Shown here: piece after piece, positions 1-50,683 of the stretch
Layout: the number at the start of each line of letters is the position of its first letter
How positions within the stretch are numbered: position 1 is the first letter of the stretch
Assembly: GCA_016281125.1 (NCBI GenBank)
Contig: JAEEIA010000073.1
Coordinates: forward strand, 1-50,683
Length of the DNA stretch: 50,683 nucleotides
From: Oscillospiraceae bacterium
GTDB taxonomy: Bacteria; Bacillota; Clostridia; Oscillospirales; Ruminococcaceae
Direction of reading: 5' to 3'
Notes under the pieces: model-generated
Told to the model about the DNA's origin: nothing
The model's database searches: none
What the model saw: only the letters and a program-made list of their open reading frames with translations
Program-made: the position numbers and the translations under genes

Positions 1-1326
1 ACCTTTACAGCAGCGGCAGAGACGGCACAGGAAACTGTCGCGCAGTCTGAAACGGAATCTGCGGTGCAAAAAGTTGTAACTGAATACAGTGAGTTATGGA
101 CAGGAACAGTCACGTTCCGGACAGGCGTCCCGGCACAATGGATCGTCCGTGTTCCGGATGACGTCGAACCGAAAGGCTGCAGTGCCACAATCATAATTCC
201 CGGTCTTGGGTGGGGGACTAATACCCGCAGCAAGGAGGAGGGGCATCTGACACTTGTGCAGGGTGACAATCTGGTTTACGAGTTTACGCCGGAAACTGCA
301 GGGGATTACTTGTTCACTTGCTGGATGGGAGCCGGATGCCATTCCAATTATATTCATGTCACCGATGACGGCGATTATCACGCTGAACCGCCTGCTGATC
401 CGACTGATATTGAGGCAGTCCGAGACGGCGGCAATGTAACTGTCAGCTTCACATCGCCGGATGCACCGGCAAATGCTGATATTACTGGATATAAGGTCTT
501 AGCAACGGATTCTGACGGTAAGAGCAGGAAGGCTGCCGGACAGGAAAGCCCGATTACGCTTGAAGAACTTGATCCCGGCAAGACTTATACTATCACAGTC
601 ACAACGCTTGCGACGTCGGGAAAAAGTACAGGTGAGCATTCGGTTGTTCTCGAAGCCGTCGCAGAACCTGCCGATGAAGAACCTGCAGAGACAACTGCGA
701 CCATATCCGAGCCCGTGATAGAATCAACGACAATAATCACAACGGAAACAGAAAATAAGCAGATTTTCATCACAGACTATGCCGATCTCTGGACAGGCAA
801 TATCACCGTGAAACTTGGTGTGCCTGTAAAATGGATCGTCAATGTGCCGGAAGGAACAGAGACAAGCGGATGCAACGCAACAATCAAGATTCCCGGTCTC
901 GGATGGGGTACTGATACCAGCAACAAGGAGGAGCGACATCTGACACTTGTACAGGGTGACAATCTGGTTTATGAATTCACGCCGCAGGAAGCAGGCAATT
1001 TCCTGTTCACATGCTGGATGGGTTCCGGCTGCCATTCCAATTACATCCATGTCACCGCAGACGGACTTCCTGACAGCAATGCCGTAAAAGGAGGCATAGA
1101 CGATCACACGGATTCTGCACATACCGAACAGACCACAAGTACAATATCAGGAACAACGGCAGCAACCGCCAAAGTGACTACGGCTGCGTTCGGATCTGCC
1201 GCCGCAGCTTCGACTGGTGCTTCCGGCCCGAAAACCGGCGAACACAGCCTTGCAGGTATGATTGCACTTCTGTTCAGCTTTCTGGGAATTGTATTCGTAA
1301 CGGGCAAGCGCCGAAAAAAAACATGA
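1..1326 (+). CDS. Cell-wall-anchored protein with two cupredoxin-like domains and an Fn3 domain (5' end missing)
   Basis: The reading frame is open to the left edge, so the start and signal peptide lie outside the window; the GTG at 64 is only an internal codon. Seen (residues numbered from that GTG): two closely similar ~100-residue modules at about 4-105 and 232-330, each with a conserved IPGLGWGT segment and ending in FTCWMG(A/S)GCHSNYIHV. The Cys/Met/Cys-His cluster resembles EfeO-type cupredoxin-like copper-binding domains (family knowledge). A fibronectin type III domain lies between them (about 110-200), followed by a Thr/Glu-rich linker. The C-terminus is a sorting signal: a GPKTGE motif in place of LPXTG, a hydrophobic span, and a KRRKK tail. 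I infer an envelope protein attached by sortase, possibly binding copper or moving electrons at the surface. A strong terminator begins right after the stop. Confidence 0.8.
   Translation, partial: TFTAAAETAQETVAQSETESAVQKVVTEYSELWTGTVTFRTGVPAQWIVRVPDDVEPKGCSATIIIPGLGWGTNTRSKEEGHLTLVQGDNLVYEFTPETAGDYLFTCWMGAGCHSNYIHVTDDGDYHAEPPADPTDIEAVRDGGNVTVSFTSPDAPANADITGYKVLATDSDGKSRKAAGQESPITLEELDPGKTYTITVTTLATSGKSTGEHSVVLEAVAEPADEEPAETTATISEPVIESTTIITTETENKQIFITDYADLWTGNITVKLGVPVKWIVNVPEGTETSGCNATIKIPGLGWGTDTSNKEERHLTLVQGDNLVYEFTPQEAGNFLFTCWMGSGCHSNYIHVTADGLPDSNAVKGGIDDHTDSAHTEQTTSTISGTTAATAKVTTAAFGSAAAASTGASGPKTGEHSLAGMIALLFSFLGIVFVTGKRRKKT
88..1062 (+). repeat. Internal duplication encoding the two cupredoxin-like modules
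   Basis: The stretch at about 88-380 reappears at about 772-1062 with the same order of motifs (LWTG, IPGLGWGT, LTLVQGDNLVYEF, FTCWMG, GCHSNYIHV). The DNA copies differ at many silent sites, so the duplication is not recent. Confidence 0.75.
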
Positions 1327-1363
1327 AACAAAGCGAGTCTGTGAATTGCAGACTCGCTTTGTT
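1327..1363. terminator. Bidirectional hairpin terminator
   Basis: A perfect 15-bp stem (1327-1341 with 1349-1363) and 7-base loop sits between the end of the cupredoxin gene and the 3' end of the convergent ybaK relic. The A/T ends of the stem give short T runs in both directions. Confidence 0.8.
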
Positions 1364-1406
1364 CATAAATGCGATCAAAATGTTGTATCCGATTTCGGCT
1401 TGACTT

Positions 1407-1745
1407 CTATGAAATGCCTGTTTCCCATCCCTTGCAGACATCGCACCATCCGGCTGCATCGGAAGCCTGTTCCAGTTCATCCGGCGTCAGCTTTACGGAT
1501 GTGAATTCATTTCCGGCTGACGGATGAATGACAGAAAATCGTTTCATCGAAACATCCAGCCATACCGGAATACCCTCCGGAACAGCAAACGGGCATACGC
1601 CGCCCGGTACAAATCCTGTCAATTCTTCCACGCGGGCTCTCGGAATCATGCTGGGCTTTACATGAAACTGCGCCTTGAATTTCGAGCAGTTTACACGACC
1701 GTCGCCGGCCATTACAACAATAACCGGCTTCTCATAAATGAGATG
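1407..1745 (-). pseudogene. Truncated YbaK/EbsC-family (aminoacyl-tRNA deacylase) gene
   Basis: The readable part matches the C-terminal two thirds of YbaK/EbsC proteins, which hydrolyse mischarged tRNA such as Cys-tRNA(Pro): MAGDGRVN, the GFVPGGVCPFAVPEG loop, a WLDVSMKRF strand and an LTPDEL end. Homology continues upstream of the first ATG (codons for KPVIVV just before MAGDGRVN) and stops at a TAA at 1746-1748. About 50 N-terminal residues present in full-length relatives (~155-160 residues) are missing and no ribosome site fits the internal ATG. The break abuts the decayed coding tail that begins a dispersed repeat, so a rearrangement probably cut the gene. A short protein from ATG 1710-1712 cannot be excluded. 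Confidence 0.75.
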
Positions 1746-2020
1746 TTATCACAAAAGAAAACGCTGTCACTGCGCGATTGATCAGAAAAGGCATCTCTTC
1801 TTTTAACAAGAACTGAAGTGATATAGTGAATGCCCGGCACCGCCGGGCATTTCGCTTTCCAATTTTTTACTTGCTATGTTTTTATTTTCCGATATTTGAA
1901 AATAATTTCCGTATTCGGAAAGAGAATGATTCGAGAGTTCTCTAGATTGTTGCAAAATCATCGTAGATATGCGCTTTTAATCATGTCGTTATCGAGGCGT
2001 GTGCGATTCCGTGTGCTGTA
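1740..2020 (+). repeat. Dispersed repeat, copy 1 (decayed ORF tail + hairpin + ~170-base noncoding unit)
   Basis: Bases 1740-1800 align with the end of the small coding frame at 8095-8277, with a one-base deletion that breaks the frame. Then comes the shared stretch AACAAGAACTGAAGTGATAT, a perfect hairpin at 1831-1849 (TGCCCGGC/GCCGGGCA, terminator-like), and a unit at 1850-2018 that recurs at 4701-4870 with matching blocks TTCGCTTTCCA, TTTGAAA, ATGATTCGA and GAGGCGTGTGCGATT. No open gene is seen in 1746-2150, so this repeat is the main content of that gap. Confidence 0.65.
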
Positions 2021-2150
2021 AAATAAGCAAAACCCGTGGCATTTAAGGACTGTAATGGATACAGAGAAAAAGCAGTCGGATCATGCAAAACCGCGCATAC
2101 ATTCAATCTAAACGATGGCCATGCTTTTATCAATATATTACACCGTGTTT

Positions 2151-4463
2151 TTACCGTGTGCGAGGTTCTTCCGTATGCAATACCCGCAGCAGAAATGTCA
2201 GATCAACTGCATTGAGCTTTCCGTCTGCATTCATATCACCTGCTTCCCAGTCTGCAAGTGCTGTTTCCGGTTCTGTGCAGAGCCATTTGCAGAGCAGCTC
2301 CGCATCCGCCTCGGTGCAGGCACCGTCGGCATTCACATCTCCCGGCACACGCTGCGGCGGATCATCATGCGGCTGTGCTGTTTTTTGGAATGGAATGACC
2401 TTGGAGCCGACGAGATTGGTACTGTCGGATGCCGCGACAATCACTGCATATACAATGCCGGAGTCCGGATCCTGCACGTATGCCGTTGAATAATCCGTAT
2501 CTTCTTCCGGCACGACCGGTTCACCGGTTTCGGAATCGGGCACGGTGATGATGACCGCCGGTGTTTCGCCGCCTTCCTCTGCAAGCGCAGCCTGAACCGC
2601 CTCGCCGGAAGGCGTTTTCAGGGAATCCGCCGCAAAATCCGCGGTATGTCCGCAGCCGCTGCATCTGAGCGTAATGATGCCTTCTGCCTCATTGAAATGC
2701 TCAAGTACATAATCATGCTTTGCTTTGAACGTGATGTACGAATCCCAGTGATTGGATTTCTCTGCCCACACCCGCAGCGTGAAAGACAGGGAAGGTTCAT
2801 CGAAATCATGGATCTTATAGAAATAATTGCCGGAATCCTCGAAATTGATATAATCCTTGTTTCTGCGGAAATCTAATCCGGTATGCGCGTCATTGTGATT
2901 GCATTTATCAGTATAATATGTGAATACATCGCCTGTGTCCAGATATTCCGTCTCGGCATTCAGCGGTGTCTTGATAATGCGGTCTTCCGTGCGTTCAACT
3001 TTCTGAATGCCCAGAATGAATTCCTGTCTGTTCTGTACGAGCGTTTTCTGTCCGCATTTCGTGCAGATCTCATATACATTGCCGTCTTCGTCCGGTTCGG
3101 TCGTTTCGCATTCATGCGCGGCAGTACGATGCGTGACTTTGCTTCCGGCCGGATTTTCCGGATCGACGCAGTAGAAATTCAGATCGGCATAATTCCATGT
3201 ATACCAGTACAGCCACCCCTCCGACACCACCGGCTCACAGTCGGAAAGCGCACCTTCTATCGAATACTGTTCGCTGACGGCTGCGCCTTTGCCGTTGACC
3301 AGAACCCAATACACCTTGTTGCCCTGTGACCAGATCAGCACAAAACGGTTTTCCTTCAATGGTACAAGATACGGCGTGCGGCAAAGCGGGGCATCATCCG
3401 GATGATCGGTGAAATAATAATACTCGATGCTGTCCTGGGAAAGATCATCCTTCGGGACGGCTGCGATCCGGATGTTTCTTGTGGTCTCATCCCAATCGAA
3501 AGCATCGTTTACGGCAAGGTCATACCAATTTTCCGGTCTGATCTCGTTATATGCAGCAAGATAGTGCGTATCGCTCTGCGCAAAGGATCCAACCGAGACA
3601 CCGGTATAATTCAAAATGGCCATATCATCAAGATCTGCGTCTTTTGTCGGTCCGTATTCGATCAGATTGAGATTGGCGCTTCTGCCGGCAGTGGAATACC
3701 GCGTCAGCTGAACGGCACGCGGATAGGCATCACCTTGTGCCAGAAAAATGACATCATCACCGTCAAATGTCACGAAATTGTTGAAACTGTGGCTGACATA
3801 ATTTCTGCGGTCGCCCTCATAGGTGATCGTCATATCTTCCATATTGACTTCCAGGGAATAATTGACCTGATGTCCGGATTTAATTTGGCGGGAGGTTGTG
3901 ACAATGAGCCGCTGCCCGTTATCTGCACAGTTTAATCCGCCGTGATTAAAAGCCTTGACGACATCAACGCCCGGCGTCTGTACATGCTTGATCAGATGCC
4001 ACTGCTGATCATATTTAGCTATGTCAAATTTCGGGTCTGTTCCAATATGTTCAGATGACAGATCATCACCGGTAATCAGATAATAACAACCATCAGAACC
4101 CTGATGAAATCCGCCGAACGTGTGCAGCATTTTCGGGACAATGATGCGGTCCGTCAGGTTGAATTCCGGATCATAATACTCAACTATGACATGATTAAAT
4201 GAGTAAATGTAACTTTGTATGCGCATCCAGTTTCCTCCGCCGATCGGTACCAAATAGGAATAAGCAGGATTTGCCCATATTTTGTAGTTATGATAATTGA
4301 TATTCGCTCCGAAATCCGTCATACAGCAGATGCTGTCGGTCGGTGTGCCTGCAAACCGGTTTTTGATTTCTGCATTTGACGCGGCATGTACATCAGCGAC
4401 TGTCTTCATACAGCTCAGACAAGTCATCAGGGATGCTGTGATTGCAGCTATTACTTTTTTCAT
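2151..4463 (-). CDS. Secreted dockerin protein with uncharacterised N-terminal region
   Basis: 770 residues. A Sec signal peptide covers about 1-28 (MKKVIAAITASLMTCLSCM...VHA). The C-terminus (about 708-770) is a type I dockerin with two Ca-binding loops, DVNADGACTEAD and DMNADGKLNAVD, so the protein should dock to a cellulosomal cohesin. The ~440-residue region after the signal peptide is rich in Trp/Tyr and blade-like beta segments (FHQGSDGCYYLI, FVLIWSQGNKVYW, EGWLYWYTW), suggesting a beta-propeller or sugar-binding fold; I do not recognise a glycoside hydrolase family. Two CxxC pairs (CTKCG near 480, CSGCGH near 610) look like small zinc knuckles, unusual in an exported protein. It has its own promoter (4524-4552, minus). 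Function beyond cellulosome attachment is unknown. Confidence 0.85.
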   Translation of the reverse strand: MKKVIAAITASLMTCLSCMKTVADVHAASNAEIKNRFAGTPTDSICCMTDFGANINYHNYKIWANPAYSYLVPIGGGNWMRIQSYIYSFNHVIVEYYDPEFNLTDRIIVPKMLHTFGGFHQGSDGCYYLITGDDLSSEHIGTDPKFDIAKYDQQWHLIKHVQTPGVDVVKAFNHGGLNCADNGQRLIVTTSRQIKSGHQVNYSLEVNMEDMTITYEGDRRNYVSHSFNNFVTFDGDDVIFLAQGDAYPRAVQLTRYSTAGRSANLNLIEYGPTKDADLDDMAILNYTGVSVGSFAQSDTHYLAAYNEIRPENWYDLAVNDAFDWDETTRNIRIAAVPKDDLSQDSIEYYYFTDHPDDAPLCRTPYLVPLKENRFVLIWSQGNKVYWVLVNGKGAAVSEQYSIEGALSDCEPVVSEGWLYWYTWNYADLNFYCVDPENPAGSKVTHRTAAHECETTEPDEDGNVYEICTKCGQKTLVQNRQEFILGIQKVERTEDRIIKTPLNAETEYLDTGDVFTYYTDKCNHNDAHTGLDFRRNKDYINFEDSGNYFYKIHDFDEPSLSFTLRVWAEKSNHWDSYITFKAKHDYVLEHFNEAEGIITLRCSGCGHTADFAADSLKTPSGEAVQAALAEEGGETPAVIITVPDSETGEPVVPEEDTDYSTAYVQDPDSGIVYAVIVAASDSTNLVGSKVIPFQKTAQPHDDPPQRVPGDVNADGACTEADAELLCKWLCTEPETALADWEAGDMNADGKLNAVDLTFLLRVLHTEEPRTR

Positions 4464-4523
4464 ATTCGGTTATCCTCTCTTTCTGTTTGAAATGACAATA
4501 TTGCCTAGCGCAGTATTAAAAGT

Positions 4524-4552
4524 AATATAACATATTCTGCGGTGATTGTCAA
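4524..4552 (-). promoter_or_regulatory. Sigma-A promoter of the 770-residue dockerin gene
   Basis: Reading the minus strand: -35 TTGACA (4547-4552), 17-base spacer, -10 TATATT (4524-4529), about 60 bases before the start codon. Confidence 0.75.
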
Positions 4553-4680
4553 GCTGTACTGTTTTGAATAAAGGAAAGCTGTGGATAACCATAACAGCCG
4601 GGCTGTTTCCTTCATGATTGATTTTTTCCACGCTTATCTGGATGTGAAACAGAACCCGGGAATGTATAGACAAACTGAAC

Positions 4681-4870
4681 TGCCCGACTTTTGCCGGGAA
4701 GTTCGCTTTCCATATTCATCTGATTTGCCATGCTTTTTTTCGATGTTTGAAATGAATTCCCGAATTTGGAAAGGAAATGATTCGAAAGCTTTCTATTGCG
4801 ACATAAAAGCATCGCAAATGTGTGCTTTTCGTGGTATCATTTTTGAGGCGTGTGCGATTTCGTGTGCAGT
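4681..4870 (+). repeat. Dispersed noncoding repeat, copy 2
   Basis: Starts with an imperfect hairpin (TGCCCGACTTTTGCCGGGA) and runs through TTCGCTTTCCA, GTTTGAAATGAATTCCCGAA, ATGATTCGAAAG and GAGGCGTGTGCGATTTCGTG. The same blocks occur in the same order at 1831-2018. Confidence 0.7.
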
Positions 4871-5028
4871 GAAAGATCTTAGAACGGATTATTCCTTCGC
4901 AAGCAGAAAAAGACTGATTATGCAGTTGCATGATTGCTCTGTTATTCCTTTCCGTCTGTTTTATCCGAAGCGATGTTCAAAAAGACTCGCTACAAAAAGT
5001 GCCCTCAGTTTGGAGAGAGCCGTTTCTG

Positions 5029-5070
5029 TTGACTTTCTCTGTTCTATATGCTATAATTCTGATATAGAAC
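5029..5070 (+). promoter_or_regulatory. Promoter with an operator-like inverted repeat
   Basis: -35 TTGACT (5029-5034), 17 bases, extended -10 TGCTATAAT (TATAAT 5052-5057). Perfect 9-base arms GTTCTATAT (5041-5049) and ATATAGAAC (5062-5070) flank the -10 symmetrically, where a repressor dimer would block RNA polymerase. It should drive the two small membrane proteins after a leader of ~145 bases. Confidence 0.75.
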
Positions 5071-5210
5071 GTTACTGTCAGCTGCAATGGTCATGGTTCC
5101 GATGCTGATCGTGCTTTGCTCGTTCTTTTCGGGTGAGATTGGCGCATGTCAGGCAACTGTTATTGCGCTGACTTTGGACATTCCTGCAGTAAGAGGAAGG
5201 AGAACTGCTC

Positions 5211-5531
5211 ATGAAGCTGCTTCATTATAGTATTGTTATCTTGATTATTTCAACACTCTATTGTCTGGTTGCCGGTTTCATATTTGTAAAGATTCTGTTT
5301 GACCATATGGGCTTGTTTGGAAATTCTGGACCTGCTTTAACCATAGTAGAGAAATGCAGCCTGATCGCTATCGTATTGTTGTTTTTCGCGCTAATAATCG
5401 GCGCAGTAATCATTGGGAAACGGATGCTGAATGTTTGGAGCAAAAAAGCGTGTATCATGACGGTATTCAGTGTTTTCGCTGGTATTCCAGTCAGCTTTTT
5501 ACTCTCGTTTGTATACAGTGTCTTGAACTGA
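5211..5531 (+). CDS. Small membrane protein, three predicted transmembrane segments
   Basis: 106 residues from an ATG with a good ribosome site (AGGAAGGAG). Hydrophobic segments at about 5-30, 45-68 and 80-103, with short charged loops (KRMLNVWSKK before the last). No recognised family. It is followed after 51 bases by a second membrane protein in the same direction, and both should be transcribed from the operator-bearing promoter at 5029. A role in the envelope is inferred from topology only. Confidence 0.65.
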   Translation: MKLLHYSIVILIISTLYCLVAGFIFVKILFDHMGLFGNSGPALTIVEKCSLIAIVLLFFALIIGAVIIGKRMLNVWSKKACIMTVFSVFAGIPVSFLLSFVYSVLN

Positions 5532-5582
5532 TGCATATTTGATATACAGCCACTTATTTCGATAGAAAAAGAGGAATACCCC

Positions 5583-5996
5583 ATGTTTCCATTTTTGCAA
5601 TGCCTGATCATGTATTTTGTAGTATGCGGGCTGCTGACGCTTGTCTGCTGGCTGCTTTATCAAGATATTCCGTGGCCGGGCTATCTGTTGATTGCGGTTC
5701 CGACGGCAGCAGTAATCAGCTACAACCAAGGCTTTATGACCGCATTTCTCGTTCTGGCTATCATAAACTGTATCACCGTGCTTCCCTACATATTTGCAAC
5801 GCTTGTCGATATCGTCAAGCTCTTCATACCGGCTGTCATCGAGGTCATTTTTACGATCGTTCAAATATCTCATGTCCCGGCTGAACCGTTATGGCAGAAG
5901 ATACTGCTTGGGATTAGTCTATGCTGTGTGTTCTTTGCCGCAAATGCAGTGCTTGTAAATTGTGAAGTCAAACATGATCTGCACGCTCTCACATAA
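5583..5996 (+). CDS. Small membrane protein, four predicted transmembrane segments
   Basis: 137 residues with a ribosome site (AGAGGA) before ATG 5583. Hydrophobic spans at about 4-27, 32-50, 52-100 (long, probably two helices) and 107-127. No motif that I recognise. It forms a two-gene unit with the 106-residue protein and is closed by a hairpin terminator at 6003-6030. Confidence 0.6.
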   Translation: MFPFLQCLIMYFVVCGLLTLVCWLLYQDIPWPGYLLIAVPTAAVISYNQGFMTAFLVLAIINCITVLPYIFATLVDIVKLFIPAVIEVIFTIVQISHVPAEPLWQKILLGISLCCVFFAANAVLVNCEVKHDLHALT

Positions 5997-6002
5997 CAGA
6001 AT

Positions 6003-6030
6003 GGAGCAGTCGCCCGCAGGCGGCTGCTCC
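6003..6030 (+). terminator. Hairpin terminator
   Basis: Stem GGAGCAGTCGCC / GGCGGCTGCTCC (one G-T pair) with a 4-base loop, starting seven bases after the stop of the 137-residue membrane protein; only a short T stretch follows. Confidence 0.65.
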
Positions 6031-6040
6031 TTCATGTATG

Positions 6041-6090
6041 ATTCCCGATATTTGAAATGAATATCCGAATTGGGAAAGAGAAAAGAAACC
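6041..6090 (+). repeat. Fragment of the dispersed noncoding repeat, copy 3
   Basis: The segment with CCCGATATTTGAAATGAATA followed by TCCGAATTGGGAAAGAG matches the core of the copies at 1888-1930 and 4739-4775; flanking parts of the repeat are absent. Confidence 0.55.
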
Positions 6091-6198
6091 TGACATTCCA
6101 GTCCTCTTAGCTTGTAAAATGATTTCTCTGCGCATTGTTGGAGAAAGGACGGCTTACACTCGCTTTGCTGTCGCTGTTCAGATACAATATATCCTCTA

Positions 6199-7947
6199 TT
6201 ATCCCCTCGGACGCTGCATCGTGTAGCTGATGAAAATTTCTAGATCTTCCTCATCAAACACAGAATTCCCGTTCAGGTCTGCGCTGAACCAGTTATATGC
6301 CGTTCCGGTTTTCTGCAAGCCGAGCAGCGCACGTTTTATGAGCGTAACATCCCGCGAATCCGACTGACCGTCACAGTTGATATCGAACAGATTGTCAAAG
6401 ACGGGATTCAATTCCTCCTGCGTGAGATACTCATTATGATCCAGATCAATTCTTTTCAGGGTATCCTGCATCAGCGGCTCGGAGTACGCGGTAATATGCG
6501 TTCCTTCGTAAGTATGGATAAACGGCTCCTTCTCCTCGCCCTCATACTCCGTATAAACATGAATGGCGACATCTCCGCGGTGCGGAACTCTGTAGCAGTC
6601 TGACCACGCCCTCTGGTCTTCAGTCGTGTAAAACGAATAGAACGATACGCCCTTCTTTTCGCATCCTGTGTCAAAATAAACCGGCTGTTTGGTGCTGATC
6701 GGATATTTCACGACCGCTGCATATTTCTGTCCGGCTTCTGCGCGGTAGCTTTGCGGCAGCCTGACTGTATGGAATCCCTCATGTGCAAATGTTTCCGTCA
6801 CTTCGGTGACAAGCGTGCCGTCCCCCGGATCCTGTGCACCGGGATTCAGCGCATACAGCGATACTGTGCATTCGGATTTCGCATTCAATGTGAAGAATCC
6901 GATCGCCGTGACAGTCTCCGGCTCCTTTGCTTCAAACACATTTGCGGTCATCAGGCCGCAGTTCTTTTCTGAAAAATAGATTTTATCCAGTTCGGAGCAG
7001 TTATAATTGTGGACGCTTCCGTAGTTCGTAGCCGGTTCCATGTCAAAGGAAACGATCTCATCGATGGTCGGTTCGTAGTAGCTCACATAGAAATAACCGT
7101 TCTCAGAATTTCTGAAATTGCCGTAGCTGTTCTTGACGATCCATGCACCGTCACCGGGGGCTTCGATATTGAAATTCTCCTTTGCGTAACCGTCGTCCCA
7201 GCCGATGATGACGGCCTCATGCCAGCCGCCCTCGATCTTCCCTTCGTCGATCTCTTTCTCTGCGTTTTCGCCGAGATAGTAACCGGCTTTGGAAGAAAGG
7301 AGATCATTGGTGTTGTGAAAATAACTGATAGTCATAGGTCCCGTTTCCAGAATCCCCGACTTGATCGCGGACCGATCGGAGGATTTGAAAAAATCAGCAT
7401 TCTGCAAATGTGCCGCGGAAGCATAACGGAATGATTCGTTTATGACCGGCCTCGTCGTAATATCCTTCACCTCACACTGCGGGATCACGCCCTGCCATGC
7501 AGCAAGGCAAGCGACAGTCTGAAGCGGACGGCTTCCGGTATGATAGGCTTCCTTCCCCAGATTTTTTCCGCCGCCGAAGCGCGGATCGTCCGGGTCTGTC
7601 GGGGAATCCTGTCCGATCGAAAACCAGATCAGAGCGGATTCGGCAAGATCAAGGGTATTGTCCGCATATCCTTTCTTGATCAGACAGGATTCGATCGCAC
7701 CGAGCGATGCATAAGCCCAGCAGATCGGTGTGTTCTGCGCTTTGACGGATGTCAGTATCTCCGGTTCTTCCTGACGGGGATCATACCGTTCCGGCAGCGC
7801 GGCTTTTTCGTCCGCAGCGGATGCCGTGAATGCTCTGACAGCATCTCCGCCTGCCTGTTCCGCGGAAGGAACCGTCAGCGATGAAAGGACAAGCGCAAAG
7901 GACATAACAGAGGCAGTGCATTTCCATAAGAAAGTCGCATTTTTCAT
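6199..7947 (-). CDS. Secreted papain-like (C1) cysteine peptidase with C-terminal dockerin
   Basis: 582 residues with a signal peptide (about 1-30). The C1 catalytic residues are all visible: Gln71 and Cys76 in AQNTPICWAYA, His243 in GGWHEAVIIGWDD, Asn273 in IVKNSYG. A beta-rich domain (about 300-450) like the lectin-like domain that accompanies bacterial C1 peptidases follows. The C-terminus (about 520-582) is a dockerin with loops DINCDGQSDSRD and DLNGNSVFDEED; an extra EF-hand-like stretch (DLDHNEYLTQEE, ~495-506) precedes it. Papain-like modules on cellulosomes are known in R. flavefaciens. It is a paralogue of the N-terminal half of the 37201-39582 product. Likely role: cleaving plant wall proteins or trimming cellulosomal proteins. 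Own promoter at 8042-8070 (minus). Confidence 0.9.
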   Translation of the reverse strand: MKNATFLWKCTASVMSFALVLSSLTVPSAEQAGGDAVRAFTASAADEKAALPERYDPRQEEPEILTSVKAQNTPICWAYASLGAIESCLIKKGYADNTLDLAESALIWFSIGQDSPTDPDDPRFGGGKNLGKEAYHTGSRPLQTVACLAAWQGVIPQCEVKDITTRPVINESFRYASAAHLQNADFFKSSDRSAIKSGILETGPMTISYFHNTNDLLSSKAGYYLGENAEKEIDEGKIEGGWHEAVIIGWDDGYAKENFNIEAPGDGAWIVKNSYGNFRNSENGYFYVSYYEPTIDEIVSFDMEPATNYGSVHNYNCSELDKIYFSEKNCGLMTANVFEAKEPETVTAIGFFTLNAKSECTVSLYALNPGAQDPGDGTLVTEVTETFAHEGFHTVRLPQSYRAEAGQKYAAVVKYPISTKQPVYFDTGCEKKGVSFYSFYTTEDQRAWSDCYRVPHRGDVAIHVYTEYEGEEKEPFIHTYEGTHITAYSEPLMQDTLKRIDLDHNEYLTQEELNPVFDNLFDINCDGQSDSRDVTLIKRALLGLQKTGTAYNWFSADLNGNSVFDEEDLEIFISYTMQRPRG

Positions 7948-8041
7948 AATCGTAATTCCTTTCTTGATTTGAATTCGTGAAAAGCAAACGCTCTTGCAGG
8001 AATATCAGGAATGCTGTACGGTGCAGAAAGAAGCTGTATCC

Positions 8042-8070
8042 AGTATAGCATAAAGTTGTATGTAATTCAA
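8042..8070 (-). promoter_or_regulatory. Promoter of the C1 peptidase-dockerin gene
   Basis: Minus strand: -35 TTGAAT (8065-8070), 17 bases, extended -10 TGCTATACT (TATACT at 8042-8047). Confidence 0.65.
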
Positions 8071-8094
8071 GAAGGGAATCAGACTATCACAAGC

Positions 8095-8310
8095 TTTTTT
8101 GAAAATGTTTTCCGATGCTTTCGCTCAAGCAAGCCTGAACCCGTCAGATTGTATGAAAACGACGTCGCTGAACTGTCGTCCGGAGAAGATATCACATGGG
8201 AGGATATTCTCGGGAAAAAGGCGCAGTCTTTGCCGAGATTGATCAGAAAAAGGACCTCGTCTTTTAACAAGAACTGAAGTGATATAGTGAATGCCCGGCA
8301 ATGCCGGAAT
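8095..8310 (+). repeat. Remnant coding tail shared with copy 1 of the dispersed repeat
   Basis: An open frame ends at 8277 with SLPRLIRKRTSSFNKN. The final 60 bases and the following AACTGAAGTGATATAGTGAA plus a TGCCCGGCA half-hairpin match 1740-1840. The frame reaches back to 8011 but crosses the promoter of the divergent gene and has no good ribosome site, so I read it as the 3' relic of a once longer multicopy gene rather than an intact gene. The protein family is not recognised. Confidence 0.45.
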
Positions 8311-8336
8311 GTCATTAAGCTAAGAAAAAGCCAAAT

Positions 8337-8373
8337 AGTCGCAAGATCGGAAAATGATCTTGCGACTTTTTTT
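8337..8373 (+). terminator. Strong Rho-independent terminator
   Basis: Perfect 12-bp stem (8337-8348 / 8356-8367), 7-base loop and a run of seven T (8367-8373). It lies just upstream of the transposase relic, where insertion sequences often carry an insulating terminator. Confidence 0.85.
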
Positions 8374-8432
8374 ATGAACATAATGTATTTTTGCAAAAAG
8401 TATTGATAAAAAGCCGGAAATGTGCGGCGAAG

Positions 8433-8458
8433 CCAATCAGAAATACACATCTGATTGG
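8433..8458 (+). promoter_or_regulatory. Hairpin overlapping the ribosome site of the transposase relic
   Basis: Perfect 9-bp stem CCAATCAGA / TCTGATTGG with an 8-base loop. The last bases of the stem overlap the GGAGG of the start at 8469, so the structure could hide the ribosome site, a common brake on transposase translation. Confidence 0.5.
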
Positions 8459-8468
8459 AGGTTTTACC

Positions 8469-8949
8469 ATGAAAAGCCACTGCAGTATCGTTAAAAACAA
8501 GCTTAATACTCTTATCTGTAACATGGAGAAAAATGCCCAGGCTTTTGTAGTGAATCTAAACGGGATTTCATTCGAAAAAGCGAGCTTTCTATCTCCAAAA
8601 CAATAAGGTTTATTCTTGGCATGGGAAGTCAGGCACTCGGTAAAGAACTTATGGATTCTTACGGTTTTGACTCCAAAGCAGTATCCGTTTCAGTTGCGGT
8701 TCAACGGAGAGCCAAGATACTTCCTGCTGCTATTCAGGATTTATTCCATAAATTCAATGATGTTTTTCCCAGACCAGCTTTTTTCATGGCTATAGACTTT
8801 ACGCTGTTGACGGTTCTGATATTCATATTCCAACGATTCCTGATGATTATGGCACACATTACTGTTCCAATAATCATTCAAAAGGTTATAATCTGACACA
8901 AAAGCAGACAGAGCAGGGTAACGATATCTTTGATCAATTATTCAAGTGA
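8469..8949 (+). pseudogene. Decayed IS4-like DDE transposase
   Basis: Pieces of one protein are spread over three frames. Frame 1 from ATG 8469 (MKSHCSIVKNKL...NGISFEKASF) stops at 8604-8606. Frame 3 from ~8621 carries LGKELMDSYGFDSKAVSV and ILPAAIQDLFHKFND. Frame 2 near 8842 carries DYGTHYCSNNHSKGYNL, then an unrelated short tail to TGA 8949. The order matches the N-terminal ~120 residues of IS4-type transposases common in Ruminococcus (from memory of the family). Two frameshifts, plus loss of the remaining DDE domain, leave it inactive. No clear terminal inverted repeats were found. Confidence 0.6.
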
Positions 8950-9228
8950 AATGCGGCATATTACGGTTGGCTTGTCACCCGTTTGTCACCCTTTGCTGCG
9001 TTCTGCTTGATTCGATCTCGTCATCGTTCGCAGTAAGTGAAATCACGGCATCCTAATTTTCATTGTAACTACGATGTTTTATAGAAGCCACAAATCAAGC
9101 GCGGTAACCCCGGATTCAATATCAAAGAAAGGGCAACAACCCGATGGTCGGTGCAACTGTTGCATGTGCAGTTGCTGTTGAAGAGGCTATGAAATAAGCT
9201 GAAAACATCGTAAATTCGTTTATATGAG
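8950..9228. other. Gene-free stretch with decayed sequence
   Basis: No gene with a start and ribosome site is visible. A short frame near 9143-9196 reads MVGATVACAVAVEEAMK before a stop and may be the end of a lost gene; I do not recognise it. Confidence 0.4.
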
Positions 9229-9264
9229 AAATCCCGGCTGACTTTGTTGTCTGCCGGGATTTTT
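9229..9264. terminator. Hairpin terminator
   Basis: 10-bp stem AAATCCCGGC / GCCGGGATTT, 14-base loop and T-rich tail, about 40 bases before the 3' end of the convergent lipoprotein gene; A/T runs on both sides allow action on both strands. Confidence 0.7.
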
Positions 9265-9303
9265 GTCTTGTTATACTTTGCAGGCTTTTTGACGAAGCCC
9301 TGA

Positions 9304-10740
9304 TTACTGGAGCGGATTGCTTTCAATCGTCCAGTTTGTGCCGTCAAATACAAAGTTTGCTGTGCCTTCGCCATCCATCATGTTTCGGTCTTTGGTGACT
9401 GCGGTGAACGAATTCTCAGTTTGCTGCGTGATCGTGACGCCGCTTCCTGTTTCAAACGAATAGTAGCCATGCGCATTGGAAATGAGAATATACGGCTGGC
9501 CGTCCTGTTCGATGATGTTCTCGTTCAGTACATCTCTCCATTGCTCTTTTTCCGGGCCGGACAGCGTTTCTTCCAGCAGACGCTCAAACGCTGCTTTTCC
9601 AAGACTGCTGATCCCAAAACGGCTATCTGTGAGCCGTGCATAGGTCTGACCGGCAGCAGTTACAGTTTGGCTGCGGTCGATTTCCAGATCACCGCCGCCG
9701 CCGGCCATGGACCGCATCAGAAATGTCAGATTGTTCATCTTTTCAACGGCAATATCTTCAAGGGTGATGCGGACAAATTCAATACCGCCGTCCTGATCGG
9801 AATAGAGCCGGTTGACCGGCGTATCTCCGCAGGCGAAGCCGAGCCATGCGGTATTATCATCATCGCAGAGCGAATACCAGTAGCTGACGGAGCCGTCCGG
9901 ATGCGTATCCTTGTCGATTCGTACTTTTCCGCGGCGCGTTGCGCCGGCTGCATATCGCATAATGACAGATCCGTCTGCCCTGACGGTCATCGAGTTGTTT
10001 CTGTTTCCGAATGTACCCGGAAACGACCATTCACCGACCAGATCGGCAGCGGAATACTTGGATTCCGCCGGTGTATCGGCCGTCAGGAAGTTTTTGATCG
10101 AAAAATCATTCTGCACACGTTTCAGCGTTGCAATGATTTTGCCGTTCATGAGCTCGGCTGTCATGCTGTTCTTGTCTGCGCTGACGGTAAACACCATTCT
10201 GACCGGATTGTTTCTGTTCACGGTACAGACTTCGATTGTATTGCTGCTGAACGAAACGGTTGCGGGGTGTTCCTCTGTTCCGACGGTCAGAGCGGACTGT
10301 CCGGCTTCGTTCAGATCCAGCCCGACATAATAGCTCTTGTGTACAGGATCGGAAAGATCGTACGGAACGCTGCCGCCGGAATCCTTGGAAAAGGAAACGG
10401 TTTCCCATTTGCCGTACAGAGAATTAGACGTTGTTTTACCGCCGGAATTGCCGGAGCCGCTGCCGTCCCGGCTGCCTGCTGCGGTTGTTTCCGCTGTTCT
10501 GTTCGGTGCTGTACTGCTTTTGCCTGCATCTGTCTGCACAGATGCCGTAGTCTGTGATACAGTGACCGCAGTTGTGTTTGTCGTATTCGCAGAAGGGGTG
10601 TCCGTTTTCAGGACAAACGTTGTTTCGGCAGGGGAAACCGGCATTTCATCCTGCTGCACGGTCATATCCTGTTTGATGCCGCAGCCGGTCAGGCTGATTG
10701 CTGCTGCCATGAGTATCGGCAAGATCCATCGTAGTTTCAT
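9304..10740 (-). CDS. Lipoprotein of unknown function with Ser/Thr-rich linker
   Basis: 478 residues from ATG 10738-10740, chosen because it has a ribosome site (AGGAG) and begins a lipoprotein signal (MKLRWILPILMAAAISLTGCG, lipobox LTGC); the longer open frame upstream overlaps the preceding gene and lacks a signal. After Cys20 come a ~100-residue Thr/Ser/Gly linker and two ~110-residue beta-rich modules (LYGKWETVSF..., LVGEWSFPGTF...), each starting with a G(K/E)W strand like lipocalin-type bacterial domains. The last ~130 residues (ERLLEETLSG...FVFDGTNWTIESNPLQ) form a separate domain. It is second in an operon with the RsiV-like lipoprotein, 47 bases downstream. Function unknown; extracytoplasmic location is well supported. 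Confidence 0.75.
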   Translation of the reverse strand: MKLRWILPILMAAAISLTGCGIKQDMTVQQDEMPVSPAETTFVLKTDTPSANTTNTTAVTVSQTTASVQTDAGKSSTAPNRTAETTAAGSRDGSGSGNSGGKTTSNSLYGKWETVSFSKDSGGSVPYDLSDPVHKSYYVGLDLNEAGQSALTVGTEEHPATVSFSSNTIEVCTVNRNNPVRMVFTVSADKNSMTAELMNGKIIATLKRVQNDFSIKNFLTADTPAESKYSAADLVGEWSFPGTFGNRNNSMTVRADGSVIMRYAAGATRRGKVRIDKDTHPDGSVSYWYSLCDDDNTAWLGFACGDTPVNRLYSDQDGGIEFVRITLEDIAVEKMNNLTFLMRSMAGGGGDLEIDRSQTVTAAGQTYARLTDSRFGISSLGKAAFERLLEETLSGPEKEQWRDVLNENIIEQDGQPYILISNAHGYYSFETGSGVTITQQTENSFTAVTKDRNMMDGEGTANFVFDGTNWTIESNPLQ

Positions 10741-10787
10741 AATAAACGCTCCTGTTCCTGATGATTCATATCCTGTTACAACGGATT

Positions 10788-11768
10788 TTACTGTAACAAC
10801 TGCTTTCCGTAACCGCTGAGATGCGGCAGGCATTCTGCAAGCGGAATTTCGAGGCACGGTCTGCCTTCTGCATAGCATGCGCCCAGCGTGTATTCGCAGA
10901 ACTCCAGGCAAAACCTGTCATTTGCAAAATACCATGCTGCATCGCCGTTCATGCCCTTTATCAGATAATCCTTGTTCCAGTCATCCTGACCGGCATATTT
11001 ATCTGCATAGTGTTCCAGAAAATAATCTGCCGCAAAGCTGACAAACTCTCCCGGTGCAGCGGAGATCTCATCCAGCTGCCGGATCAGCTTCATTTGCGAA
11101 TCGTCGATCAGAAATGCGGAAAGGCCGTTTGAACCGTGCGCACCGCCGCCGTACCAGAAACTCTGAATAAACAGGGTTCGCGCATTTCCCTGAAATGCCG
11201 TTTCATAGCTGACTGAAGTCGTTTCATTTCCGAGCGGACTTTCCTGCACAGCCTTTTCCGCCGCATCGTAATCGACGTTTTCTGCATTGGATGCTTCCTG
11301 TTCCCTGATTGGCGCAATCATGATCTGCCGCAGCTGCTCGTTCAGTTCATCGAGGTTTTCTTTTGTTGTGCCGTCTGCATTGCTGCATTCGTAATGCGGC
11401 AGCTTGCAGTCATATAAAAAATAAGCCTTCGTATCCGGATTCCGGAATGCTTCCTTTGTGACGGAGTCCGTCACACTGATCATCGGTTTTGCAGCCGCAG
11501 TCGTCGTAACGATCCCGGTTGCTGTTGTTTCAGCAGGCACTGTCATGACCGTAACGGCAGACGTCTGAAGTTCCGTGACTGCTGCGGTTGTATCCTGTAC
11601 GGCAATGACTGTTGTTTCTGATGTTTCCGTGACAGCGGAAATATCGGTTCCGTTTGTCGCCGTCACGACAGCGGCAGCAGGAGCGGTTGTAATATTGATA
11701 TCTGCACCGCATCCGGGCAGGCAAATGACAGAACAGAGGGCGGCAGCGGCCAAAATATTCTTTTTCAT
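10788..11768 (-). CDS. Lipoprotein with RsiV-like (DUF3298-type) domain
   Basis: 326 residues. Lipoprotein signal MKKNILAAAALCSVICLPGC (Cys20), then ~80 residues of Thr/Val/Ala-rich linker, then a folded domain from about 105. The FWYGGGAHGSNG...AFLID stretch is the hallmark of the DUF3298/RsiV family, whose founding member binds lysozyme at the cell surface and acts as an anti-sigma factor. Here there is no cytoplasmic anti-sigma segment, so this is a free lipoprotein of that fold. It heads an operon with the second lipoprotein. The upstream region has a strong promoter (11896-11924) and a TTACA-N4-TGTAA site (11856-11869) like the Bce-type operator at 45466, suggesting envelope-stress control (inference). 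Confidence 0.8.
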   Translation of the reverse strand: MKKNILAAAALCSVICLPGCGADINITTAPAAAVVTATNGTDISAVTETSETTVIAVQDTTAAVTELQTSAVTVMTVPAETTATGIVTTTAAAKPMISVTDSVTKEAFRNPDTKAYFLYDCKLPHYECSNADGTTKENLDELNEQLRQIMIAPIREQEASNAENVDYDAAEKAVQESPLGNETTSVSYETAFQGNARTLFIQSFWYGGGAHGSNGLSAFLIDDSQMKLIRQLDEISAAPGEFVSFAADYFLEHYADKYAGQDDWNKDYLIKGMNGDAAWYFANDRFCLEFCEYTLGACYAEGRPCLEIPLAECLPHLSGYGKQLLQ

Positions 11769-11855
11769 AGTAATACTCCTTTTCTGGTATGACTTTCAGG
11801 CCAGTGTTTGCTGACAAGACGATTATAGCAGATTTTGAAGCAAAACAGTGCAGAA

Positions 11856-11869
11856 TTACAGAATTGTAA
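11856..11869 (-). promoter_or_regulatory. TNACA-N4-TGTAA site (BceR-type box) upstream of the lipoprotein operon
   Basis: TTACAGAATTGTAA is a perfect inverted repeat with 4-base spacing, matching the consensus known for BceR-like regulators. It lies between the distal promoter and a possible proximal extended -10 (TGCTATAAT, TATAAT at 11822-11827 minus). Confidence 0.5.
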
Positions 11870-11895
11870 TTGCAGATTGAGAGCATAACACATGA

Positions 11896-11924
11896 ATTAT
11901 AGCACAGAAGGCGCACAAAGTCAA
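11896..11924 (-). promoter_or_regulatory. Promoter of the lipoprotein operon
   Basis: Minus strand: TTGACT (11919-11924), 17 bases, extended -10 TGCTATAAT (TATAAT 11896-11901). Confidence 0.75.
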
Positions 11925-11979
11925 TCAGAATCCGATGCGGATTCATTATCCGGTTTCTGGGGCATCAGCGAAAACCCCA

Positions 11980-12008
11980 TTGCATTTTCAAAACCGATAT
12001 GCTATAAT
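11980..12008 (+). promoter_or_regulatory. Promoter of the GH16-dockerin gene
   Basis: TTGCAT (11980-11985), 17 bases, extended -10 TGCTATAAT (12003-12008). The -35 is preceded by CCCCA, as in several other promoters of the window. Confidence 0.75.
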
Positions 12009-12064
12009 AAATCTGTGAATCAGGTGATGCAGGCCTGACAGACTGTATGCGAAAGGAGTACCGC

Positions 12065-14320
12065 ATGAAAGGATTTGCTGTCTTAGCTGCTGCCGTGCTT
12101 TGGATGACTGCACTGCCGTTTCCTGCGTCTGCGGCGCCCGCAGATGTTTTTTCTGACGATTTCACCGGCACGCGGCTGGATTCCGGGAAGTGGCTGATTG
12201 CCGAGAAAAACTGGGGCGGCACGGTCACGGAACACGGGGAAACCGTTGACTATAACGGCGGTGTGATTGCGGAAAATGTTTCTGTATCAGACGGCAAGCT
12301 GATCCTGACCGGATACGGCAACCGCTATGAGGGCGCAGTCCGCGGCATCAACCGTGACGGGTCCCGCAGAGCAGACGGAAAACGCTGCGGTGCTGCCATT
12401 GCGACGAGAGAATATTTCGGTTCCGGGAGCTACGAGATCCGTGCGAAAATTGCGCCCGAGCTCGGCTGCTGCTCCGCGATGTGGACATTTGAGTATGAAG
12501 AAGTTGGTGAGGGCGACAGTCTGACAATCACGAATCACGAGATCGACATTGAATTTCCGGGGCGTGATCAAAACGATGCGTTCAGCCTCAGTCATGCGCT
12601 CTGTACGACGTGGGTGACTGAGGATGACTACAAGACAAAATCGGTTGACTGCGGCGCGCAGGCGGACGGAAAGTTCCATACCTACCGGTTTGACTGGCAT
12701 ACGGGGAACGATACCGAAAAACCGCGCGTTGACTATTATTTCGATGATAAGCTGACCTATACCGCGGACACGTACATTCCGACGAACGCGGGACGCTTCT
12801 GGCTCGGGCTCTGGTTCCCGAAGAGCTGGGCGGGGACGCCGGATTTTGATACGGCCGTGTTTGAAATTGACCGTGTGACGATTACGCCGTTTCACGAGCT
12901 GGGGGATACGCCGCAGCATGAAACATACGCGGGCGGCGGCTGGGCACAGCCTGCACCGGCGCTTCCGGACGGGTGGCTGCTGTGGCATACATACAGTGAC
13001 TATGCCGCGCGGGACAGCCGTCTGTTTCTGCGGTCGCCGGACGGCCGCGTGCATGAGATCAAAGGCGATTTTGTTCATGCGATGAACGGCTGCTTCGGCA
13101 GCTCGCCGGAGCAGATTGTGTTCATGGCGATTGACGAAGCGCAGGACGAATGGGATATATTCCGGTATGATGCAGGCCGGATTACAAATCTGACAAAGAA
13201 CAGCGGATTCCGGAATGAGGATCCGCGCTGGTCACCGGACGGCAGCCGGATCGTATTCAAGCGCGGGCGGTGGGAAAGTGCAGCGGACGATTTTGTGTAT
13301 GATCTTGCGATGCTTGATCCGACGGACGGAACCGTCACCATGCTGACGGATGACGCTGCGGAGCAGGCGATGCCTTGCTTTTCCCCGGACGGGAAATATC
13401 TGTATTATGCGGAATACCGGAATGGCGTCGGTGCAGTTTGTCTCATGGAGATGCAGACCGGCAGAACTGCGGTGATCTGCGGTCAAAACGGCGTAAATGC
13501 GTATTTCCCGATTGCGCATGGCGATATGCTGTATTTTACGGAGTGGTACGGCGTGGACAACCGCTGCGACCGGATTATGCGGTATGACGGCTTGGAAGTA
13601 ACGCCGATGCCGTTTGACAGAGCGGACTATGACTGCTCGGATGCCTGCCCGGTTCCCGGCGGCATGATTTACAGCTGTACGCAGAACGGCGGGTATGATT
13701 TGTACTATTTTGACGGTACGCAGTCCGTCCCGCTGACAGCACTGAATACCGAACGCAATGAGCTTGGTGCCTGCTTTTACGCGGCGGTGCGCGGGGACGT
13801 CAATGCAGACGGTGCCTGCGATGCGGCGGATGCGGCGCTTCTGCAAACATGGCTGCTTGCCGTACCGGATGCACAGCCTGCCGACCGGATCATCGGCGAT
13901 ATGAACAGCGACGGCAGGCTCGATGCGATTGACCTGACGCTGCTGAAAAGAGCGATTCTGGAACAATCAAAGACTCCTGTTACGGTAACGGTCACGAGAA
14001 CAGGCGGCTTTATCGGAGTACACGAGGTATATCAGGCGTATCAGGACGGAGAAAAGTATTACGTGTCATTTCAGGATAAGGATCGCTCCTCTGAGCCGGT
14101 TCGCACTGAAATCACGGAAGAGCAATACAATATGATTGTTTTGATCGACTATTCCGAATACCTCGGCCGTGAAAAAAGCGCACCGAGATTTTCCGATGAA
14201 TTCAACTATAAAACCGTTCTGACATACGCAGACGGAACGGAACAATCAACCGAAGTGGAAATCCGCGAACTGACCGATATGTTCATGGAGTATCTGAGAT
14301 ACAGGGATGTGCTTTGGTAA
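12065..14320 (+). CDS. GH16 beta-glucanase with TolB-like propeller, internal dockerin and C-terminal extension
   Basis: 751 residues; ATG 12065 was chosen over 12047 because AAAGGAG sits six bases before it and it starts a signal peptide (about 1-23). GH16 catalytic domain ~25-275 with the diagnostic HEIDIEF (Glu159 nucleophile, Asp161, Glu163 acid/base) and WLGLWFP; the family cleaves beta-1,3/1,4-glucans, xyloglucan or galactans. Residues ~290-575 contain PD40/TolB-type propeller blades (DPRWSPDGSRIVF, MPCFSPDGKYLYY). The dockerin (~576-635: DVNADGACDAAD and DMNSDGRLDAID) is internal rather than terminal, followed by a 116-residue alpha/beta domain (TVTVTRTGGFIGVHEVY...) I do not recognise. 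Exported cellulosomal enzyme; exact glucan specificity cannot be read from sequence. Confidence 0.9.
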   Translation: MKGFAVLAAAVLWMTALPFPASAAPADVFSDDFTGTRLDSGKWLIAEKNWGGTVTEHGETVDYNGGVIAENVSVSDGKLILTGYGNRYEGAVRGINRDGSRRADGKRCGAAIATREYFGSGSYEIRAKIAPELGCCSAMWTFEYEEVGEGDSLTITNHEIDIEFPGRDQNDAFSLSHALCTTWVTEDDYKTKSVDCGAQADGKFHTYRFDWHTGNDTEKPRVDYYFDDKLTYTADTYIPTNAGRFWLGLWFPKSWAGTPDFDTAVFEIDRVTITPFHELGDTPQHETYAGGGWAQPAPALPDGWLLWHTYSDYAARDSRLFLRSPDGRVHEIKGDFVHAMNGCFGSSPEQIVFMAIDEAQDEWDIFRYDAGRITNLTKNSGFRNEDPRWSPDGSRIVFKRGRWESAADDFVYDLAMLDPTDGTVTMLTDDAAEQAMPCFSPDGKYLYYAEYRNGVGAVCLMEMQTGRTAVICGQNGVNAYFPIAHGDMLYFTEWYGVDNRCDRIMRYDGLEVTPMPFDRADYDCSDACPVPGGMIYSCTQNGGYDLYYFDGTQSVPLTALNTERNELGACFYAAVRGDVNADGACDAADAALLQTWLLAVPDAQPADRIIGDMNSDGRLDAIDLTLLKRAILEQSKTPVTVTVTRTGGFIGVHEVYQAYQDGEKYYVSFQDKDRSSEPVRTEITEEQYNMIVLIDYSEYLGREKSAPRFSDEFNYKTVLTYADGTEQSTEVEIRELTDMFMEYLRYRDVLW

Positions 14321-14340
14321 CGGTTCATGACGTTTTATAC

Positions 14341-14379
14341 AAAATGAGGCAGCTGCCCGCGGGCGGCTGCCTCATTTTT
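14341..14379. terminator. Bidirectional terminator
   Basis: An 18-base arm (AAAATGAGGCAGCTGCCC) pairs with GGGCGGCTGCCTCATTTT with one mismatch, between convergent genes, with T runs on both strands. Confidence 0.85.
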
Positions 14380-14392
14380 GCGTTCTGACGGC

Positions 14393-15268
14393 TTATAATT
14401 CCGGCTTTTCAATATTGCCGAAGTTCGTATAATATTGTGATGCGAGCATATTGTTCCCGACGAGCTGTAACAGACCGCCTGTTTCCCAGCGAAGAATCTC
14501 GTTTTGGGGGAACAGATCATTTTCGACTGCGCAGGCGCTGTTGGAAATCACATGAATCTCCGGCGTATGCTGTTCCGATGCCGCTTTCAGAAAGGCGGCT
14601 TCAAACATCAGGGAGCCCCATGCGATATGATAGCTGCTGCTGACTAATGCCACGGAATCTACCTGCGGATAGTCACGCAGCAGAATCTCATAGGAATTGC
14701 TTGCGTTTTCTGCTGTTGTGTACGATTTGTTCTCCACAATCAGTCTGCGCTTGTCCAGCCCGTGCTCCAGCATCCAAGCGCCCATCAGATCACCCTCTGT
14801 GACAGTGGGATTGAACATTGCGGTTCCGCCGCCGGTGCAGATCACATATGCATTCGGATACTGTTCAGCGCATGTCAGCGCGACTTGCAGCCTGGCGAGC
14901 AGCTCATCCTGCATGGAGCCGTCATCGTTCAGCTGAAAGCCCAGAACGGTGATGGCCAGACTGTTGTCATCCGGCAGACCGTCCGGCAGTCTGTCCGTAT
15001 TGACGGTCAGCTCTGTTTCTGTGTATTTCCAGTATTCCATGATGTTTTTCCAGAGCTTGCCCTGACGGCGGTCGCATTTTTTCAGTTCGGCAAGCAGACT
15101 GTTTACTTTTTCATCCGCCTGCGCCCCGTAGCAGCCGTGATACGTGATGATCTGTTCAATCAGAGCATCCGCCGAAGCGGTGTCCGTCGCTTTTTCGGTT
15201 TTATCTGCACATCCCGTGCATCCGCAAATCAGCAATGCAGATGCAATCAGCCGGATTGCTTTTTTCAT
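14393..15268 (-). CDS. DUF218 (YdcF/SanA/ElyC-type) lipoprotein
   Basis: 291 residues with a Cys-rich lipoprotein signal (ALLICGCTGC; lipidation at Cys17 or Cys20). The DUF218 fold is clear: a hydrophobic strand ITVLGFQL, basic ARLQVALTCAEQYP helix, VICTGGGTA loop, TEGDLMGAWMLEHGL, and the conserved ENKSYTTAENASNS segment, then VSSSYHIAW. Family members are membrane- or surface-linked proteins tied to envelope integrity (SanA, ElyC) but their reaction is unproven. It stands alone, with its own promoter (15341-15369, minus) and a shared bidirectional terminator. Confidence 0.85.
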   Translation of the reverse strand: MKKAIRLIASALLICGCTGCADKTEKATDTASADALIEQIITYHGCYGAQADEKVNSLLAELKKCDRRQGKLWKNIMEYWKYTETELTVNTDRLPDGLPDDNSLAITVLGFQLNDDGSMQDELLARLQVALTCAEQYPNAYVICTGGGTAMFNPTVTEGDLMGAWMLEHGLDKRRLIVENKSYTTAENASNSYEILLRDYPQVDSVALVSSSYHIAWGSLMFEAAFLKAASEQHTPEIHVISNSACAVENDLFPQNEILRWETGGLLQLVGNNMLASQYYTNFGNIEKPEL

Positions 15269-15340
15269 GTTGCTGCCGCTCCTTTCCTGCCGATGCGATC
15301 TTGCAGCGCGTTCCTTTTCTGTGATTGGAACTGCAATATC

Positions 15341-15369
15341 ATTATATCATGTTCCGCACGGAATTTCAA
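15341..15369 (-). promoter_or_regulatory. Promoter of the DUF218 lipoprotein
   Basis: Minus strand: TTGAAA (15364-15369), 17 bases, TATAAT (15341-15346). Confidence 0.75.
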
Positions 15370-15531
15370 GTGAATTCCGATCCGGCTGAATCTCCGGCAA
15401 ACGGTGACCGGGCTTCTGTGATGATGCGGATGAAAAAAATCCTTCTTCGGTTGATTTTTACAGTCGGAGCTGATTGTCAGAATCCTGTTTCGAATTTGCA
15501 CAAAATATCATAGAATCCGTATGAAAACCCA

Positions 15532-15561
15532 TTGCGTCCGCAATCTGAAAAACGCTATAAT
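15532..15561 (+). promoter_or_regulatory. Promoter of the CotH-dockerin gene
   Basis: TTGCGT (15532-15537), 18 bases, TATAAT (15556-15561). The ACCCA before the -35 and GCTATAATAAA at the -10 match the GH16 promoter closely. With the divergent promoter at 15341 this accounts for most of the 365-base gap 15269-15633. Confidence 0.65.
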
Positions 15562-15633
15562 AAAATATACAGTCAGGATTTCAATTCGTGAATATCCTGT
15601 ATACTGCTTGTTTATTCGAGGGGGGTCATTACA

Positions 15634-18387
15634 ATGAGGAGAAAAATCATTGCGGGACTGTGCGCGTTCGGGACGGTTTGTTCTGCTGCCGCAGGGCCGC
15701 TCCGGCTGACGGATTATGCAGCGTTCACGGCGCTGGCAGCCAGAGCCGGGGACATTGACGGAAACGGCAGTCTGGACGCTGATGATGTCAGATCGCTGGT
15801 CGGGTTCCTGCTGACCGAAAGCAGCACCGCCGCGGGAGCCGATCTTGACAACGACGGCAAGGTTTGTGCAAAGGATCTGACCGCACTGAAACGGCAGCTG
15901 CTGAACGGTCAGCCGTCTGACGGGCAGGGCAGCCTGCGGATCAACGAGGTCTGTTCCACGAACAAAAAATCGCTGAAAGCCGCAGACGAAACTTCACCGG
16001 ACTGGATTGAGCTGTTTAATGCCGGAAGCACCGCCTGTGATCTGAGCGGCATCGGCGTATCAGACGGCGACAAAAACCGGTACAAATTCACGTTTCCGCA
16101 GGGGAGCAAGCTGGGCGCAGGGGAATATCTGATTATCTTCTGCGATGACACGGACAGGACAACGGGCGAGCTGCATGCTGCATTCAAGATCAGCGCGGCG
16201 GGTGAAACGATTTATCTGACTGCTGCGGACGGTACCGAGCTGGACAGGATCACGCTGCCGGAGCTTGACACGGATGTGACATACGGCAGAACCGCAGACG
16301 GCCTTGCCCTGCTGAATCCGACACCCGGCAAAAGCAATGATACGGCTGATGTCGTGTACCGCGTGGAGAAGCCGGTCTATTCCGCGGAGGGCGGTTTCTA
16401 TGATGCCGGCTTTGATCTGACGCTGACCGGTGCGGACGGCTGCACGGTGCTTTATACGCTGGACGGCTCCGATCCGCGGACTTCTTCTTCTGCAAAGAAA
16501 TATCAGGGCAGCATCGGCATCCGCAACAATACGAATGATCCGAATGTGTATGCAGCCGTAAAGGATATTTCACTGCGCGGCTATACTCCGCCGAATTATA
16601 ACGTGGACAAGGACATGATTGTGCGTGCGGTCTGCAAGGACAGCAGCGGGCAGTTCAGCGCCGTTGCGACCAATAGCTATTTTGTCGGAAAGACCGCATC
16701 CTATTATCAGGACATGAAGGTGCTGTCGATTTCAACGGACAGCAGCAATTTCTTTGACAAGGAAACCGGTATTTACATGATCGGCAGCCAGTATGAGCGC
16801 TGGAAGAACAGCGGCAGCTTTGATCCGAAGCTCGATCCCGGCAGCTGCGATAACCCGACCAATTACAACATGGAGGGCAAAGAGTGGGAGCGCCCCTGCA
16901 ATATTCAGGTGTTTGAAAAGGGCAAGCTCAAGTATACGGAGGATGTCGGCGTGCGCATTTCCGGCAACTGGACGACTGCCTTCCCGCAGAAGAGCATGAC
17001 CTTCTATGCGCGGAAGGAATACGGTTCGAACAAGATGCAGCATGACTTCTTTGAGGGCAGCGCAACAGACATCGACGGTGCCAAAATCAAGGAGTACAAA
17101 AAGGTGACAATCCGCAACGGCGGCAACGGCTATGACAACTGCCGGTTCCGCGACGATCTGAACCAGTCGCTCGCAGACGGCCTTGCACTCGGCACACAGG
17201 CCAAGCAGGATTATATCGTATTTCTGGACGGCGAATTCTGGGGATATTATTCCATGCAGGAAAAGCTCGATGAAAACTACATTGAGTCGCATTATCATGT
17301 TGATGCGGACAATGTGACCAGAATCAAGAACGGCAATGAGTTTGACGGTCTGGAATCGACGGTTTCGGATTTCAAGCAGTTCTGGAGCTGGGCGATGTCC
17401 GCGGATATGGCGAATGCAGCGAATTATCAGCGTGTCTGTGATACGATTGACGTGCAGGGCTTTATCGACTTTGTTGCGTTTGAAAGCTATATTGTCAACT
17501 GGGACTGCATGATCAACAACAACAACTGGATGATCTGGCGCGCAGATGAAACGGATGCTGCCAATCCCTATGCCGACGGAAAATGGCGCTTCCTGCTCTT
17601 TGATACGGAGTATTCCTCCGGCTATGACGGGCAGTGTCCGCTGAACCGGGATTATTTCAAGTCTATGGATCGCTCCGGGAAGATGACGAGCCTCGGCTCG
17701 CTGTTCCACAGGCTGATGAACAATGCGGAGTTCAAGGAACAGTTTTACGAGCGGTACCAGACGGTCATGAAGGAAAACTTTGATGCAGCGAAGGTTTCAG
17801 ATCAGATTGACGCCTATGCCGCAGCGACAAAGGCTGCCGCGAACGATACGTACCGTAGATTCAGCGTTGGCGCCAGCTTTGACAGCAATGTCAAGATCAT
17901 CCGCAATTTCTATAATAAGCGCGGAAAATATGCGCTGCATCATCTGAATCTGCTCTGCGGCATTCAGGACAACTGGCAGGACGATCCGAATATGATTGAC
18001 CAGTTTGGCTGGAGCATCTGGATGAACGACGGTGCAGGCTCGATTGAATACAACGACGACGGCAGCGTCACGGTCAATGTGACGCGCACCGGGCAGTATG
18101 CGCAGGTCAGCAGCAGCACGGTTTCGCTTCAGGCAGGCAAGACCTACCGCATGACCTATAAGATCAGCACAAGCCAGAATATCAGCTCGTACTCGATGTT
18201 CCAGCAGGGGACGGGCGATTACAAGAGCTACTACTATCAGGATCACACATTTACGCCGAATGCGCAGACGATTACCGATACGGTGACCATGACGGAGTCC
18301 GATGACAATGTCAAGTTCCTGATCGGCCTGGACAAGGGAACCGGAACGTACCGCATTTCCGATTTCTCCATGGTCTGTCTGAATTGA
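15634..18387 (+). CDS. Secreted CotH-type protein: dockerin, lamin-tail, chitobiase-like, CotH kinase, C-terminal binding module
   Basis: 917 residues, ribosome site GAGGGGGG, signal peptide ~1-25. Modules in order: dockerin at the N-terminus (~39-92, DIDGNGSLDADD and DLDNDGKVCAKD); lamin-tail domain (~99-235, INEVCSTN...DWIELFN); chitobiase-like Ig fold (~245-350, LYTLDGSDPRTSS); CotH domain (~360-690) with RISGNWTTAFPQKS, FRDDLNQSL, MQEKLDEN and the metal-binding-like FLLFDTEYSSG (Asp657, Glu659); and a ~130-residue C-terminal CBM4/9-like module (~785-917). CotH proteins are atypical kinases known from spore coats and occur with dockerins in ruminococci; the target on plant cell wall or scaffold is not known. 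A strong terminator follows. Confidence 0.88.
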   Translation: MRRKIIAGLCAFGTVCSAAAGPLRLTDYAAFTALAARAGDIDGNGSLDADDVRSLVGFLLTESSTAAGADLDNDGKVCAKDLTALKRQLLNGQPSDGQGSLRINEVCSTNKKSLKAADETSPDWIELFNAGSTACDLSGIGVSDGDKNRYKFTFPQGSKLGAGEYLIIFCDDTDRTTGELHAAFKISAAGETIYLTAADGTELDRITLPELDTDVTYGRTADGLALLNPTPGKSNDTADVVYRVEKPVYSAEGGFYDAGFDLTLTGADGCTVLYTLDGSDPRTSSSAKKYQGSIGIRNNTNDPNVYAAVKDISLRGYTPPNYNVDKDMIVRAVCKDSSGQFSAVATNSYFVGKTASYYQDMKVLSISTDSSNFFDKETGIYMIGSQYERWKNSGSFDPKLDPGSCDNPTNYNMEGKEWERPCNIQVFEKGKLKYTEDVGVRISGNWTTAFPQKSMTFYARKEYGSNKMQHDFFEGSATDIDGAKIKEYKKVTIRNGGNGYDNCRFRDDLNQSLADGLALGTQAKQDYIVFLDGEFWGYYSMQEKLDENYIESHYHVDADNVTRIKNGNEFDGLESTVSDFKQFWSWAMSADMANAANYQRVCDTIDVQGFIDFVAFESYIVNWDCMINNNNWMIWRADETDAANPYADGKWRFLLFDTEYSSGYDGQCPLNRDYFKSMDRSGKMTSLGSLFHRLMNNAEFKEQFYERYQTVMKENFDAAKVSDQIDAYAAATKAAANDTYRRFSVGASFDSNVKIIRNFYNKRGKYALHHLNLLCGIQDNWQDDPNMIDQFGWSIWMNDGAGSIEYNDDGSVTVNVTRTGQYAQVSSSTVSLQAGKTYRMTYKISTSQNISSYSMFQQGTGDYKSYYYQDHTFTPNAQTITDTVTMTESDDNVKFLIGLDKGTGTYRISDFSMVCLN

Positions 18388-18405
18388 TTTTCCCGGAATA
18401 AAGAA

Positions 18406-18438
18406 CATCCGCCGGATCTGAACAGGATCCGGCGGATG
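18406..18438. terminator. Bidirectional terminator
   Basis: 13-bp perfect stem CATCCGCCGGATC / GATCCGGCGGATG, 7-base loop, between the CotH gene and the convergent PurA-like gene. Confidence 0.8.
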
Positions 18439-18456
18439 CTTTGTTTATCACAGTTT

Positions 18457-19662
18457 TTACAGTGCTTCGGTGCGGACATCTGCCGCAAACGGGCTGGCGG
18501 AGAGATAAACCCGGCTGAATATGCCGGAGAGCGAGCCGCAGAAATCTTGGATAGGGACATTGCCGTCCTTGGTGACGATGCAGCTGTCCGTTTCATTGAG
18601 ATGCGTGAGAAACAGCGATACATTTGCAGAAAGCCCGGCCGATGCAAGATCAGCGGTGACTGCTTTGGCGAATTCTCCCGGATCGCCGTGCGCTGCCGTC
18701 CGCAGGATGCCCTGCCATTCATTAGGGATATTGGTGCGGTCCGTGTGGGCGAATGCACTGACTGCGTTCAGATTTTCATACGGCAGCGGCCCCGCGCCGT
18801 GCCTTGTGACATAGCTGCGCGTGACGTAAACAATCTCCGTTTCAGGCAGGTCATTGCCGTACAAGCTGCGCAGGATCCTTGCCGGTTCATACAGTCCGGT
18901 TCGTGACGTCGTCAGATGCGGCGCATATTCCGTATACAGCTCGTCCAGCAGCAGCCCCTGCGCGCCCTCGAACAGAATGTGCTCATAATGCAGCAGATGC
19001 GTCTGCTCCTTGATCTGAACGAATGCCGCATTCCGTGCCATCTGCTCTGCGGCATTCCGGAGCACGGTATCGCTTTGCAGCAGCTCACCGTATTCACCGG
19101 CACTGTGCAGGTCGATTTGCAGCGCCTTCAGACGAAGCGGGAGGTATTCTCTTTGCAGGAACCGCAGCTTCTGATACAGCGATTCTGCCTGCATTCCGGC
19201 AATCTCCCCGAGATGCAGCGGGTATGCCGCAGAGCGCACGACGGCTTCATTGATGCCCATGCCGCATGATCCGTGGCGGTTTTGGCCGCGGGATGTTTCC
19301 AGCAGCATATTCAGGAGAATGTCACCGATATAGGTGCAGCGGCAGTCCGGGGATGCGAAAATCTGCGGCACCGATCCGTTCAGGCTGCGAAACCGCGTGA
19401 TTTCGTCAGAGAGCTTATAGAGATCCGGCAGAAAGCTGTCCGCCCAATAGGTATCTGTCCCGCGGAACGATGCGGAGGACAGCTGCGAGAATACAAAGCG
19501 CTTTTCGGGAAAGTCAACAGTATGCCCGGCCTGTGCGCCGCCGTTGTGCCGCACGCAGATTGCCGGAACTCCCGCTCTGACGCTTTGCATTGCGAAATAA
19601 TCCGCGGCAAGCCCCTTTCCCTCATCGCCGAAATTCTTTCCGATGATGATTGTAACTGACAC
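18457..19662 (-). CDS. Divergent adenylosuccinate synthetase (PurA)-like enzyme
   Basis: 401 residues (PurA is ~430), GTG start six bases after the upstream stop, no clear ribosome site, so translation is probably coupled. Seen: P-loop-like GKNFGDEGKG with Asp13 in the position of the catalytic base, HNGGAQAGHTV with His47 in the position of the catalytic acid, FEGAQGLLLDE, and VTRHGAGPLPYE matching PurA's STRVGAGPFPTE. The Arg-rich loop that binds aspartate in PurA (TTGRRRRTGW) is replaced by TNIPNEWQGI, and the KLD and C-terminal GPDR guanine/IMP signatures are not kept (LTHLNETD; SPFAADVR). I infer a GTP-dependent ligase that phosphorylates an oxo group but joins something other than aspartate. 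Last gene of the vWA operon. Confidence 0.8.
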   Translation of the reverse strand: MSVTIIIGKNFGDEGKGLAADYFAMQSVRAGVPAICVRHNGGAQAGHTVDFPEKRFVFSQLSSASFRGTDTYWADSFLPDLYKLSDEITRFRSLNGSVPQIFASPDCRCTYIGDILLNMLLETSRGQNRHGSCGMGINEAVVRSAAYPLHLGEIAGMQAESLYQKLRFLQREYLPLRLKALQIDLHSAGEYGELLQSDTVLRNAAEQMARNAAFVQIKEQTHLLHYEHILFEGAQGLLLDELYTEYAPHLTTSRTGLYEPARILRSLYGNDLPETEIVYVTRSYVTRHGAGPLPYENLNAVSAFAHTDRTNIPNEWQGILRTAAHGDPGEFAKAVTADLASAGLSANVSLFLTHLNETDSCIVTKDGNVPIQDFCGSLSGIFSRVYLSASPFAADVRTEAL

Positions 19663-19668
19663 GGCTGA

Positions 19669-20547
19669 TTACAGAGAAATCGTTTCCAGCGCGGTAGCAA
19701 CAACGTCCTTGGCCTTGCCGCTCCACTGAGAAACGGCCTCCGCTTTTGTCATACCGCCTGTGACCTGCATCAGCGAAATCATGACCTCTGCCAGGAATTC
19801 GATATCCGCCGGTTCAATGACCGCATTGCGCCCGGGCAGCAGCGGTTCCCATGTTTTCAGAGAGGATGCGGTGTGGCTGCCTGTGATGATATGGAAAATC
19901 TCGTACTTCTGACCGGCCTCCGCCGCCAGCTCGCGCGTCTTGTAATCGGGGGCATTTTTGTCGCCGTAGGTACGCTCAATTTCGCTGCTGCGGAGAATTG
20001 CTTCCTTGCCGTCGTCCCCGATCTCGTCACCGATGCAGAACAGGAATCCCTTTTTGCCTCGCTTTTCAAAGCAGTCGGTCGAGGTGTGCTTCAACGCAAA
20101 ATACCAGACCAGCGCATCATAGCTGTACCGGTTGCCGCCCTGGAGGACGAAATCCAGCAGCTGCTCCACGACGCGGATATCTGCTTCAAACTGCGTGACC
20201 TGCATCGAGAGTCCGTGTCCGGGCGAGGTGAACGCCGCACACATGATATGCGGATCCGGAACCGGCCGCTTTTCCAGAATCATGGTTGCGGTTTTGTTGA
20301 GCGAGTTCTTTGCGATTTCGGCAGCGAGATAGCCCATCGAGCCGGTCGAATCAAAACCGATGATGATCGGCGTTGCGTTCGGGGAATCTGCGCTGTCCCT
20401 GGATTCGCGTACGGTAATGAACTGCGGCAGATATTTTTCCTGCGCGCCGTTGCCTTTGAAGATGTCACCGGCGGTGGACTGATCGCTGATGCCTCTGCTG
20501 TGCTTCAGACGGCTCCAGTCCGCTGCATTATAACTTCCGTGTCCCAT
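19669..20547 (-). CDS. vWA-like protein (second paralogue of the operon)
   Basis: 292 residues from ATG 20545-20547, preceded by GAGGAGG; the longer frame upstream runs into the previous gene. N-terminus MGHGSYNAADWSRL is shared with the preceding gene. From ~45: RESRDSADSP, then IIIGFDSTGSMGY, a von Willebrand A MIDAS motif of the form DxTxS (Asp66, Thr68, Ser70), followed by VPDPHIMCAAF, a Gly-containing loop (LQGGNRYSYDALVWYFALKH) and GKKGFLFCIGDE. No signal peptide, so cytosolic. vWA proteins act as metal-dependent binding platforms, often with ATPases or chaperones. This subfamily (RESRDS...STGSMGY) also occurs in giant phages and Bacteroides as far as I recall, without known function. 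Confidence 0.75.
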   Translation of the reverse strand: MGHGSYNAADWSRLKHSRGISDQSTAGDIFKGNGAQEKYLPQFITVRESRDSADSPNATPIIIGFDSTGSMGYLAAEIAKNSLNKTATMILEKRPVPDPHIMCAAFTSPGHGLSMQVTQFEADIRVVEQLLDFVLQGGNRYSYDALVWYFALKHTSTDCFEKRGKKGFLFCIGDEIGDDGKEAILRSSEIERTYGDKNAPDYKTRELAAEAGQKYEIFHIITGSHTASSLKTWEPLLPGRNAVIEPADIEFLAEVMISLMQVTGGMTKAEAVSQWSGKAKDVVATALETISL

Positions 20548-20560
20548 GTTGAAAACCTCC

Positions 20561-21463
20561 TCAGAATGAAATGATATTTTGATCGGCCATGCGGATGCAG
20601 GCGAGGGATGCCGCGGCGATTTCCGCAGCACTCTGGTCCACGCACCGCAGAGCTTCATTATGCGTTTTGCCCTCCGCAACGGAGATCAGCGAAAAGATCA
20701 GCTCCGCCAGGCAGGAGATATCCTTTTTACTGACTGCTGCAACCCGTCCGGGCATCAGATCGTTCCACGACGCAAAGATCCGGTCGTCGCCGGGCATGCC
20801 CTTGTCAATGCAGATGTGAAAAACGTGATATTTATCCTCGGCGGCTGCCAGCAGCTCCGCGTCAGACAGATCATACGGGACGCTGTCCCCGAATACGCGT
20901 TCTATTTCATTCCGGGTGAGCGTCTTGTGGCAGAGATCATCTCCGATTGTGATGAGATGCCCTTTCCGGTGTCTTTTTTCAAAGCAGTCTGTTTTGGTGC
21001 GGTTTGCGGCAAAATACCACGCGAGCTGATAGGATTCGCCGCCGTTCCCGCCGCCGCCGCCCTCCAGATACAGACCGGTCAGCTGTTTGATGATGCGGAT
21101 ATCGCTTTCACACTGCGTCACCTGAAACGGGACGCGGTCGCTTTTGCTGTCGCCGATTGCGCAGCAGAGTACCTGCGGGCAGGGGATCGGCTTGTTTTCG
21201 TACAGATACATAATGGCGCGGTTCAGCGCATGCATTGCGAGCTCCTCGGCCAGATAGCCCATGGACGCCGTGACGTCCAGCCCGATGATGACCGGTGTGG
21301 ACATTGGGGAATCCTCGCTGTCGCGTGCCTCCCGGAAGACGCCCCGCAAAGACGCTGCGGTCTGCGGTGCCTCCGCTCTGAAAATATCCGACGCTTTTTT
21401 CTGCGCTCCGAACGAGCTTCTCAGCTTGTTCCAGTCACTTGCCGTATAGCTTCCGTGTCCCAT
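20561..21463 (-). CDS. vWA-like protein (first paralogue of the operon)
   Basis: 300 residues, starting two bases after the zinc-ribbon gene ends. Same plan as its neighbour: MGHGSYTASDWNKL, REARDSEDSP, VIIGLDVTASMGY with the MIDAS residues Asp63, Thr65 and Ser67, IPCPQVLCCAIGDSKSD, a striking glycine loop (LEGGGGGNGGESYQLAWYFA) and GHLITIGDDLCH. The C-terminal ~80 residues (WNDLMPGRVAAV...AALACI-like helices) match the C-terminus of the partner gene. I infer a heterodimer or two-part platform built from a gene duplication. Cytosolic; no catalytic residues recognised. Confidence 0.75.
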   Translation of the reverse strand: MGHGSYTASDWNKLRSSFGAQKKASDIFRAEAPQTAASLRGVFREARDSEDSPMSTPVIIGLDVTASMGYLAEELAMHALNRAIMYLYENKPIPCPQVLCCAIGDSKSDRVPFQVTQCESDIRIIKQLTGLYLEGGGGGNGGESYQLAWYFAANRTKTDCFEKRHRKGHLITIGDDLCHKTLTRNEIERVFGDSVPYDLSDAELLAAAEDKYHVFHICIDKGMPGDDRIFASWNDLMPGRVAAVSKKDISCLAELIFSLISVAEGKTHNEALRCVDQSAAEIAAASLACIRMADQNIISF

Positions 21464-21465
21464 CG

Positions 21466-22434
21466 TTATGTTCCTTTTCCGTAGATCTGCGCATCGTCTG
21501 TGTCCATGGTGATGAACTTGCGCTCGCCGTAGGATCTGATCAGCGTGTCATCCCATTTCGCAAAATCGTCATACGCATTGCTTTCCGGTTCACTTTTCAG
21601 AAAATCTGCAAACGGCTTCGGGATATCGTCTGTTTCCTTTGCCGCCGCAGCGGAGGAGAAGCCCAGAACCTTTGCAGCAGTTTCACGCAGTGCATACAGA
21701 TTATCCCGCGTTGTGAGGATTCTGCCGTTTACGGTCGTGTGGTTCCGCACGGCGCTCCACCAGCCGCCGTAGAGGCTGGCCTGATGCTCATACGGATCAA
21801 TATACAGCGAATCAATGCCGAATTCCGGATGTACGATGCTGCTGTATTCCATGACGCAGCAGAGATTTTCCATCCGCCCGACCAGCCATGCGGTATGTCT
21901 GCCGCTGAGTTTGCCGAACAGCCGGAGCGGATATTCGTCCTCGCTCTTTTTGACTGCGAGCAGAACGCCGCCGTCCTTGAGGGCGAATCCGCCGCTGATT
22001 ACAGGGAAGAAGCGCGACAGATTTCTGGTATCGGCGGACGGATAATCGAGCAGGGAAACCGCTCTCCGGTATTTGTCCGAAAGCGCGGCCTGCGCTTCTT
22101 CAAAGCGGAAGATCACGGATTGTCTTGCAGCGTAAGCGGTCATGAGCGGAAGGCTGAACCGGTGCAGATGCGTGACATTGATCTGCTTGCCGTCCGCGCA
22201 GTCAAAGACCTCTCTGTCAGCCTGCGCCCAGAGCTCATCCGCGCGGCGCCGGCGCTCCTGCCCGTCGGCGGACAGGCTGAAAAAGCTCCGCATCCGTGCA
22301 TGGAATTCGCGGTAGTAGTCGGTGTCCCTGTGGTCGAGCACGTAGTCCGTTTTGCAGTACGGACAGTGCGCGGTCGTGCCGGACGGATCAATGACCATCG
22401 GGCCGCCGCAGTTCCTGCAATTCAGATTCTTCAT
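21466..22434 (-). CDS. Zinc-ribbon protein heading the vWA/PurA-like operon
   Basis: 322 residues, start preceded by GGGAGGA. The N-terminus carries a zinc ribbon, Cys6-x2-Cys9 and Cys24-x2-Cys27 (NCRNCGG...HCPYCKTDY). A charged helical stretch (about 35-130) is followed by an alpha/beta region with FPVISGGFALKDGGVLLAVKK and YGGWWSAVRNHTTVNGRILTTRDN. No known domain recognised after the ribbon. It is transcribed from its own promoter (22530-22558) and directly followed by the two vWA genes and the PurA-like gene, with gaps of 2, 13 and 6 bases. Such ribbons usually serve protein or nucleic acid binding; here it may be the scaffold of a complex (inference). Confidence 0.7.
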   Translation of the reverse strand: MKNLNCRNCGGPMVIDPSGTTAHCPYCKTDYVLDHRDTDYYREFHARMRSFFSLSADGQERRRRADELWAQADREVFDCADGKQINVTHLHRFSLPLMTAYAARQSVIFRFEEAQAALSDKYRRAVSLLDYPSADTRNLSRFFPVISGGFALKDGGVLLAVKKSEDEYPLRLFGKLSGRHTAWLVGRMENLCCVMEYSSIVHPEFGIDSLYIDPYEHQASLYGGWWSAVRNHTTVNGRILTTRDNLYALRETAAKVLGFSSAAAAKETDDIPKPFADFLKSEPESNAYDDFAKWDDTLIRSYGERKFITMDTDDAQIYGKGT

Positions 22435-22529
22435 TTTCTGTCCTCCCGGGCGTTGTGTTGATCTTGCTTTCGCAGCATTTCCGGACGCTGAACGCAGAGA
22501 AAAGCTGCTCAGCGGGATATACTGCTTCT

Positions 22530-22558
22530 ATTATACAGCATTTTTACCGAAATAGCAA
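22530..22558 (-). promoter_or_regulatory. Promoter of the zinc-ribbon/vWA/PurA-like operon
   Basis: Minus strand: TTGCTA (22553-22558), 17 bases, TATAAT (22530-22535), about 95 bases before the first start codon. Confidence 0.7.
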
Positions 22559-22585
22559 GTCGTAATTAAAAATCTGATCCGGATA

Positions 22586-22614
22586 TTGATTTTTTTGTAA
22601 AGATATGCTAAAAT
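22586..22614 (+). promoter_or_regulatory. Promoter of the EamA-NhaC operon
   Basis: TTGATT (22586-22591), 17 bases, extended -10 TGCTAAAAT (TAAAAT 22609-22614); divergent to the promoter at 22530. Confidence 0.65.
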
Positions 22615-22649
22615 GAAACTGTTGATTCTGACAGATCGGAGATTGCTAC

Positions 22650-23570
22650 ATGCTCAAACGATTTCGCGGATGTTTTCTGCTGCTTCTGACGGCACTGATC
22701 TGGGGTTCGGCATTTGTTGCGCAGAGTGCCGGAATGCAGCATATCGGGCCCTTTACCTTCAACTGCATCCGCACGCTGCTCGGCGGCGCTGTCCTGCTTC
22801 CGGTGATCCTCGGAATGCGGCTGCTGCGCAGGGGCAGACCGGCGCCGAAGACCGATCTGCGAATGACGGTGCGCGGCGGAATCTGCTGCGGCGTGCTGCT
22901 CTGCATTGCGAGCGGCTTTCAGCAGGCAGGCATTGTGTATACGACAGCCGGAAAAGCCGGTTTTATCACGGCACTCTATGTGGTGCTGGTTCCGCTGCTC
23001 GGACTGCTGACGCATAAGAAACCGCCGAAGCGGATCTGGCTCTGTGTGCTCTGTGCCGTTGCAGGATTCTGGCTGCTCTGTATGAAGGAGCCGTTCAGAC
23101 CCGGCCGGGGGGATTTGCTGGTGCTGTGCTGCACCTTGTTTTTTGCGTTTCATATTATCACCGTGGATTATTTCTGCGAACGTGCAGTTGATCCGACGGT
23201 CATGTCATGCATTCAGTTCCTTACCGCCGGATGCCTGCTCGGGATCGGGATGCTGCTGTTTGAATCACCGCAGCTTTCCGCGATCCGCGGTGCAGGTGTG
23301 CCGATCCTGTATGCGGGCATCATGTCATGCGGCGTTGCATATACGCTGCAAATCCTCGGGCAGCGGGAAACGCCGCCCGCGCTTGCGACGCTGCTGATGA
23401 GTCTGGAATCGGTTTTTGCGGCTTTGTCCGGCTGGCTGATTCTGCATGAGCGGCTTTCTCTGAGAGAGTGCGCAGGCTGTTTTCTGGTCTTTACAGCAGT
23501 GACGGCTGCACAGCTGCTGACTGCTGCGGACAATCAATCAAGTAAGGATGAGAGGAAGGTACAGGAATGA
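22650..23570 (+). CDS. EamA/DMT-superfamily transporter
   Basis: 306 residues with ten hydrophobic segments arranged as two EamA repeats. The first repeat shows the typical WGSAFVAQSAG after helix 1 and FNCIRTLLGG; the second shows AGIMSCGVAYTLQILGQ and the family's ALLMSLESVFAALSGWLILHE end. DMT members export metabolites or amino acids with protons; the substrate cannot be told from sequence. Its stop overlaps the next start by four bases (ATGA at 23567-23570), so it is co-translated with the NhaC antiporter. Confidence 0.88.
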   Translation: MLKRFRGCFLLLLTALIWGSAFVAQSAGMQHIGPFTFNCIRTLLGGAVLLPVILGMRLLRRGRPAPKTDLRMTVRGGICCGVLLCIASGFQQAGIVYTTAGKAGFITALYVVLVPLLGLLTHKKPPKRIWLCVLCAVAGFWLLCMKEPFRPGRGDLLVLCCTLFFAFHIITVDYFCERAVDPTVMSCIQFLTAGCLLGIGMLLFESPQLSAIRGAGVPILYAGIMSCGVAYTLQILGQRETPPALATLLMSLESVFAALSGWLILHERLSLRECAGCFLVFTAVTAAQLLTAADNQSSKDERKVQE

Positions 23571-25201
23571 AGAAAAAGTATGTCAGCAAAATTGTTTTTG
23601 CGCTGATCATTGCGGTGTTTATTATATGCTGCATGATCAACGCGCCGGTCAGCAGCGCGGTCGGGACGCTCTGGTCGCTGCTCCCGCCGATTGTTGCAAT
23701 CGGCCTTGCGCTGATCACAAAGGAGGTTTATTCCTCATTGTTCATCGGCGTTCTCACAGGCGGATGTCTGTATGCGATTACCGAGCACAGCGGCTTTTCC
23801 GGCGTATTCAACGCGGTTGTGAAGGAAGGCATCATTGCCAATGTCGCAGATGCCTACAATGTCGGGATTCTGCTGTTCCTGGTTGTGCTCGGCACGATTG
23901 TCGTGCTGATGAACAAGGCGGGAGGCAGCCGTGCCTACGGCGAATGGGCGTCGAAGCACATCAAAACAAGAGCGGGCGCCTGTCTTTCCACATTTTTGCT
24001 CGGCGTGCTGATTTTTGTCGATGATTACTTCAACTGTCTGACGGTCGGCTCTGTCATGCGCCCGATCACGGACAAGCACAATGTTTCACGCTCCAAGCTC
24101 GCATATCTGATTGATGCGACTGCCGCACCGGTCTGTATCATTGCGCCGATTTCCTCGTGGGCGGCTGCCGTAGCCGGTACGGTTGACGGCGTCAACGGCA
24201 TTTCGCTGTTCATCCGCACGATTCCGTATAATCTCTATGCGCTGCTGACCATGTTCATGGTGGTTTTCATTGCAATGTCCGATGTGGATTACGGCCCGAT
24301 GAAGCACCATGAGAACAACGCAAGGAACGGCGATCTTTTTACCACAAGAAACAAGGTTTATCCGGAAGATGCAAAGCCGATGCATACCAGAGGCAAGGTC
24401 ATTGACCTGATTCTGCCGGTAGTGCTCCTGATTTCGCTCTGTGTGCTCGGCATGGTGTATACCGGCGGTCTTTTTGACGGCGTCGGCTTCATGGATGCGT
24501 TCGCAAACTGTGACGCATCGTTCGGCCTTGCAGTGGGCTCGCTCGGCGCACTGATTGTGATTATTCTGTATTTCCTTGCGCGCCGCGTCCTGACCTTTAC
24601 CGAATGCATGGACTCGATTGCGGACGGCTTCAAACAGATGGTTCCTGCAATCCTGATTCTGACCTTTGCATGGACGCTGAAAACGATGACCGGTCTGCTT
24701 CAGGCAGGCGAATATGTTTCGGGTGTTGTAGAGAGAACGGATACCATGGTTCTGCTGCCGATGCTTCTGTTTGTGGTTGCACTCGGGCTTGCATTTGCAA
24801 CCGGAACCTCATGGGGTACCTTCGGCATTCTCATTCCGATTGTCACGGGCGTTTTCTCAAAGGAGCTCCTCGGGATCGGCGACAGTGCATCCATCCCGCC
24901 GATGGTGATTATCTGCATCTCGGCATGTCTGGCCGGTGCAGTCTGCGGCGACCATTGCTCGCCGATCTCCGATACGACGATCATGGCATCGACTGGTGCA
25001 CAGTGCGACCACGTCAATCATGTATCCACACAGCTTCCGTATGCCCTGACGGTTGCAGCAGTCTGTGCCGTCGGCTACCTGCTGGCCGGTTTTGTGCAGA
25101 ATGTGTTTGTTGTGCTTGGCGTCAGTTTTCTGATGATGGTCGGCGTGCTGGTGCTTATCCGGATTTTGTCCGGCATGAAAAAGACCGCGCCGAAGGAATA
25201 A
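23567..25201 (+). CDS. NhaC-family Na+/H+ antiporter-like membrane protein
   Basis: 544 residues, about 12 hydrophobic segments. The family signature is clear in LGVLIFVDDYFNCLTVGSVMRPITDKH (split in the text: the VDDYFN core is the conserved charged helix), AYLIDATAAPVCIIAPISSW, and the C-terminal GTSWGTFGILIPI and CGDHCSPISDTT motifs, typical of NhaC/YuiF-type antiporters. It exchanges protons for sodium or a small organic substrate such as an amino acid. Overlap with the EamA gene suggests a paired export/exchange role. A hairpin terminator follows. Confidence 0.85.
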   Translation: MKKKYVSKIVFALIIAVFIICCMINAPVSSAVGTLWSLLPPIVAIGLALITKEVYSSLFIGVLTGGCLYAITEHSGFSGVFNAVVKEGIIANVADAYNVGILLFLVVLGTIVVLMNKAGGSRAYGEWASKHIKTRAGACLSTFLLGVLIFVDDYFNCLTVGSVMRPITDKHNVSRSKLAYLIDATAAPVCIIAPISSWAAAVAGTVDGVNGISLFIRTIPYNLYALLTMFMVVFIAMSDVDYGPMKHHENNARNGDLFTTRNKVYPEDAKPMHTRGKVIDLILPVVLLISLCVLGMVYTGGLFDGVGFMDAFANCDASFGLAVGSLGALIVIILYFLARRVLTFTECMDSIADGFKQMVPAILILTFAWTLKTMTGLLQAGEYVSGVVERTDTMVLLPMLLFVVALGLAFATGTSWGTFGILIPIVTGVFSKELLGIGDSASIPPMVIICISACLAGAVCGDHCSPISDTTIMASTGAQCDHVNHVSTQLPYALTVAAVCAVGYLLAGFVQNVFVVLGVSFLMMVGVLVLIRILSGMKKTAPKE

Positions 25202-25216
25202 TCTCTGCGGATGCAG

Positions 25217-25258
25217 ACAGCCCTGACCGGATTGCTGTTTTCCGGCCGGGGCTGTTTT
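25217..25258 (+). terminator. Hairpin terminator of the EamA-NhaC operon
   Basis: 15-base arms (25217-25231 / 25241-25255) with two non-Watson-Crick pairs, 9-base loop, then TTT. Confidence 0.7.
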
Positions 25259-25346
25259 GTATGCTCCGGATGCTGTCACTGTACGGAATGCAGTGCCGGA
25301 AACAGTATGTCTGCGTGCCTTTGGTGATGCTGTACACGCTTTGCTA

Positions 25347-25375
25347 TTGACGGATGCGGAAAATTCGGATATAAT
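25347..25375 (+). promoter_or_regulatory. Promoter of the glycerate kinase gene
   Basis: TTGACG (25347-25352), 17 bases, TATAAT (25370-25375), about 30 bases before the ATG. Confidence 0.8.
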
Positions 25376-25406
25376 GGATGCAGAATCAAAAAACGGTGGT
25401 GATTGC

Positions 25407-26567
25407 ATGAAAATCGTGATTGCGGCAGATTCCTTCAAAGGCAGCCTCAGTTCCGCAGAAGCGGGACAGGCTGCTGCCGCAGGTATTCTGCGCGCAATGC
25501 CGGATGCGGATATCCGCGTGTATCCGGTTGCAGACGGCGGGGAGGGGACTGCGGAGGCGCTGGTTTCCGGCCTGCATGGCGCATACCGGACGGTTCCGGT
25601 TTCCGATCCGCTTGGACGTCCGGTTCCGGCGCGATACGGGATCCTGCCGGACGGCACTGCGGTCATTGAAATGGCTGCTGCATCCGGCCTGCCGCTGCTG
25701 GCAGAATCAGAACGCAATCCGATGCACACGACCACATACGGCTTCGGAGAATTGATCGCGGATGCTGTGCAGCAGGGATGCCGCCGGTTTCTGCTCGGCA
25801 TTGGCGGCAGTGCGACGAACGACTGCGGCATCGGCTGTTTGCAGGCGCTTGGCTTCGGCTTTCTTGATGCAGACGGGCATCAGGTTCCGTTCGGCGCAGC
25901 CGGTCTTGCAAAGGTGCAGCAGATCAGCACGGACAGCATTATCCCGGAACTGCGGGAATGCGAATTCCGTGTCGCCTGCGATGTGCGCAATCCGCTGTGC
26001 GGGGAATCCGGATGCAGCAGGATTTTTGCGCCGCAGAAGGGCGCCGATCCGGATATGGTTTCTGACATGGAGCAATCTATGCGGCGGTTCGCAGATCTTG
26101 TCAGAAGTGAAATTCCGGACGCTGACGATGCGCTTCCGGGCTCCGGCGCGGCGGGCGGGCTGGGCTTTGCGCTGCGTATTTTTCTGCATGCGGTACTCAG
26201 CCCGGGCATTGAAACGGTAATTCGCATGACCGGACTGGAATCGGCCATTCGTTCGGCGGATGCTGTTGTGACCGGAGAGGGGCGTCTGGATGCGCAGACT
26301 GTTCTCGGAAAGGTGCCGGCCGGCATTGCCGCTGCTGCAAAGCGTTACGGCATTCCAGTGATTGCCTTTTGCGGATGCACCGGGGACGGCGCTGCGGTTT
26401 GCAATCAGCACGGGATTGATGCGTATTTTCCGATCCTGCGCGGGATTACATCCGCTGCGGATGCGATGCAGCCCGATGCTGCGAAGCAGAACCTTGCGGA
26501 TACCGCAGAGCAGGTATTCCGGCTGTATGCCTGCGCACTGCGCAGACCGCATCCTCAGCCCGTGTAA
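25407..26567 (+). CDS. Glycerate kinase (GarK/GlxK family)
   Basis: 386 residues from ATG 25407, chosen because it follows GGTGGTGATT and starts the family's invariant MKIVIAADSFKGSLSS. The longer frame crosses the promoter. Further family motifs: VADGGEGTAEAL, EMAAASGLPLL, LLGIGGSATNDCGIGCLQALGF, GSGAAGGLGFALRIF and TGEGRLDAQTVLGK(V)P. The enzyme phosphorylates D-glycerate with ATP, to 2-phosphoglycerate in the class I family, feeding glycolysis. Length matches the family (~375-385). The 3' end overlaps the convergent small gene by 13 bases. Confidence 0.93.
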   Translation: MKIVIAADSFKGSLSSAEAGQAAAAGILRAMPDADIRVYPVADGGEGTAEALVSGLHGAYRTVPVSDPLGRPVPARYGILPDGTAVIEMAAASGLPLLAESERNPMHTTTYGFGELIADAVQQGCRRFLLGIGGSATNDCGIGCLQALGFGFLDADGHQVPFGAAGLAKVQQISTDSIIPELRECEFRVACDVRNPLCGESGCSRIFAPQKGADPDMVSDMEQSMRRFADLVRSEIPDADDALPGSGAAGGLGFALRIFLHAVLSPGIETVIRMTGLESAIRSADAVVTGEGRLDAQTVLGKVPAGIAAAAKRYGIPVIAFCGCTGDGAAVCNQHGIDAYFPILRGITSAADAMQPDAAKQNLADTAEQVFRLYACALRRPHPQPV

Positions 26568-26908
26568 AGCAGCGTGCCGTTCTGATCGAAGATGCAGTAT
26601 CCGCCCGGACACATGGCAACTGCCGTTTCGTAATCATAGTATGCGCCGAGCTGCGATCCCGGGGCATTGTACGGATCGCGGATCCGGTAGATCATCTGCC
26701 CCGCGGCATCCGGCTGCACGGCTTGCTTTTCTGCCGGGATCTGCCGGATCAGATCCGAGGCATAGTCAACCGCTTCTGCTGCACCGCTGATCATTTCCGC
26801 GGGCGGCGGCAGCGTGATCTTGATTTCAACCGGCTCATGCATCCCGTTTGCTGCGATGCAGAGCGTTCCGAACACTCCGAGCATCAGCATGAATTTTCCG
26901 CCTGCCAT
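26555..26908 (-). CDS. Small membrane-anchored or secreted protein of unknown function
   Basis: 117 residues; start preceded by GGAGGTG. An uncleaved or cleavable N-terminal hydrophobic segment (about 4-21, FMLMLGVFGTLCIAANG) is followed by ~30 residues with PPPAEMISGAAEAVDYA and a small C-terminal domain with YNAPGSQLGAYYDYETAVAMC and GYCIFDQNGTLLYTG. The two Cys (CPGGYC) could form a disulfide. No family recognised. It overlaps the end of the glycerate kinase gene on the other strand. Confidence 0.6.
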   Translation of the reverse strand: MAGGKFMLMLGVFGTLCIAANGMHEPVEIKITLPPPAEMISGAAEAVDYASDLIRQIPAEKQAVQPDAAGQMIYRIRDPYNAPGSQLGAYYDYETAVAMCPGGYCIFDQNGTLLYTG

Positions 26909-27075
26909 AACAGCACCTCCGTTTTGGTTTTTATGTATCTATGATACCACCGGAGCACTGGAGAATGACAGCGCCTGTTTCCGGAGAATTACCGGAAATC
27001 GGACGGAGAATCGGACGATCACCGGACAGAATCGAAAAATTGGACAAAAAACGGATAATATCAGGAGGACATAAG

Positions 27076-28077
27076 ATGGTTCCTTTTACGCTGTATTGCT
27101 TTGCAAAGCTGTTTCACCTGTCGTACAGCGGCAGTACGCCGAAGCTGCTGAATCTGTTTGAAGCGGGTACCTCCTCAGAGGCGCTGACAAAGGTTGTATC
27201 CGGCAGAACGGACAGTATGCCCTATGCGGAGCGGATCGACCTGAACAGACCGCAGGCGCAGAATACGCTGAGAACGCTGCGGGATGACCGTCTGCATTTT
27301 GCATACCGGCAGATTCTGGGGAAGGATCCCGGTCAGCTGCCGAAGGAGGCGCTGGTCAGCGAACTGCTTTCCTATGCGCTGCTGCGGGAAAAAGAGGAAC
27401 AGGCTGCGGTATATCAGGGCAGATTCCAAGCCGGAGTGCAGGATATGATCGAACAGCTTCGGAATCTGTCTGTCCCCGATGATACCCCGGAAACAGAATC
27501 ACAGGAACCTGCTGCACAGGCATCTCAGGCAGAGCAGACCGTGGCTGCGGGCGGTCATGATTCCATGACAACGAATGCGTTTTTTGAGTATGTCGAGCAG
27601 CATTTTGACGAGATCGCTTCGCTGGAAATCGCATGTCATGCCGGGGATATCTGGCTGCGCCCGTCCAGCTATCGCTACCTGCTGCTGAAACGCCTGTGCG
27701 AGAAGCAGATTCCGGTCAGAGTCCTCATCAACACCGCGCCCGCGACAGAGGTTCTCTGGCAGCATATGCGGGACATGGAAGCATTTGAAATGGGCATGTA
27801 CCGTTCGCTGGAGGATATCACCCACGCATGGAAGGTCATTTCGTCATCCAGAGATAATATTTGCGTGAAAGCCTGTAATATTCCGTTTCTCCACAATTAT
27901 ATCCGTTTTTCCTATCGCTCGGATATCCCGGCCTATATGCGCATCGGGCTTTATTTATACGGGAAGATCATTGACAGAAGTCAGCCGCATCTGTATTTTA
28001 CAGAGCAGGATTTGCATTATGCGGCTTTGCTCCGTGAATTTTCGTATCTCTGGGAACATTCCGAACCGCTTGCATAA
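27076..28077 (+). CDS. Conserved-looking cytosolic protein of unknown function
   Basis: 333 residues from ATG 27076 with AGGAGG eight bases before; the longer frame back to 26941 is a run of CGGA-rich DNA and unlikely to be coding. N-terminal helical domain (about 1-125, MVPFTLYCFAKLFHLSYSG...KEALVSELL), a Gln/Glu-rich linker (~130-170), and an alpha/beta C-terminal domain (~175-333) with DIWLRPSSYRYLLLKRL and IPVRVLIN, which recalls the PLD-like domains attached to some bacterial regulators, but no HxK motif is seen. No signal or membrane segment. Function unknown. Closed by a large bidirectional terminator. Confidence 0.65.
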   Translation: MVPFTLYCFAKLFHLSYSGSTPKLLNLFEAGTSSEALTKVVSGRTDSMPYAERIDLNRPQAQNTLRTLRDDRLHFAYRQILGKDPGQLPKEALVSELLSYALLREKEEQAAVYQGRFQAGVQDMIEQLRNLSVPDDTPETESQEPAAQASQAEQTVAAGGHDSMTTNAFFEYVEQHFDEIASLEIACHAGDIWLRPSSYRYLLLKRLCEKQIPVRVLINTAPATEVLWQHMRDMEAFEMGMYRSLEDITHAWKVISSSRDNICVKACNIPFLHNYIRFSYRSDIPAYMRIGLYLYGKIIDRSQPHLYFTEQDLHYAALLREFSYLWEHSEPLA

Positions 28078-28081
28078 AATG

Positions 28082-28140
28082 AAAAACACTTGCTTCTGTC
28101 ACATCAGCCGTGCGGCCGTGACAGAAGCAAGTGTATTTTT
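28082..28140. terminator. Large bidirectional terminator
   Basis: Stem ACACTTGCTTCTGTCAC / GTGACAGAAGCAAGTGT (17 bp) with A runs before and T runs after, between convergent genes. Confidence 0.9.
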
Positions 28141-28184
28141 CATTATCGTTTTTTCAGACTGTGTTCGTTCAGAACCGGCAGCCG

Positions 28185-29819
28185 TCACAGGTTTTCGCGC
28201 AGTTGTTCAAATGTAATGCCGTATTTCTGTGCAATTGCATGCGCATAGCTTTTTCCGTCGGGCTTTCTGCGGCTGATTTTATATTTATGTGCATCATCGT
28301 TTTCCATGACGATGCTGACCGCTTTTCCGGCTGCCGCATCTGTGCCGGAAAGGCTTTCACAGTGTTCGGCCAGCTCGTGCATATGTGTATTGAAGCAGGT
28401 TCTTGCACCGCGGCAGCAGAGGTATTTCAGCACATCCTCCGCAATATACAGCGATTCTGTGTGACTGGTTGTCGCAAAGGATTCATTGAACAGCAGCAGG
28501 CTGTCCGCGGTTGCGGCCTTGCAGATTTCACGGCAGCGGGAGGCCTCCTCGCCGAGCCGCCCGAGTGAAACCGTGCGTTCCTCCTCAACGGGAAAATGCG
28601 TGAAGATTCCGTCACACAGCCGTATGTCTGCAGCCGCTGCCGGGACGAAAACGCCGCTCTGATACAGCAGGAACGCGAGCCCGATGCCCTGCGTCAGAAT
28701 CGTCTTGCCGCCGCGGTTCGGCCCGGTCAGGATCTGAACCGTCTGTTCCTTCGTGAACGAAATATCGTTGCATACAACCGATTCCGCAAGGCTGCCTTCC
28801 ATGGAAAGGACTGCAAGCCTGACGTTGTACAGATCCTTTATCACGGTATCGTCCGGGGATGCGGACGCGTCGCAGCAGGGGAAGCCGTGTTCCCTGAGCT
28901 TTTGCTCAAAACCGATGAAACGCAGATAGAACAGCAGCTCATCTGCAAGGTCGGCCAGCGCTCTGCCGCTGACATGAACGTATTTATCCAGCACTTTTTT
29001 GAGCTTTGCCGTCAGATTCGGCAGCATCCGCTCGACAATCGCAGTCAGATTGTTGATGAGAACGCTGTCAGAGGCATGGTGCGGTGTCTGGATGCCGTAG
29101 CAGTGCTTTTCAAACCAGTCCCAGCCGTCATAGTGCTTTTCCATGGAAAACGGATAGAGATCGCGGTCAGAAACATGATCCTTCCGGTGAAATGCCATAA
29201 AGTTCTGGAGCGCGCTCTGTTCATCGTAGAAGAAACGGTTCAGGGAAACGATGCCGACCTCTGCCGGGTAGTAATCCGCATTGAGATTGACACCGAGCGT
29301 GATGCTGTGGATGCTGTAAACATCGTCATCCAGTGCGGACATATCCTCTAACAGCGCGTCAAACCCGCTGTCTTTGCTGATTTCCTGAATGAATCCGGCA
29401 AAGCGCTGCATGCCCGCGGACTGAAAATCGCGGTCTGCAAACAGATCCCGCAGCTTCATGACGGAGCGGATATAGTGTTCCATGGAACGGAACCGCTGAA
29501 TCAGCTCCCAGATGGTGGACTCACTGCCGATCTGGATCGGACGGTCATTGAAGGAGAACCGCAGGGAATCGCAGATCCCGAACAGCTCTTTGCAGAGTGC
29601 CGCATCGCCGCGCAGCTCATTGTAGACTTCTCTGCGATAGCGGATGATGTCCGGGCTGACCGGCATGTTCATCAGGATTTTCCGGATGGCGCTTTGCTCC
29701 GTTGTGGTTTCCGTCACGCGTTCTGCCAGATATGCGATGCCAAGATCATTTGCCGTGGTTTCGCTGACCGGAAAATATGCCTGTGCATCCTCCGGTGTCA
29801 GCAGGCTGATTGTTTGCAT
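28185..29819 (-). CDS. MutS-like ATPase lacking the mismatch-binding domain
   Basis: 544 residues. The C-terminal half is a MutS ABC ATPase: Walker A GPNRGGKT (366-373), the signature region RLGEEASRC, a Walker B-like LLLFNE (441-446; MutS normally has DE), and the THMHEL dimer/His motif. The N-terminal half is helical, like the MutS lever/core domains. Mismatch-recognition domain I with its Phe-x-Glu, and the Smr domain of MutS2, are both absent. The family knowledge supports nucleic acid binding and ATP-driven clamping; recombination or ribosome rescue roles are possible, but this subtype is uncharacterised. It lies 39 bases downstream of the C39-like gene in an operon. Confidence 0.85.
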   Translation of the reverse strand: MQTISLLTPEDAQAYFPVSETTANDLGIAYLAERVTETTTEQSAIRKILMNMPVSPDIIRYRREVYNELRGDAALCKELFGICDSLRFSFNDRPIQIGSESTIWELIQRFRSMEHYIRSVMKLRDLFADRDFQSAGMQRFAGFIQEISKDSGFDALLEDMSALDDDVYSIHSITLGVNLNADYYPAEVGIVSLNRFFYDEQSALQNFMAFHRKDHVSDRDLYPFSMEKHYDGWDWFEKHCYGIQTPHHASDSVLINNLTAIVERMLPNLTAKLKKVLDKYVHVSGRALADLADELLFYLRFIGFEQKLREHGFPCCDASASPDDTVIKDLYNVRLAVLSMEGSLAESVVCNDISFTKEQTVQILTGPNRGGKTILTQGIGLAFLLYQSGVFVPAAAADIRLCDGIFTHFPVEEERTVSLGRLGEEASRCREICKAATADSLLLFNESFATTSHTESLYIAEDVLKYLCCRGARTCFNTHMHELAEHCESLSGTDAAAGKAVSIVMENDDAHKYKISRRKPDGKSYAHAIAQKYGITFEQLRENL

Positions 29820-29858
29820 GGAATCACCTCTGAATCATAGAATGAGAAAAAGTGTTTT

Positions 29859-31007
29859 TCAGATCGCTTTGCAGTTTGTCAGAATCCAGGAAACGGGAAA
29901 CCGCTTTTCGGTGCCGTCCTTGAACCGGACTGCGGCAAACGAATCGTCAATGGCTGTGATTTCACCGGCGCCGAACACTTTATGCCGGAGCCTTGTCCCG
30001 ACGGACAGTTCCGTCAGCTGACTTTGCTGTTCTTCATTCCGCGGACACCGCTGCGGGCGCTCGGGATACTTTGCCCAGTATTTTGTGATATACCGGTCGG
30101 TACTGTCCCATGTATCGACGATTTTATAGTCATCGTCAAAGACCAGAATCGCAGCGGCGTGGTCGTTCCCGACATACGCAAATATCCGGGTTCCGGCCTG
30201 AAACATGTCATGAATGTGATCGCAGAATTCCTTACCGGTCAGCATTTTGCCGTTCCGGCGGATTGCTTCAAATTGCTGAAAGCCTTTCTTTTTGAGCATT
30301 GCTTCAATGCTTTCATTGCTGTTGACGACCGTGTCGGTATAGTCCAGCGCTTCCGCCAGCATGCAGACAGCTTCTTCCCAGGGGATTTCCAGAACGCCTG
30401 CTACGGCTCTGACTGCGCAGTCACCGATCAGATGGTTGCCGGGGTTTTCATTGCAGACCACAAGCGTTTCATGCGGCTGTACCGGATGATCTGCGGGCTG
30501 ATTTACCGGCGCCTGCTTTTTCGCCGGCTTTCTGCGCGGCCGGATGCTGTGATCCTGCCCGTCCTTCCAGGCAATCCAGACCTCTGCCGCATTTTGTTCC
30601 CGCAGATCCTCCGGATATTGCAGAACATATCCGCCGTCTGCTCCGGCCGGAACAAGCGGGACATAGCAGCTGTGCCGGGCGCTGCCGGACGTTTTCAGAA
30701 TCACGGCTTCACCGTCATGAAACCGTTCGCTGCATTCCGCAAGAATGCTTTCAATGCTGCGGCGCGCGCCGGAACCTGCTTGCAGATAAAACCCCTGATT
30801 CTCCAGCATGTTCCGGATTGTCTGTTTATCCTGCGGCATCATGCCGAGCGCGCCCGAGGCTTTGAGCAGCGCGGCAAAGGCGTCCTTCCATTTGCATCCC
30901 CTGACGGCACAGACGGAATGCAGCACGGAACCGACCGTGTCAAGGGGATAATCGCCCCCGGGATGGTGATTGATACACTGATAAGCAGAGAAAACGGGCT
31001 GGTTCAT
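29859..31007 (-). CDS. Protein with duplicated C39-like cysteine-peptidase domain and SH3/Tudor-like tail
   Basis: 382 residues, no signal peptide. The second domain (~185-320) has a papain-like triad: Cys197 in IGDCAVRAVAGVL, His283 in GNDHAAAILVF and Asp298 in KIVDTWDS, as in C39-like proteins of Firmicutes and their phages. The first domain (~15-150) aligns to it (LDTVGSVLHSV, NMLENQGF, SARHSCYVPL) but has Thr24 where the nucleophile should be, so it is a degenerate copy with His112 kept. A basic linker joins the two. The tail (~335-382, VGTRLRHKVFGAGEITAIDD) is the small beta barrel seen at UvrD/PcrA C-termini, which binds protein or nucleic acid. Operon with the MutS-like gene. Confidence 0.7.
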   Translation of the reverse strand: MNQPVFSAYQCINHHPGGDYPLDTVGSVLHSVCAVRGCKWKDAFAALLKASGALGMMPQDKQTIRNMLENQGFYLQAGSGARRSIESILAECSERFHDGEAVILKTSGSARHSCYVPLVPAGADGGYVLQYPEDLREQNAAEVWIAWKDGQDHSIRPRRKPAKKQAPVNQPADHPVQPHETLVVCNENPGNHLIGDCAVRAVAGVLEIPWEEAVCMLAEALDYTDTVVNSNESIEAMLKKKGFQQFEAIRRNGKMLTGKEFCDHIHDMFQAGTRIFAYVGNDHAAAILVFDDDYKIVDTWDSTDRYITKYWAKYPERPQRCPRNEEQQSQLTELSVGTRLRHKVFGAGEITAIDDSFAAVRFKDGTEKRFPVSWILTNCKAI

Positions 31008-31058
31008 GTTTCGTCCTTTCGTTTTTTATGTGAATTTGCCTGATTTCTTTTTTCATGT

Positions 31059-31099
31059 ATTATATCATATTATCAGGTGAATTTCAATGGGAGAAGTGT
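31059..31099 (-). promoter_or_regulatory. Promoter of the C39-like/MutS-like operon with an upstream shared motif
   Basis: Minus strand: TTGAAA (31082-31087), 17 bases, TATAAT (31059-31064). On the plus strand CAATGGGAGAAGTGT (31085-31099) covers and extends upstream of the -35; 14 of its 15 bases recur at the promoter of the LRR gene (36911-36925). Confidence 0.7.
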
Positions 31100-31221
31100 T
31101 TTTTATTCTGAATTGCATATATGGGAGGTGAAAAGGCTGCGGGCACTGTCTGCTTGATCTATCCGTCGGAGATACTTACGGGACAGTGTGCAAATCTGCA
31201 CATCAAGGCTACGATTTTACA

Positions 31222-31250
31222 TTGACCGTGCCGGGATCACATGATATAAT
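31222..31250 (+). promoter_or_regulatory. Promoter of the pectate lyase gene
   Basis: TTGACC (31222-31227), 17 bases, TATAAT (31245-31250), about 65 bases before ATG 31318. Confidence 0.75.
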
Positions 31251-31317
31251 ACACATAAAATCACTTGTTTTTCCAAAAACAGAGTGGCGTGTGTGTCCGG
31301 CTGAAAGGAGGATCATT

Positions 31318-34050
31318 ATGAAACGAATTTTCCGCATTATGCTGTCGGTGCTGATTGCGGCGGTCATGACATTTGGCTGTATTGTTCCGCATCAGCGCAT
31401 TGCGGTGCCGTTCAGAGCTGCTGCGGTTTCCGCGGATTATCCGATGCAGCTCATCAACATTGTGTCGAAGAATCACGGCTCCGTTCTGACGGAATCCGGC
31501 ACCGCGGACGGCGCTGCGGTGACGATGAAGCCTTTGGACGGTGGTCTTTCCGGTTCATGGCGCTTTGACTATGTCGGCCGGGACAGCAACGGCGCGTTTT
31601 TCAAAATCTGCAATGCAGAATCCGGACGGATGCTCACGCCGCGGAATTACCGTGTTGCGGCGAATGCCGATGTCATCATGTACGGCAGCGAATCAGCAAA
31701 ATCACAGCACTGGTATGTTGTTCCGACCGGAACAGACCGGCTCGGCAACAACCTGTATTATAAGATTGTCAACTATGAGAATACGTCGCTTGCACTGACA
31801 CAGGGCACGGGCGGCATGACGCTGACAAACGATTCCGGTGCTGAGAATCAGACCTTTTTGCTGGACAGCGACGGCTTGCAGGGCTTTGCAGGCTACTGCG
31901 CCAACGACAATACCGGCAACATCAAAGCAGCCGATCTCGGCGGCCTGTTCGGTGAAGTCGTCGAGGCTTCCAGCTTTGACGAGCTGAAAAAATATGCGGT
32001 TTCTGATAACCCGTATACGATCATCGTGACGAAGAACATCAGCGTGACGCAGCTGAACAAAAACGGCGACCGTCATATGTGCGAAGCGGGCAGAATCTAT
32101 GTCCGCAGCAACAAGACGATTATCGGCAGCTACGGTGCGCACACACTGTTCAATGTGCAGTTCTGCACGAAATCCAATTCCGGCGTCGGCAATAATATCA
32201 TTATCAAGAATCTCGACATGCAGCACGATGCAGAATCCAATCATAATGATTCGATTGTCTGTTATTTCGGCTCCGGGCAGAATATCTGGGTGGATCATGT
32301 CACATTTACCGGCCACAACGGCTACGGAAAGGCGCCGCAGACAGGACAGGCGGATGAGGACAAATTCCTTGCGTGCTGTTACGATGCGGATTACTGCACG
32401 ATTTCTGACTGTTCATTCGGCGCGCATAAATACGGACTGATTCTCGGTTATCCGGATGACAGTTCCGGCAATCTTTCCAAATACGGCGGCTATCCGCGCA
32501 TGTCGCTGATTTCCAACCGTTTCAACGATACCAACACGCGCGGCCCGGGACTGATGCGCTGGGGCTATTTTCACTCGCTGAACAATTACGTCAACAAGTT
32601 CAGCATGGCATATACCGTCATCTCTGACTGCCATATTTTTGCAGAAAACTGCACATATGAAAACGGCGGCAACGTCATCTGTGACTGGGACAGCGTTCCC
32701 ATCGTCGGGCAGTATGCCGAAAGCGGTTCGGTGTTCTCAAACTGCAAGCGCACGAAGCAGGGCGGCGATAACAACAGCACGGCAAAGGGGTGCTCCTGGC
32801 GTCCGGATACGAATTACAGCTATGTTTCCCTGAGCGCGGGCGATGCAAAAAACTATTGCATCAGTTATACCGGGTGCCAGAATTCCGCCGGAAACTATAT
32901 GTATCTGCGGTTTGCGAACAAGGGCATTCCGAGCGTCGGATACACCGAAGCGCCGAGCGGCCCTGCTGCTGCATCCTTTGCGGACGGCTCTGCATTCCGC
33001 ATCTGCAATGTCAGCTCCGGACTGTATATGCAGATTGCAGGCGGCGCGGTTGAAAACGGCGCAAATATTGAGCAGCAGGGAAGCACGGAAACCGGGCTCA
33101 GCGACATATGGATTCTGAAAGATGCCGGTGACGGGTATTTTTATCTTGCTTCGGCAGCGGATGAAAGCTATGTTCTGGATGTTGCGGGCAAAAAGACCGA
33201 CAACGGTACCAATATAGACCTGTACCAAAACAACGGCGGTACCAATCAGCAATTCCGGATTCTGACGAACGGGGACGGTACATATCTGATCTGCACCCGG
33301 ATCTCCGGTGATCAGGCGGCAGTCGAAGCGGCAGACGCAGGCAGCTTCGGGAACATTCAGCAATGGGCGCTGAACGGCGAGCCCCGCCAGAGCTGGAAGC
33401 TGGAACCCGCGGCGGTTCCGCTGCACGGAAAGCTGACCGCAAGCCTGACTGTACTGGACGAAGCGCACCGCGATGCATGGGGCATTGCCTATGATGCAGC
33501 CGCCGGGGATCGGATTTTCGGTGACCGTGATTTCACGCTTACCGCATTGCCGGAGCAGCTCAGAGGCGCAGAGCGCATCGTCACGGCCTGCGATTCCAAA
33601 ACGTATATGGAGGACAATGCCGTGCTGACCGTTTCCGGTGATGTGACGCTTTATCTTGCAATGGATCAGCGCGTGACGGTTCCGGCGTGGGTGACTGAGC
33701 GCGGTTTTGTGAAAACCGGATTCACAGCGGCATCCTCCAATGACGTGACCTTTGATCTTTATGCGCTGTCCTGCATGAACGGCCAGACCGTCCGGCTCGG
33801 CACGAACGGCGGTCAGACCGGTGCGGTCGAATACGCAGTATTTTTGCAGAAAACGGCGGATCCGCGCGGCGACGTCAACAATGACGGAAAGCTCGATCAG
33901 ACAGATATTCACCTGATGCTGGAAATGCTGTTCGGCGTCTATTCCAAGGCGATCTATGCTGCCGACCGCGCAGATATCAACGGTGACGGCGTATATAATG
34001 CGGTCGATTTCAGCCTGGCCAAGCGCATGTATCTGCTTGCGGCGAAATAA
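31318..34050 (+). CDS. Secreted PL1 pectate lyase with two ricin-type modules and dockerin
   Basis: 910 residues from ATG 31318 (AAAGGAGG before it; the upstream extension crosses the promoter). Signal peptide ~1-38. Modules: RICIN/CBM13-like (~43-185); PL1 parallel beta-helix (~200-560) with NIWVDHVTF (324-327 WVDH, calcium/active-site strand), YDADYCTISDCSF and RGPGLMRWG (408-416), which takes the place of the family's RxPxxR with one extra residue; a second RICIN module (~570-710, AFRICNVSSGLYMQI, YLYQNNGGTNQQF-like); a beta-rich region; and a C-terminal dockerin (~847-910, DVNNDGKLDQTD, DINGDGVYNAVD). PL1 enzymes cleave polygalacturonate by beta-elimination with calcium. Terminator follows. 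Confidence 0.92.
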   Translation: MKRIFRIMLSVLIAAVMTFGCIVPHQRIAVPFRAAAVSADYPMQLINIVSKNHGSVLTESGTADGAAVTMKPLDGGLSGSWRFDYVGRDSNGAFFKICNAESGRMLTPRNYRVAANADVIMYGSESAKSQHWYVVPTGTDRLGNNLYYKIVNYENTSLALTQGTGGMTLTNDSGAENQTFLLDSDGLQGFAGYCANDNTGNIKAADLGGLFGEVVEASSFDELKKYAVSDNPYTIIVTKNISVTQLNKNGDRHMCEAGRIYVRSNKTIIGSYGAHTLFNVQFCTKSNSGVGNNIIIKNLDMQHDAESNHNDSIVCYFGSGQNIWVDHVTFTGHNGYGKAPQTGQADEDKFLACCYDADYCTISDCSFGAHKYGLILGYPDDSSGNLSKYGGYPRMSLISNRFNDTNTRGPGLMRWGYFHSLNNYVNKFSMAYTVISDCHIFAENCTYENGGNVICDWDSVPIVGQYAESGSVFSNCKRTKQGGDNNSTAKGCSWRPDTNYSYVSLSAGDAKNYCISYTGCQNSAGNYMYLRFANKGIPSVGYTEAPSGPAAASFADGSAFRICNVSSGLYMQIAGGAVENGANIEQQGSTETGLSDIWILKDAGDGYFYLASAADESYVLDVAGKKTDNGTNIDLYQNNGGTNQQFRILTNGDGTYLICTRISGDQAAVEAADAGSFGNIQQWALNGEPRQSWKLEPAAVPLHGKLTASLTVLDEAHRDAWGIAYDAAAGDRIFGDRDFTLTALPEQLRGAERIVTACDSKTYMEDNAVLTVSGDVTLYLAMDQRVTVPAWVTERGFVKTGFTAASSNDVTFDLYALSCMNGQTVRLGTNGGQTGAVEYAVFLQKTADPRGDVNNDGKLDQTDIHLMLEMLFGVYSKAIYAADRADINGDGVYNAVDFSLAKRMYLLAAK

Positions 34051-34092
34051 TGGAGTCATGCTAGTATCAATCCGCACTTTTCCGACAAACTG

Positions 34093-34121
34093 AAAGGGAG
34101 CCCCTGCGGCTCCCTTTTTTA
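34093..34121. terminator. Bidirectional terminator
   Basis: 10-bp stem AAAGGGAGCC / GGCTCCCTTT, 5-base loop, T run; between convergent pectate lyase and LRR genes. Confidence 0.85.
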
Positions 34122-34131
34122 TGTATAGAAA

Positions 34132-36837
34132 TCAAACGGGTTCAAATGCGATCCCGCTCTGCGCAGCGTAGGCTTCTGCTGCTGAACCGGGGGGTCCGCG
34201 CAGGACGAATCCCGCAATGCGTTTCATCTCCCCGTGTTCATAGGAAAAGCCGATTGCGTGCTTTGTGATTGAAACAACACCCGCGGGAACGGTGATGGAT
34301 TTGAGCGCGGTGCAGCCGTTGAATGCGCGTTCATAAATATACCTTGCGCTCTCCGGCAGCCTGATTTTCCGCAGACTTTTGCAGTTCCGGAACGAACCGG
34401 TGCTGATATGTTCCACACCCTCGGGAATGTTGACTTCCTGTAATTAGGTACAGCCTTCAAATAAACAGCGCGGAAGATTCCTGACGCTGTCCGGAATCGT
34501 GATCTTTGTCAGACTCCTGCAATTCCAGAACACATCCCCTCCAAGCCAGGTCATATTTTTGCCGAACTGCACATCGGTCAGACCGGTGCAGCTCCAGAAG
34601 CAGGCAAATTTCAGCTCTGTGATGCTGTCAGGGATTGACACTGACCGCAGCGCGGTGCAGTATTCAAACGCACACTCCCCGATCTCCGTCAATCCGTCCG
34701 GCAGTATGATTTCCGTGAGGCTGCTGCAATGATAAAAGCATTTTTCTCCGATCTTCTGCACTTTTGCCGGGAGTACGACGGTTTGGAGTGCGGTGCATCC
34801 GGAAAAGCAGGAATCGCTGAGCCCCTCAAGTTGATCCGGCAGCGAAACCTCCGTCAGCCGGGCGCAGCCGAGAAATGCTGCCTGACCGATCTGTTCCAGT
34901 TTGTTTGAAAACCGGACGGACAGCAGGTTTTCGCAGTTCCGGAACGCTTCCTTTCCGATGACCGTGATACTGTCGGGCATGGTAATGCCGGTCAGTGTCC
35001 GGCAGCCGGAAAAAGCGGAATCTGCGATGATACGGACGCCGTCCGGGACGGTCACATCACCCGCAGCCGTCAGCGACTGCATCAGCACGTCACCGACGAT
35101 GACAAGGCCGCTGCTGCTGCGCGGATGCATTTGCCACGGCGTATTCCGGAAGGACGATTCCGCCGTATTGATATTATGTGCCGGGAGCCTGATGTCCGCG
35201 AGCTTTGTGCAGTTTTCAAAGGCTTTTGTGTCGATGACGCGGATGCTTTCGGGAATAGATAGGGATTCCAGCGCGGCGCAGTCCGCAAACGCCGCATTCT
35301 CGATCTTCTGTAAGTGTTCCGGCAGGTGCAGGTCTGTCAGGCTTTCACATCCGCTGCACATTTTCCATGGAATGACAGTCACATCATCCGGCAGCCGGAG
35401 CGCGGCCAGACTGCTGCATAGATAAAACGCACATTTTTCGATGGCTGTCACCGCAGACGGGATCCTGATTTCAATCAGATGACTGCACTTATAAAACGCA
35501 CCTTCCCCGATGAACGTGACGCCGTCCGGCAGAATCACGCTTTCAATGCTGCTGTTCCGAAATGCATAAGCGCCGATTTTTGTGACGCCGTCGGGAATCC
35601 GGAGTTCGGTCAGCGCCTCACATCCGTCAAATAATCTGTCCGGTATGACGGCCAGATACTGCGGCAGGGTAACTGTTTTCAGATTCCTGCAATTCTGGAA
35701 TACGCTTTCTCCGATGCTTGTGACGGTTTCCGGTATCCGGATTTCGCTGACTGCACAGCATCCGGCAAAGGCGGTTTTCATGATTTGCGCGGTGTTCGGC
35801 GGAATCTGAATCTCCCGGATATTCTCACATCCCTCTAACATAAAGGCGTGTATAACGGTCACGCCGGACGGAATTGTGATTTCCTCCAGAGAACGGCAGT
35901 TCATGAATGCTGATGCGCCGATTTCCGTCACGCTCGCCGGGATGCGGATTGCTGTCAGGCTTTCGCAGCCGCGCAGGAAACCGGCCGGGATTTCTGTCAG
36001 ATGCTCCGGGAGGCGTATGTGATGCAGCGCCCGGCAATCCCGGAATACGCTTTTGCCAAGCTGTGTGACGGAATCCGGAACAGAGACTTCCGGCAGCATT
36101 TTGCAGTCCTGAAAGGCATTGCCGTCGATTTCCAGCAGACCGTCCGGCAGATGCAGCGCAGTCAGTGTTTTGCAATTCAGAAATGCCTCTGCACAGATCT
36201 TTTTCGTGCTGTTCGGCAATGCAATCTGCTGCAAGCTGAAACAGAACGCAAATGCGTTTTTTCCGATTCCGACGAGAGAATCCGGCAGCGTGACCTGTTT
36301 CAGCGATTTGCACCAGGAAAAAGTGGACGGCTGAACGGAAGTGATGCCCTCCGGAATTGTGATTTCCCGCAGGGATTCACACTCGTTGAAAGCAGCTTCC
36401 GCGATGAAGCGCATATGCTTCGGCATCTGGATTGTTTCAAGCTGTTTGCACCGACGGAACGCTCGCGCACCGATTATCTGTATGCCCTCCCCGAGGAAAG
36501 CGGTTCTGAGCGGACATCTGATAAAGGCATCGGATCCGATGCGCCTGACGCTGCCGGGAATCTGTATGCTGCGCAGTTCAAGGCATCTTGCAAATGCGCG
36601 GTCACCGATGTCGGTAACGCTGTCCGGAATGTTGATGTCCCGCAGTGCGATGCACGCTTCAAATGCACCTGCGCCGATCTGTTCCACCGTGTCCGGAATA
36701 TGGACGCTGACAAGCGTCAGGCATTTGGCAAAGGCGTCAGCTGCGATTGTCCGGATGCCGTACGGGATATCAATTTTTTCGGACTTTGTCAGGCATTTTT
36801 TCAGTGTGAAATGTTCGATTTCAAACAACTGCTCCAT
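34132..36837 (-). pseudogene. Cytosolic BspA-like leucine-rich-repeat protein interrupted by one in-frame stop
   Basis: The frame from ATG 36835-36837 runs 797 residues to TAA at 34444-34446, then continues in the same frame for another 103 codons to TGA-type end at 34132 (LQEVNIPEGV...GIAFEPV). Together it is ~36 LRR_5 repeats of ~23 residues (AFxxCxxLxxIxIPdsVtxIG). The stop falls at the usual Ser of a CTSLxEV repeat, one base from TCA. There is no signal peptide (MEQLFEIEHFTLKK), so unlike most BspA proteins this one is cytosolic, probably a protein-binding scaffold. The 797-residue product may still fold, since repeats are modular; a sequencing error is also possible. Own promoter at 36885-36913. 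Confidence 0.75.
34447..36768 (-). repeat. Array of ~23-codon leucine-rich repeats
   Basis: About 34 coding repeats of ~69 bases, diverged from each other, with conserved Cys, Leu, Ile-Pro and Ile-Gly positions. Confidence 0.8.
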
Positions 36838-36884
36838 AGCTGTCCCTCCTTTTCATGCTTCCTGCGGATGCTGTGTTTGCTTAA

Positions 36885-36925
36885 ATTATAACACATTATA
36901 TCGAAAAGTGCAATGGGAGGAGTGT
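36885..36925 (-). promoter_or_regulatory. Promoter of the cytosolic LRR gene with shared upstream motif
   Basis: Minus strand: TTGCAC (36908-36913), 17 bases, TATAAT (36885-36890). CAATGGGAGGAGTGT (36911-36925, plus strand) matches 31085-31099. Confidence 0.7.
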
Positions 36926-37097
36926 ACTAAAAAAGAATGTTTTTAATAGGCGTTAAAATGGAGGCGGGCTGCAGCTATGCCGCACTTTTCATTTTGTGAA
37001 GTGCTTTGTCTTATATGTGTGATAAACATTAGATCATTTCGGCTTGAATAAACGGTCATTCGGAGCGTTCAGAAATCCTAAACGCGTAAATTTCCAC
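36926..37097. other. Intergenic stretch without visible genes
   Basis: Between the divergent promoters at 36885 and 37098. AT-rich; no open frame with a ribosome site, hairpin or repeat was recognised. Confidence 0.5.
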
Positions 37098-37126
37098 TTG
37101 CATTCCGGAAACGGGTATGCTATAAT
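37098..37126 (+). promoter_or_regulatory. Promoter of the dual-protease gene
   Basis: TTGCAT (37098-37103), 17 bases, extended -10 TGCTATAAT (37121-37126). Confidence 0.75.
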
Positions 37127-37200
37127 GAAGAAAAACGGACAATACAACTTTTCGGGGGAATGCGAAGGCTTTATCATATAAAAGGGGAGGATTTCTTTAG

Positions 37201-39582
37201 ATGAAACACAAATCTTTTCTGCGCAAACTCACAGCCGCATTGTTGTCCTGCACGCTCTGCTGTACCGGAATGACGGTTCCGGCATTTTCAGCGGAGGAAA
37301 CCGAAGAACTGCCCGCTCGCTTTGACTGGCGGGATGCTGACCCGCCGATCCTGACACCGGTCAAGATGCAGTACGGCGGCACCTGCTGGGCATACGGAGC
37401 TATGGGCTGCATTGAAGCCGATATGGTCAAAAAAGGCTTTGCGGACAGCAGCCTTGATCTTTCCGAAACGCATCTGATATGGTTTACCAACGGTCAGGGT
37501 TCGCCGACTGATCCCGATAATCCATGTTACGGTGGCGGACCGGAAGACGGCGTTGCGGGCTATAAAGCAGGCGGAAATTATTACCGTGTTTTCGCTGCGC
37601 TTGCAGCGTGGCAAGGTGTTGTGTATGAAAGTGATTACCCGGCACATTCCGCATTGCAGCCTCTGGACGAATCCGAGCGCTATCGCTCTGTTGCGCATAT
37701 GCAGAACGCAGAAATCTACAGATTTTCCAACAGGGATCATATTAAAAAAATGATCATGGAAAAAGGACCGCTGTGCGGGTCGTATTTTCAAAGCCACGAA
37801 GTGTCGCTCTCGGAAAAAAGCGGATATTATAATCCTGATTACAAAAGCAGCGAGACAGATAAAGGGGGATGGCATGTTATCGCGATCGTGGGCTGGGACG
37901 ATCATTTTCCGAAGGAGTATTTTAACAAGGAAGCACCCTCTGACGGCGCATGGATCATCCGGAACAGCTACGGTGAAAACCATAAGAACTCCGATCACGG
38001 ATATTTCTATATGAGTTACAGCGAAAAAACGATCGTGAGCGGATGCTATTATGATATGCAGCCGGTAACCAATTATGGGAATGTGTACCATTACAACGGT
38101 ATATCATTCAAATCGCAAAACACTTCGGGGAAGGATTACGGCTTTGTGACAGCGAATGTATTTGAAGCAGAAAAGGATGAAACGATCGCCGCGGCCGGCT
38201 TTTTTACAGCGTTGAGTCCGGAGGACTATGATCTGTCTGTGTATCTGCTGAATCCCGATTGTACCGGACCGCAGGACGGAACGCCGGTCTGCCGGACAAG
38301 CGGGACAGTGGAATTCAAAGGTTTCCACACGATCGAACTCCCTGAACATATTGCGGTAAAAAAGGGACAGAAATATTCCGTCGTGATCAAACAGCCGATC
38401 GGCACAGATCATTCGACATTCTTTGACAACTATAATTATAAAAGTGGCGTATCCTACTATGCAGAATATACGGCAGAAACGGACTTGTCCGATCTGGCAT
38501 GGAAAGATTGCTGTGATACAGAATTCGGAGATGTCTGCATCCATGTATATACAGAATACGAGGGCGAAACGGAGCAGTTCATCCGCGGCGACATGAATCG
38601 CGATGGAAGACTGACTGCCGCTGACCTCTCGCTGATGAAGCAGGCAATCCGCACGCCGGAGCGTTCCGACCTGTATCAGCCTGCCGCAGACTGGAACGGT
38701 GACGACGAGATCAACGCCGAAGATGCACACGGTTTGCTGAACTATCTGCTGACAGCCTCAAAACTGAACCCCGAAAAATTTTCGGCGTCGCTTCCCGGCA
38801 TTGAGATTACGGTCAGCGGGGAGCAGGTACTGCAAAAGGGTACAGTCAACGGGCAGGATTACGCGCTGACACTCGATCTGTCAAAATGGGAGCAGCATAC
38901 GACACAGGAGCAGCTGGTCGAGCTGTCGCGGCTGTTCTGGCAGTGCTATCCGAGAATGTGGGCGCGGTTTGCCGATATTTCCGAGGCTCCGACCGAGATC
39001 ACGCTTGCAGTCGAAAACGAGGGCTACGGTGTCGCGGAGGCAGGCGGAAACCATGTGCATATCCATGACCAGTGGCTTGAAAAGTGTCCGGAGGACTTTG
39101 ACTGCATCACGCATGAACTGGCGCATATCATCCAGAACGGCTGGGACAGCGATTATCTGGAGGACAGCGGCTATATCGAGCGCTTTGCGGACTGCTGCCG
39201 TTATGAGTACGCCATGGACAACGGCTATTACAACGACGGCCAATGGACGCTCCAGACGATTGCTGACGAATCGACGCGCAGCACGTCCGTCCGTTTCCTT
39301 GTCTGGCTGGACTACATGTATTCGGATGCTGATACCGATATCCTGCGGAATTTCCTTGACGTCAGCCGGAACAGCAAGATCAGCAGCAGACAGTGGGAAA
39401 ACGGCTGGCAGAAAGTCTTTTCCGGAACGAAGCTCGCCGGAAAAACGATAGATGAAGTCTGGGCGATGTTTGCAGCGTCAGACTTTGCGAATCTGTCTTC
39501 GTACAGCGACCACGGCAGCGGCTCGGAGCTGCTCGCACAGTATCCGATCCGTGAAAAAGTGAAGCAGTTGCGGGATGAATAA
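37201..39582 (+). CDS. Secreted dual protease: papain-like C1 domain, internal dockerin, BSP-type HExxH metallopeptidase domain
   Basis: 793 residues, signal peptide ~1-31. C1 peptidase (~38-290) with Gln57, Cys62 (GGTCWAYGAMG), His225 (GGWHVIAIVGWDD) and Asn255 (IIRNSYG). A lectin-like beta domain (~300-455) follows, as in the 6199-7947 paralogue. The dockerin (~461-520, DMNRDGRLTAAD and DWNGDDEINAED) sits in the middle. Residues ~530-793 resemble the plant basic secretory protein (BSP) peptidase family: THELAHIIQNGW gives the HExxH zinc site (His638, Glu639, His642), with a downstream YIERFADCCRYEY helix that could supply the third ligand. Two unrelated catalytic types on one cellulosomal chain is unusual. 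Likely acts on cell-wall glycoproteins; the substrates are not known. Confidence 0.88.
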   Translation: MKHKSFLRKLTAALLSCTLCCTGMTVPAFSAEETEELPARFDWRDADPPILTPVKMQYGGTCWAYGAMGCIEADMVKKGFADSSLDLSETHLIWFTNGQGSPTDPDNPCYGGGPEDGVAGYKAGGNYYRVFAALAAWQGVVYESDYPAHSALQPLDESERYRSVAHMQNAEIYRFSNRDHIKKMIMEKGPLCGSYFQSHEVSLSEKSGYYNPDYKSSETDKGGWHVIAIVGWDDHFPKEYFNKEAPSDGAWIIRNSYGENHKNSDHGYFYMSYSEKTIVSGCYYDMQPVTNYGNVYHYNGISFKSQNTSGKDYGFVTANVFEAEKDETIAAAGFFTALSPEDYDLSVYLLNPDCTGPQDGTPVCRTSGTVEFKGFHTIELPEHIAVKKGQKYSVVIKQPIGTDHSTFFDNYNYKSGVSYYAEYTAETDLSDLAWKDCCDTEFGDVCIHVYTEYEGETEQFIRGDMNRDGRLTAADLSLMKQAIRTPERSDLYQPAADWNGDDEINAEDAHGLLNYLLTASKLNPEKFSASLPGIEITVSGEQVLQKGTVNGQDYALTLDLSKWEQHTTQEQLVELSRLFWQCYPRMWARFADISEAPTEITLAVENEGYGVAEAGGNHVHIHDQWLEKCPEDFDCITHELAHIIQNGWDSDYLEDSGYIERFADCCRYEYAMDNGYYNDGQWTLQTIADESTRSTSVRFLVWLDYMYSDADTDILRNFLDVSRNSKISSRQWENGWQKVFSGTKLAGKTIDEVWAMFAASDFANLSSYSDHGSGSELLAQYPIREKVKQLRDE

Positions 39583-39712
39583 AATCCACCAAACCAAGGG
39601 CAGAATGAAGTACATCATGCTATTGAAATTCTGATTGCAAAGATCAAGCGGATTTTCAAGCGGCGCGATCAGGCGCACAGGCTCTGCACAAAATACAGGA
39701 AGGGATACTGTG

Positions 39713-40168
39713 ATGAAATTTCTGATTTCCAATCTATGGCTGCTGTATCTGGCAGCGCTCGTGCTGGCGGGCATCATGTATGCTGTGATCGACAGGCCGT
39801 TGTTTGAACTGAAATACTGTATTCTGACGGCAGCTTTTGCAGCAGTTCCCGATCTGATCGCGTTGTCCGGAATCCGTTTGTTTCAAAAGGGGAACATGAT
39901 TCCTGCTGTTATCATTGCCATGCTCTGTGTTGCTGCTGTTATTACAGCAGGCGTGATTTGTTTCGCAAACGCCGGCTACGGTCCTGCCGGAACAGCCGGA
40001 ATCGCAGCTGCGGTGCTCGGCGTTCTGTCCGTCATTCTGTGCTGTGTTTCTTTTTCCGGCGATCCGAAGCGGATCATACTGACAGCGTGCTGTCTTTGCG
40101 GAATGCTCGGTGTAAACTATATTACCGGATTTCTGGCTGCGCTGATCATGGGATTTCAGCGAGCGTGA
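39713..40168 (+). CDS. Small membrane protein, about five transmembrane segments
   Basis: 151 residues from ATG 39713 with AGGAAGGG upstream; the extension to 39635 has no ribosome site. Hydrophobic spans at about 5-24, 32-52, 63-85, 92-115 and 121-146 with very short loops. No family recognised. It follows the dual protease by 130 bases with no terminator between, so it may be read through from that gene. Closed by a hairpin at 40197-40253. Confidence 0.6.
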   Translation: MKFLISNLWLLYLAALVLAGIMYAVIDRPLFELKYCILTAAFAAVPDLIALSGIRLFQKGNMIPAVIIAMLCVAAVITAGVICFANAGYGPAGTAGIAAAVLGVLSVILCCVSFSGDPKRIILTACCLCGMLGVNYITGFLAALIMGFQRA

Positions 40169-40196
40169 AAAACAATCAGCGAACTATTCACAGATA

Positions 40197-40253
40197 ATCC
40201 CCCTCGTCAGGCAGTGCAGAGGCTTGTTTCTGCGATTGCATGATGAGGGGGAT
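40197..40253. terminator. Long hairpin, probable terminator
   Basis: Arms ATCCCCCTCGTCA / TGATGAGGGGGAT (one G-T pair) enclose a 31-base loop that can itself fold (GCAG...CTGC). No long T run, so weaker evidence than the other terminators. Confidence 0.5.
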
Positions 40254-40342
40254 CCATTCATATTCACCTGAAGGGATAGGGGCAGGGACTGCGAACCTGT
40301 GACTTACGCAGCAACGTTTTTTCAACATATGCAGCGCGAAAA

Positions 40343-41002
40343 TCAGATCTGAACAATCCTTGTATGAACTGGGAAGGCATCTTCTGCAATGACGGCACCT
40401 GCCGGAACCCCTGCTGACATCAATGCGGTGCAGCCGTGGAATGCGTGGGATTCGATGCTGCGGAGTGCGGCAGGAAAACGAATCGTATGCAGAGCGGTGC
40501 AGCCCCAGAAGGTGTCGGCCGCAACCGTCTGAACGCCATTCGGGATCGTGAACTCTGTCAGCGATTTACAGCTGGAAAATGCGCCCCTGCCGATCAGGGT
40601 GACCGTGTCCGGAATGCGTAATTTGATAAGCTGCCGGCACTCCGAAAACGCCTGTGCGCCGATTTTCGTGAGGCCGTCCGGCATAACGACGCTGCGCAGG
40701 TTACGGGCGGAGAGAAATGCGTTGCTGCCGATCTCTTTGATGCTGTCCGGCAGGATGACATAGCTGTTTTTGCCCTTATAGCGCACCAGCACACCGCGGT
40801 CAATCTCAAGATCGCTCAGGGGTGTGGTCGAAAAATCCTTTTTCGAGAAAGATGCGGTCTGCGGTACTGGTGTCGAATCGGCAAAAATAGCTTTAGAGTT
40901 GAAAAACGGTCTGCCGCAGACGGGACAGATCATCGCTTCCTGTGAGCGGTCAACGGTAATGACTGCGCCGCATAACGGGCAGAATGCGTGATTCAGGTTC
41001 AT
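40343..41002 (-). CDS. Zinc-ribbon protein with BspA-type leucine-rich repeats
   Basis: 219 residues. N-terminal zinc ribbon (CPLCG at 8-12 and CPVCG near 27-31), a linker, then about six LRR_5 repeats from ~85 (SYVILPDSIKEIGSNAF, LRSVVMPDGLTKIGAQAF, and so on). No signal peptide, so cytosolic, like the long LRR protein at 34132-36837. The ribbon resembles that of the vWA operon's first gene (Cys-x2-Cys, a short Asp-containing turn, Cys-Pro-x-Cys). I infer a protein-binding adaptor. Transcribed from a strong promoter at 41080-41108. Confidence 0.75.
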   Translation of the reverse strand: MNLNHAFCPLCGAVITVDRSQEAMICPVCGRPFFNSKAIFADSTPVPQTASFSKKDFSTTPLSDLEIDRGVLVRYKGKNSYVILPDSIKEIGSNAFLSARNLRSVVMPDGLTKIGAQAFSECRQLIKLRIPDTVTLIGRGAFSSCKSLTEFTIPNGVQTVAADTFWGCTALHTIRFPAALRSIESHAFHGCTALMSAGVPAGAVIAEDAFPVHTRIVQI

Positions 41003-41079
41003 ATGATTTACCCTTATCCTTTCTCATTTCAGTTCATCATCAAAAACGGTACAAAGCCCGCGCTTTTCTGTATACCAGA

Positions 41080-41108
41080 ATTATAGCACAAAAGAATGAA
41101 TAAGTCAA
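41080..41108 (-). promoter_or_regulatory. Promoter of the zinc-ribbon/LRR gene
   Basis: Minus strand: TTGACT (41103-41108), 17 bases, extended -10 TGCTATAAT (41080-41085). Confidence 0.75.
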
Positions 41109-41307
41109 TCAGAAAACTTTCGGCAGTACTGTACAGAGCCGAGGATGCAGATGTGTTTGGGCTTACTTTGCAGTACGGATCAGACAAAAAACGGATCAAT
41201 ACAGTTAAAATGCATTGATTATGTGAAATAAGCGGGCAATGCCGGCATGCATCGACCGAAAGCTCTCCGGCAGCAAACCCGTGTCAGAGAGAGTCCTTGC
41301 TCTCTGT

Positions 41308-41336
41308 TTGATTTTCGCCGTATAATGTGATATAAT
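41308..41336 (+). promoter_or_regulatory. Promoter of the lipase pair
   Basis: TTGATT (41308-41313), 17 bases, TATAAT (41331-41336); a small hairpin (CAGAGAG / CTCTCTG, 41285-41306) abuts the -35. Apart from this and the promoter at 41080, the 41003-41409 gap shows nothing. Confidence 0.7.
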
Positions 41337-41409
41337 AGAAACAACTGACTCGGAGCCATAGCGGCAAAGCATTTTTGGAGCACTGGTATCGGAACAAAAG
41401 GAGAACAAA

Positions 41410-42198
41410 ATGGCATATCCTGTATTATTAGTACACGGTATGGGCTTTCGTGACAGCAAGCTCATAAACTACTGGGGCAGAGCACCGAAGCTGTTTGAGA
41501 AGTTGGGGCATACGGTATACTACGGAGGGCAGGACAGCAACGGTTCCTGCAAGACAAACGGACAAGTGATCGCGGAACGAATCAAACAGATTGTGGAGGA
41601 AACGGGATGCGGCAAGGTGAATATCATCGCACACTCAAAGGGCGGACTGGATACACGCTATGCCATCTCGACACTTGGAATGGGAAAATATGTGGCAAGC
41701 CTGACAACCCTTTCCACCCCGCACAACGGCTCGCTGACCATAGACCGGATCCTGAAGCTGCCGAGAGTTTTGATCAAAGCAGGTTCCAAAGTGACGGATA
41801 TCTGGTTCCGCATTCTTGGGGACAAGCATCCTAATACATACGACGCGATTGAAAGCTTTTCCACTGCCGCAGCAAAACGGTTCAACCGGGAGAACCCGGA
41901 TGATCCCGGTGTGCGGTACCGGAGCTATGCATTCGTCATGAGAAATCCCCTGAGCGATCTGTTTCTGTGGTTCCCGAATCTGGTCGTGAACCTTTTTGAA
42001 GGCGAAAACGACGGCCTTCTTGCGCCGAGGGCGGTACAATGGGGCGAGTTCATGGGCATCCGGCGCAGCGCTTGCAGACGGGGAATCTCTCACGCCGACG
42101 AAGTCGATATGCGCCGCAGGAGATTCTGCAAACCGAAAGGCGAGGGTGTATCGGATATGATGGAGGTCTACCGTGAGATTGCAGAAGCACTGCTGTAA
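41410..42198 (+). CDS. Lipase-like alpha/beta hydrolase (soluble)
   Basis: 262 residues, ribosome site AAGGAG. Class 2 lipase layout: LLVHGMGFRD oxyanion loop, nucleophile Ser76 in IIAHSKGGLDTRYA, Asp201 in FEGENDGLL and His228 in RGISHADEVD. The family hydrolyses acylglycerols or similar esters. No signal peptide, so it probably acts inside the cell, perhaps on membrane lipids. It is 37 bases upstream of a longer paralogue with membrane segments; the two share the catalytic domain along its whole length. Confidence 0.85.
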   Translation: MAYPVLLVHGMGFRDSKLINYWGRAPKLFEKLGHTVYYGGQDSNGSCKTNGQVIAERIKQIVEETGCGKVNIIAHSKGGLDTRYAISTLGMGKYVASLTTLSTPHNGSLTIDRILKLPRVLIKAGSKVTDIWFRILGDKHPNTYDAIESFSTAAAKRFNRENPDDPGVRYRSYAFVMRNPLSDLFLWFPNLVVNLFEGENDGLLAPRAVQWGEFMGIRRSACRRGISHADEVDMRRRRFCKPKGEGVSDMMEVYREIAEALL

Positions 42199-42235
42199 AC
42201 GATGGACCAATATCAATGTGTAAAAGGGTGGCGCT

Positions 42236-43558
42236 ATGAAACTACTGTCATTTTTGATAAAAACTATACTTTCATTATGTGCAGTCAATATCTATGTGAT
42301 TGCGCTTATGTATCTGCACGGAGCAGGGAAAGTGCTGGCGCTGATTGCAGGTATCATCTTTGTCCTTGTGCTGTGCATTATCCCGTGCAGTTCAAAGGAG
42401 AACGGCAGGCTCAGGCGCATGCACCGCGGAAGCTATCTTATGAAAATATTTCTTGTTGACTCAGCAGCGGAGCTGATCCTGAATATCAGTTTTGCTGTAA
42501 GCGATAAATGGGGGATCATTGCCACAGTAAACTGCATCATAGCAGTTCTTCTGCTTTCGCTTATGTTTCTCGTTTCAGCCGTTAGAATCTATGCAAGCTC
42601 TGCGCAGATCGGCGTGAAATGGAGATTGCTTGGTTTTTTATTTGCATTGATACCGGTCATCAATCTGTTGATCCTTTTTAAGATCATAAAGCTGACAGAC
42701 GATGAATACAAGCTGGAATGCAGCAGGATCGCACTTGACCGTTCCCGTGAGCAGGAAAAAGTATGCGCCACAAAATATCCCATCCTTATGGTACACGGCG
42801 TATTTTTCAGAGATATCAAAGCCTTCAATTACTGGGGCAGGATTCCGCAGGCACTCGAAAAGAACGGCGCGAAGATATACTACGGTTCCCAGCAGTCAGC
42901 AGATTCGGTTGCAGGCTGTGCGGCTGAGCTGAAAGCGAAGATAGACGAGATCGTGGAAAAAGAGCAATGCGGCAAGGTCAATATTATTGCGCATTCCAAG
43001 GGCGGACTTGATGCAAGATACGCAATCTCCGTGCTGGGAGCTTCGGATAAGGTAGCCAGTCTTACGACGGTAAACACGCCGCACAGAGGCTGTCAGTTTG
43101 CGGAATATCTGCTCTCAAAGGTGCCGGAGGGATTCAAGAACGGACTTGCAGACAAGTACAATGCCGCTCTGAAAAAGCTGGGTGATACAAAGCCTGATTT
43201 TTTAGCGGCGGTTAGCGACCTTACGGCGTCCGCCTGCGAGGAAATGAACCGAAAATGTGAGAATGTAAAGGGTGTGTTTTATCAGAGCGTAGGCTCGCGT
43301 TCGGTATCGGCCAGGGGCGGACGGTTTCCGCTGAATCTTTCGTACCAGCTGGTCAGGTATTTTGACGGCCCGAATGACGGACTTGTTTCGGTAGATTCTA
43401 TGAAATGGGGCGAGAACTTCCGTTTTGTGGAACCCGCCGGCAAAAGAGGCATCACCCACGGCGATGTGATAGACCTGAACCGCGAGAACATAAAAGGCTT
43501 TGATGTCAGAGAATTCTACGTGAAACTTGTCAGTGATCTGAAAACTAGAGGCTTCTGA
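42236..43558 (+). CDS. Membrane-anchored lipase-like alpha/beta hydrolase
   Basis: 440 residues. The N-terminal ~155 residues hold about five hydrophobic segments (near 5-26, 33-52, 68-90, 95-117, 128-152). The rest is the same hydrolase as the preceding gene: ILMVHGVFFRD, Ser254 in IIAHSKGGLDARYA, Asp381 in FDGPNDGLV and His408 in RGITHGDVID. The domain follows an even or odd set of helices that I cannot orient with certainty; positive charges (KWR, SKENGRLRRMHR) suggest the catalytic part is cytoplasmic. I infer a pair, one soluble and one membrane-bound, acting on lipids. Confidence 0.82.
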   Translation: MKLLSFLIKTILSLCAVNIYVIALMYLHGAGKVLALIAGIIFVLVLCIIPCSSKENGRLRRMHRGSYLMKIFLVDSAAELILNISFAVSDKWGIIATVNCIIAVLLLSLMFLVSAVRIYASSAQIGVKWRLLGFLFALIPVINLLILFKIIKLTDDEYKLECSRIALDRSREQEKVCATKYPILMVHGVFFRDIKAFNYWGRIPQALEKNGAKIYYGSQQSADSVAGCAAELKAKIDEIVEKEQCGKVNIIAHSKGGLDARYAISVLGASDKVASLTTVNTPHRGCQFAEYLLSKVPEGFKNGLADKYNAALKKLGDTKPDFLAAVSDLTASACEEMNRKCENVKGVFYQSVGSRSVSARGGRFPLNLSYQLVRYFDGPNDGLVSVDSMKWGENFRFVEPAGKRGITHGDVIDLNRENIKGFDVREFYVKLVSDLKTRGF

Positions 43559-43622
43559 AAGATAACCGATGTTTCATAGAACGGAATCTCCTTTCACAGT
43601 ATTCTATATCCATTATAACACT

Positions 43623-43688
43623 TTACGTGGTCAATTCCCGTTTTATAATACTCAGATCAGCCGCATTGAGTCTGCCGTTGTTTGAGAA
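43623..43688 (-). pseudogene. Relic of a dockerin C-terminus
   Basis: On the minus strand a frame ending in TAA (43623-43625) reads FSNNGRLNAADLSIIKRELTT, the second half of a type I dockerin (calcium loop plus F-helix) with the leading Asp lost. Nothing upstream continues a dockerin protein, so this is the 3' stub of a deleted cellulosomal gene. Confidence 0.6.
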
Positions 43689-43731
43689 AAATGCGGTCTG
43701 CCTGCAGAATCGGGAGAATCATACACAAAAC

Positions 43732-43760
43732 TTGACTGCATCCGCTTTCGGTGTTATAAT
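43732..43760 (+). promoter_or_regulatory. Promoter of the two-component genes
   Basis: TTGACT (43732-43737), 17 bases, TATAAT (43755-43760). Confidence 0.8.
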
Positions 43761-43802
43761 GGATAGAGCTTTGAATGAAACCGAAAGGATGCAGTGCAAA
43801 TC

Positions 43803-44465
43803 ATGAAGCGAATTCTCATTATTGAAGATGATACCGTCCTGCGCGATGAACTGACGATTCTGCTGCAAAACACTGGCTATGAAGTGACAGCGCTTACGCA
43901 GTATCAGGATATCCTGAACCGGATGCTGACTGCGCAGGCGGATCTCATTCTGCTGGACATCAATCTTCCGGAAACGAACGGCGAAACGCTTTTGCTGGAA
44001 TTCCGAAAGCAGAATGACACACCGGTTATCATGCTGACCAGCCGTACTGCGGAGATTGACGAACTGCTCTCCATGAGCTTCGGCGCAGACGATTTTATCA
44101 CCAAGCCCTACAATCCGACCATACTTCTGCTGCGCATCTCGGCCGTATTGAAGCGCACCGCAAAGACCGGTACTGCGCAGATGTATCACGATGCGGAAGT
44201 CAGCACGGTCAAAGGCAGCATCACGCGAAACGGCGCGGAGCAAGTCATGACCAAAAACGAAATGATCATCTTTCAGCTGTTGCTTGACCGCCAGGGGGAA
44301 ATCGTCACCCGCGACGCCCTGATGACCGCGCTCTGGGACAATGACGAGTTCATCAATGACAATGCACTCTCCGTCAATATCAGCAGACTGCGCGGAAAAC
44401 TGGCGGAGCTCGGCTTTCCGGATGCGATTGAAACGCGCAAGAAACAGGGGTATGTGCTGAAATGA
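43803..44465 (+). CDS. Bce-type response regulator (OmpR family)
   Basis: 220 residues from ATG 43803, the usual MKRILIIEDD start; a GTG at 43794 has a better-placed AAAGGA and would add three residues. Receiver domain ~1-115 with acidic pocket Glu8-Asp9-Asp10, phosphoacceptor Asp52 (LLDINLP), Thr-containing MLTSR and Lys in TKPY; winged-helix DNA-binding domain ~125-220 ending in ETRKKQGYVLK. Its stop overlaps the kinase start by four bases. With the ABC transporter downstream, it is expected to activate the promoter at 45449-45528 when the transporter signals antimicrobial peptide stress. Confidence 0.9.
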   Translation: MKRILIIEDDTVLRDELTILLQNTGYEVTALTQYQDILNRMLTAQADLILLDINLPETNGETLLLEFRKQNDTPVIMLTSRTAEIDELLSMSFGADDFITKPYNPTILLLRISAVLKRTAKTGTAQMYHDAEVSTVKGSITRNGAEQVMTKNEMIIFQLLLDRQGEIVTRDALMTALWDNDEFINDNALSVNISRLRGKLAELGFPDAIETRKKQGYVLK

Positions 44466-45457
44466 AGCTGACTGATTTTATCAAAGGCCGGATTCCTGCA
44501 TATCTGATGATCGCTCTGGCATGGGTGCTCATGCTGATTTTTCTCTCTGCTTTCCATGTGCAGGCACAAGCCGCTGTGATGATCAGTGTGCTGCTGTGGC
44601 TTGGTGCAGGGATTGCGGAGGTATGGGAATATCTGCGGAAAAAGCAGTTCTACGACAAACTTTTGCACAGTCTGAATGAACTGGATCAGAAATATCTGCT
44701 GCCGGAAATGACCGGTGAACCGGGATTCTGCGAGGGGAAGATTCTCTGTGAAGTCCTGCGGGAAACCGACAAATCCATGTGCGAACAGATCGGGATGCAC
44801 CGCCGCGCAAGCGCGGAATTCCGGGAATATATCGAACTCTGGGTGCATGAGATCAAGCTGCCGGTTGCGAGCTTGCAGCTGATGTGCCACAATGACGGCA
44901 ATGCGAAATATGCAGAACAGCTGAAACGGATCGACGATTACATTGAGAGTGTGCTGTATTACGCGCGCAGCCGCAATGCGGAAAAGGACTATCTCATCAA
45001 GCCGGTTCCGCTGAAACGTGTTTTTGCCGATACCGCGATCCGGAACCGGGAAGAATTGCAGCAGCGGGGCATCTCGCTCAGTACGGACAATCTGGATACA
45101 GAAGTGATGACCGATGCCAAGTGGCTCGGTTTTATCTTCGGGCAGCTGATGAACAACAGCATGAAATACGGTGCGGATGAGATCACGGTCACGGCAGAAG
45201 ATACTCACGAAGCAACTGTTCTGCGCTTTCGTGACAACGGTATCGGCATTCCGGAAAGCGACCTGCCCTATATCTTTGAAAAGTCCTTTACCGGCGAAAA
45301 CGGACGGACGCACAGCAAATCGACCGGCATGGGGCTCTATATCATCAGGCAGCTCTGTGCAAAGCTCGGTCACAGTATCACGGCAGAGTCCGTTCAGGGG
45401 GAATATACAGAAATCGTGATAACCTTCGGCAAAAATGACCTGTTTGACGTAAGATGA
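44462..45457 (+). CDS. Bce-type intramembrane-sensing histidine kinase
   Basis: 331 residues. Two transmembrane helices (~11-31 and 35-55) with almost no external loop, the mark of intramembrane-sensing kinases that depend on their partner transporter for input. Phosphoacceptor His129 in LWVHEIKLPVASL; N-box FGQLMNNSMKYGA; G1 box FRDNGIGIPESDLPYIFEKSF; G2 box STGMGLYI. Co-translated with the regulator. The end of the gene overlaps the palindrome at 45449-45469. Confidence 0.9.
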   Translation: MKLTDFIKGRIPAYLMIALAWVLMLIFLSAFHVQAQAAVMISVLLWLGAGIAEVWEYLRKKQFYDKLLHSLNELDQKYLLPEMTGEPGFCEGKILCEVLRETDKSMCEQIGMHRRASAEFREYIELWVHEIKLPVASLQLMCHNDGNAKYAEQLKRIDDYIESVLYYARSRNAEKDYLIKPVPLKRVFADTAIRNREELQQRGISLSTDNLDTEVMTDAKWLGFIFGQLMNNSMKYGADEITVTAEDTHEATVLRFRDNGIGIPESDLPYIFEKSFTGENGRTHSKSTGMGLYIIRQLCAKLGHSITAESVQGEYTEIVITFGKNDLFDVR

Positions 45458-45528
45458 ACCGTATCTTACAAAAATGTAATGTTCCGTAAGATGAAACAAA
45501 CGACAGCGCGGCCGGAATATGCTATACT
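45449..45528 (+). promoter_or_regulatory. Bce-type operator and activated promoter of the transporter genes
   Basis: TTACAAAAATGTAA (45466-45479) matches the known TNACA-N4-TGTAA box of BceR-like regulators. It is overlapped by a palindrome GTAAGAT-N7-ATCTTAC (45449-45469), and GTAAGAT recurs at 45486-45492. The -10 is an extended TGCTATACT (TATACT 45523-45528) with no good -35, as expected for an activator-dependent promoter. Confidence 0.75.
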
Positions 45529-45584
45529 GTAATCACCGAAGGGGGAAAGCCCCCGCTGAAACTTCAAACAGAAAGGTGATTCTT

Positions 45585-45779
45585 ATGAAAAACAATAACA
45601 GAACTTCCATGATTATTTCCGGCATTGCAATGGGCATCTCGCTGCTCGGCTGCATCATCTGGTTTGTGCAGACAAAGACATTCGACTGCACAGCAGGCGG
45701 CATTCTTGCTGCAAACACAGCGCTGTACTGTTACTATTCTGACGCTTATCAGAAGCAGCAGAATGCTGCACGCAGCTGA
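45585..45779 (+). CDS. Small membrane protein of the Bce module
   Basis: 64 residues from ATG 45585 (GAAAGGTGATT before it). Hydrophobic segments at about 9-27 and 35-49 with a Lys-Thr-Lys turn between, and a basic, Gln-rich tail. It lies between the regulated promoter and the ATPase gene, 34 bases before the latter. No family recognised; it may tune the kinase or transporter. The start is supported by ribosome site and promoter placement. Confidence 0.65.
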   Translation: MKNNNRTSMIISGIAMGISLLGCIIWFVQTKTFDCTAGGILAANTALYCYYSDAYQKQQNAARS

Positions 45780-45813
45780 ACGGAACACTTTACAGGGAAA
45801 CAGGAAGGTTATT

Positions 45814-46581
45814 ATGGAACAGATCCTCAGAATCGAAAACATTGAAAAATACTACGGCAGCAAATCCAGCCTGACAAAAGCAATCGACGACATTTCGTTC
45901 ACGGTGCAAAAGGGCGAGTTCACGGCGATCATGGGTGCGTCCGGCAGCGGCAAAACCACGCTGCTCAACTGCATCTCCACCATTGACCGCGTGACGGCAG
46001 GCCATATTTTCCTCGAAGATACGGACATTACCGCGCTGAAAGGCAAAGTGCTCAATCAGTTCCGGCGGGAAAAGCTCGGTTTTATCTTTCAGGATTTCAA
46101 CCTGCTCGATACGCTGACCGCCTATGAGAATATCGCGCTTGCGCTTTCCATCCAGAAGAAGCCCGCAAAGGAAATTGACGAAGCGGTGAAGCATGTCGCG
46201 GAACAGCTCGGTATTACGGAGGTGCTGGGGAAGTACCCGTATCAGATGTCCGGCGGACAGAAGCAGCGTGTCGCATCGGCACGCGCCATCGTCACAGAGC
46301 CGAAGATCGTGCTTGCCGATGAACCGACCGGCGCGCTGGATTCCAAAGCGGCGAAAATGCTGCTGGAACGCTTCCGCTATCTGAATACAGAGCACGGCGC
46401 AACGATTATGATGGTCACGCACGACAGCTTCACTGCCAGCTATGCGGGGCGGGTCATTTTCATCAAGGACGGCAAAATCTTCCACGAGATCACACGTGGA
46501 GAGGACAGCCGCAAGCAGTTCTTTGACAAGATCATTGATGTGGTGACGCTGCTGGGAGGTGACATGAGCGATGCTCTTTAA
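45814..46581 (+). CDS. Bce-type ABC transporter ATPase
   Basis: 255 residues from ATG 45814 (AGGAAGG before it; the longer frame overlaps the small membrane protein). Walker A GASGSGKTT (41-49), Q-loop FQDFNLLDT, ABC signature MSGGQKQR (145-152), Walker B IVLADE (165-170), D-loop GALD, and H-loop VTHD. Of the MacB/LolD-BceA type, which remodels or frees antibiotic-target complexes at the membrane. It overlaps the permease gene by 11 bases. Partner of the permease, both induced through the two-component genes upstream. Confidence 0.93.
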   Translation: MEQILRIENIEKYYGSKSSLTKAIDDISFTVQKGEFTAIMGASGSGKTTLLNCISTIDRVTAGHIFLEDTDITALKGKVLNQFRREKLGFIFQDFNLLDTLTAYENIALALSIQKKPAKEIDEAVKHVAEQLGITEVLGKYPYQMSGGQKQRVASARAIVTEPKIVLADEPTGALDSKAAKMLLERFRYLNTEHGATIMMVTHDSFTASYAGRVIFIKDGKIFHEITRGEDSRKQFFDKIIDVVTLLGGDMSDAL

Positions 46582-48631
46582 GCTCTCTCTCAGCAATATC
46601 CGCAAAAGCCTGCGGGATTACGCAATCTACTTCTTTACACTGATCATCGGCGTTTCCATATTCTATGTGTTCAATGCCATCGGCGGACAGGCTGCCATGA
46701 TGAAGGTCACGGAAAGCCGCTACGACATCATTCAGCTGCTCAGCACATCACTCTCCGGCGTGAGCGTTTTTGTGGCCGGTGTACTCGGCTTGCTCATCGT
46801 CTATGCAAGCCGGTTTCTGATCAAGCGCCGCAGCAAGGAATTTGCGCTTTACATGATGCTCGGCATGGGCAAAGGCAAGATTTCTGCGATTCTGCTGGTG
46901 GAAACGCTGCTCATCGGGATCGGTTCGCTGCTGGTCGGACTGCTTGCCGGCATCGGCCTTTCACAGCTGATGAGCGCGCTGGTCGCCAACCTCTTTGAAG
47001 CCGATATGACAGCATACCGGTTCAGCATTTCCGGTGAAGCAATCGGCAAGACGATTCTCTATTTTGCAGTGATGTATCTGGTTGTGATGCTGTTCAACAG
47101 CGCGGTTGTCACACGGATGAAGCTCATCGACCTGCTGCATTCCGAGAAGAAATCCGAGCAGGTCAGGCTGAAAAATCCGCTACTCTGCATCATCATTTTT
47201 CTGCTGTCGGCAGCAGCTCTTGCGTATGCATACTATCAGGTCGGCTGGAACGCCGGTGCTCTGACACAGCAAAAGGCTCTGATCTGCATTGGAATGGGCA
47301 TCGTTTCCACTTTTTTTGTGTTCTGGTCTGTATCCGGCATGTTCCTGCGCATCATCATGTCTGTCCGGAACGTCTATCACAAAGGGCTCAACAGCTTCAC
47401 ATTCCGGCAGATCAGCAGCAAGGTCAACACGATGGTCTTTTCCATGACGGTCATCTGCCTGATGCTGTTCGTCACGATCTGCGCACTTTGCTCATCGTTT
47501 TCCGTCCGGAATTCCCTCAACAGCAATCTGAAGGAATTCTGCGCGGCGGACTGTGAACTCAACGCAACACAGATCATCACCGATGAAAACGACAGGGTAC
47601 AGTATATCTGCCATGATGCAGAGGAACTGTTTGCAGCATCCGGTCTGAGCCTGACGGATCATTTCCGGGAGTATGTGCATTTTGCATCCTATGCGGATCC
47701 TGCGTTCACGATGAGAACTGTTCTGGGCGATACGATAGAAGAAGCGATGCAGCTGGCTCCGCTGCTGCGGTATGATGATCCGCGGGAGATCGTTTCCGTC
47801 AGCGATTACAACGCAGTCTGCAAGCTCTACGGCAAAGACACCGTAACGCTCAGCAGCGATGAATATATCCTGCTCTGCAACTATAAGAATCAGCAGAATC
47901 TGTTCAACAAGGTGCTGGCTGACAAGCCCGATATGACGGTGTTCGGCAAAACGCTGCATGCCCGCTATGACTGCTGTCAGGACGGCTTTATTGATATCGG
48001 CGCACAGGCGATGAACCTCGGTGTGTTCATCGTGCCGGATGATGCTGTCGATCCTGCCTGCAAGGCCATCGACTATGTCATCGGCAACTATCAGGCGGAA
48101 ACGGAAGAAGAGATTTCTGCTGTCAGGACAGATCTGAAAGCATGGTGTGAAACAGCACAGCAGACTTGGCAGGACGCGCATCCCGGCGAGGAAATCATCA
48201 TCGCGTTCAATACAAAGGCTGACATCTACGAAAGTGCGATCAGTCTTGGCGCGATCGTGACGTTTCTGGGACTCTATATCGGTTTGGTCTTCCTCATTGC
48301 CTGCGGTGCGATCCTTTCCCTCAAGGAACTTTCCGAGAGCGTGGACAGCATCGGCAGATACGAAATGCTCCGCAAAATCGGTGCAGAGGAGCGCGACCTT
48401 TCCGCTTCACTGTTCAGACAGACAGGGCTGTTCTTCCTGCTCCCGCTGATCCTTGCCTGCATCCATTCAGTGTTCGGCCTGCGCTTTGCATCAACCGTTC
48501 TGGAATCCATCGGCACACAGCAGGTCGGCGCATCCATGACAGCGACCGTGATTATTATTCTGCTGATCTACGGCGGTTATTTCCTGATCACGTATTTTTG
48601 CAGCAAGGGGATCGTCAAAGAACGGAAATAA
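46571..48631 (+). CDS. Bce-type ABC transporter permease (FtsX-like)
   Basis: 686 residues, about ten transmembrane segments: four near the N-terminus plus further ones to ~310, then a large extracytoplasmic domain (~320-540) typical of BceB-type permeases, then the last FtsX block (EMLRKIGAEERDLSASLFRQ with three helices). The large domain is the sensor for peptide antibiotics in this family and signals to the kinase. The N-terminus (FKLSLSNIRKSLRDYAIYF) is characteristic. Ends the operon before a strong terminator. Confidence 0.92.
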   Translation: MLFKLSLSNIRKSLRDYAIYFFTLIIGVSIFYVFNAIGGQAAMMKVTESRYDIIQLLSTSLSGVSVFVAGVLGLLIVYASRFLIKRRSKEFALYMMLGMGKGKISAILLVETLLIGIGSLLVGLLAGIGLSQLMSALVANLFEADMTAYRFSISGEAIGKTILYFAVMYLVVMLFNSAVVTRMKLIDLLHSEKKSEQVRLKNPLLCIIIFLLSAAALAYAYYQVGWNAGALTQQKALICIGMGIVSTFFVFWSVSGMFLRIIMSVRNVYHKGLNSFTFRQISSKVNTMVFSMTVICLMLFVTICALCSSFSVRNSLNSNLKEFCAADCELNATQIITDENDRVQYICHDAEELFAASGLSLTDHFREYVHFASYADPAFTMRTVLGDTIEEAMQLAPLLRYDDPREIVSVSDYNAVCKLYGKDTVTLSSDEYILLCNYKNQQNLFNKVLADKPDMTVFGKTLHARYDCCQDGFIDIGAQAMNLGVFIVPDDAVDPACKAIDYVIGNYQAETEEEISAVRTDLKAWCETAQQTWQDAHPGEEIIIAFNTKADIYESAISLGAIVTFLGLYIGLVFLIACGAILSLKELSESVDSIGRYEMLRKIGAEERDLSASLFRQTGLFFLLPLILACIHSVFGLRFASTVLESIGTQQVGASMTATVIIILLIYGGYFLITYFCSKGIVKERK

Positions 48632-48657
48632 TCAGATCCGACACCTTCATTATACAG

Positions 48658-48700
48658 GCGCAGCGCCCTCAGAGTGGTCTGAGGGCGCTGCGCTTTGAGA
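48658..48700 (+). terminator. Terminator of the Bce operon
   Basis: Perfect 16-bp GC-rich stem (48658-48673 / 48678-48693), 4-base loop, then a short T stretch. Confidence 0.85.
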
Positions 48701-48791
48701 GCAGTTTCGGCCTGGACGCATCTGAAAATAGATGCAGCATGCCGCAGCGCATTATCTTTTTGTTTATCTTGCTATCTTTGTTATGATTCTC

Positions 48792-48820
48792 TTGCATTTT
48801 TATCAGCAATACGTTATAAT
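48792..48820 (+). promoter_or_regulatory. Promoter of the secreted BspA-like gene
   Basis: TTGCAT (48792-48797), 17 bases, TATAAT (48815-48820). A ~110-base leader with hairpins (for example GGCTTT / AAAGCC and CAGGA / TCCTG) runs to the ribosome site AAGGAGG. Confidence 0.7.
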
Positions 48821-48935
48821 ATAAACTATGTTGTCTGTCGGGCTTTTGCTGGAAAGCCGGGCAGCTGCACAGGAATCTGACCGCAAGACAATATCCTGCG
48901 GCCGAAAGCTACGCATGGTGAAAAAAGGAGGAACT

Positions 48936-50683
48936 ATGAAACCAAACAAACACGCAGTTTTTGTGGCGGCGTTTCTGCTGCTTGCATCAGCGGCACCTTT
49001 TGTACCGAATGCTGCGGGGATCTGTCCGGCGATCACAGCCGCCGCAGAAGAAACGCCGCAGATCACAGAGAGCGGCAAGCTGAGTGATACGGTAAGCTGG
49101 CAGCTTGACTCTGCCGGAACGATCACTGTAACCGGTTACGGCGATATGTCGGATGTCACCGGTAATCTCAGTTCGTACAGCAGAAAGATCAAAAAAGCAA
49201 TTATCTGCAATACAGACAGTGAGCACACTCTCACAGCAATCAGCGCATCGCTCTTTTCAGGCTGCAATGCACTGACCGAAGTCACTCTTCCGGACACTGT
49301 AACCACGATCGGCAATCAGGCATTTTACAAGTGCTCCGGCCTGGTAACATGCAATTTTCCGGCTGAACTAATGCAGATTGACGAGTATGCATTCTATAAT
49401 ACCGCACTGACAGAAATTACCCTGCCGGGCTGTGTACTCAGCCCAAATGCTTTCAGCCGCTGTACGTCGCTGACAACACTCACAATCAAGGATGACACGG
49501 AAATTATTCCTCTGGATTGTTTCAGCCATTGTACTGCACTGGAAAGCGTCCGGCTGCCGGATTCCGTCAAGCGGATCGAAAGCCGCAACTGGGATCACGG
49601 CGCGTTCTATCACTGCCCGAATCTGAAAGATGTTTCAATCGGCAAAGATATTGAATACATTCATTCGGATGCATTTCGTACAGAAGGCAGCGCGCTGGAA
49701 GTCACGTTCCGGGAAGGTGTGACTGCAATTCCGGCAGACGCATTCAACGGACGCGGTGAACTGACAACAGTTGTTTTGCCGAAAACACTGACTTCTGTCG
49801 GAGCAAATGCATTTAAGGACTGTTCAAAACTGAGCACATGCCTGTTCCCGGATTCCATCCAGGAGATCGGCGAAAGCGCATTCTACAATACCGGGCTGAC
49901 AGAGATCACGCTGCCCGGCTGTTCATTCGGCAGTTATGCGTTCAGCCGCAGCAAAGTTCTGAAAACCGTTACGATCAAGAACGGCACGGAGAGCATTCCT
50001 TCGGATTGTTTCAGCCATTGTTCCGCACTGGAAAGCGTCCTGCTGCCGGATTCCGTCAAGCGGATCGAAGGCCGCAACTGGGATCACGGCGCGTTCTATC
50101 ACTGCCCGAATCTGAAAGATGTTTCAATCGGCAAAGATATTGAATACATTCATTCGGATGCATTTCGTACGGAAGGCAGCGCGCTGGAAGTCACATTCCG
50201 GGAAGGTGTGACTGCAATTCCGGCAGATTCATTCAACGGGCGCGGTGAACTGACAACAGTTGTTTTTCCGAAAACGCTGATTTCTGTCGGAGCAAATGCA
50301 TTTAAGGAATGTTCAGAACTGAGCACATGCCTGTTCCCGGATTCCCTCCAGGAGATCGGCGAAAGCGCATTTTACAATACCGGGCTGACAGAGATCACGC
50401 TGCCCGGCTGTTCATTCGGCAGTTATGCGTTCAGCCGCAGCAAGGTTCTGAAAACCGTTACGATCAAGAACGGCACGGAGATCATTCCTTCGGATTGTTT
50501 CAGCCATTGTTCCGCACTGGAAAGCGTCCGGCTGCCGGATTCCGTCAAGCGAATCGAAGGCCGCAACTGGGATCACGGCGCGTTCTATCACTGCCCGAAT
50601 CTGAAAGATGTTTCAATCGGCAAAGATATTGAATACATTCATTCGGATGCATTTCGTACGGAAGGCAGCGCGCTGGAAGTCAC
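48936..50683 (+). CDS. Secreted BspA-like leucine-rich-repeat protein (3' end missing)
   Basis: ATG 48936 with AAAAGGAGGAACT before it; the frame stays open to the right edge (at least 582 residues). Signal peptide ~1-38 (VAAFLLLASAAPFVPNAAG...). A short lead domain has the GTITVTGYGDM motif that commonly precedes BspA repeats, then LRR_5 repeats (LFSGCNALTEVTLPDTVTTIG, and so on). From ~49318 the repeats are organised in larger 163-residue units, each with FYNT(A/G)LTEITLPGC, DCFSHC(T/S)ALESV, RNWDHGAFYHCPNLKDVSIG and FREGVTAIPA. BspA-like proteins are surface proteins involved in binding host or partner surfaces. Anchor or dockerin would be in the missing part. Confidence 0.85.
   Translation, partial: MKPNKHAVFVAAFLLLASAAPFVPNAAGICPAITAAAEETPQITESGKLSDTVSWQLDSAGTITVTGYGDMSDVTGNLSSYSRKIKKAIICNTDSEHTLTAISASLFSGCNALTEVTLPDTVTTIGNQAFYKCSGLVTCNFPAELMQIDEYAFYNTALTEITLPGCVLSPNAFSRCTSLTTLTIKDDTEIIPLDCFSHCTALESVRLPDSVKRIESRNWDHGAFYHCPNLKDVSIGKDIEYIHSDAFRTEGSALEVTFREGVTAIPADAFNGRGELTTVVLPKTLTSVGANAFKDCSKLSTCLFPDSIQEIGESAFYNTGLTEITLPGCSFGSYAFSRSKVLKTVTIKNGTESIPSDCFSHCSALESVLLPDSVKRIEGRNWDHGAFYHCPNLKDVSIGKDIEYIHSDAFRTEGSALEVTFREGVTAIPADSFNGRGELTTVVFPKTLISVGANAFKECSELSTCLFPDSLQEIGESAFYNTGLTEITLPGCSFGSYAFSRSKVLKTVTIKNGTEIIPSDCFSHCSALESVRLPDSVKRIEGRNWDHGAFYHCPNLKDVSIGKDIEYIHSDAFRTEGSALEV
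49318..50683 (+). repeat. 489-base tandem repeats (163 codons)
   Basis: The same points recur at exact 489-base steps, for example TGAATACATTCATTCGGATG at 49652, 50141 and 50630. Unit 1 is about 49318-49806, unit 2 about 49807-50295, and unit 3 starts about 50296 and runs off the window. Units 2 and 3 are almost identical, including silent sites; unit 1 is more diverged in its first third. Confidence 0.9.

Follow-up and report, generated by a model that had tools for sequence, protein, structure and literature searches.

A vWA and PurA-like gene module with an exchangeable adaptor, common to phages, plasmids and bacteria

Four tightly packed minus-strand open reading frames (21466–22434, 20561–21463, 19669–20547 and 18457–19662) lie in the window, by which we mean the whole 50,683-nucleotide stretch of Oscillospiraceae DNA that was analysed (contig JAEEIA010000073.1). 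Successive genes are separated by gaps of 2, 13 and 6 bases, as an earlier, sequence-only reading had reported; the cysteines, MGHGSY starts and DxTxS sites (DVTAS and DSTGS) that it listed are also present. The features are as follows.

22530..22558, minus strand: promoter-like site, TTGCTA-17-TATAAT (weak evidence)
21466..22434, minus strand: adaptor gene, 322 amino acids, N-terminal zinc ribbon and C-terminal degenerate protein-kinase fold (open reading frame, Foldseek)
22315..22434, minus strand: zinc ribbon, residues 1–40, Cys6/9/24/27 (sequence; profile matches below curated cut-offs)
20561..21463, minus strand: vWA-fold protein A, 300 amino acids, start MGHGSY (sequence, model)
21263..21277, minus strand: MIDAS motif DVTAS of vWA A, Asp63–Ser67 (alignment of 117 members)
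19669..20547, minus strand: vWA-fold protein B, 292 amino acids, paralogue of A, start MGHGSY, ATG at 20547 (sequence)
20338..20352, minus strand: MIDAS motif DSTGS of vWA B, Asp66–Ser70 (sequence)
18457..19662, minus strand: PurA-like enzyme, 401 amino acids, GTG start, not a standard adenylosuccinate synthetase (Pfam, NCBIfam, alignment)
19612..19629, minus strand: GDEGKG nucleotide loop with Asp13 (catalytic) and Lys16 (alignment)
19522..19524, minus strand: His47, equivalent to the catalytic acid His41 of Escherichia coli (101/101 in the alignment)
18799..18801, minus strand: His288 at the E. coli Val273 position, within the family signature TRHG (101/101)
18712..18714, minus strand: Gln317 at the E. 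coli Thr301 position, in the lost aspartate loop (101/101)
18404..18440, no strand assigned: strong, bidirectional terminator-like hairpin that closes the operon (hairpin call)

A single promoter for the operon, as proposed earlier, is not established by the sequence: the site at 22558–22530 is one of 7 promoter-like sites found on both strands versus 2.6 expected, and a second minus-strand site lies inside the operon (20555–20527). On visual inspection, the flanking genes resemble dockerin/CotH, transporter and metabolic genes, on which basis a prophage location was rejected; the same kind of inspection at 11 other bacterial loci picked out no phage genes next to them. In two sister genomes the EamA gene of the flank is about 9 kb away from the module, and this insertion-site comparison defined no empty site.

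The first gene had been described as a zinc ribbon acting as a recruiter. The ribbon stands, but it belongs to a larger protein that is one of several interchangeable adaptors. A kinase fold follows the zinc ribbon in this gene (21466–22434), a feature that the sequence-only reading had missed. A Foldseek search of the adaptor model against the PDB returned 1,347 matches at E ≤ 0.001, and the 50 matches listed are protein kinases. Across 36 adaptor relatives, the Pfam Pkinase model matches 2 (best 1.5e-9), the DFG aspartate is present in 1 and the HRD aspartate in 6; the window adaptor has HPE in place of HRD and GGW in place of DFG, without the kinase aspartates. On its predicted structure, it is a zinc-ribbon–pseudokinase. 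DnaJ matches (E ≤ 0.1) occur in 27 of the 36 relatives, with a best value of 3.2e-8.

Elsewhere, the adaptor position holds a J-domain–pseudokinase, a zinc-ribbon–pseudokinase, a Met-rich protein or a small coiled protein. Among 84 viral loci anchored on the vWA gene, 32 encode the J-domain-kinase, 23 the Met-rich protein and none both (hypergeometric 1.4e-6, a value that ignores relatedness among loci). The same exclusion was seen in 54 new loci anchored on the PurA-like gene, with 12, 27 and 0, respectively. The adaptor is an interchangeable part encoded just upstream of a fixed vWA and PurA-like core.

The vWA proteins were recognised by structure and motif. The fold model (pLDDT 89.5) has 40 PDB matches at E ≤ 0.001, including the vWA-containing chains of SpaC, integrin, TFIIH and Ku (query TM 0.34–0.49), and Pfam vWA models match none of 21 module members. 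The metal-site residues are almost invariant among 117 members (D63 in 117, T65 in 116 and S67 in 117). So is the beginning of the protein: an ATG, GTG or TTG start codon is followed by glycine in 117/117, and an (M)G start occurs in 47/49 complete rows of a second vWA set and 11/11 of a third, the exception being two near-identical phage proteins that begin MSSKGSW. This Gly-first N-terminal tail is conserved but poorly ordered. Both window proteins match PHROG 2971 (1.1e-41 for A and 4.9e-24 for B), a phage family with no function attached. The two paralogues noted earlier are real in the window, but the doubling is a local feature; phage versions have a single vWA.

The PurA-like protein is homologous to adenylosuccinate synthetase (PF00709): it scores 104.6 bits (6.7e-30) against the Pfam family, above the cut-off of 27, but 86.8 bits against the NCBIfam PurA equivalog (cut-off 402) and 32.2 bits against PurZ (cut-off 300). 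An ordinary, full-length PurA is encoded elsewhere in the genome (510 bits, compared with 104 for the PurA-like protein); the refuting case named in the earlier reading, in which this gene would be the only purA, does not apply. Residues (E. coli numbering) were counted in an alignment of 101 PurA-like members, with ordinary PurA and E. coli rows as uncounted references; the Arg143 column falls in gaps. Asp13 and Lys16 are each kept in 100/101 (one row is gapped), His41 and Gln224 in 101/101 and Thr239 in 100/101. Other positions have changed: Val273 to His and Thr301 to Gln in 101/101, Asn38 to Gln in 97/101 and Thr129 to Cys in 89/101. The aspartate loop (ATTGRxR in E. coli), reported as missing from the window enzyme, is gone throughout the family, with no Thr at 300 or 301 and Arg303 in 3/101 (Ile in the window). 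TRHG and the QG of the new loop recur in 9/9 out-of-sample members. The presumed guanine-recognition site of the window enzyme reads THLN, where we take the E. coli counterpart to be TKLD; the window enzyme lacks the Arg of the C-terminal GPxR consensus of the family, and a plasmid relative (L299) has GDEAKG in place of GDEGKG. Judged by these residues, the family is neither PurA nor PurZ.

The earlier suggestion that the genes form one system is borne out by a gene neighbourhood that persists across bacteria, plasmids and phages: rather than being scattered, homologues stay together. Of the first 11 bacterial loci compared, 7 share the order of the four genes, 1 is truncated by a contig end and 3 have a three-gene form with one vWA. 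A PurA-like gene is present in 79/84 vWA-anchored viral loci (75/80 among IMG/VR loci found by vWA), and 4 of the 5 without it sit on contigs that end within about 0.7 kb. Reciprocally, of 80 IMG/VR loci retrieved with the PurA-like protein, 76 contain a vWA gene (50/54 on previously unseen contigs); L199 and L209 have a PurA-like gene without a detected vWA gene, and L204 and L215 are cut short. One locus (L130) has a vWA gene without detected partners. The plasmid L300 carries an NrtR-type gene and no PurA-like gene, and its vWA frame runs into a TonB-receptor-like end; it is a broken module.

Carriers include mycobacteriophages, Vibrio and Rhizobium phages, plasmids, Clostridia and hundreds of viral contigs, and carrier phages of Mycobacterium smegmatis, a laboratory host, are on record. 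A single-sequence scan of viral data gave no relative; the relatives were found with a profile scan. Phage and plasmid records annotate the genes piecemeal, as 'hypothetical', 'kinase' or 'adenylosuccinate synthetase'. Distribution in bacteria is patchy (7/30 genomes of the genus, 6/297 of the family and 8/391 of the class, the window's own genome being counted each time), and a PHROG profile search across 398 genomes of the phylum recovered only the window's own genome. In our tree, which contains no plasmid rows, the module appears in separate bacterial clades; the rooting of the tree is unsure, because both the outgroup (PurA) and the row for the mycobacteriophage sit on long branches and bootstrap values had not converged. 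We regard transfer from phage to bacterium as a likelihood, not as proven. A fixed core (MIDAS vWA and PurA-like enzyme) with an exchangeable adaptor constitutes a mobile module common to phages, plasmids and bacteria, of which the window has the zinc-ribbon form. In line with the sequence-only reading, which knew of no such pathway, none matching this set was found in the literature searched, in which the module appears to be undescribed.

A Nudix gene of the NrtR type (ADP-ribose-sensing) adjoins all 14 testable chromosomal or plasmid loci with J- or Met-type adaptors, 8 of which were collected after the pattern was noticed, and none of 18 zinc-ribbon loci. Within this comparison as a whole, two loci have short flanks (L006, less than 1 kb on either side; L129, 0.7 kb on one side), and three loci were left out (L029, with 289 bases before the module, and L130 and L305, with no adaptor detected). 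The single NrtR gene of the L029 genome is on another contig, and the unclassified L130 and L305 have no NrtR-type gene. Nine plasmid records, from two listings of 21 and 55, were examined; 7 have the Nudix gene, which is absent from L303 (zinc-ribbon type) and L305. These neighbours have a Nudix domain, mostly with a winged helix, and the 4 tested fall below the NCBIfam equivalog cut-off; they resemble the NrtR repressors of NAD metabolism (PF21906; NF050029), and no such gene belongs to the window's own operon. A palindrome is present in the promoter of a J-type locus. NrtR is common in the genus (26/30 genomes), where its genes away from the module have varied neighbours (5 stretches, by eye). 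A weak match of about 66 residues was also seen in G453. Among phages, NAD-salvage neighbours are few (NAMPT in 8/84 and NadM-Nudix in 9/84, mostly in related Met-type phages). No NrtR-type gene was found beside the 18 loci of the zinc-ribbon clade, which includes the window's operon, so any connection to NAD there is extrapolated from homologous modules.

Our preferred reading, which we hold tentatively at slightly less than an even chance, is that the module encodes an NAD-stress-linked, phage-exchanged ligase that joins an activated nucleotide to a non-aspartate acceptor presented by the vWA partner. Given the retained Asp13, Lys16 and His41, the PurA-like enzyme would still activate a purine-type nucleotide at the cost of a nucleoside triphosphate, and would then transfer it to some nucleophile that is not free aspartate. 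With its metal site and its flexible tail beginning in Gly, the vWA protein would either present this acceptor or itself serve as one. The adaptor would aim the pair, the J-domain towards DnaK-type chaperones and the zinc ribbon or pseudokinase towards another partner. The module may respond to NAD+ loss or ADP-ribose build-up; in phages it would help repair or counter host defences, and in cells and on plasmids it would act as an operon for stress or defence. In a narrower version, which we consider improbable, the acceptor would be the vWA protein: once Met has been removed, its free N-terminal Gly would enter the remodelled aspartate pocket and receive the activated purine nucleotide on its amine. 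The resulting conjugate of protein and nucleotide would be a novel post-translational modification, formed at times of NAD+ consumption. Two observations are compatible with this version: vWA proteins almost always begin with (M)G on a tail that is conserved yet poorly ordered, and the partner enzyme has lost its aspartate loop.

Against a ligase stands the THLN site of the window enzyme, so the PurA-like protein could be a sensor or scaffold. If it no longer ligates, it would be a nucleotide-sensing switch in a regulated scaffold of pseudokinase, vWA and pseudo-ligase, as the missing GPxR arginine and the degenerate adaptor kinase would suggest; however, 101 diverged sequences show next to no variation at Asp13, Lys16, His41 and Gln224, a constancy not usual in a dead enzyme, and we consider this reading unlikely. 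Also unlikely, in our judgement, is a role of the module on its own in anti-phage defence or in conflict between elements, with kinship to the vWA ternary systems described by Kaur et al. 2020. Its patchiness, plasmid carriage and occurrence in separate bacterial clades would fit such a role; phages and hundreds of viral contigs nevertheless carry it, and no effector domain was recognised in the operon. PADLOC gave no credible match to a known defence system (only Cas7d, E 0.013, for vWA B). By word count, Kaur et al. (PMC7159879) contains 'vwa' 134 times and 'adenylosuccinate' 0 times. Ter/TerY-type, MoxR–vWA and vWA ternary systems, as far as the accessible parts of the sources describe them, similarly combine cytosolic vWA proteins with kinase-like or chaperone partners, but the literature searched pairs none of them with a PurA-like enzyme; the annotations inspected for phage and plasmid stretches around the module do not mention TerD, TerC or TelA.

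A particle-assembly or proteostasis chaperone device of phages, pairing J-domain and vWA, would explain the DnaJ matches and has a parallel in the MoxR–vWA pair proposed for jumbo-phage virion assembly (PMC7824862, available part). We find it improbable: no MoxR ATPase was identified among recurrent neighbours, on plasmids and bacterial chromosomes the module is found next to the gene of a metabolic regulator, and the PurA active site is left unexplained. Base modification of the PurZ kind (2-aminoadenine DNA) was rejected as highly improbable, although PurZ too is a phage-borne PurA relative and the best PHROG name is '2-aminooxy adenylosuccinate synthetase' (PHROG 1211, named from PurZ/PurZ0), because the family keeps Asp13 and has lost the aspartate loop, whereas PurZ, in the available parts of the sources, has Ser in place of Asp13 in 147/147 phage sequences (PMC12884076) and retains the loop tip T273–T276 (PMC8342488).

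The same conserved set of three parts recurs in phages, on plasmids and in gut bacteria. The available text of one recent survey counts 481 phage PurA homologues, with 147 phage sequences in the PurZ group (PMC12884076), and the module family may account for many of the non-PurZ members. If the preferred ligase reading is right and the PurA-like enzyme attaches nucleotides to an acceptor that is not aspartate, then a textbook enzyme family would have been turned into a ligase for conjugation or signalling; the NrtR link, if true, would place the module in an NAD-centred contest between phages and their hosts.

The operon lies on the minus strand, running from the adaptor gene to the PurA-like gene and closing at a hairpin:

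21466–22434, minus strand, adaptor ORF (first gene)
20561–21463, minus strand, vWA A ORF
19669–20547, minus strand, vWA B ORF
18457–19662, minus strand, PurA-like ORF (last gene)
18404–18440, strong, bidirectional hairpin at the operon end

The intergenic gaps are 2, 13 and 6 bases, exactly as the sequence-only reading gave them. That reading also placed the four genes under one promoter. A promoter-like site does end 96 bases ahead of the first start codon, but such sites are in excess in the region (7 observed versus 2.6 expected) and another minus-strand site is located within the operon, so we consider a single promoter likely and no firmer than that. Elsewhere in the window, 34444–36837 and 40343–41002 encode BspA-like leucine-rich repeat proteins, judged by eye; the latter starts with a zinc ribbon that resembles that of the first operon gene.

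The module is a firmly conserved gene set. The proposal that these genes form one system and stay together is borne out in bacteria, and the core linkage is kept in phages. Among the first 11 bacterial loci, 7 have the order zinc-ribbon-pseudokinase, vWA, vWA, PurA-like, 1 is cut by the contig end and 3 have a single-vWA form with a J-domain adaptor (the called frame lacks the N terminus in one). In phages of Vibrio and Rhizobium, in mycobacteriophages of Bixzunavirus and in one human gut phage, the vWA gene adjoins the PurA-like gene or precedes it by at most about 250 bases. A vWA profile scan of IMG/VR yielded 324 confirmed viral loci; in the best 80 of these plus 4 phage loci, a PurA-like gene flanks the vWA gene in 79 of 84, on the same strand in 78. 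Four of the five exceptions end within about 0.7 kb, and one viral locus (L056) has 3.3 kb without the gene. A scan anchored on the PurA-like gene gave at least 527 confirmed viral loci, of which the best 80 were analysed; vWA is present in 76 of the 80, and in 50 of the 54 on contigs outside the first set, counts that describe the PurA-like family studied and not all phage PurA homologues, as the best-scoring loci were used. In the PurA-like tree, the bacterial zinc-ribbon (15 rows), J-domain (4) and Met-rich (3) forms are one clade each, nested among phage sequences (support for the nearest phage relatives ranges between 86/84 and 97/83, and the tree is weakly rooted).

The predicted model of the adaptor (pLDDT 86.9, pTM 0.83) has 1347 matches in the PDB at E ≤ 0.001, and the best 50 of these, PknB and ASK1 included, are all protein kinases. 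Across 36 adaptor relatives, the DFG-site Asp is found only in a mycobacteriophage protein (GGW is usual) and the HRD-site Asp in 6, so the kinase part is a pseudokinase. In the window it follows a zinc ribbon; in most of the relatives it follows a J-domain (DnaJ is matched by 27 of 36 at E ≤ 0.1, the lowest value being 3.2e-8). The zinc ribbon recognized earlier in the first gene, and envisaged as a recruiter, is thus fused to the pseudokinase.

The adaptor is exchangeable. Among the 84 loci, 32 have a J-domain pseudokinase in the flank and 23 have a Met-rich protein, with 0 having both and 29 neither (hypergeometric 1.4e-6 for exclusion, relatedness ignored); the 54 new contigs give 12, 27, 0 and 15, respectively. 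Ten loci share a small coiled protein of roughly 120 residues, and each of them belongs to the 29 with neither form. Two Met-rich and two coiled proteins had no match in Pfam or PHROGs. The Met-rich proteins constitute a conserved family (L020:6042-6755, from a Vibrio phage, and 22 other loci); the coiled protein (L118:7645-7998 and 9 other loci) stands ahead of vWA in the phages that carry it, with GAFxxSLxRNNKxI in most. A Variovorax plasmid (L303:4762-8332) brings a second, distant zinc-ribbon form into a betaproteobacterium; the kinase-like part of this adaptor has a weak match to the Kdo kinase family.

Each of the two vWA proteins matches PHROG 2971, of unknown function (1.1e-41 and 4.9e-24), and Pfam vWA models match none of 21 vWA relatives. 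At E ≤ 0.001, the predicted model of vWA A (pLDDT 89.5, pTM 0.90) finds 40 matches in the PDB, including vWA-bearing chains of SpaC, integrins, TFIIH and Ku. Gly directly follows the start codon in all 117 aligned sequences (ATG in 113; TTG or GTG in 4); where frames extended upstream a motif-fitting start was chosen, and in the first set the codon before Gly was a start codon every time. The second set has Gly second in 47 of 49 complete sequences (a fiftieth is cut), the exceptions being a near-identical pair that start MSSKGSW, and the third in 11 of 11. Initiator Met is typically removed when Gly comes next. As this tail is conserved though poorly ordered in the vWA A model (pLDDT below 50 for residues 1–3; mean of 66 for residues 1–10), it points to a partner. 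Hint and intein-splicing models match one vWA member. In Mycobacterium phage Sauce gp259 (L021:6185-7972), an intein-like insert lies near the metal-binding region; the vWA of other C1 phages aligns further into the gene, so some seem to lack the insert. One record labels the mycobacteriophage gene with the intein-like insert an HNH endonuclease.

The PurA-like protein matches Pfam Adenylsucc_synt (E of 6.7e-30), with PHROG 1211 as its top match (4.4e-43). The sequence-only reading required a second, standard purA, and the source genome (3.9 Mb, 98 contigs) indeed encodes a full-length ordinary PurA on a different contig (510 bits against the Pfam model, versus 104 for the operon gene). This ordinary PurA (L001, G000:C80:39086-40342) has Leu aligned at Gln224 and Arg at Leu228, either because its clade is unusual or because the alignment slipped. 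In E. coli numbering, Asp13 and Lys16 are kept in 100 of 101 PurA-like sequences (the remaining row is gapped) and His41 and Gln224 in all 101. Val273 is replaced by His and Thr301 by Gln in every sequence, Asn38 by Gln in 97 and Thr129 by Cys in 89. The loss of the aspartate loop claimed for the operon gene extends to the whole family: E. coli ATTGRxR gives way to an N-x-x-N-x-x-Q-G type loop, position 300 is never Thr and position 303 is Arg in only 3. TRHG and QG are kept in 9 of 9 out-of-sample chromosomal and plasmid members, one of which (L299) has GDEAKG as its nucleotide loop. These replacements make a rebuilt ligase a well-supported reading: with Asp13, Lys16, His41 and Gln224 retained and the loop replaced, phosphoryl transfer, one half of the reaction, should be preserved, and the nucleophile and fit to the nucleotide would be altered. 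Published accounts describe PurA Arg303 as contacting both ribose O2′ and aspartate, and a conserved PurZ Val as close to ribose C2′ (PMC8342488, PMC12884076). We take this Val to be the Val273 equivalent. PurZ retains the tip of the aspartate loop (PMC8342488) and has Ser for Asp13 (PMC12884076), whereas the PurA-like family replaces the loop and keeps Asp13.

An NrtR-type Nudix gene adjoins J-domain and Met-type modules on chromosomes and plasmids, at a gap of at most about 560 bases (by annotated genes in loci L300 and L304). The NrtR winged helix scores above the Pfam cut-off in 11 of 14 loci, and in one plasmid locus (L298) it alone remains in frame; for the four neighbours tested, the nearest NCBIfam regulator family is an ADP-ribose-responsive repressor, with scores below its cut-off. 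Seven of the loci are in the bacterial family of the window, across five genera. The gene is within the module operon in 2 of these, and in 5 of the family's NrtR-adjoined genomes the winged helix is matched solely beside the module. One further genus and 7 J-type plasmid loci (Alphaproteobacteria and Actinomycetota), of which L300 has no PurA-like gene, were tested once the pattern was seen. Adjacency holds in 14 of 14 testable J- or Met-type loci versus 0 of 18 zinc-ribbon loci, the type found in the window; as the loci are non-independent and NrtR occurs in 26 of 30 genus genomes, what matters is the position of the gene next to the module rather than its occurrence in the genome. By pattern, 3 of the 12 neighbours checked keep an intact Nudix catalytic box, as expected for sensors. 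Four divergent promoters have GATAATAACA half-sites in common, and one contains a perfect 19-base palindrome, read as overlying the −10 region. As the window's clade has no such regulator, a link to NAD would reach it through homology only.

Recurrent phage neighbours, each cluster named after one member, include NAMPT (8 of 84 loci, all Met-type) and NadM-Nudix (9 of 84, 7 Met-type), in phages related to one another, as well as TROVE (7), DUF2828 (8) and RNA-ligase (6). In Vibrio phage phiKT1024 (L020:5026-12899), NADAR and TROVE genes flank the module, one on each side. On Rhodovulum plasmid pRSMBA (L300:6001-7029), the vWA frame continues into an end resembling a TonB receptor and there is no PurA-like gene, which makes this a broken module; the NrtR-type gene next to it still looks intact. 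AAA ATPase, DUF5682 and DUF4132 genes after the J-type module of Allorhizobium plasmid pAtS4e (L297:10378-16807) look like a second system.

Our literature search, which covered few subscription journals, found no paper joining vWA, PurA-like and adaptor proteins. As we found no described system of the same composition, we rate the module as new in composition, each domain coming from a known superfamily; a prior description is possible. For the chemistry, physiology and partner role of the module, our statements are inferred. With the source genome counted, vWA relatives occur in 7 of the 30 genus genomes, 6 of 297 of the family (10 of 396 in a larger draw, one a weak, short match) and 8 of 391 of the class. 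They also occur in 21 of 72,556 plasmid records and in 206 out of 50,697 phage records; by name, Mycobacterium or Mycolicibacterium phages make up 189 of the 206. Such a patchy spread over genomes, plasmids and phages typifies a module that is accessory and exchanged.
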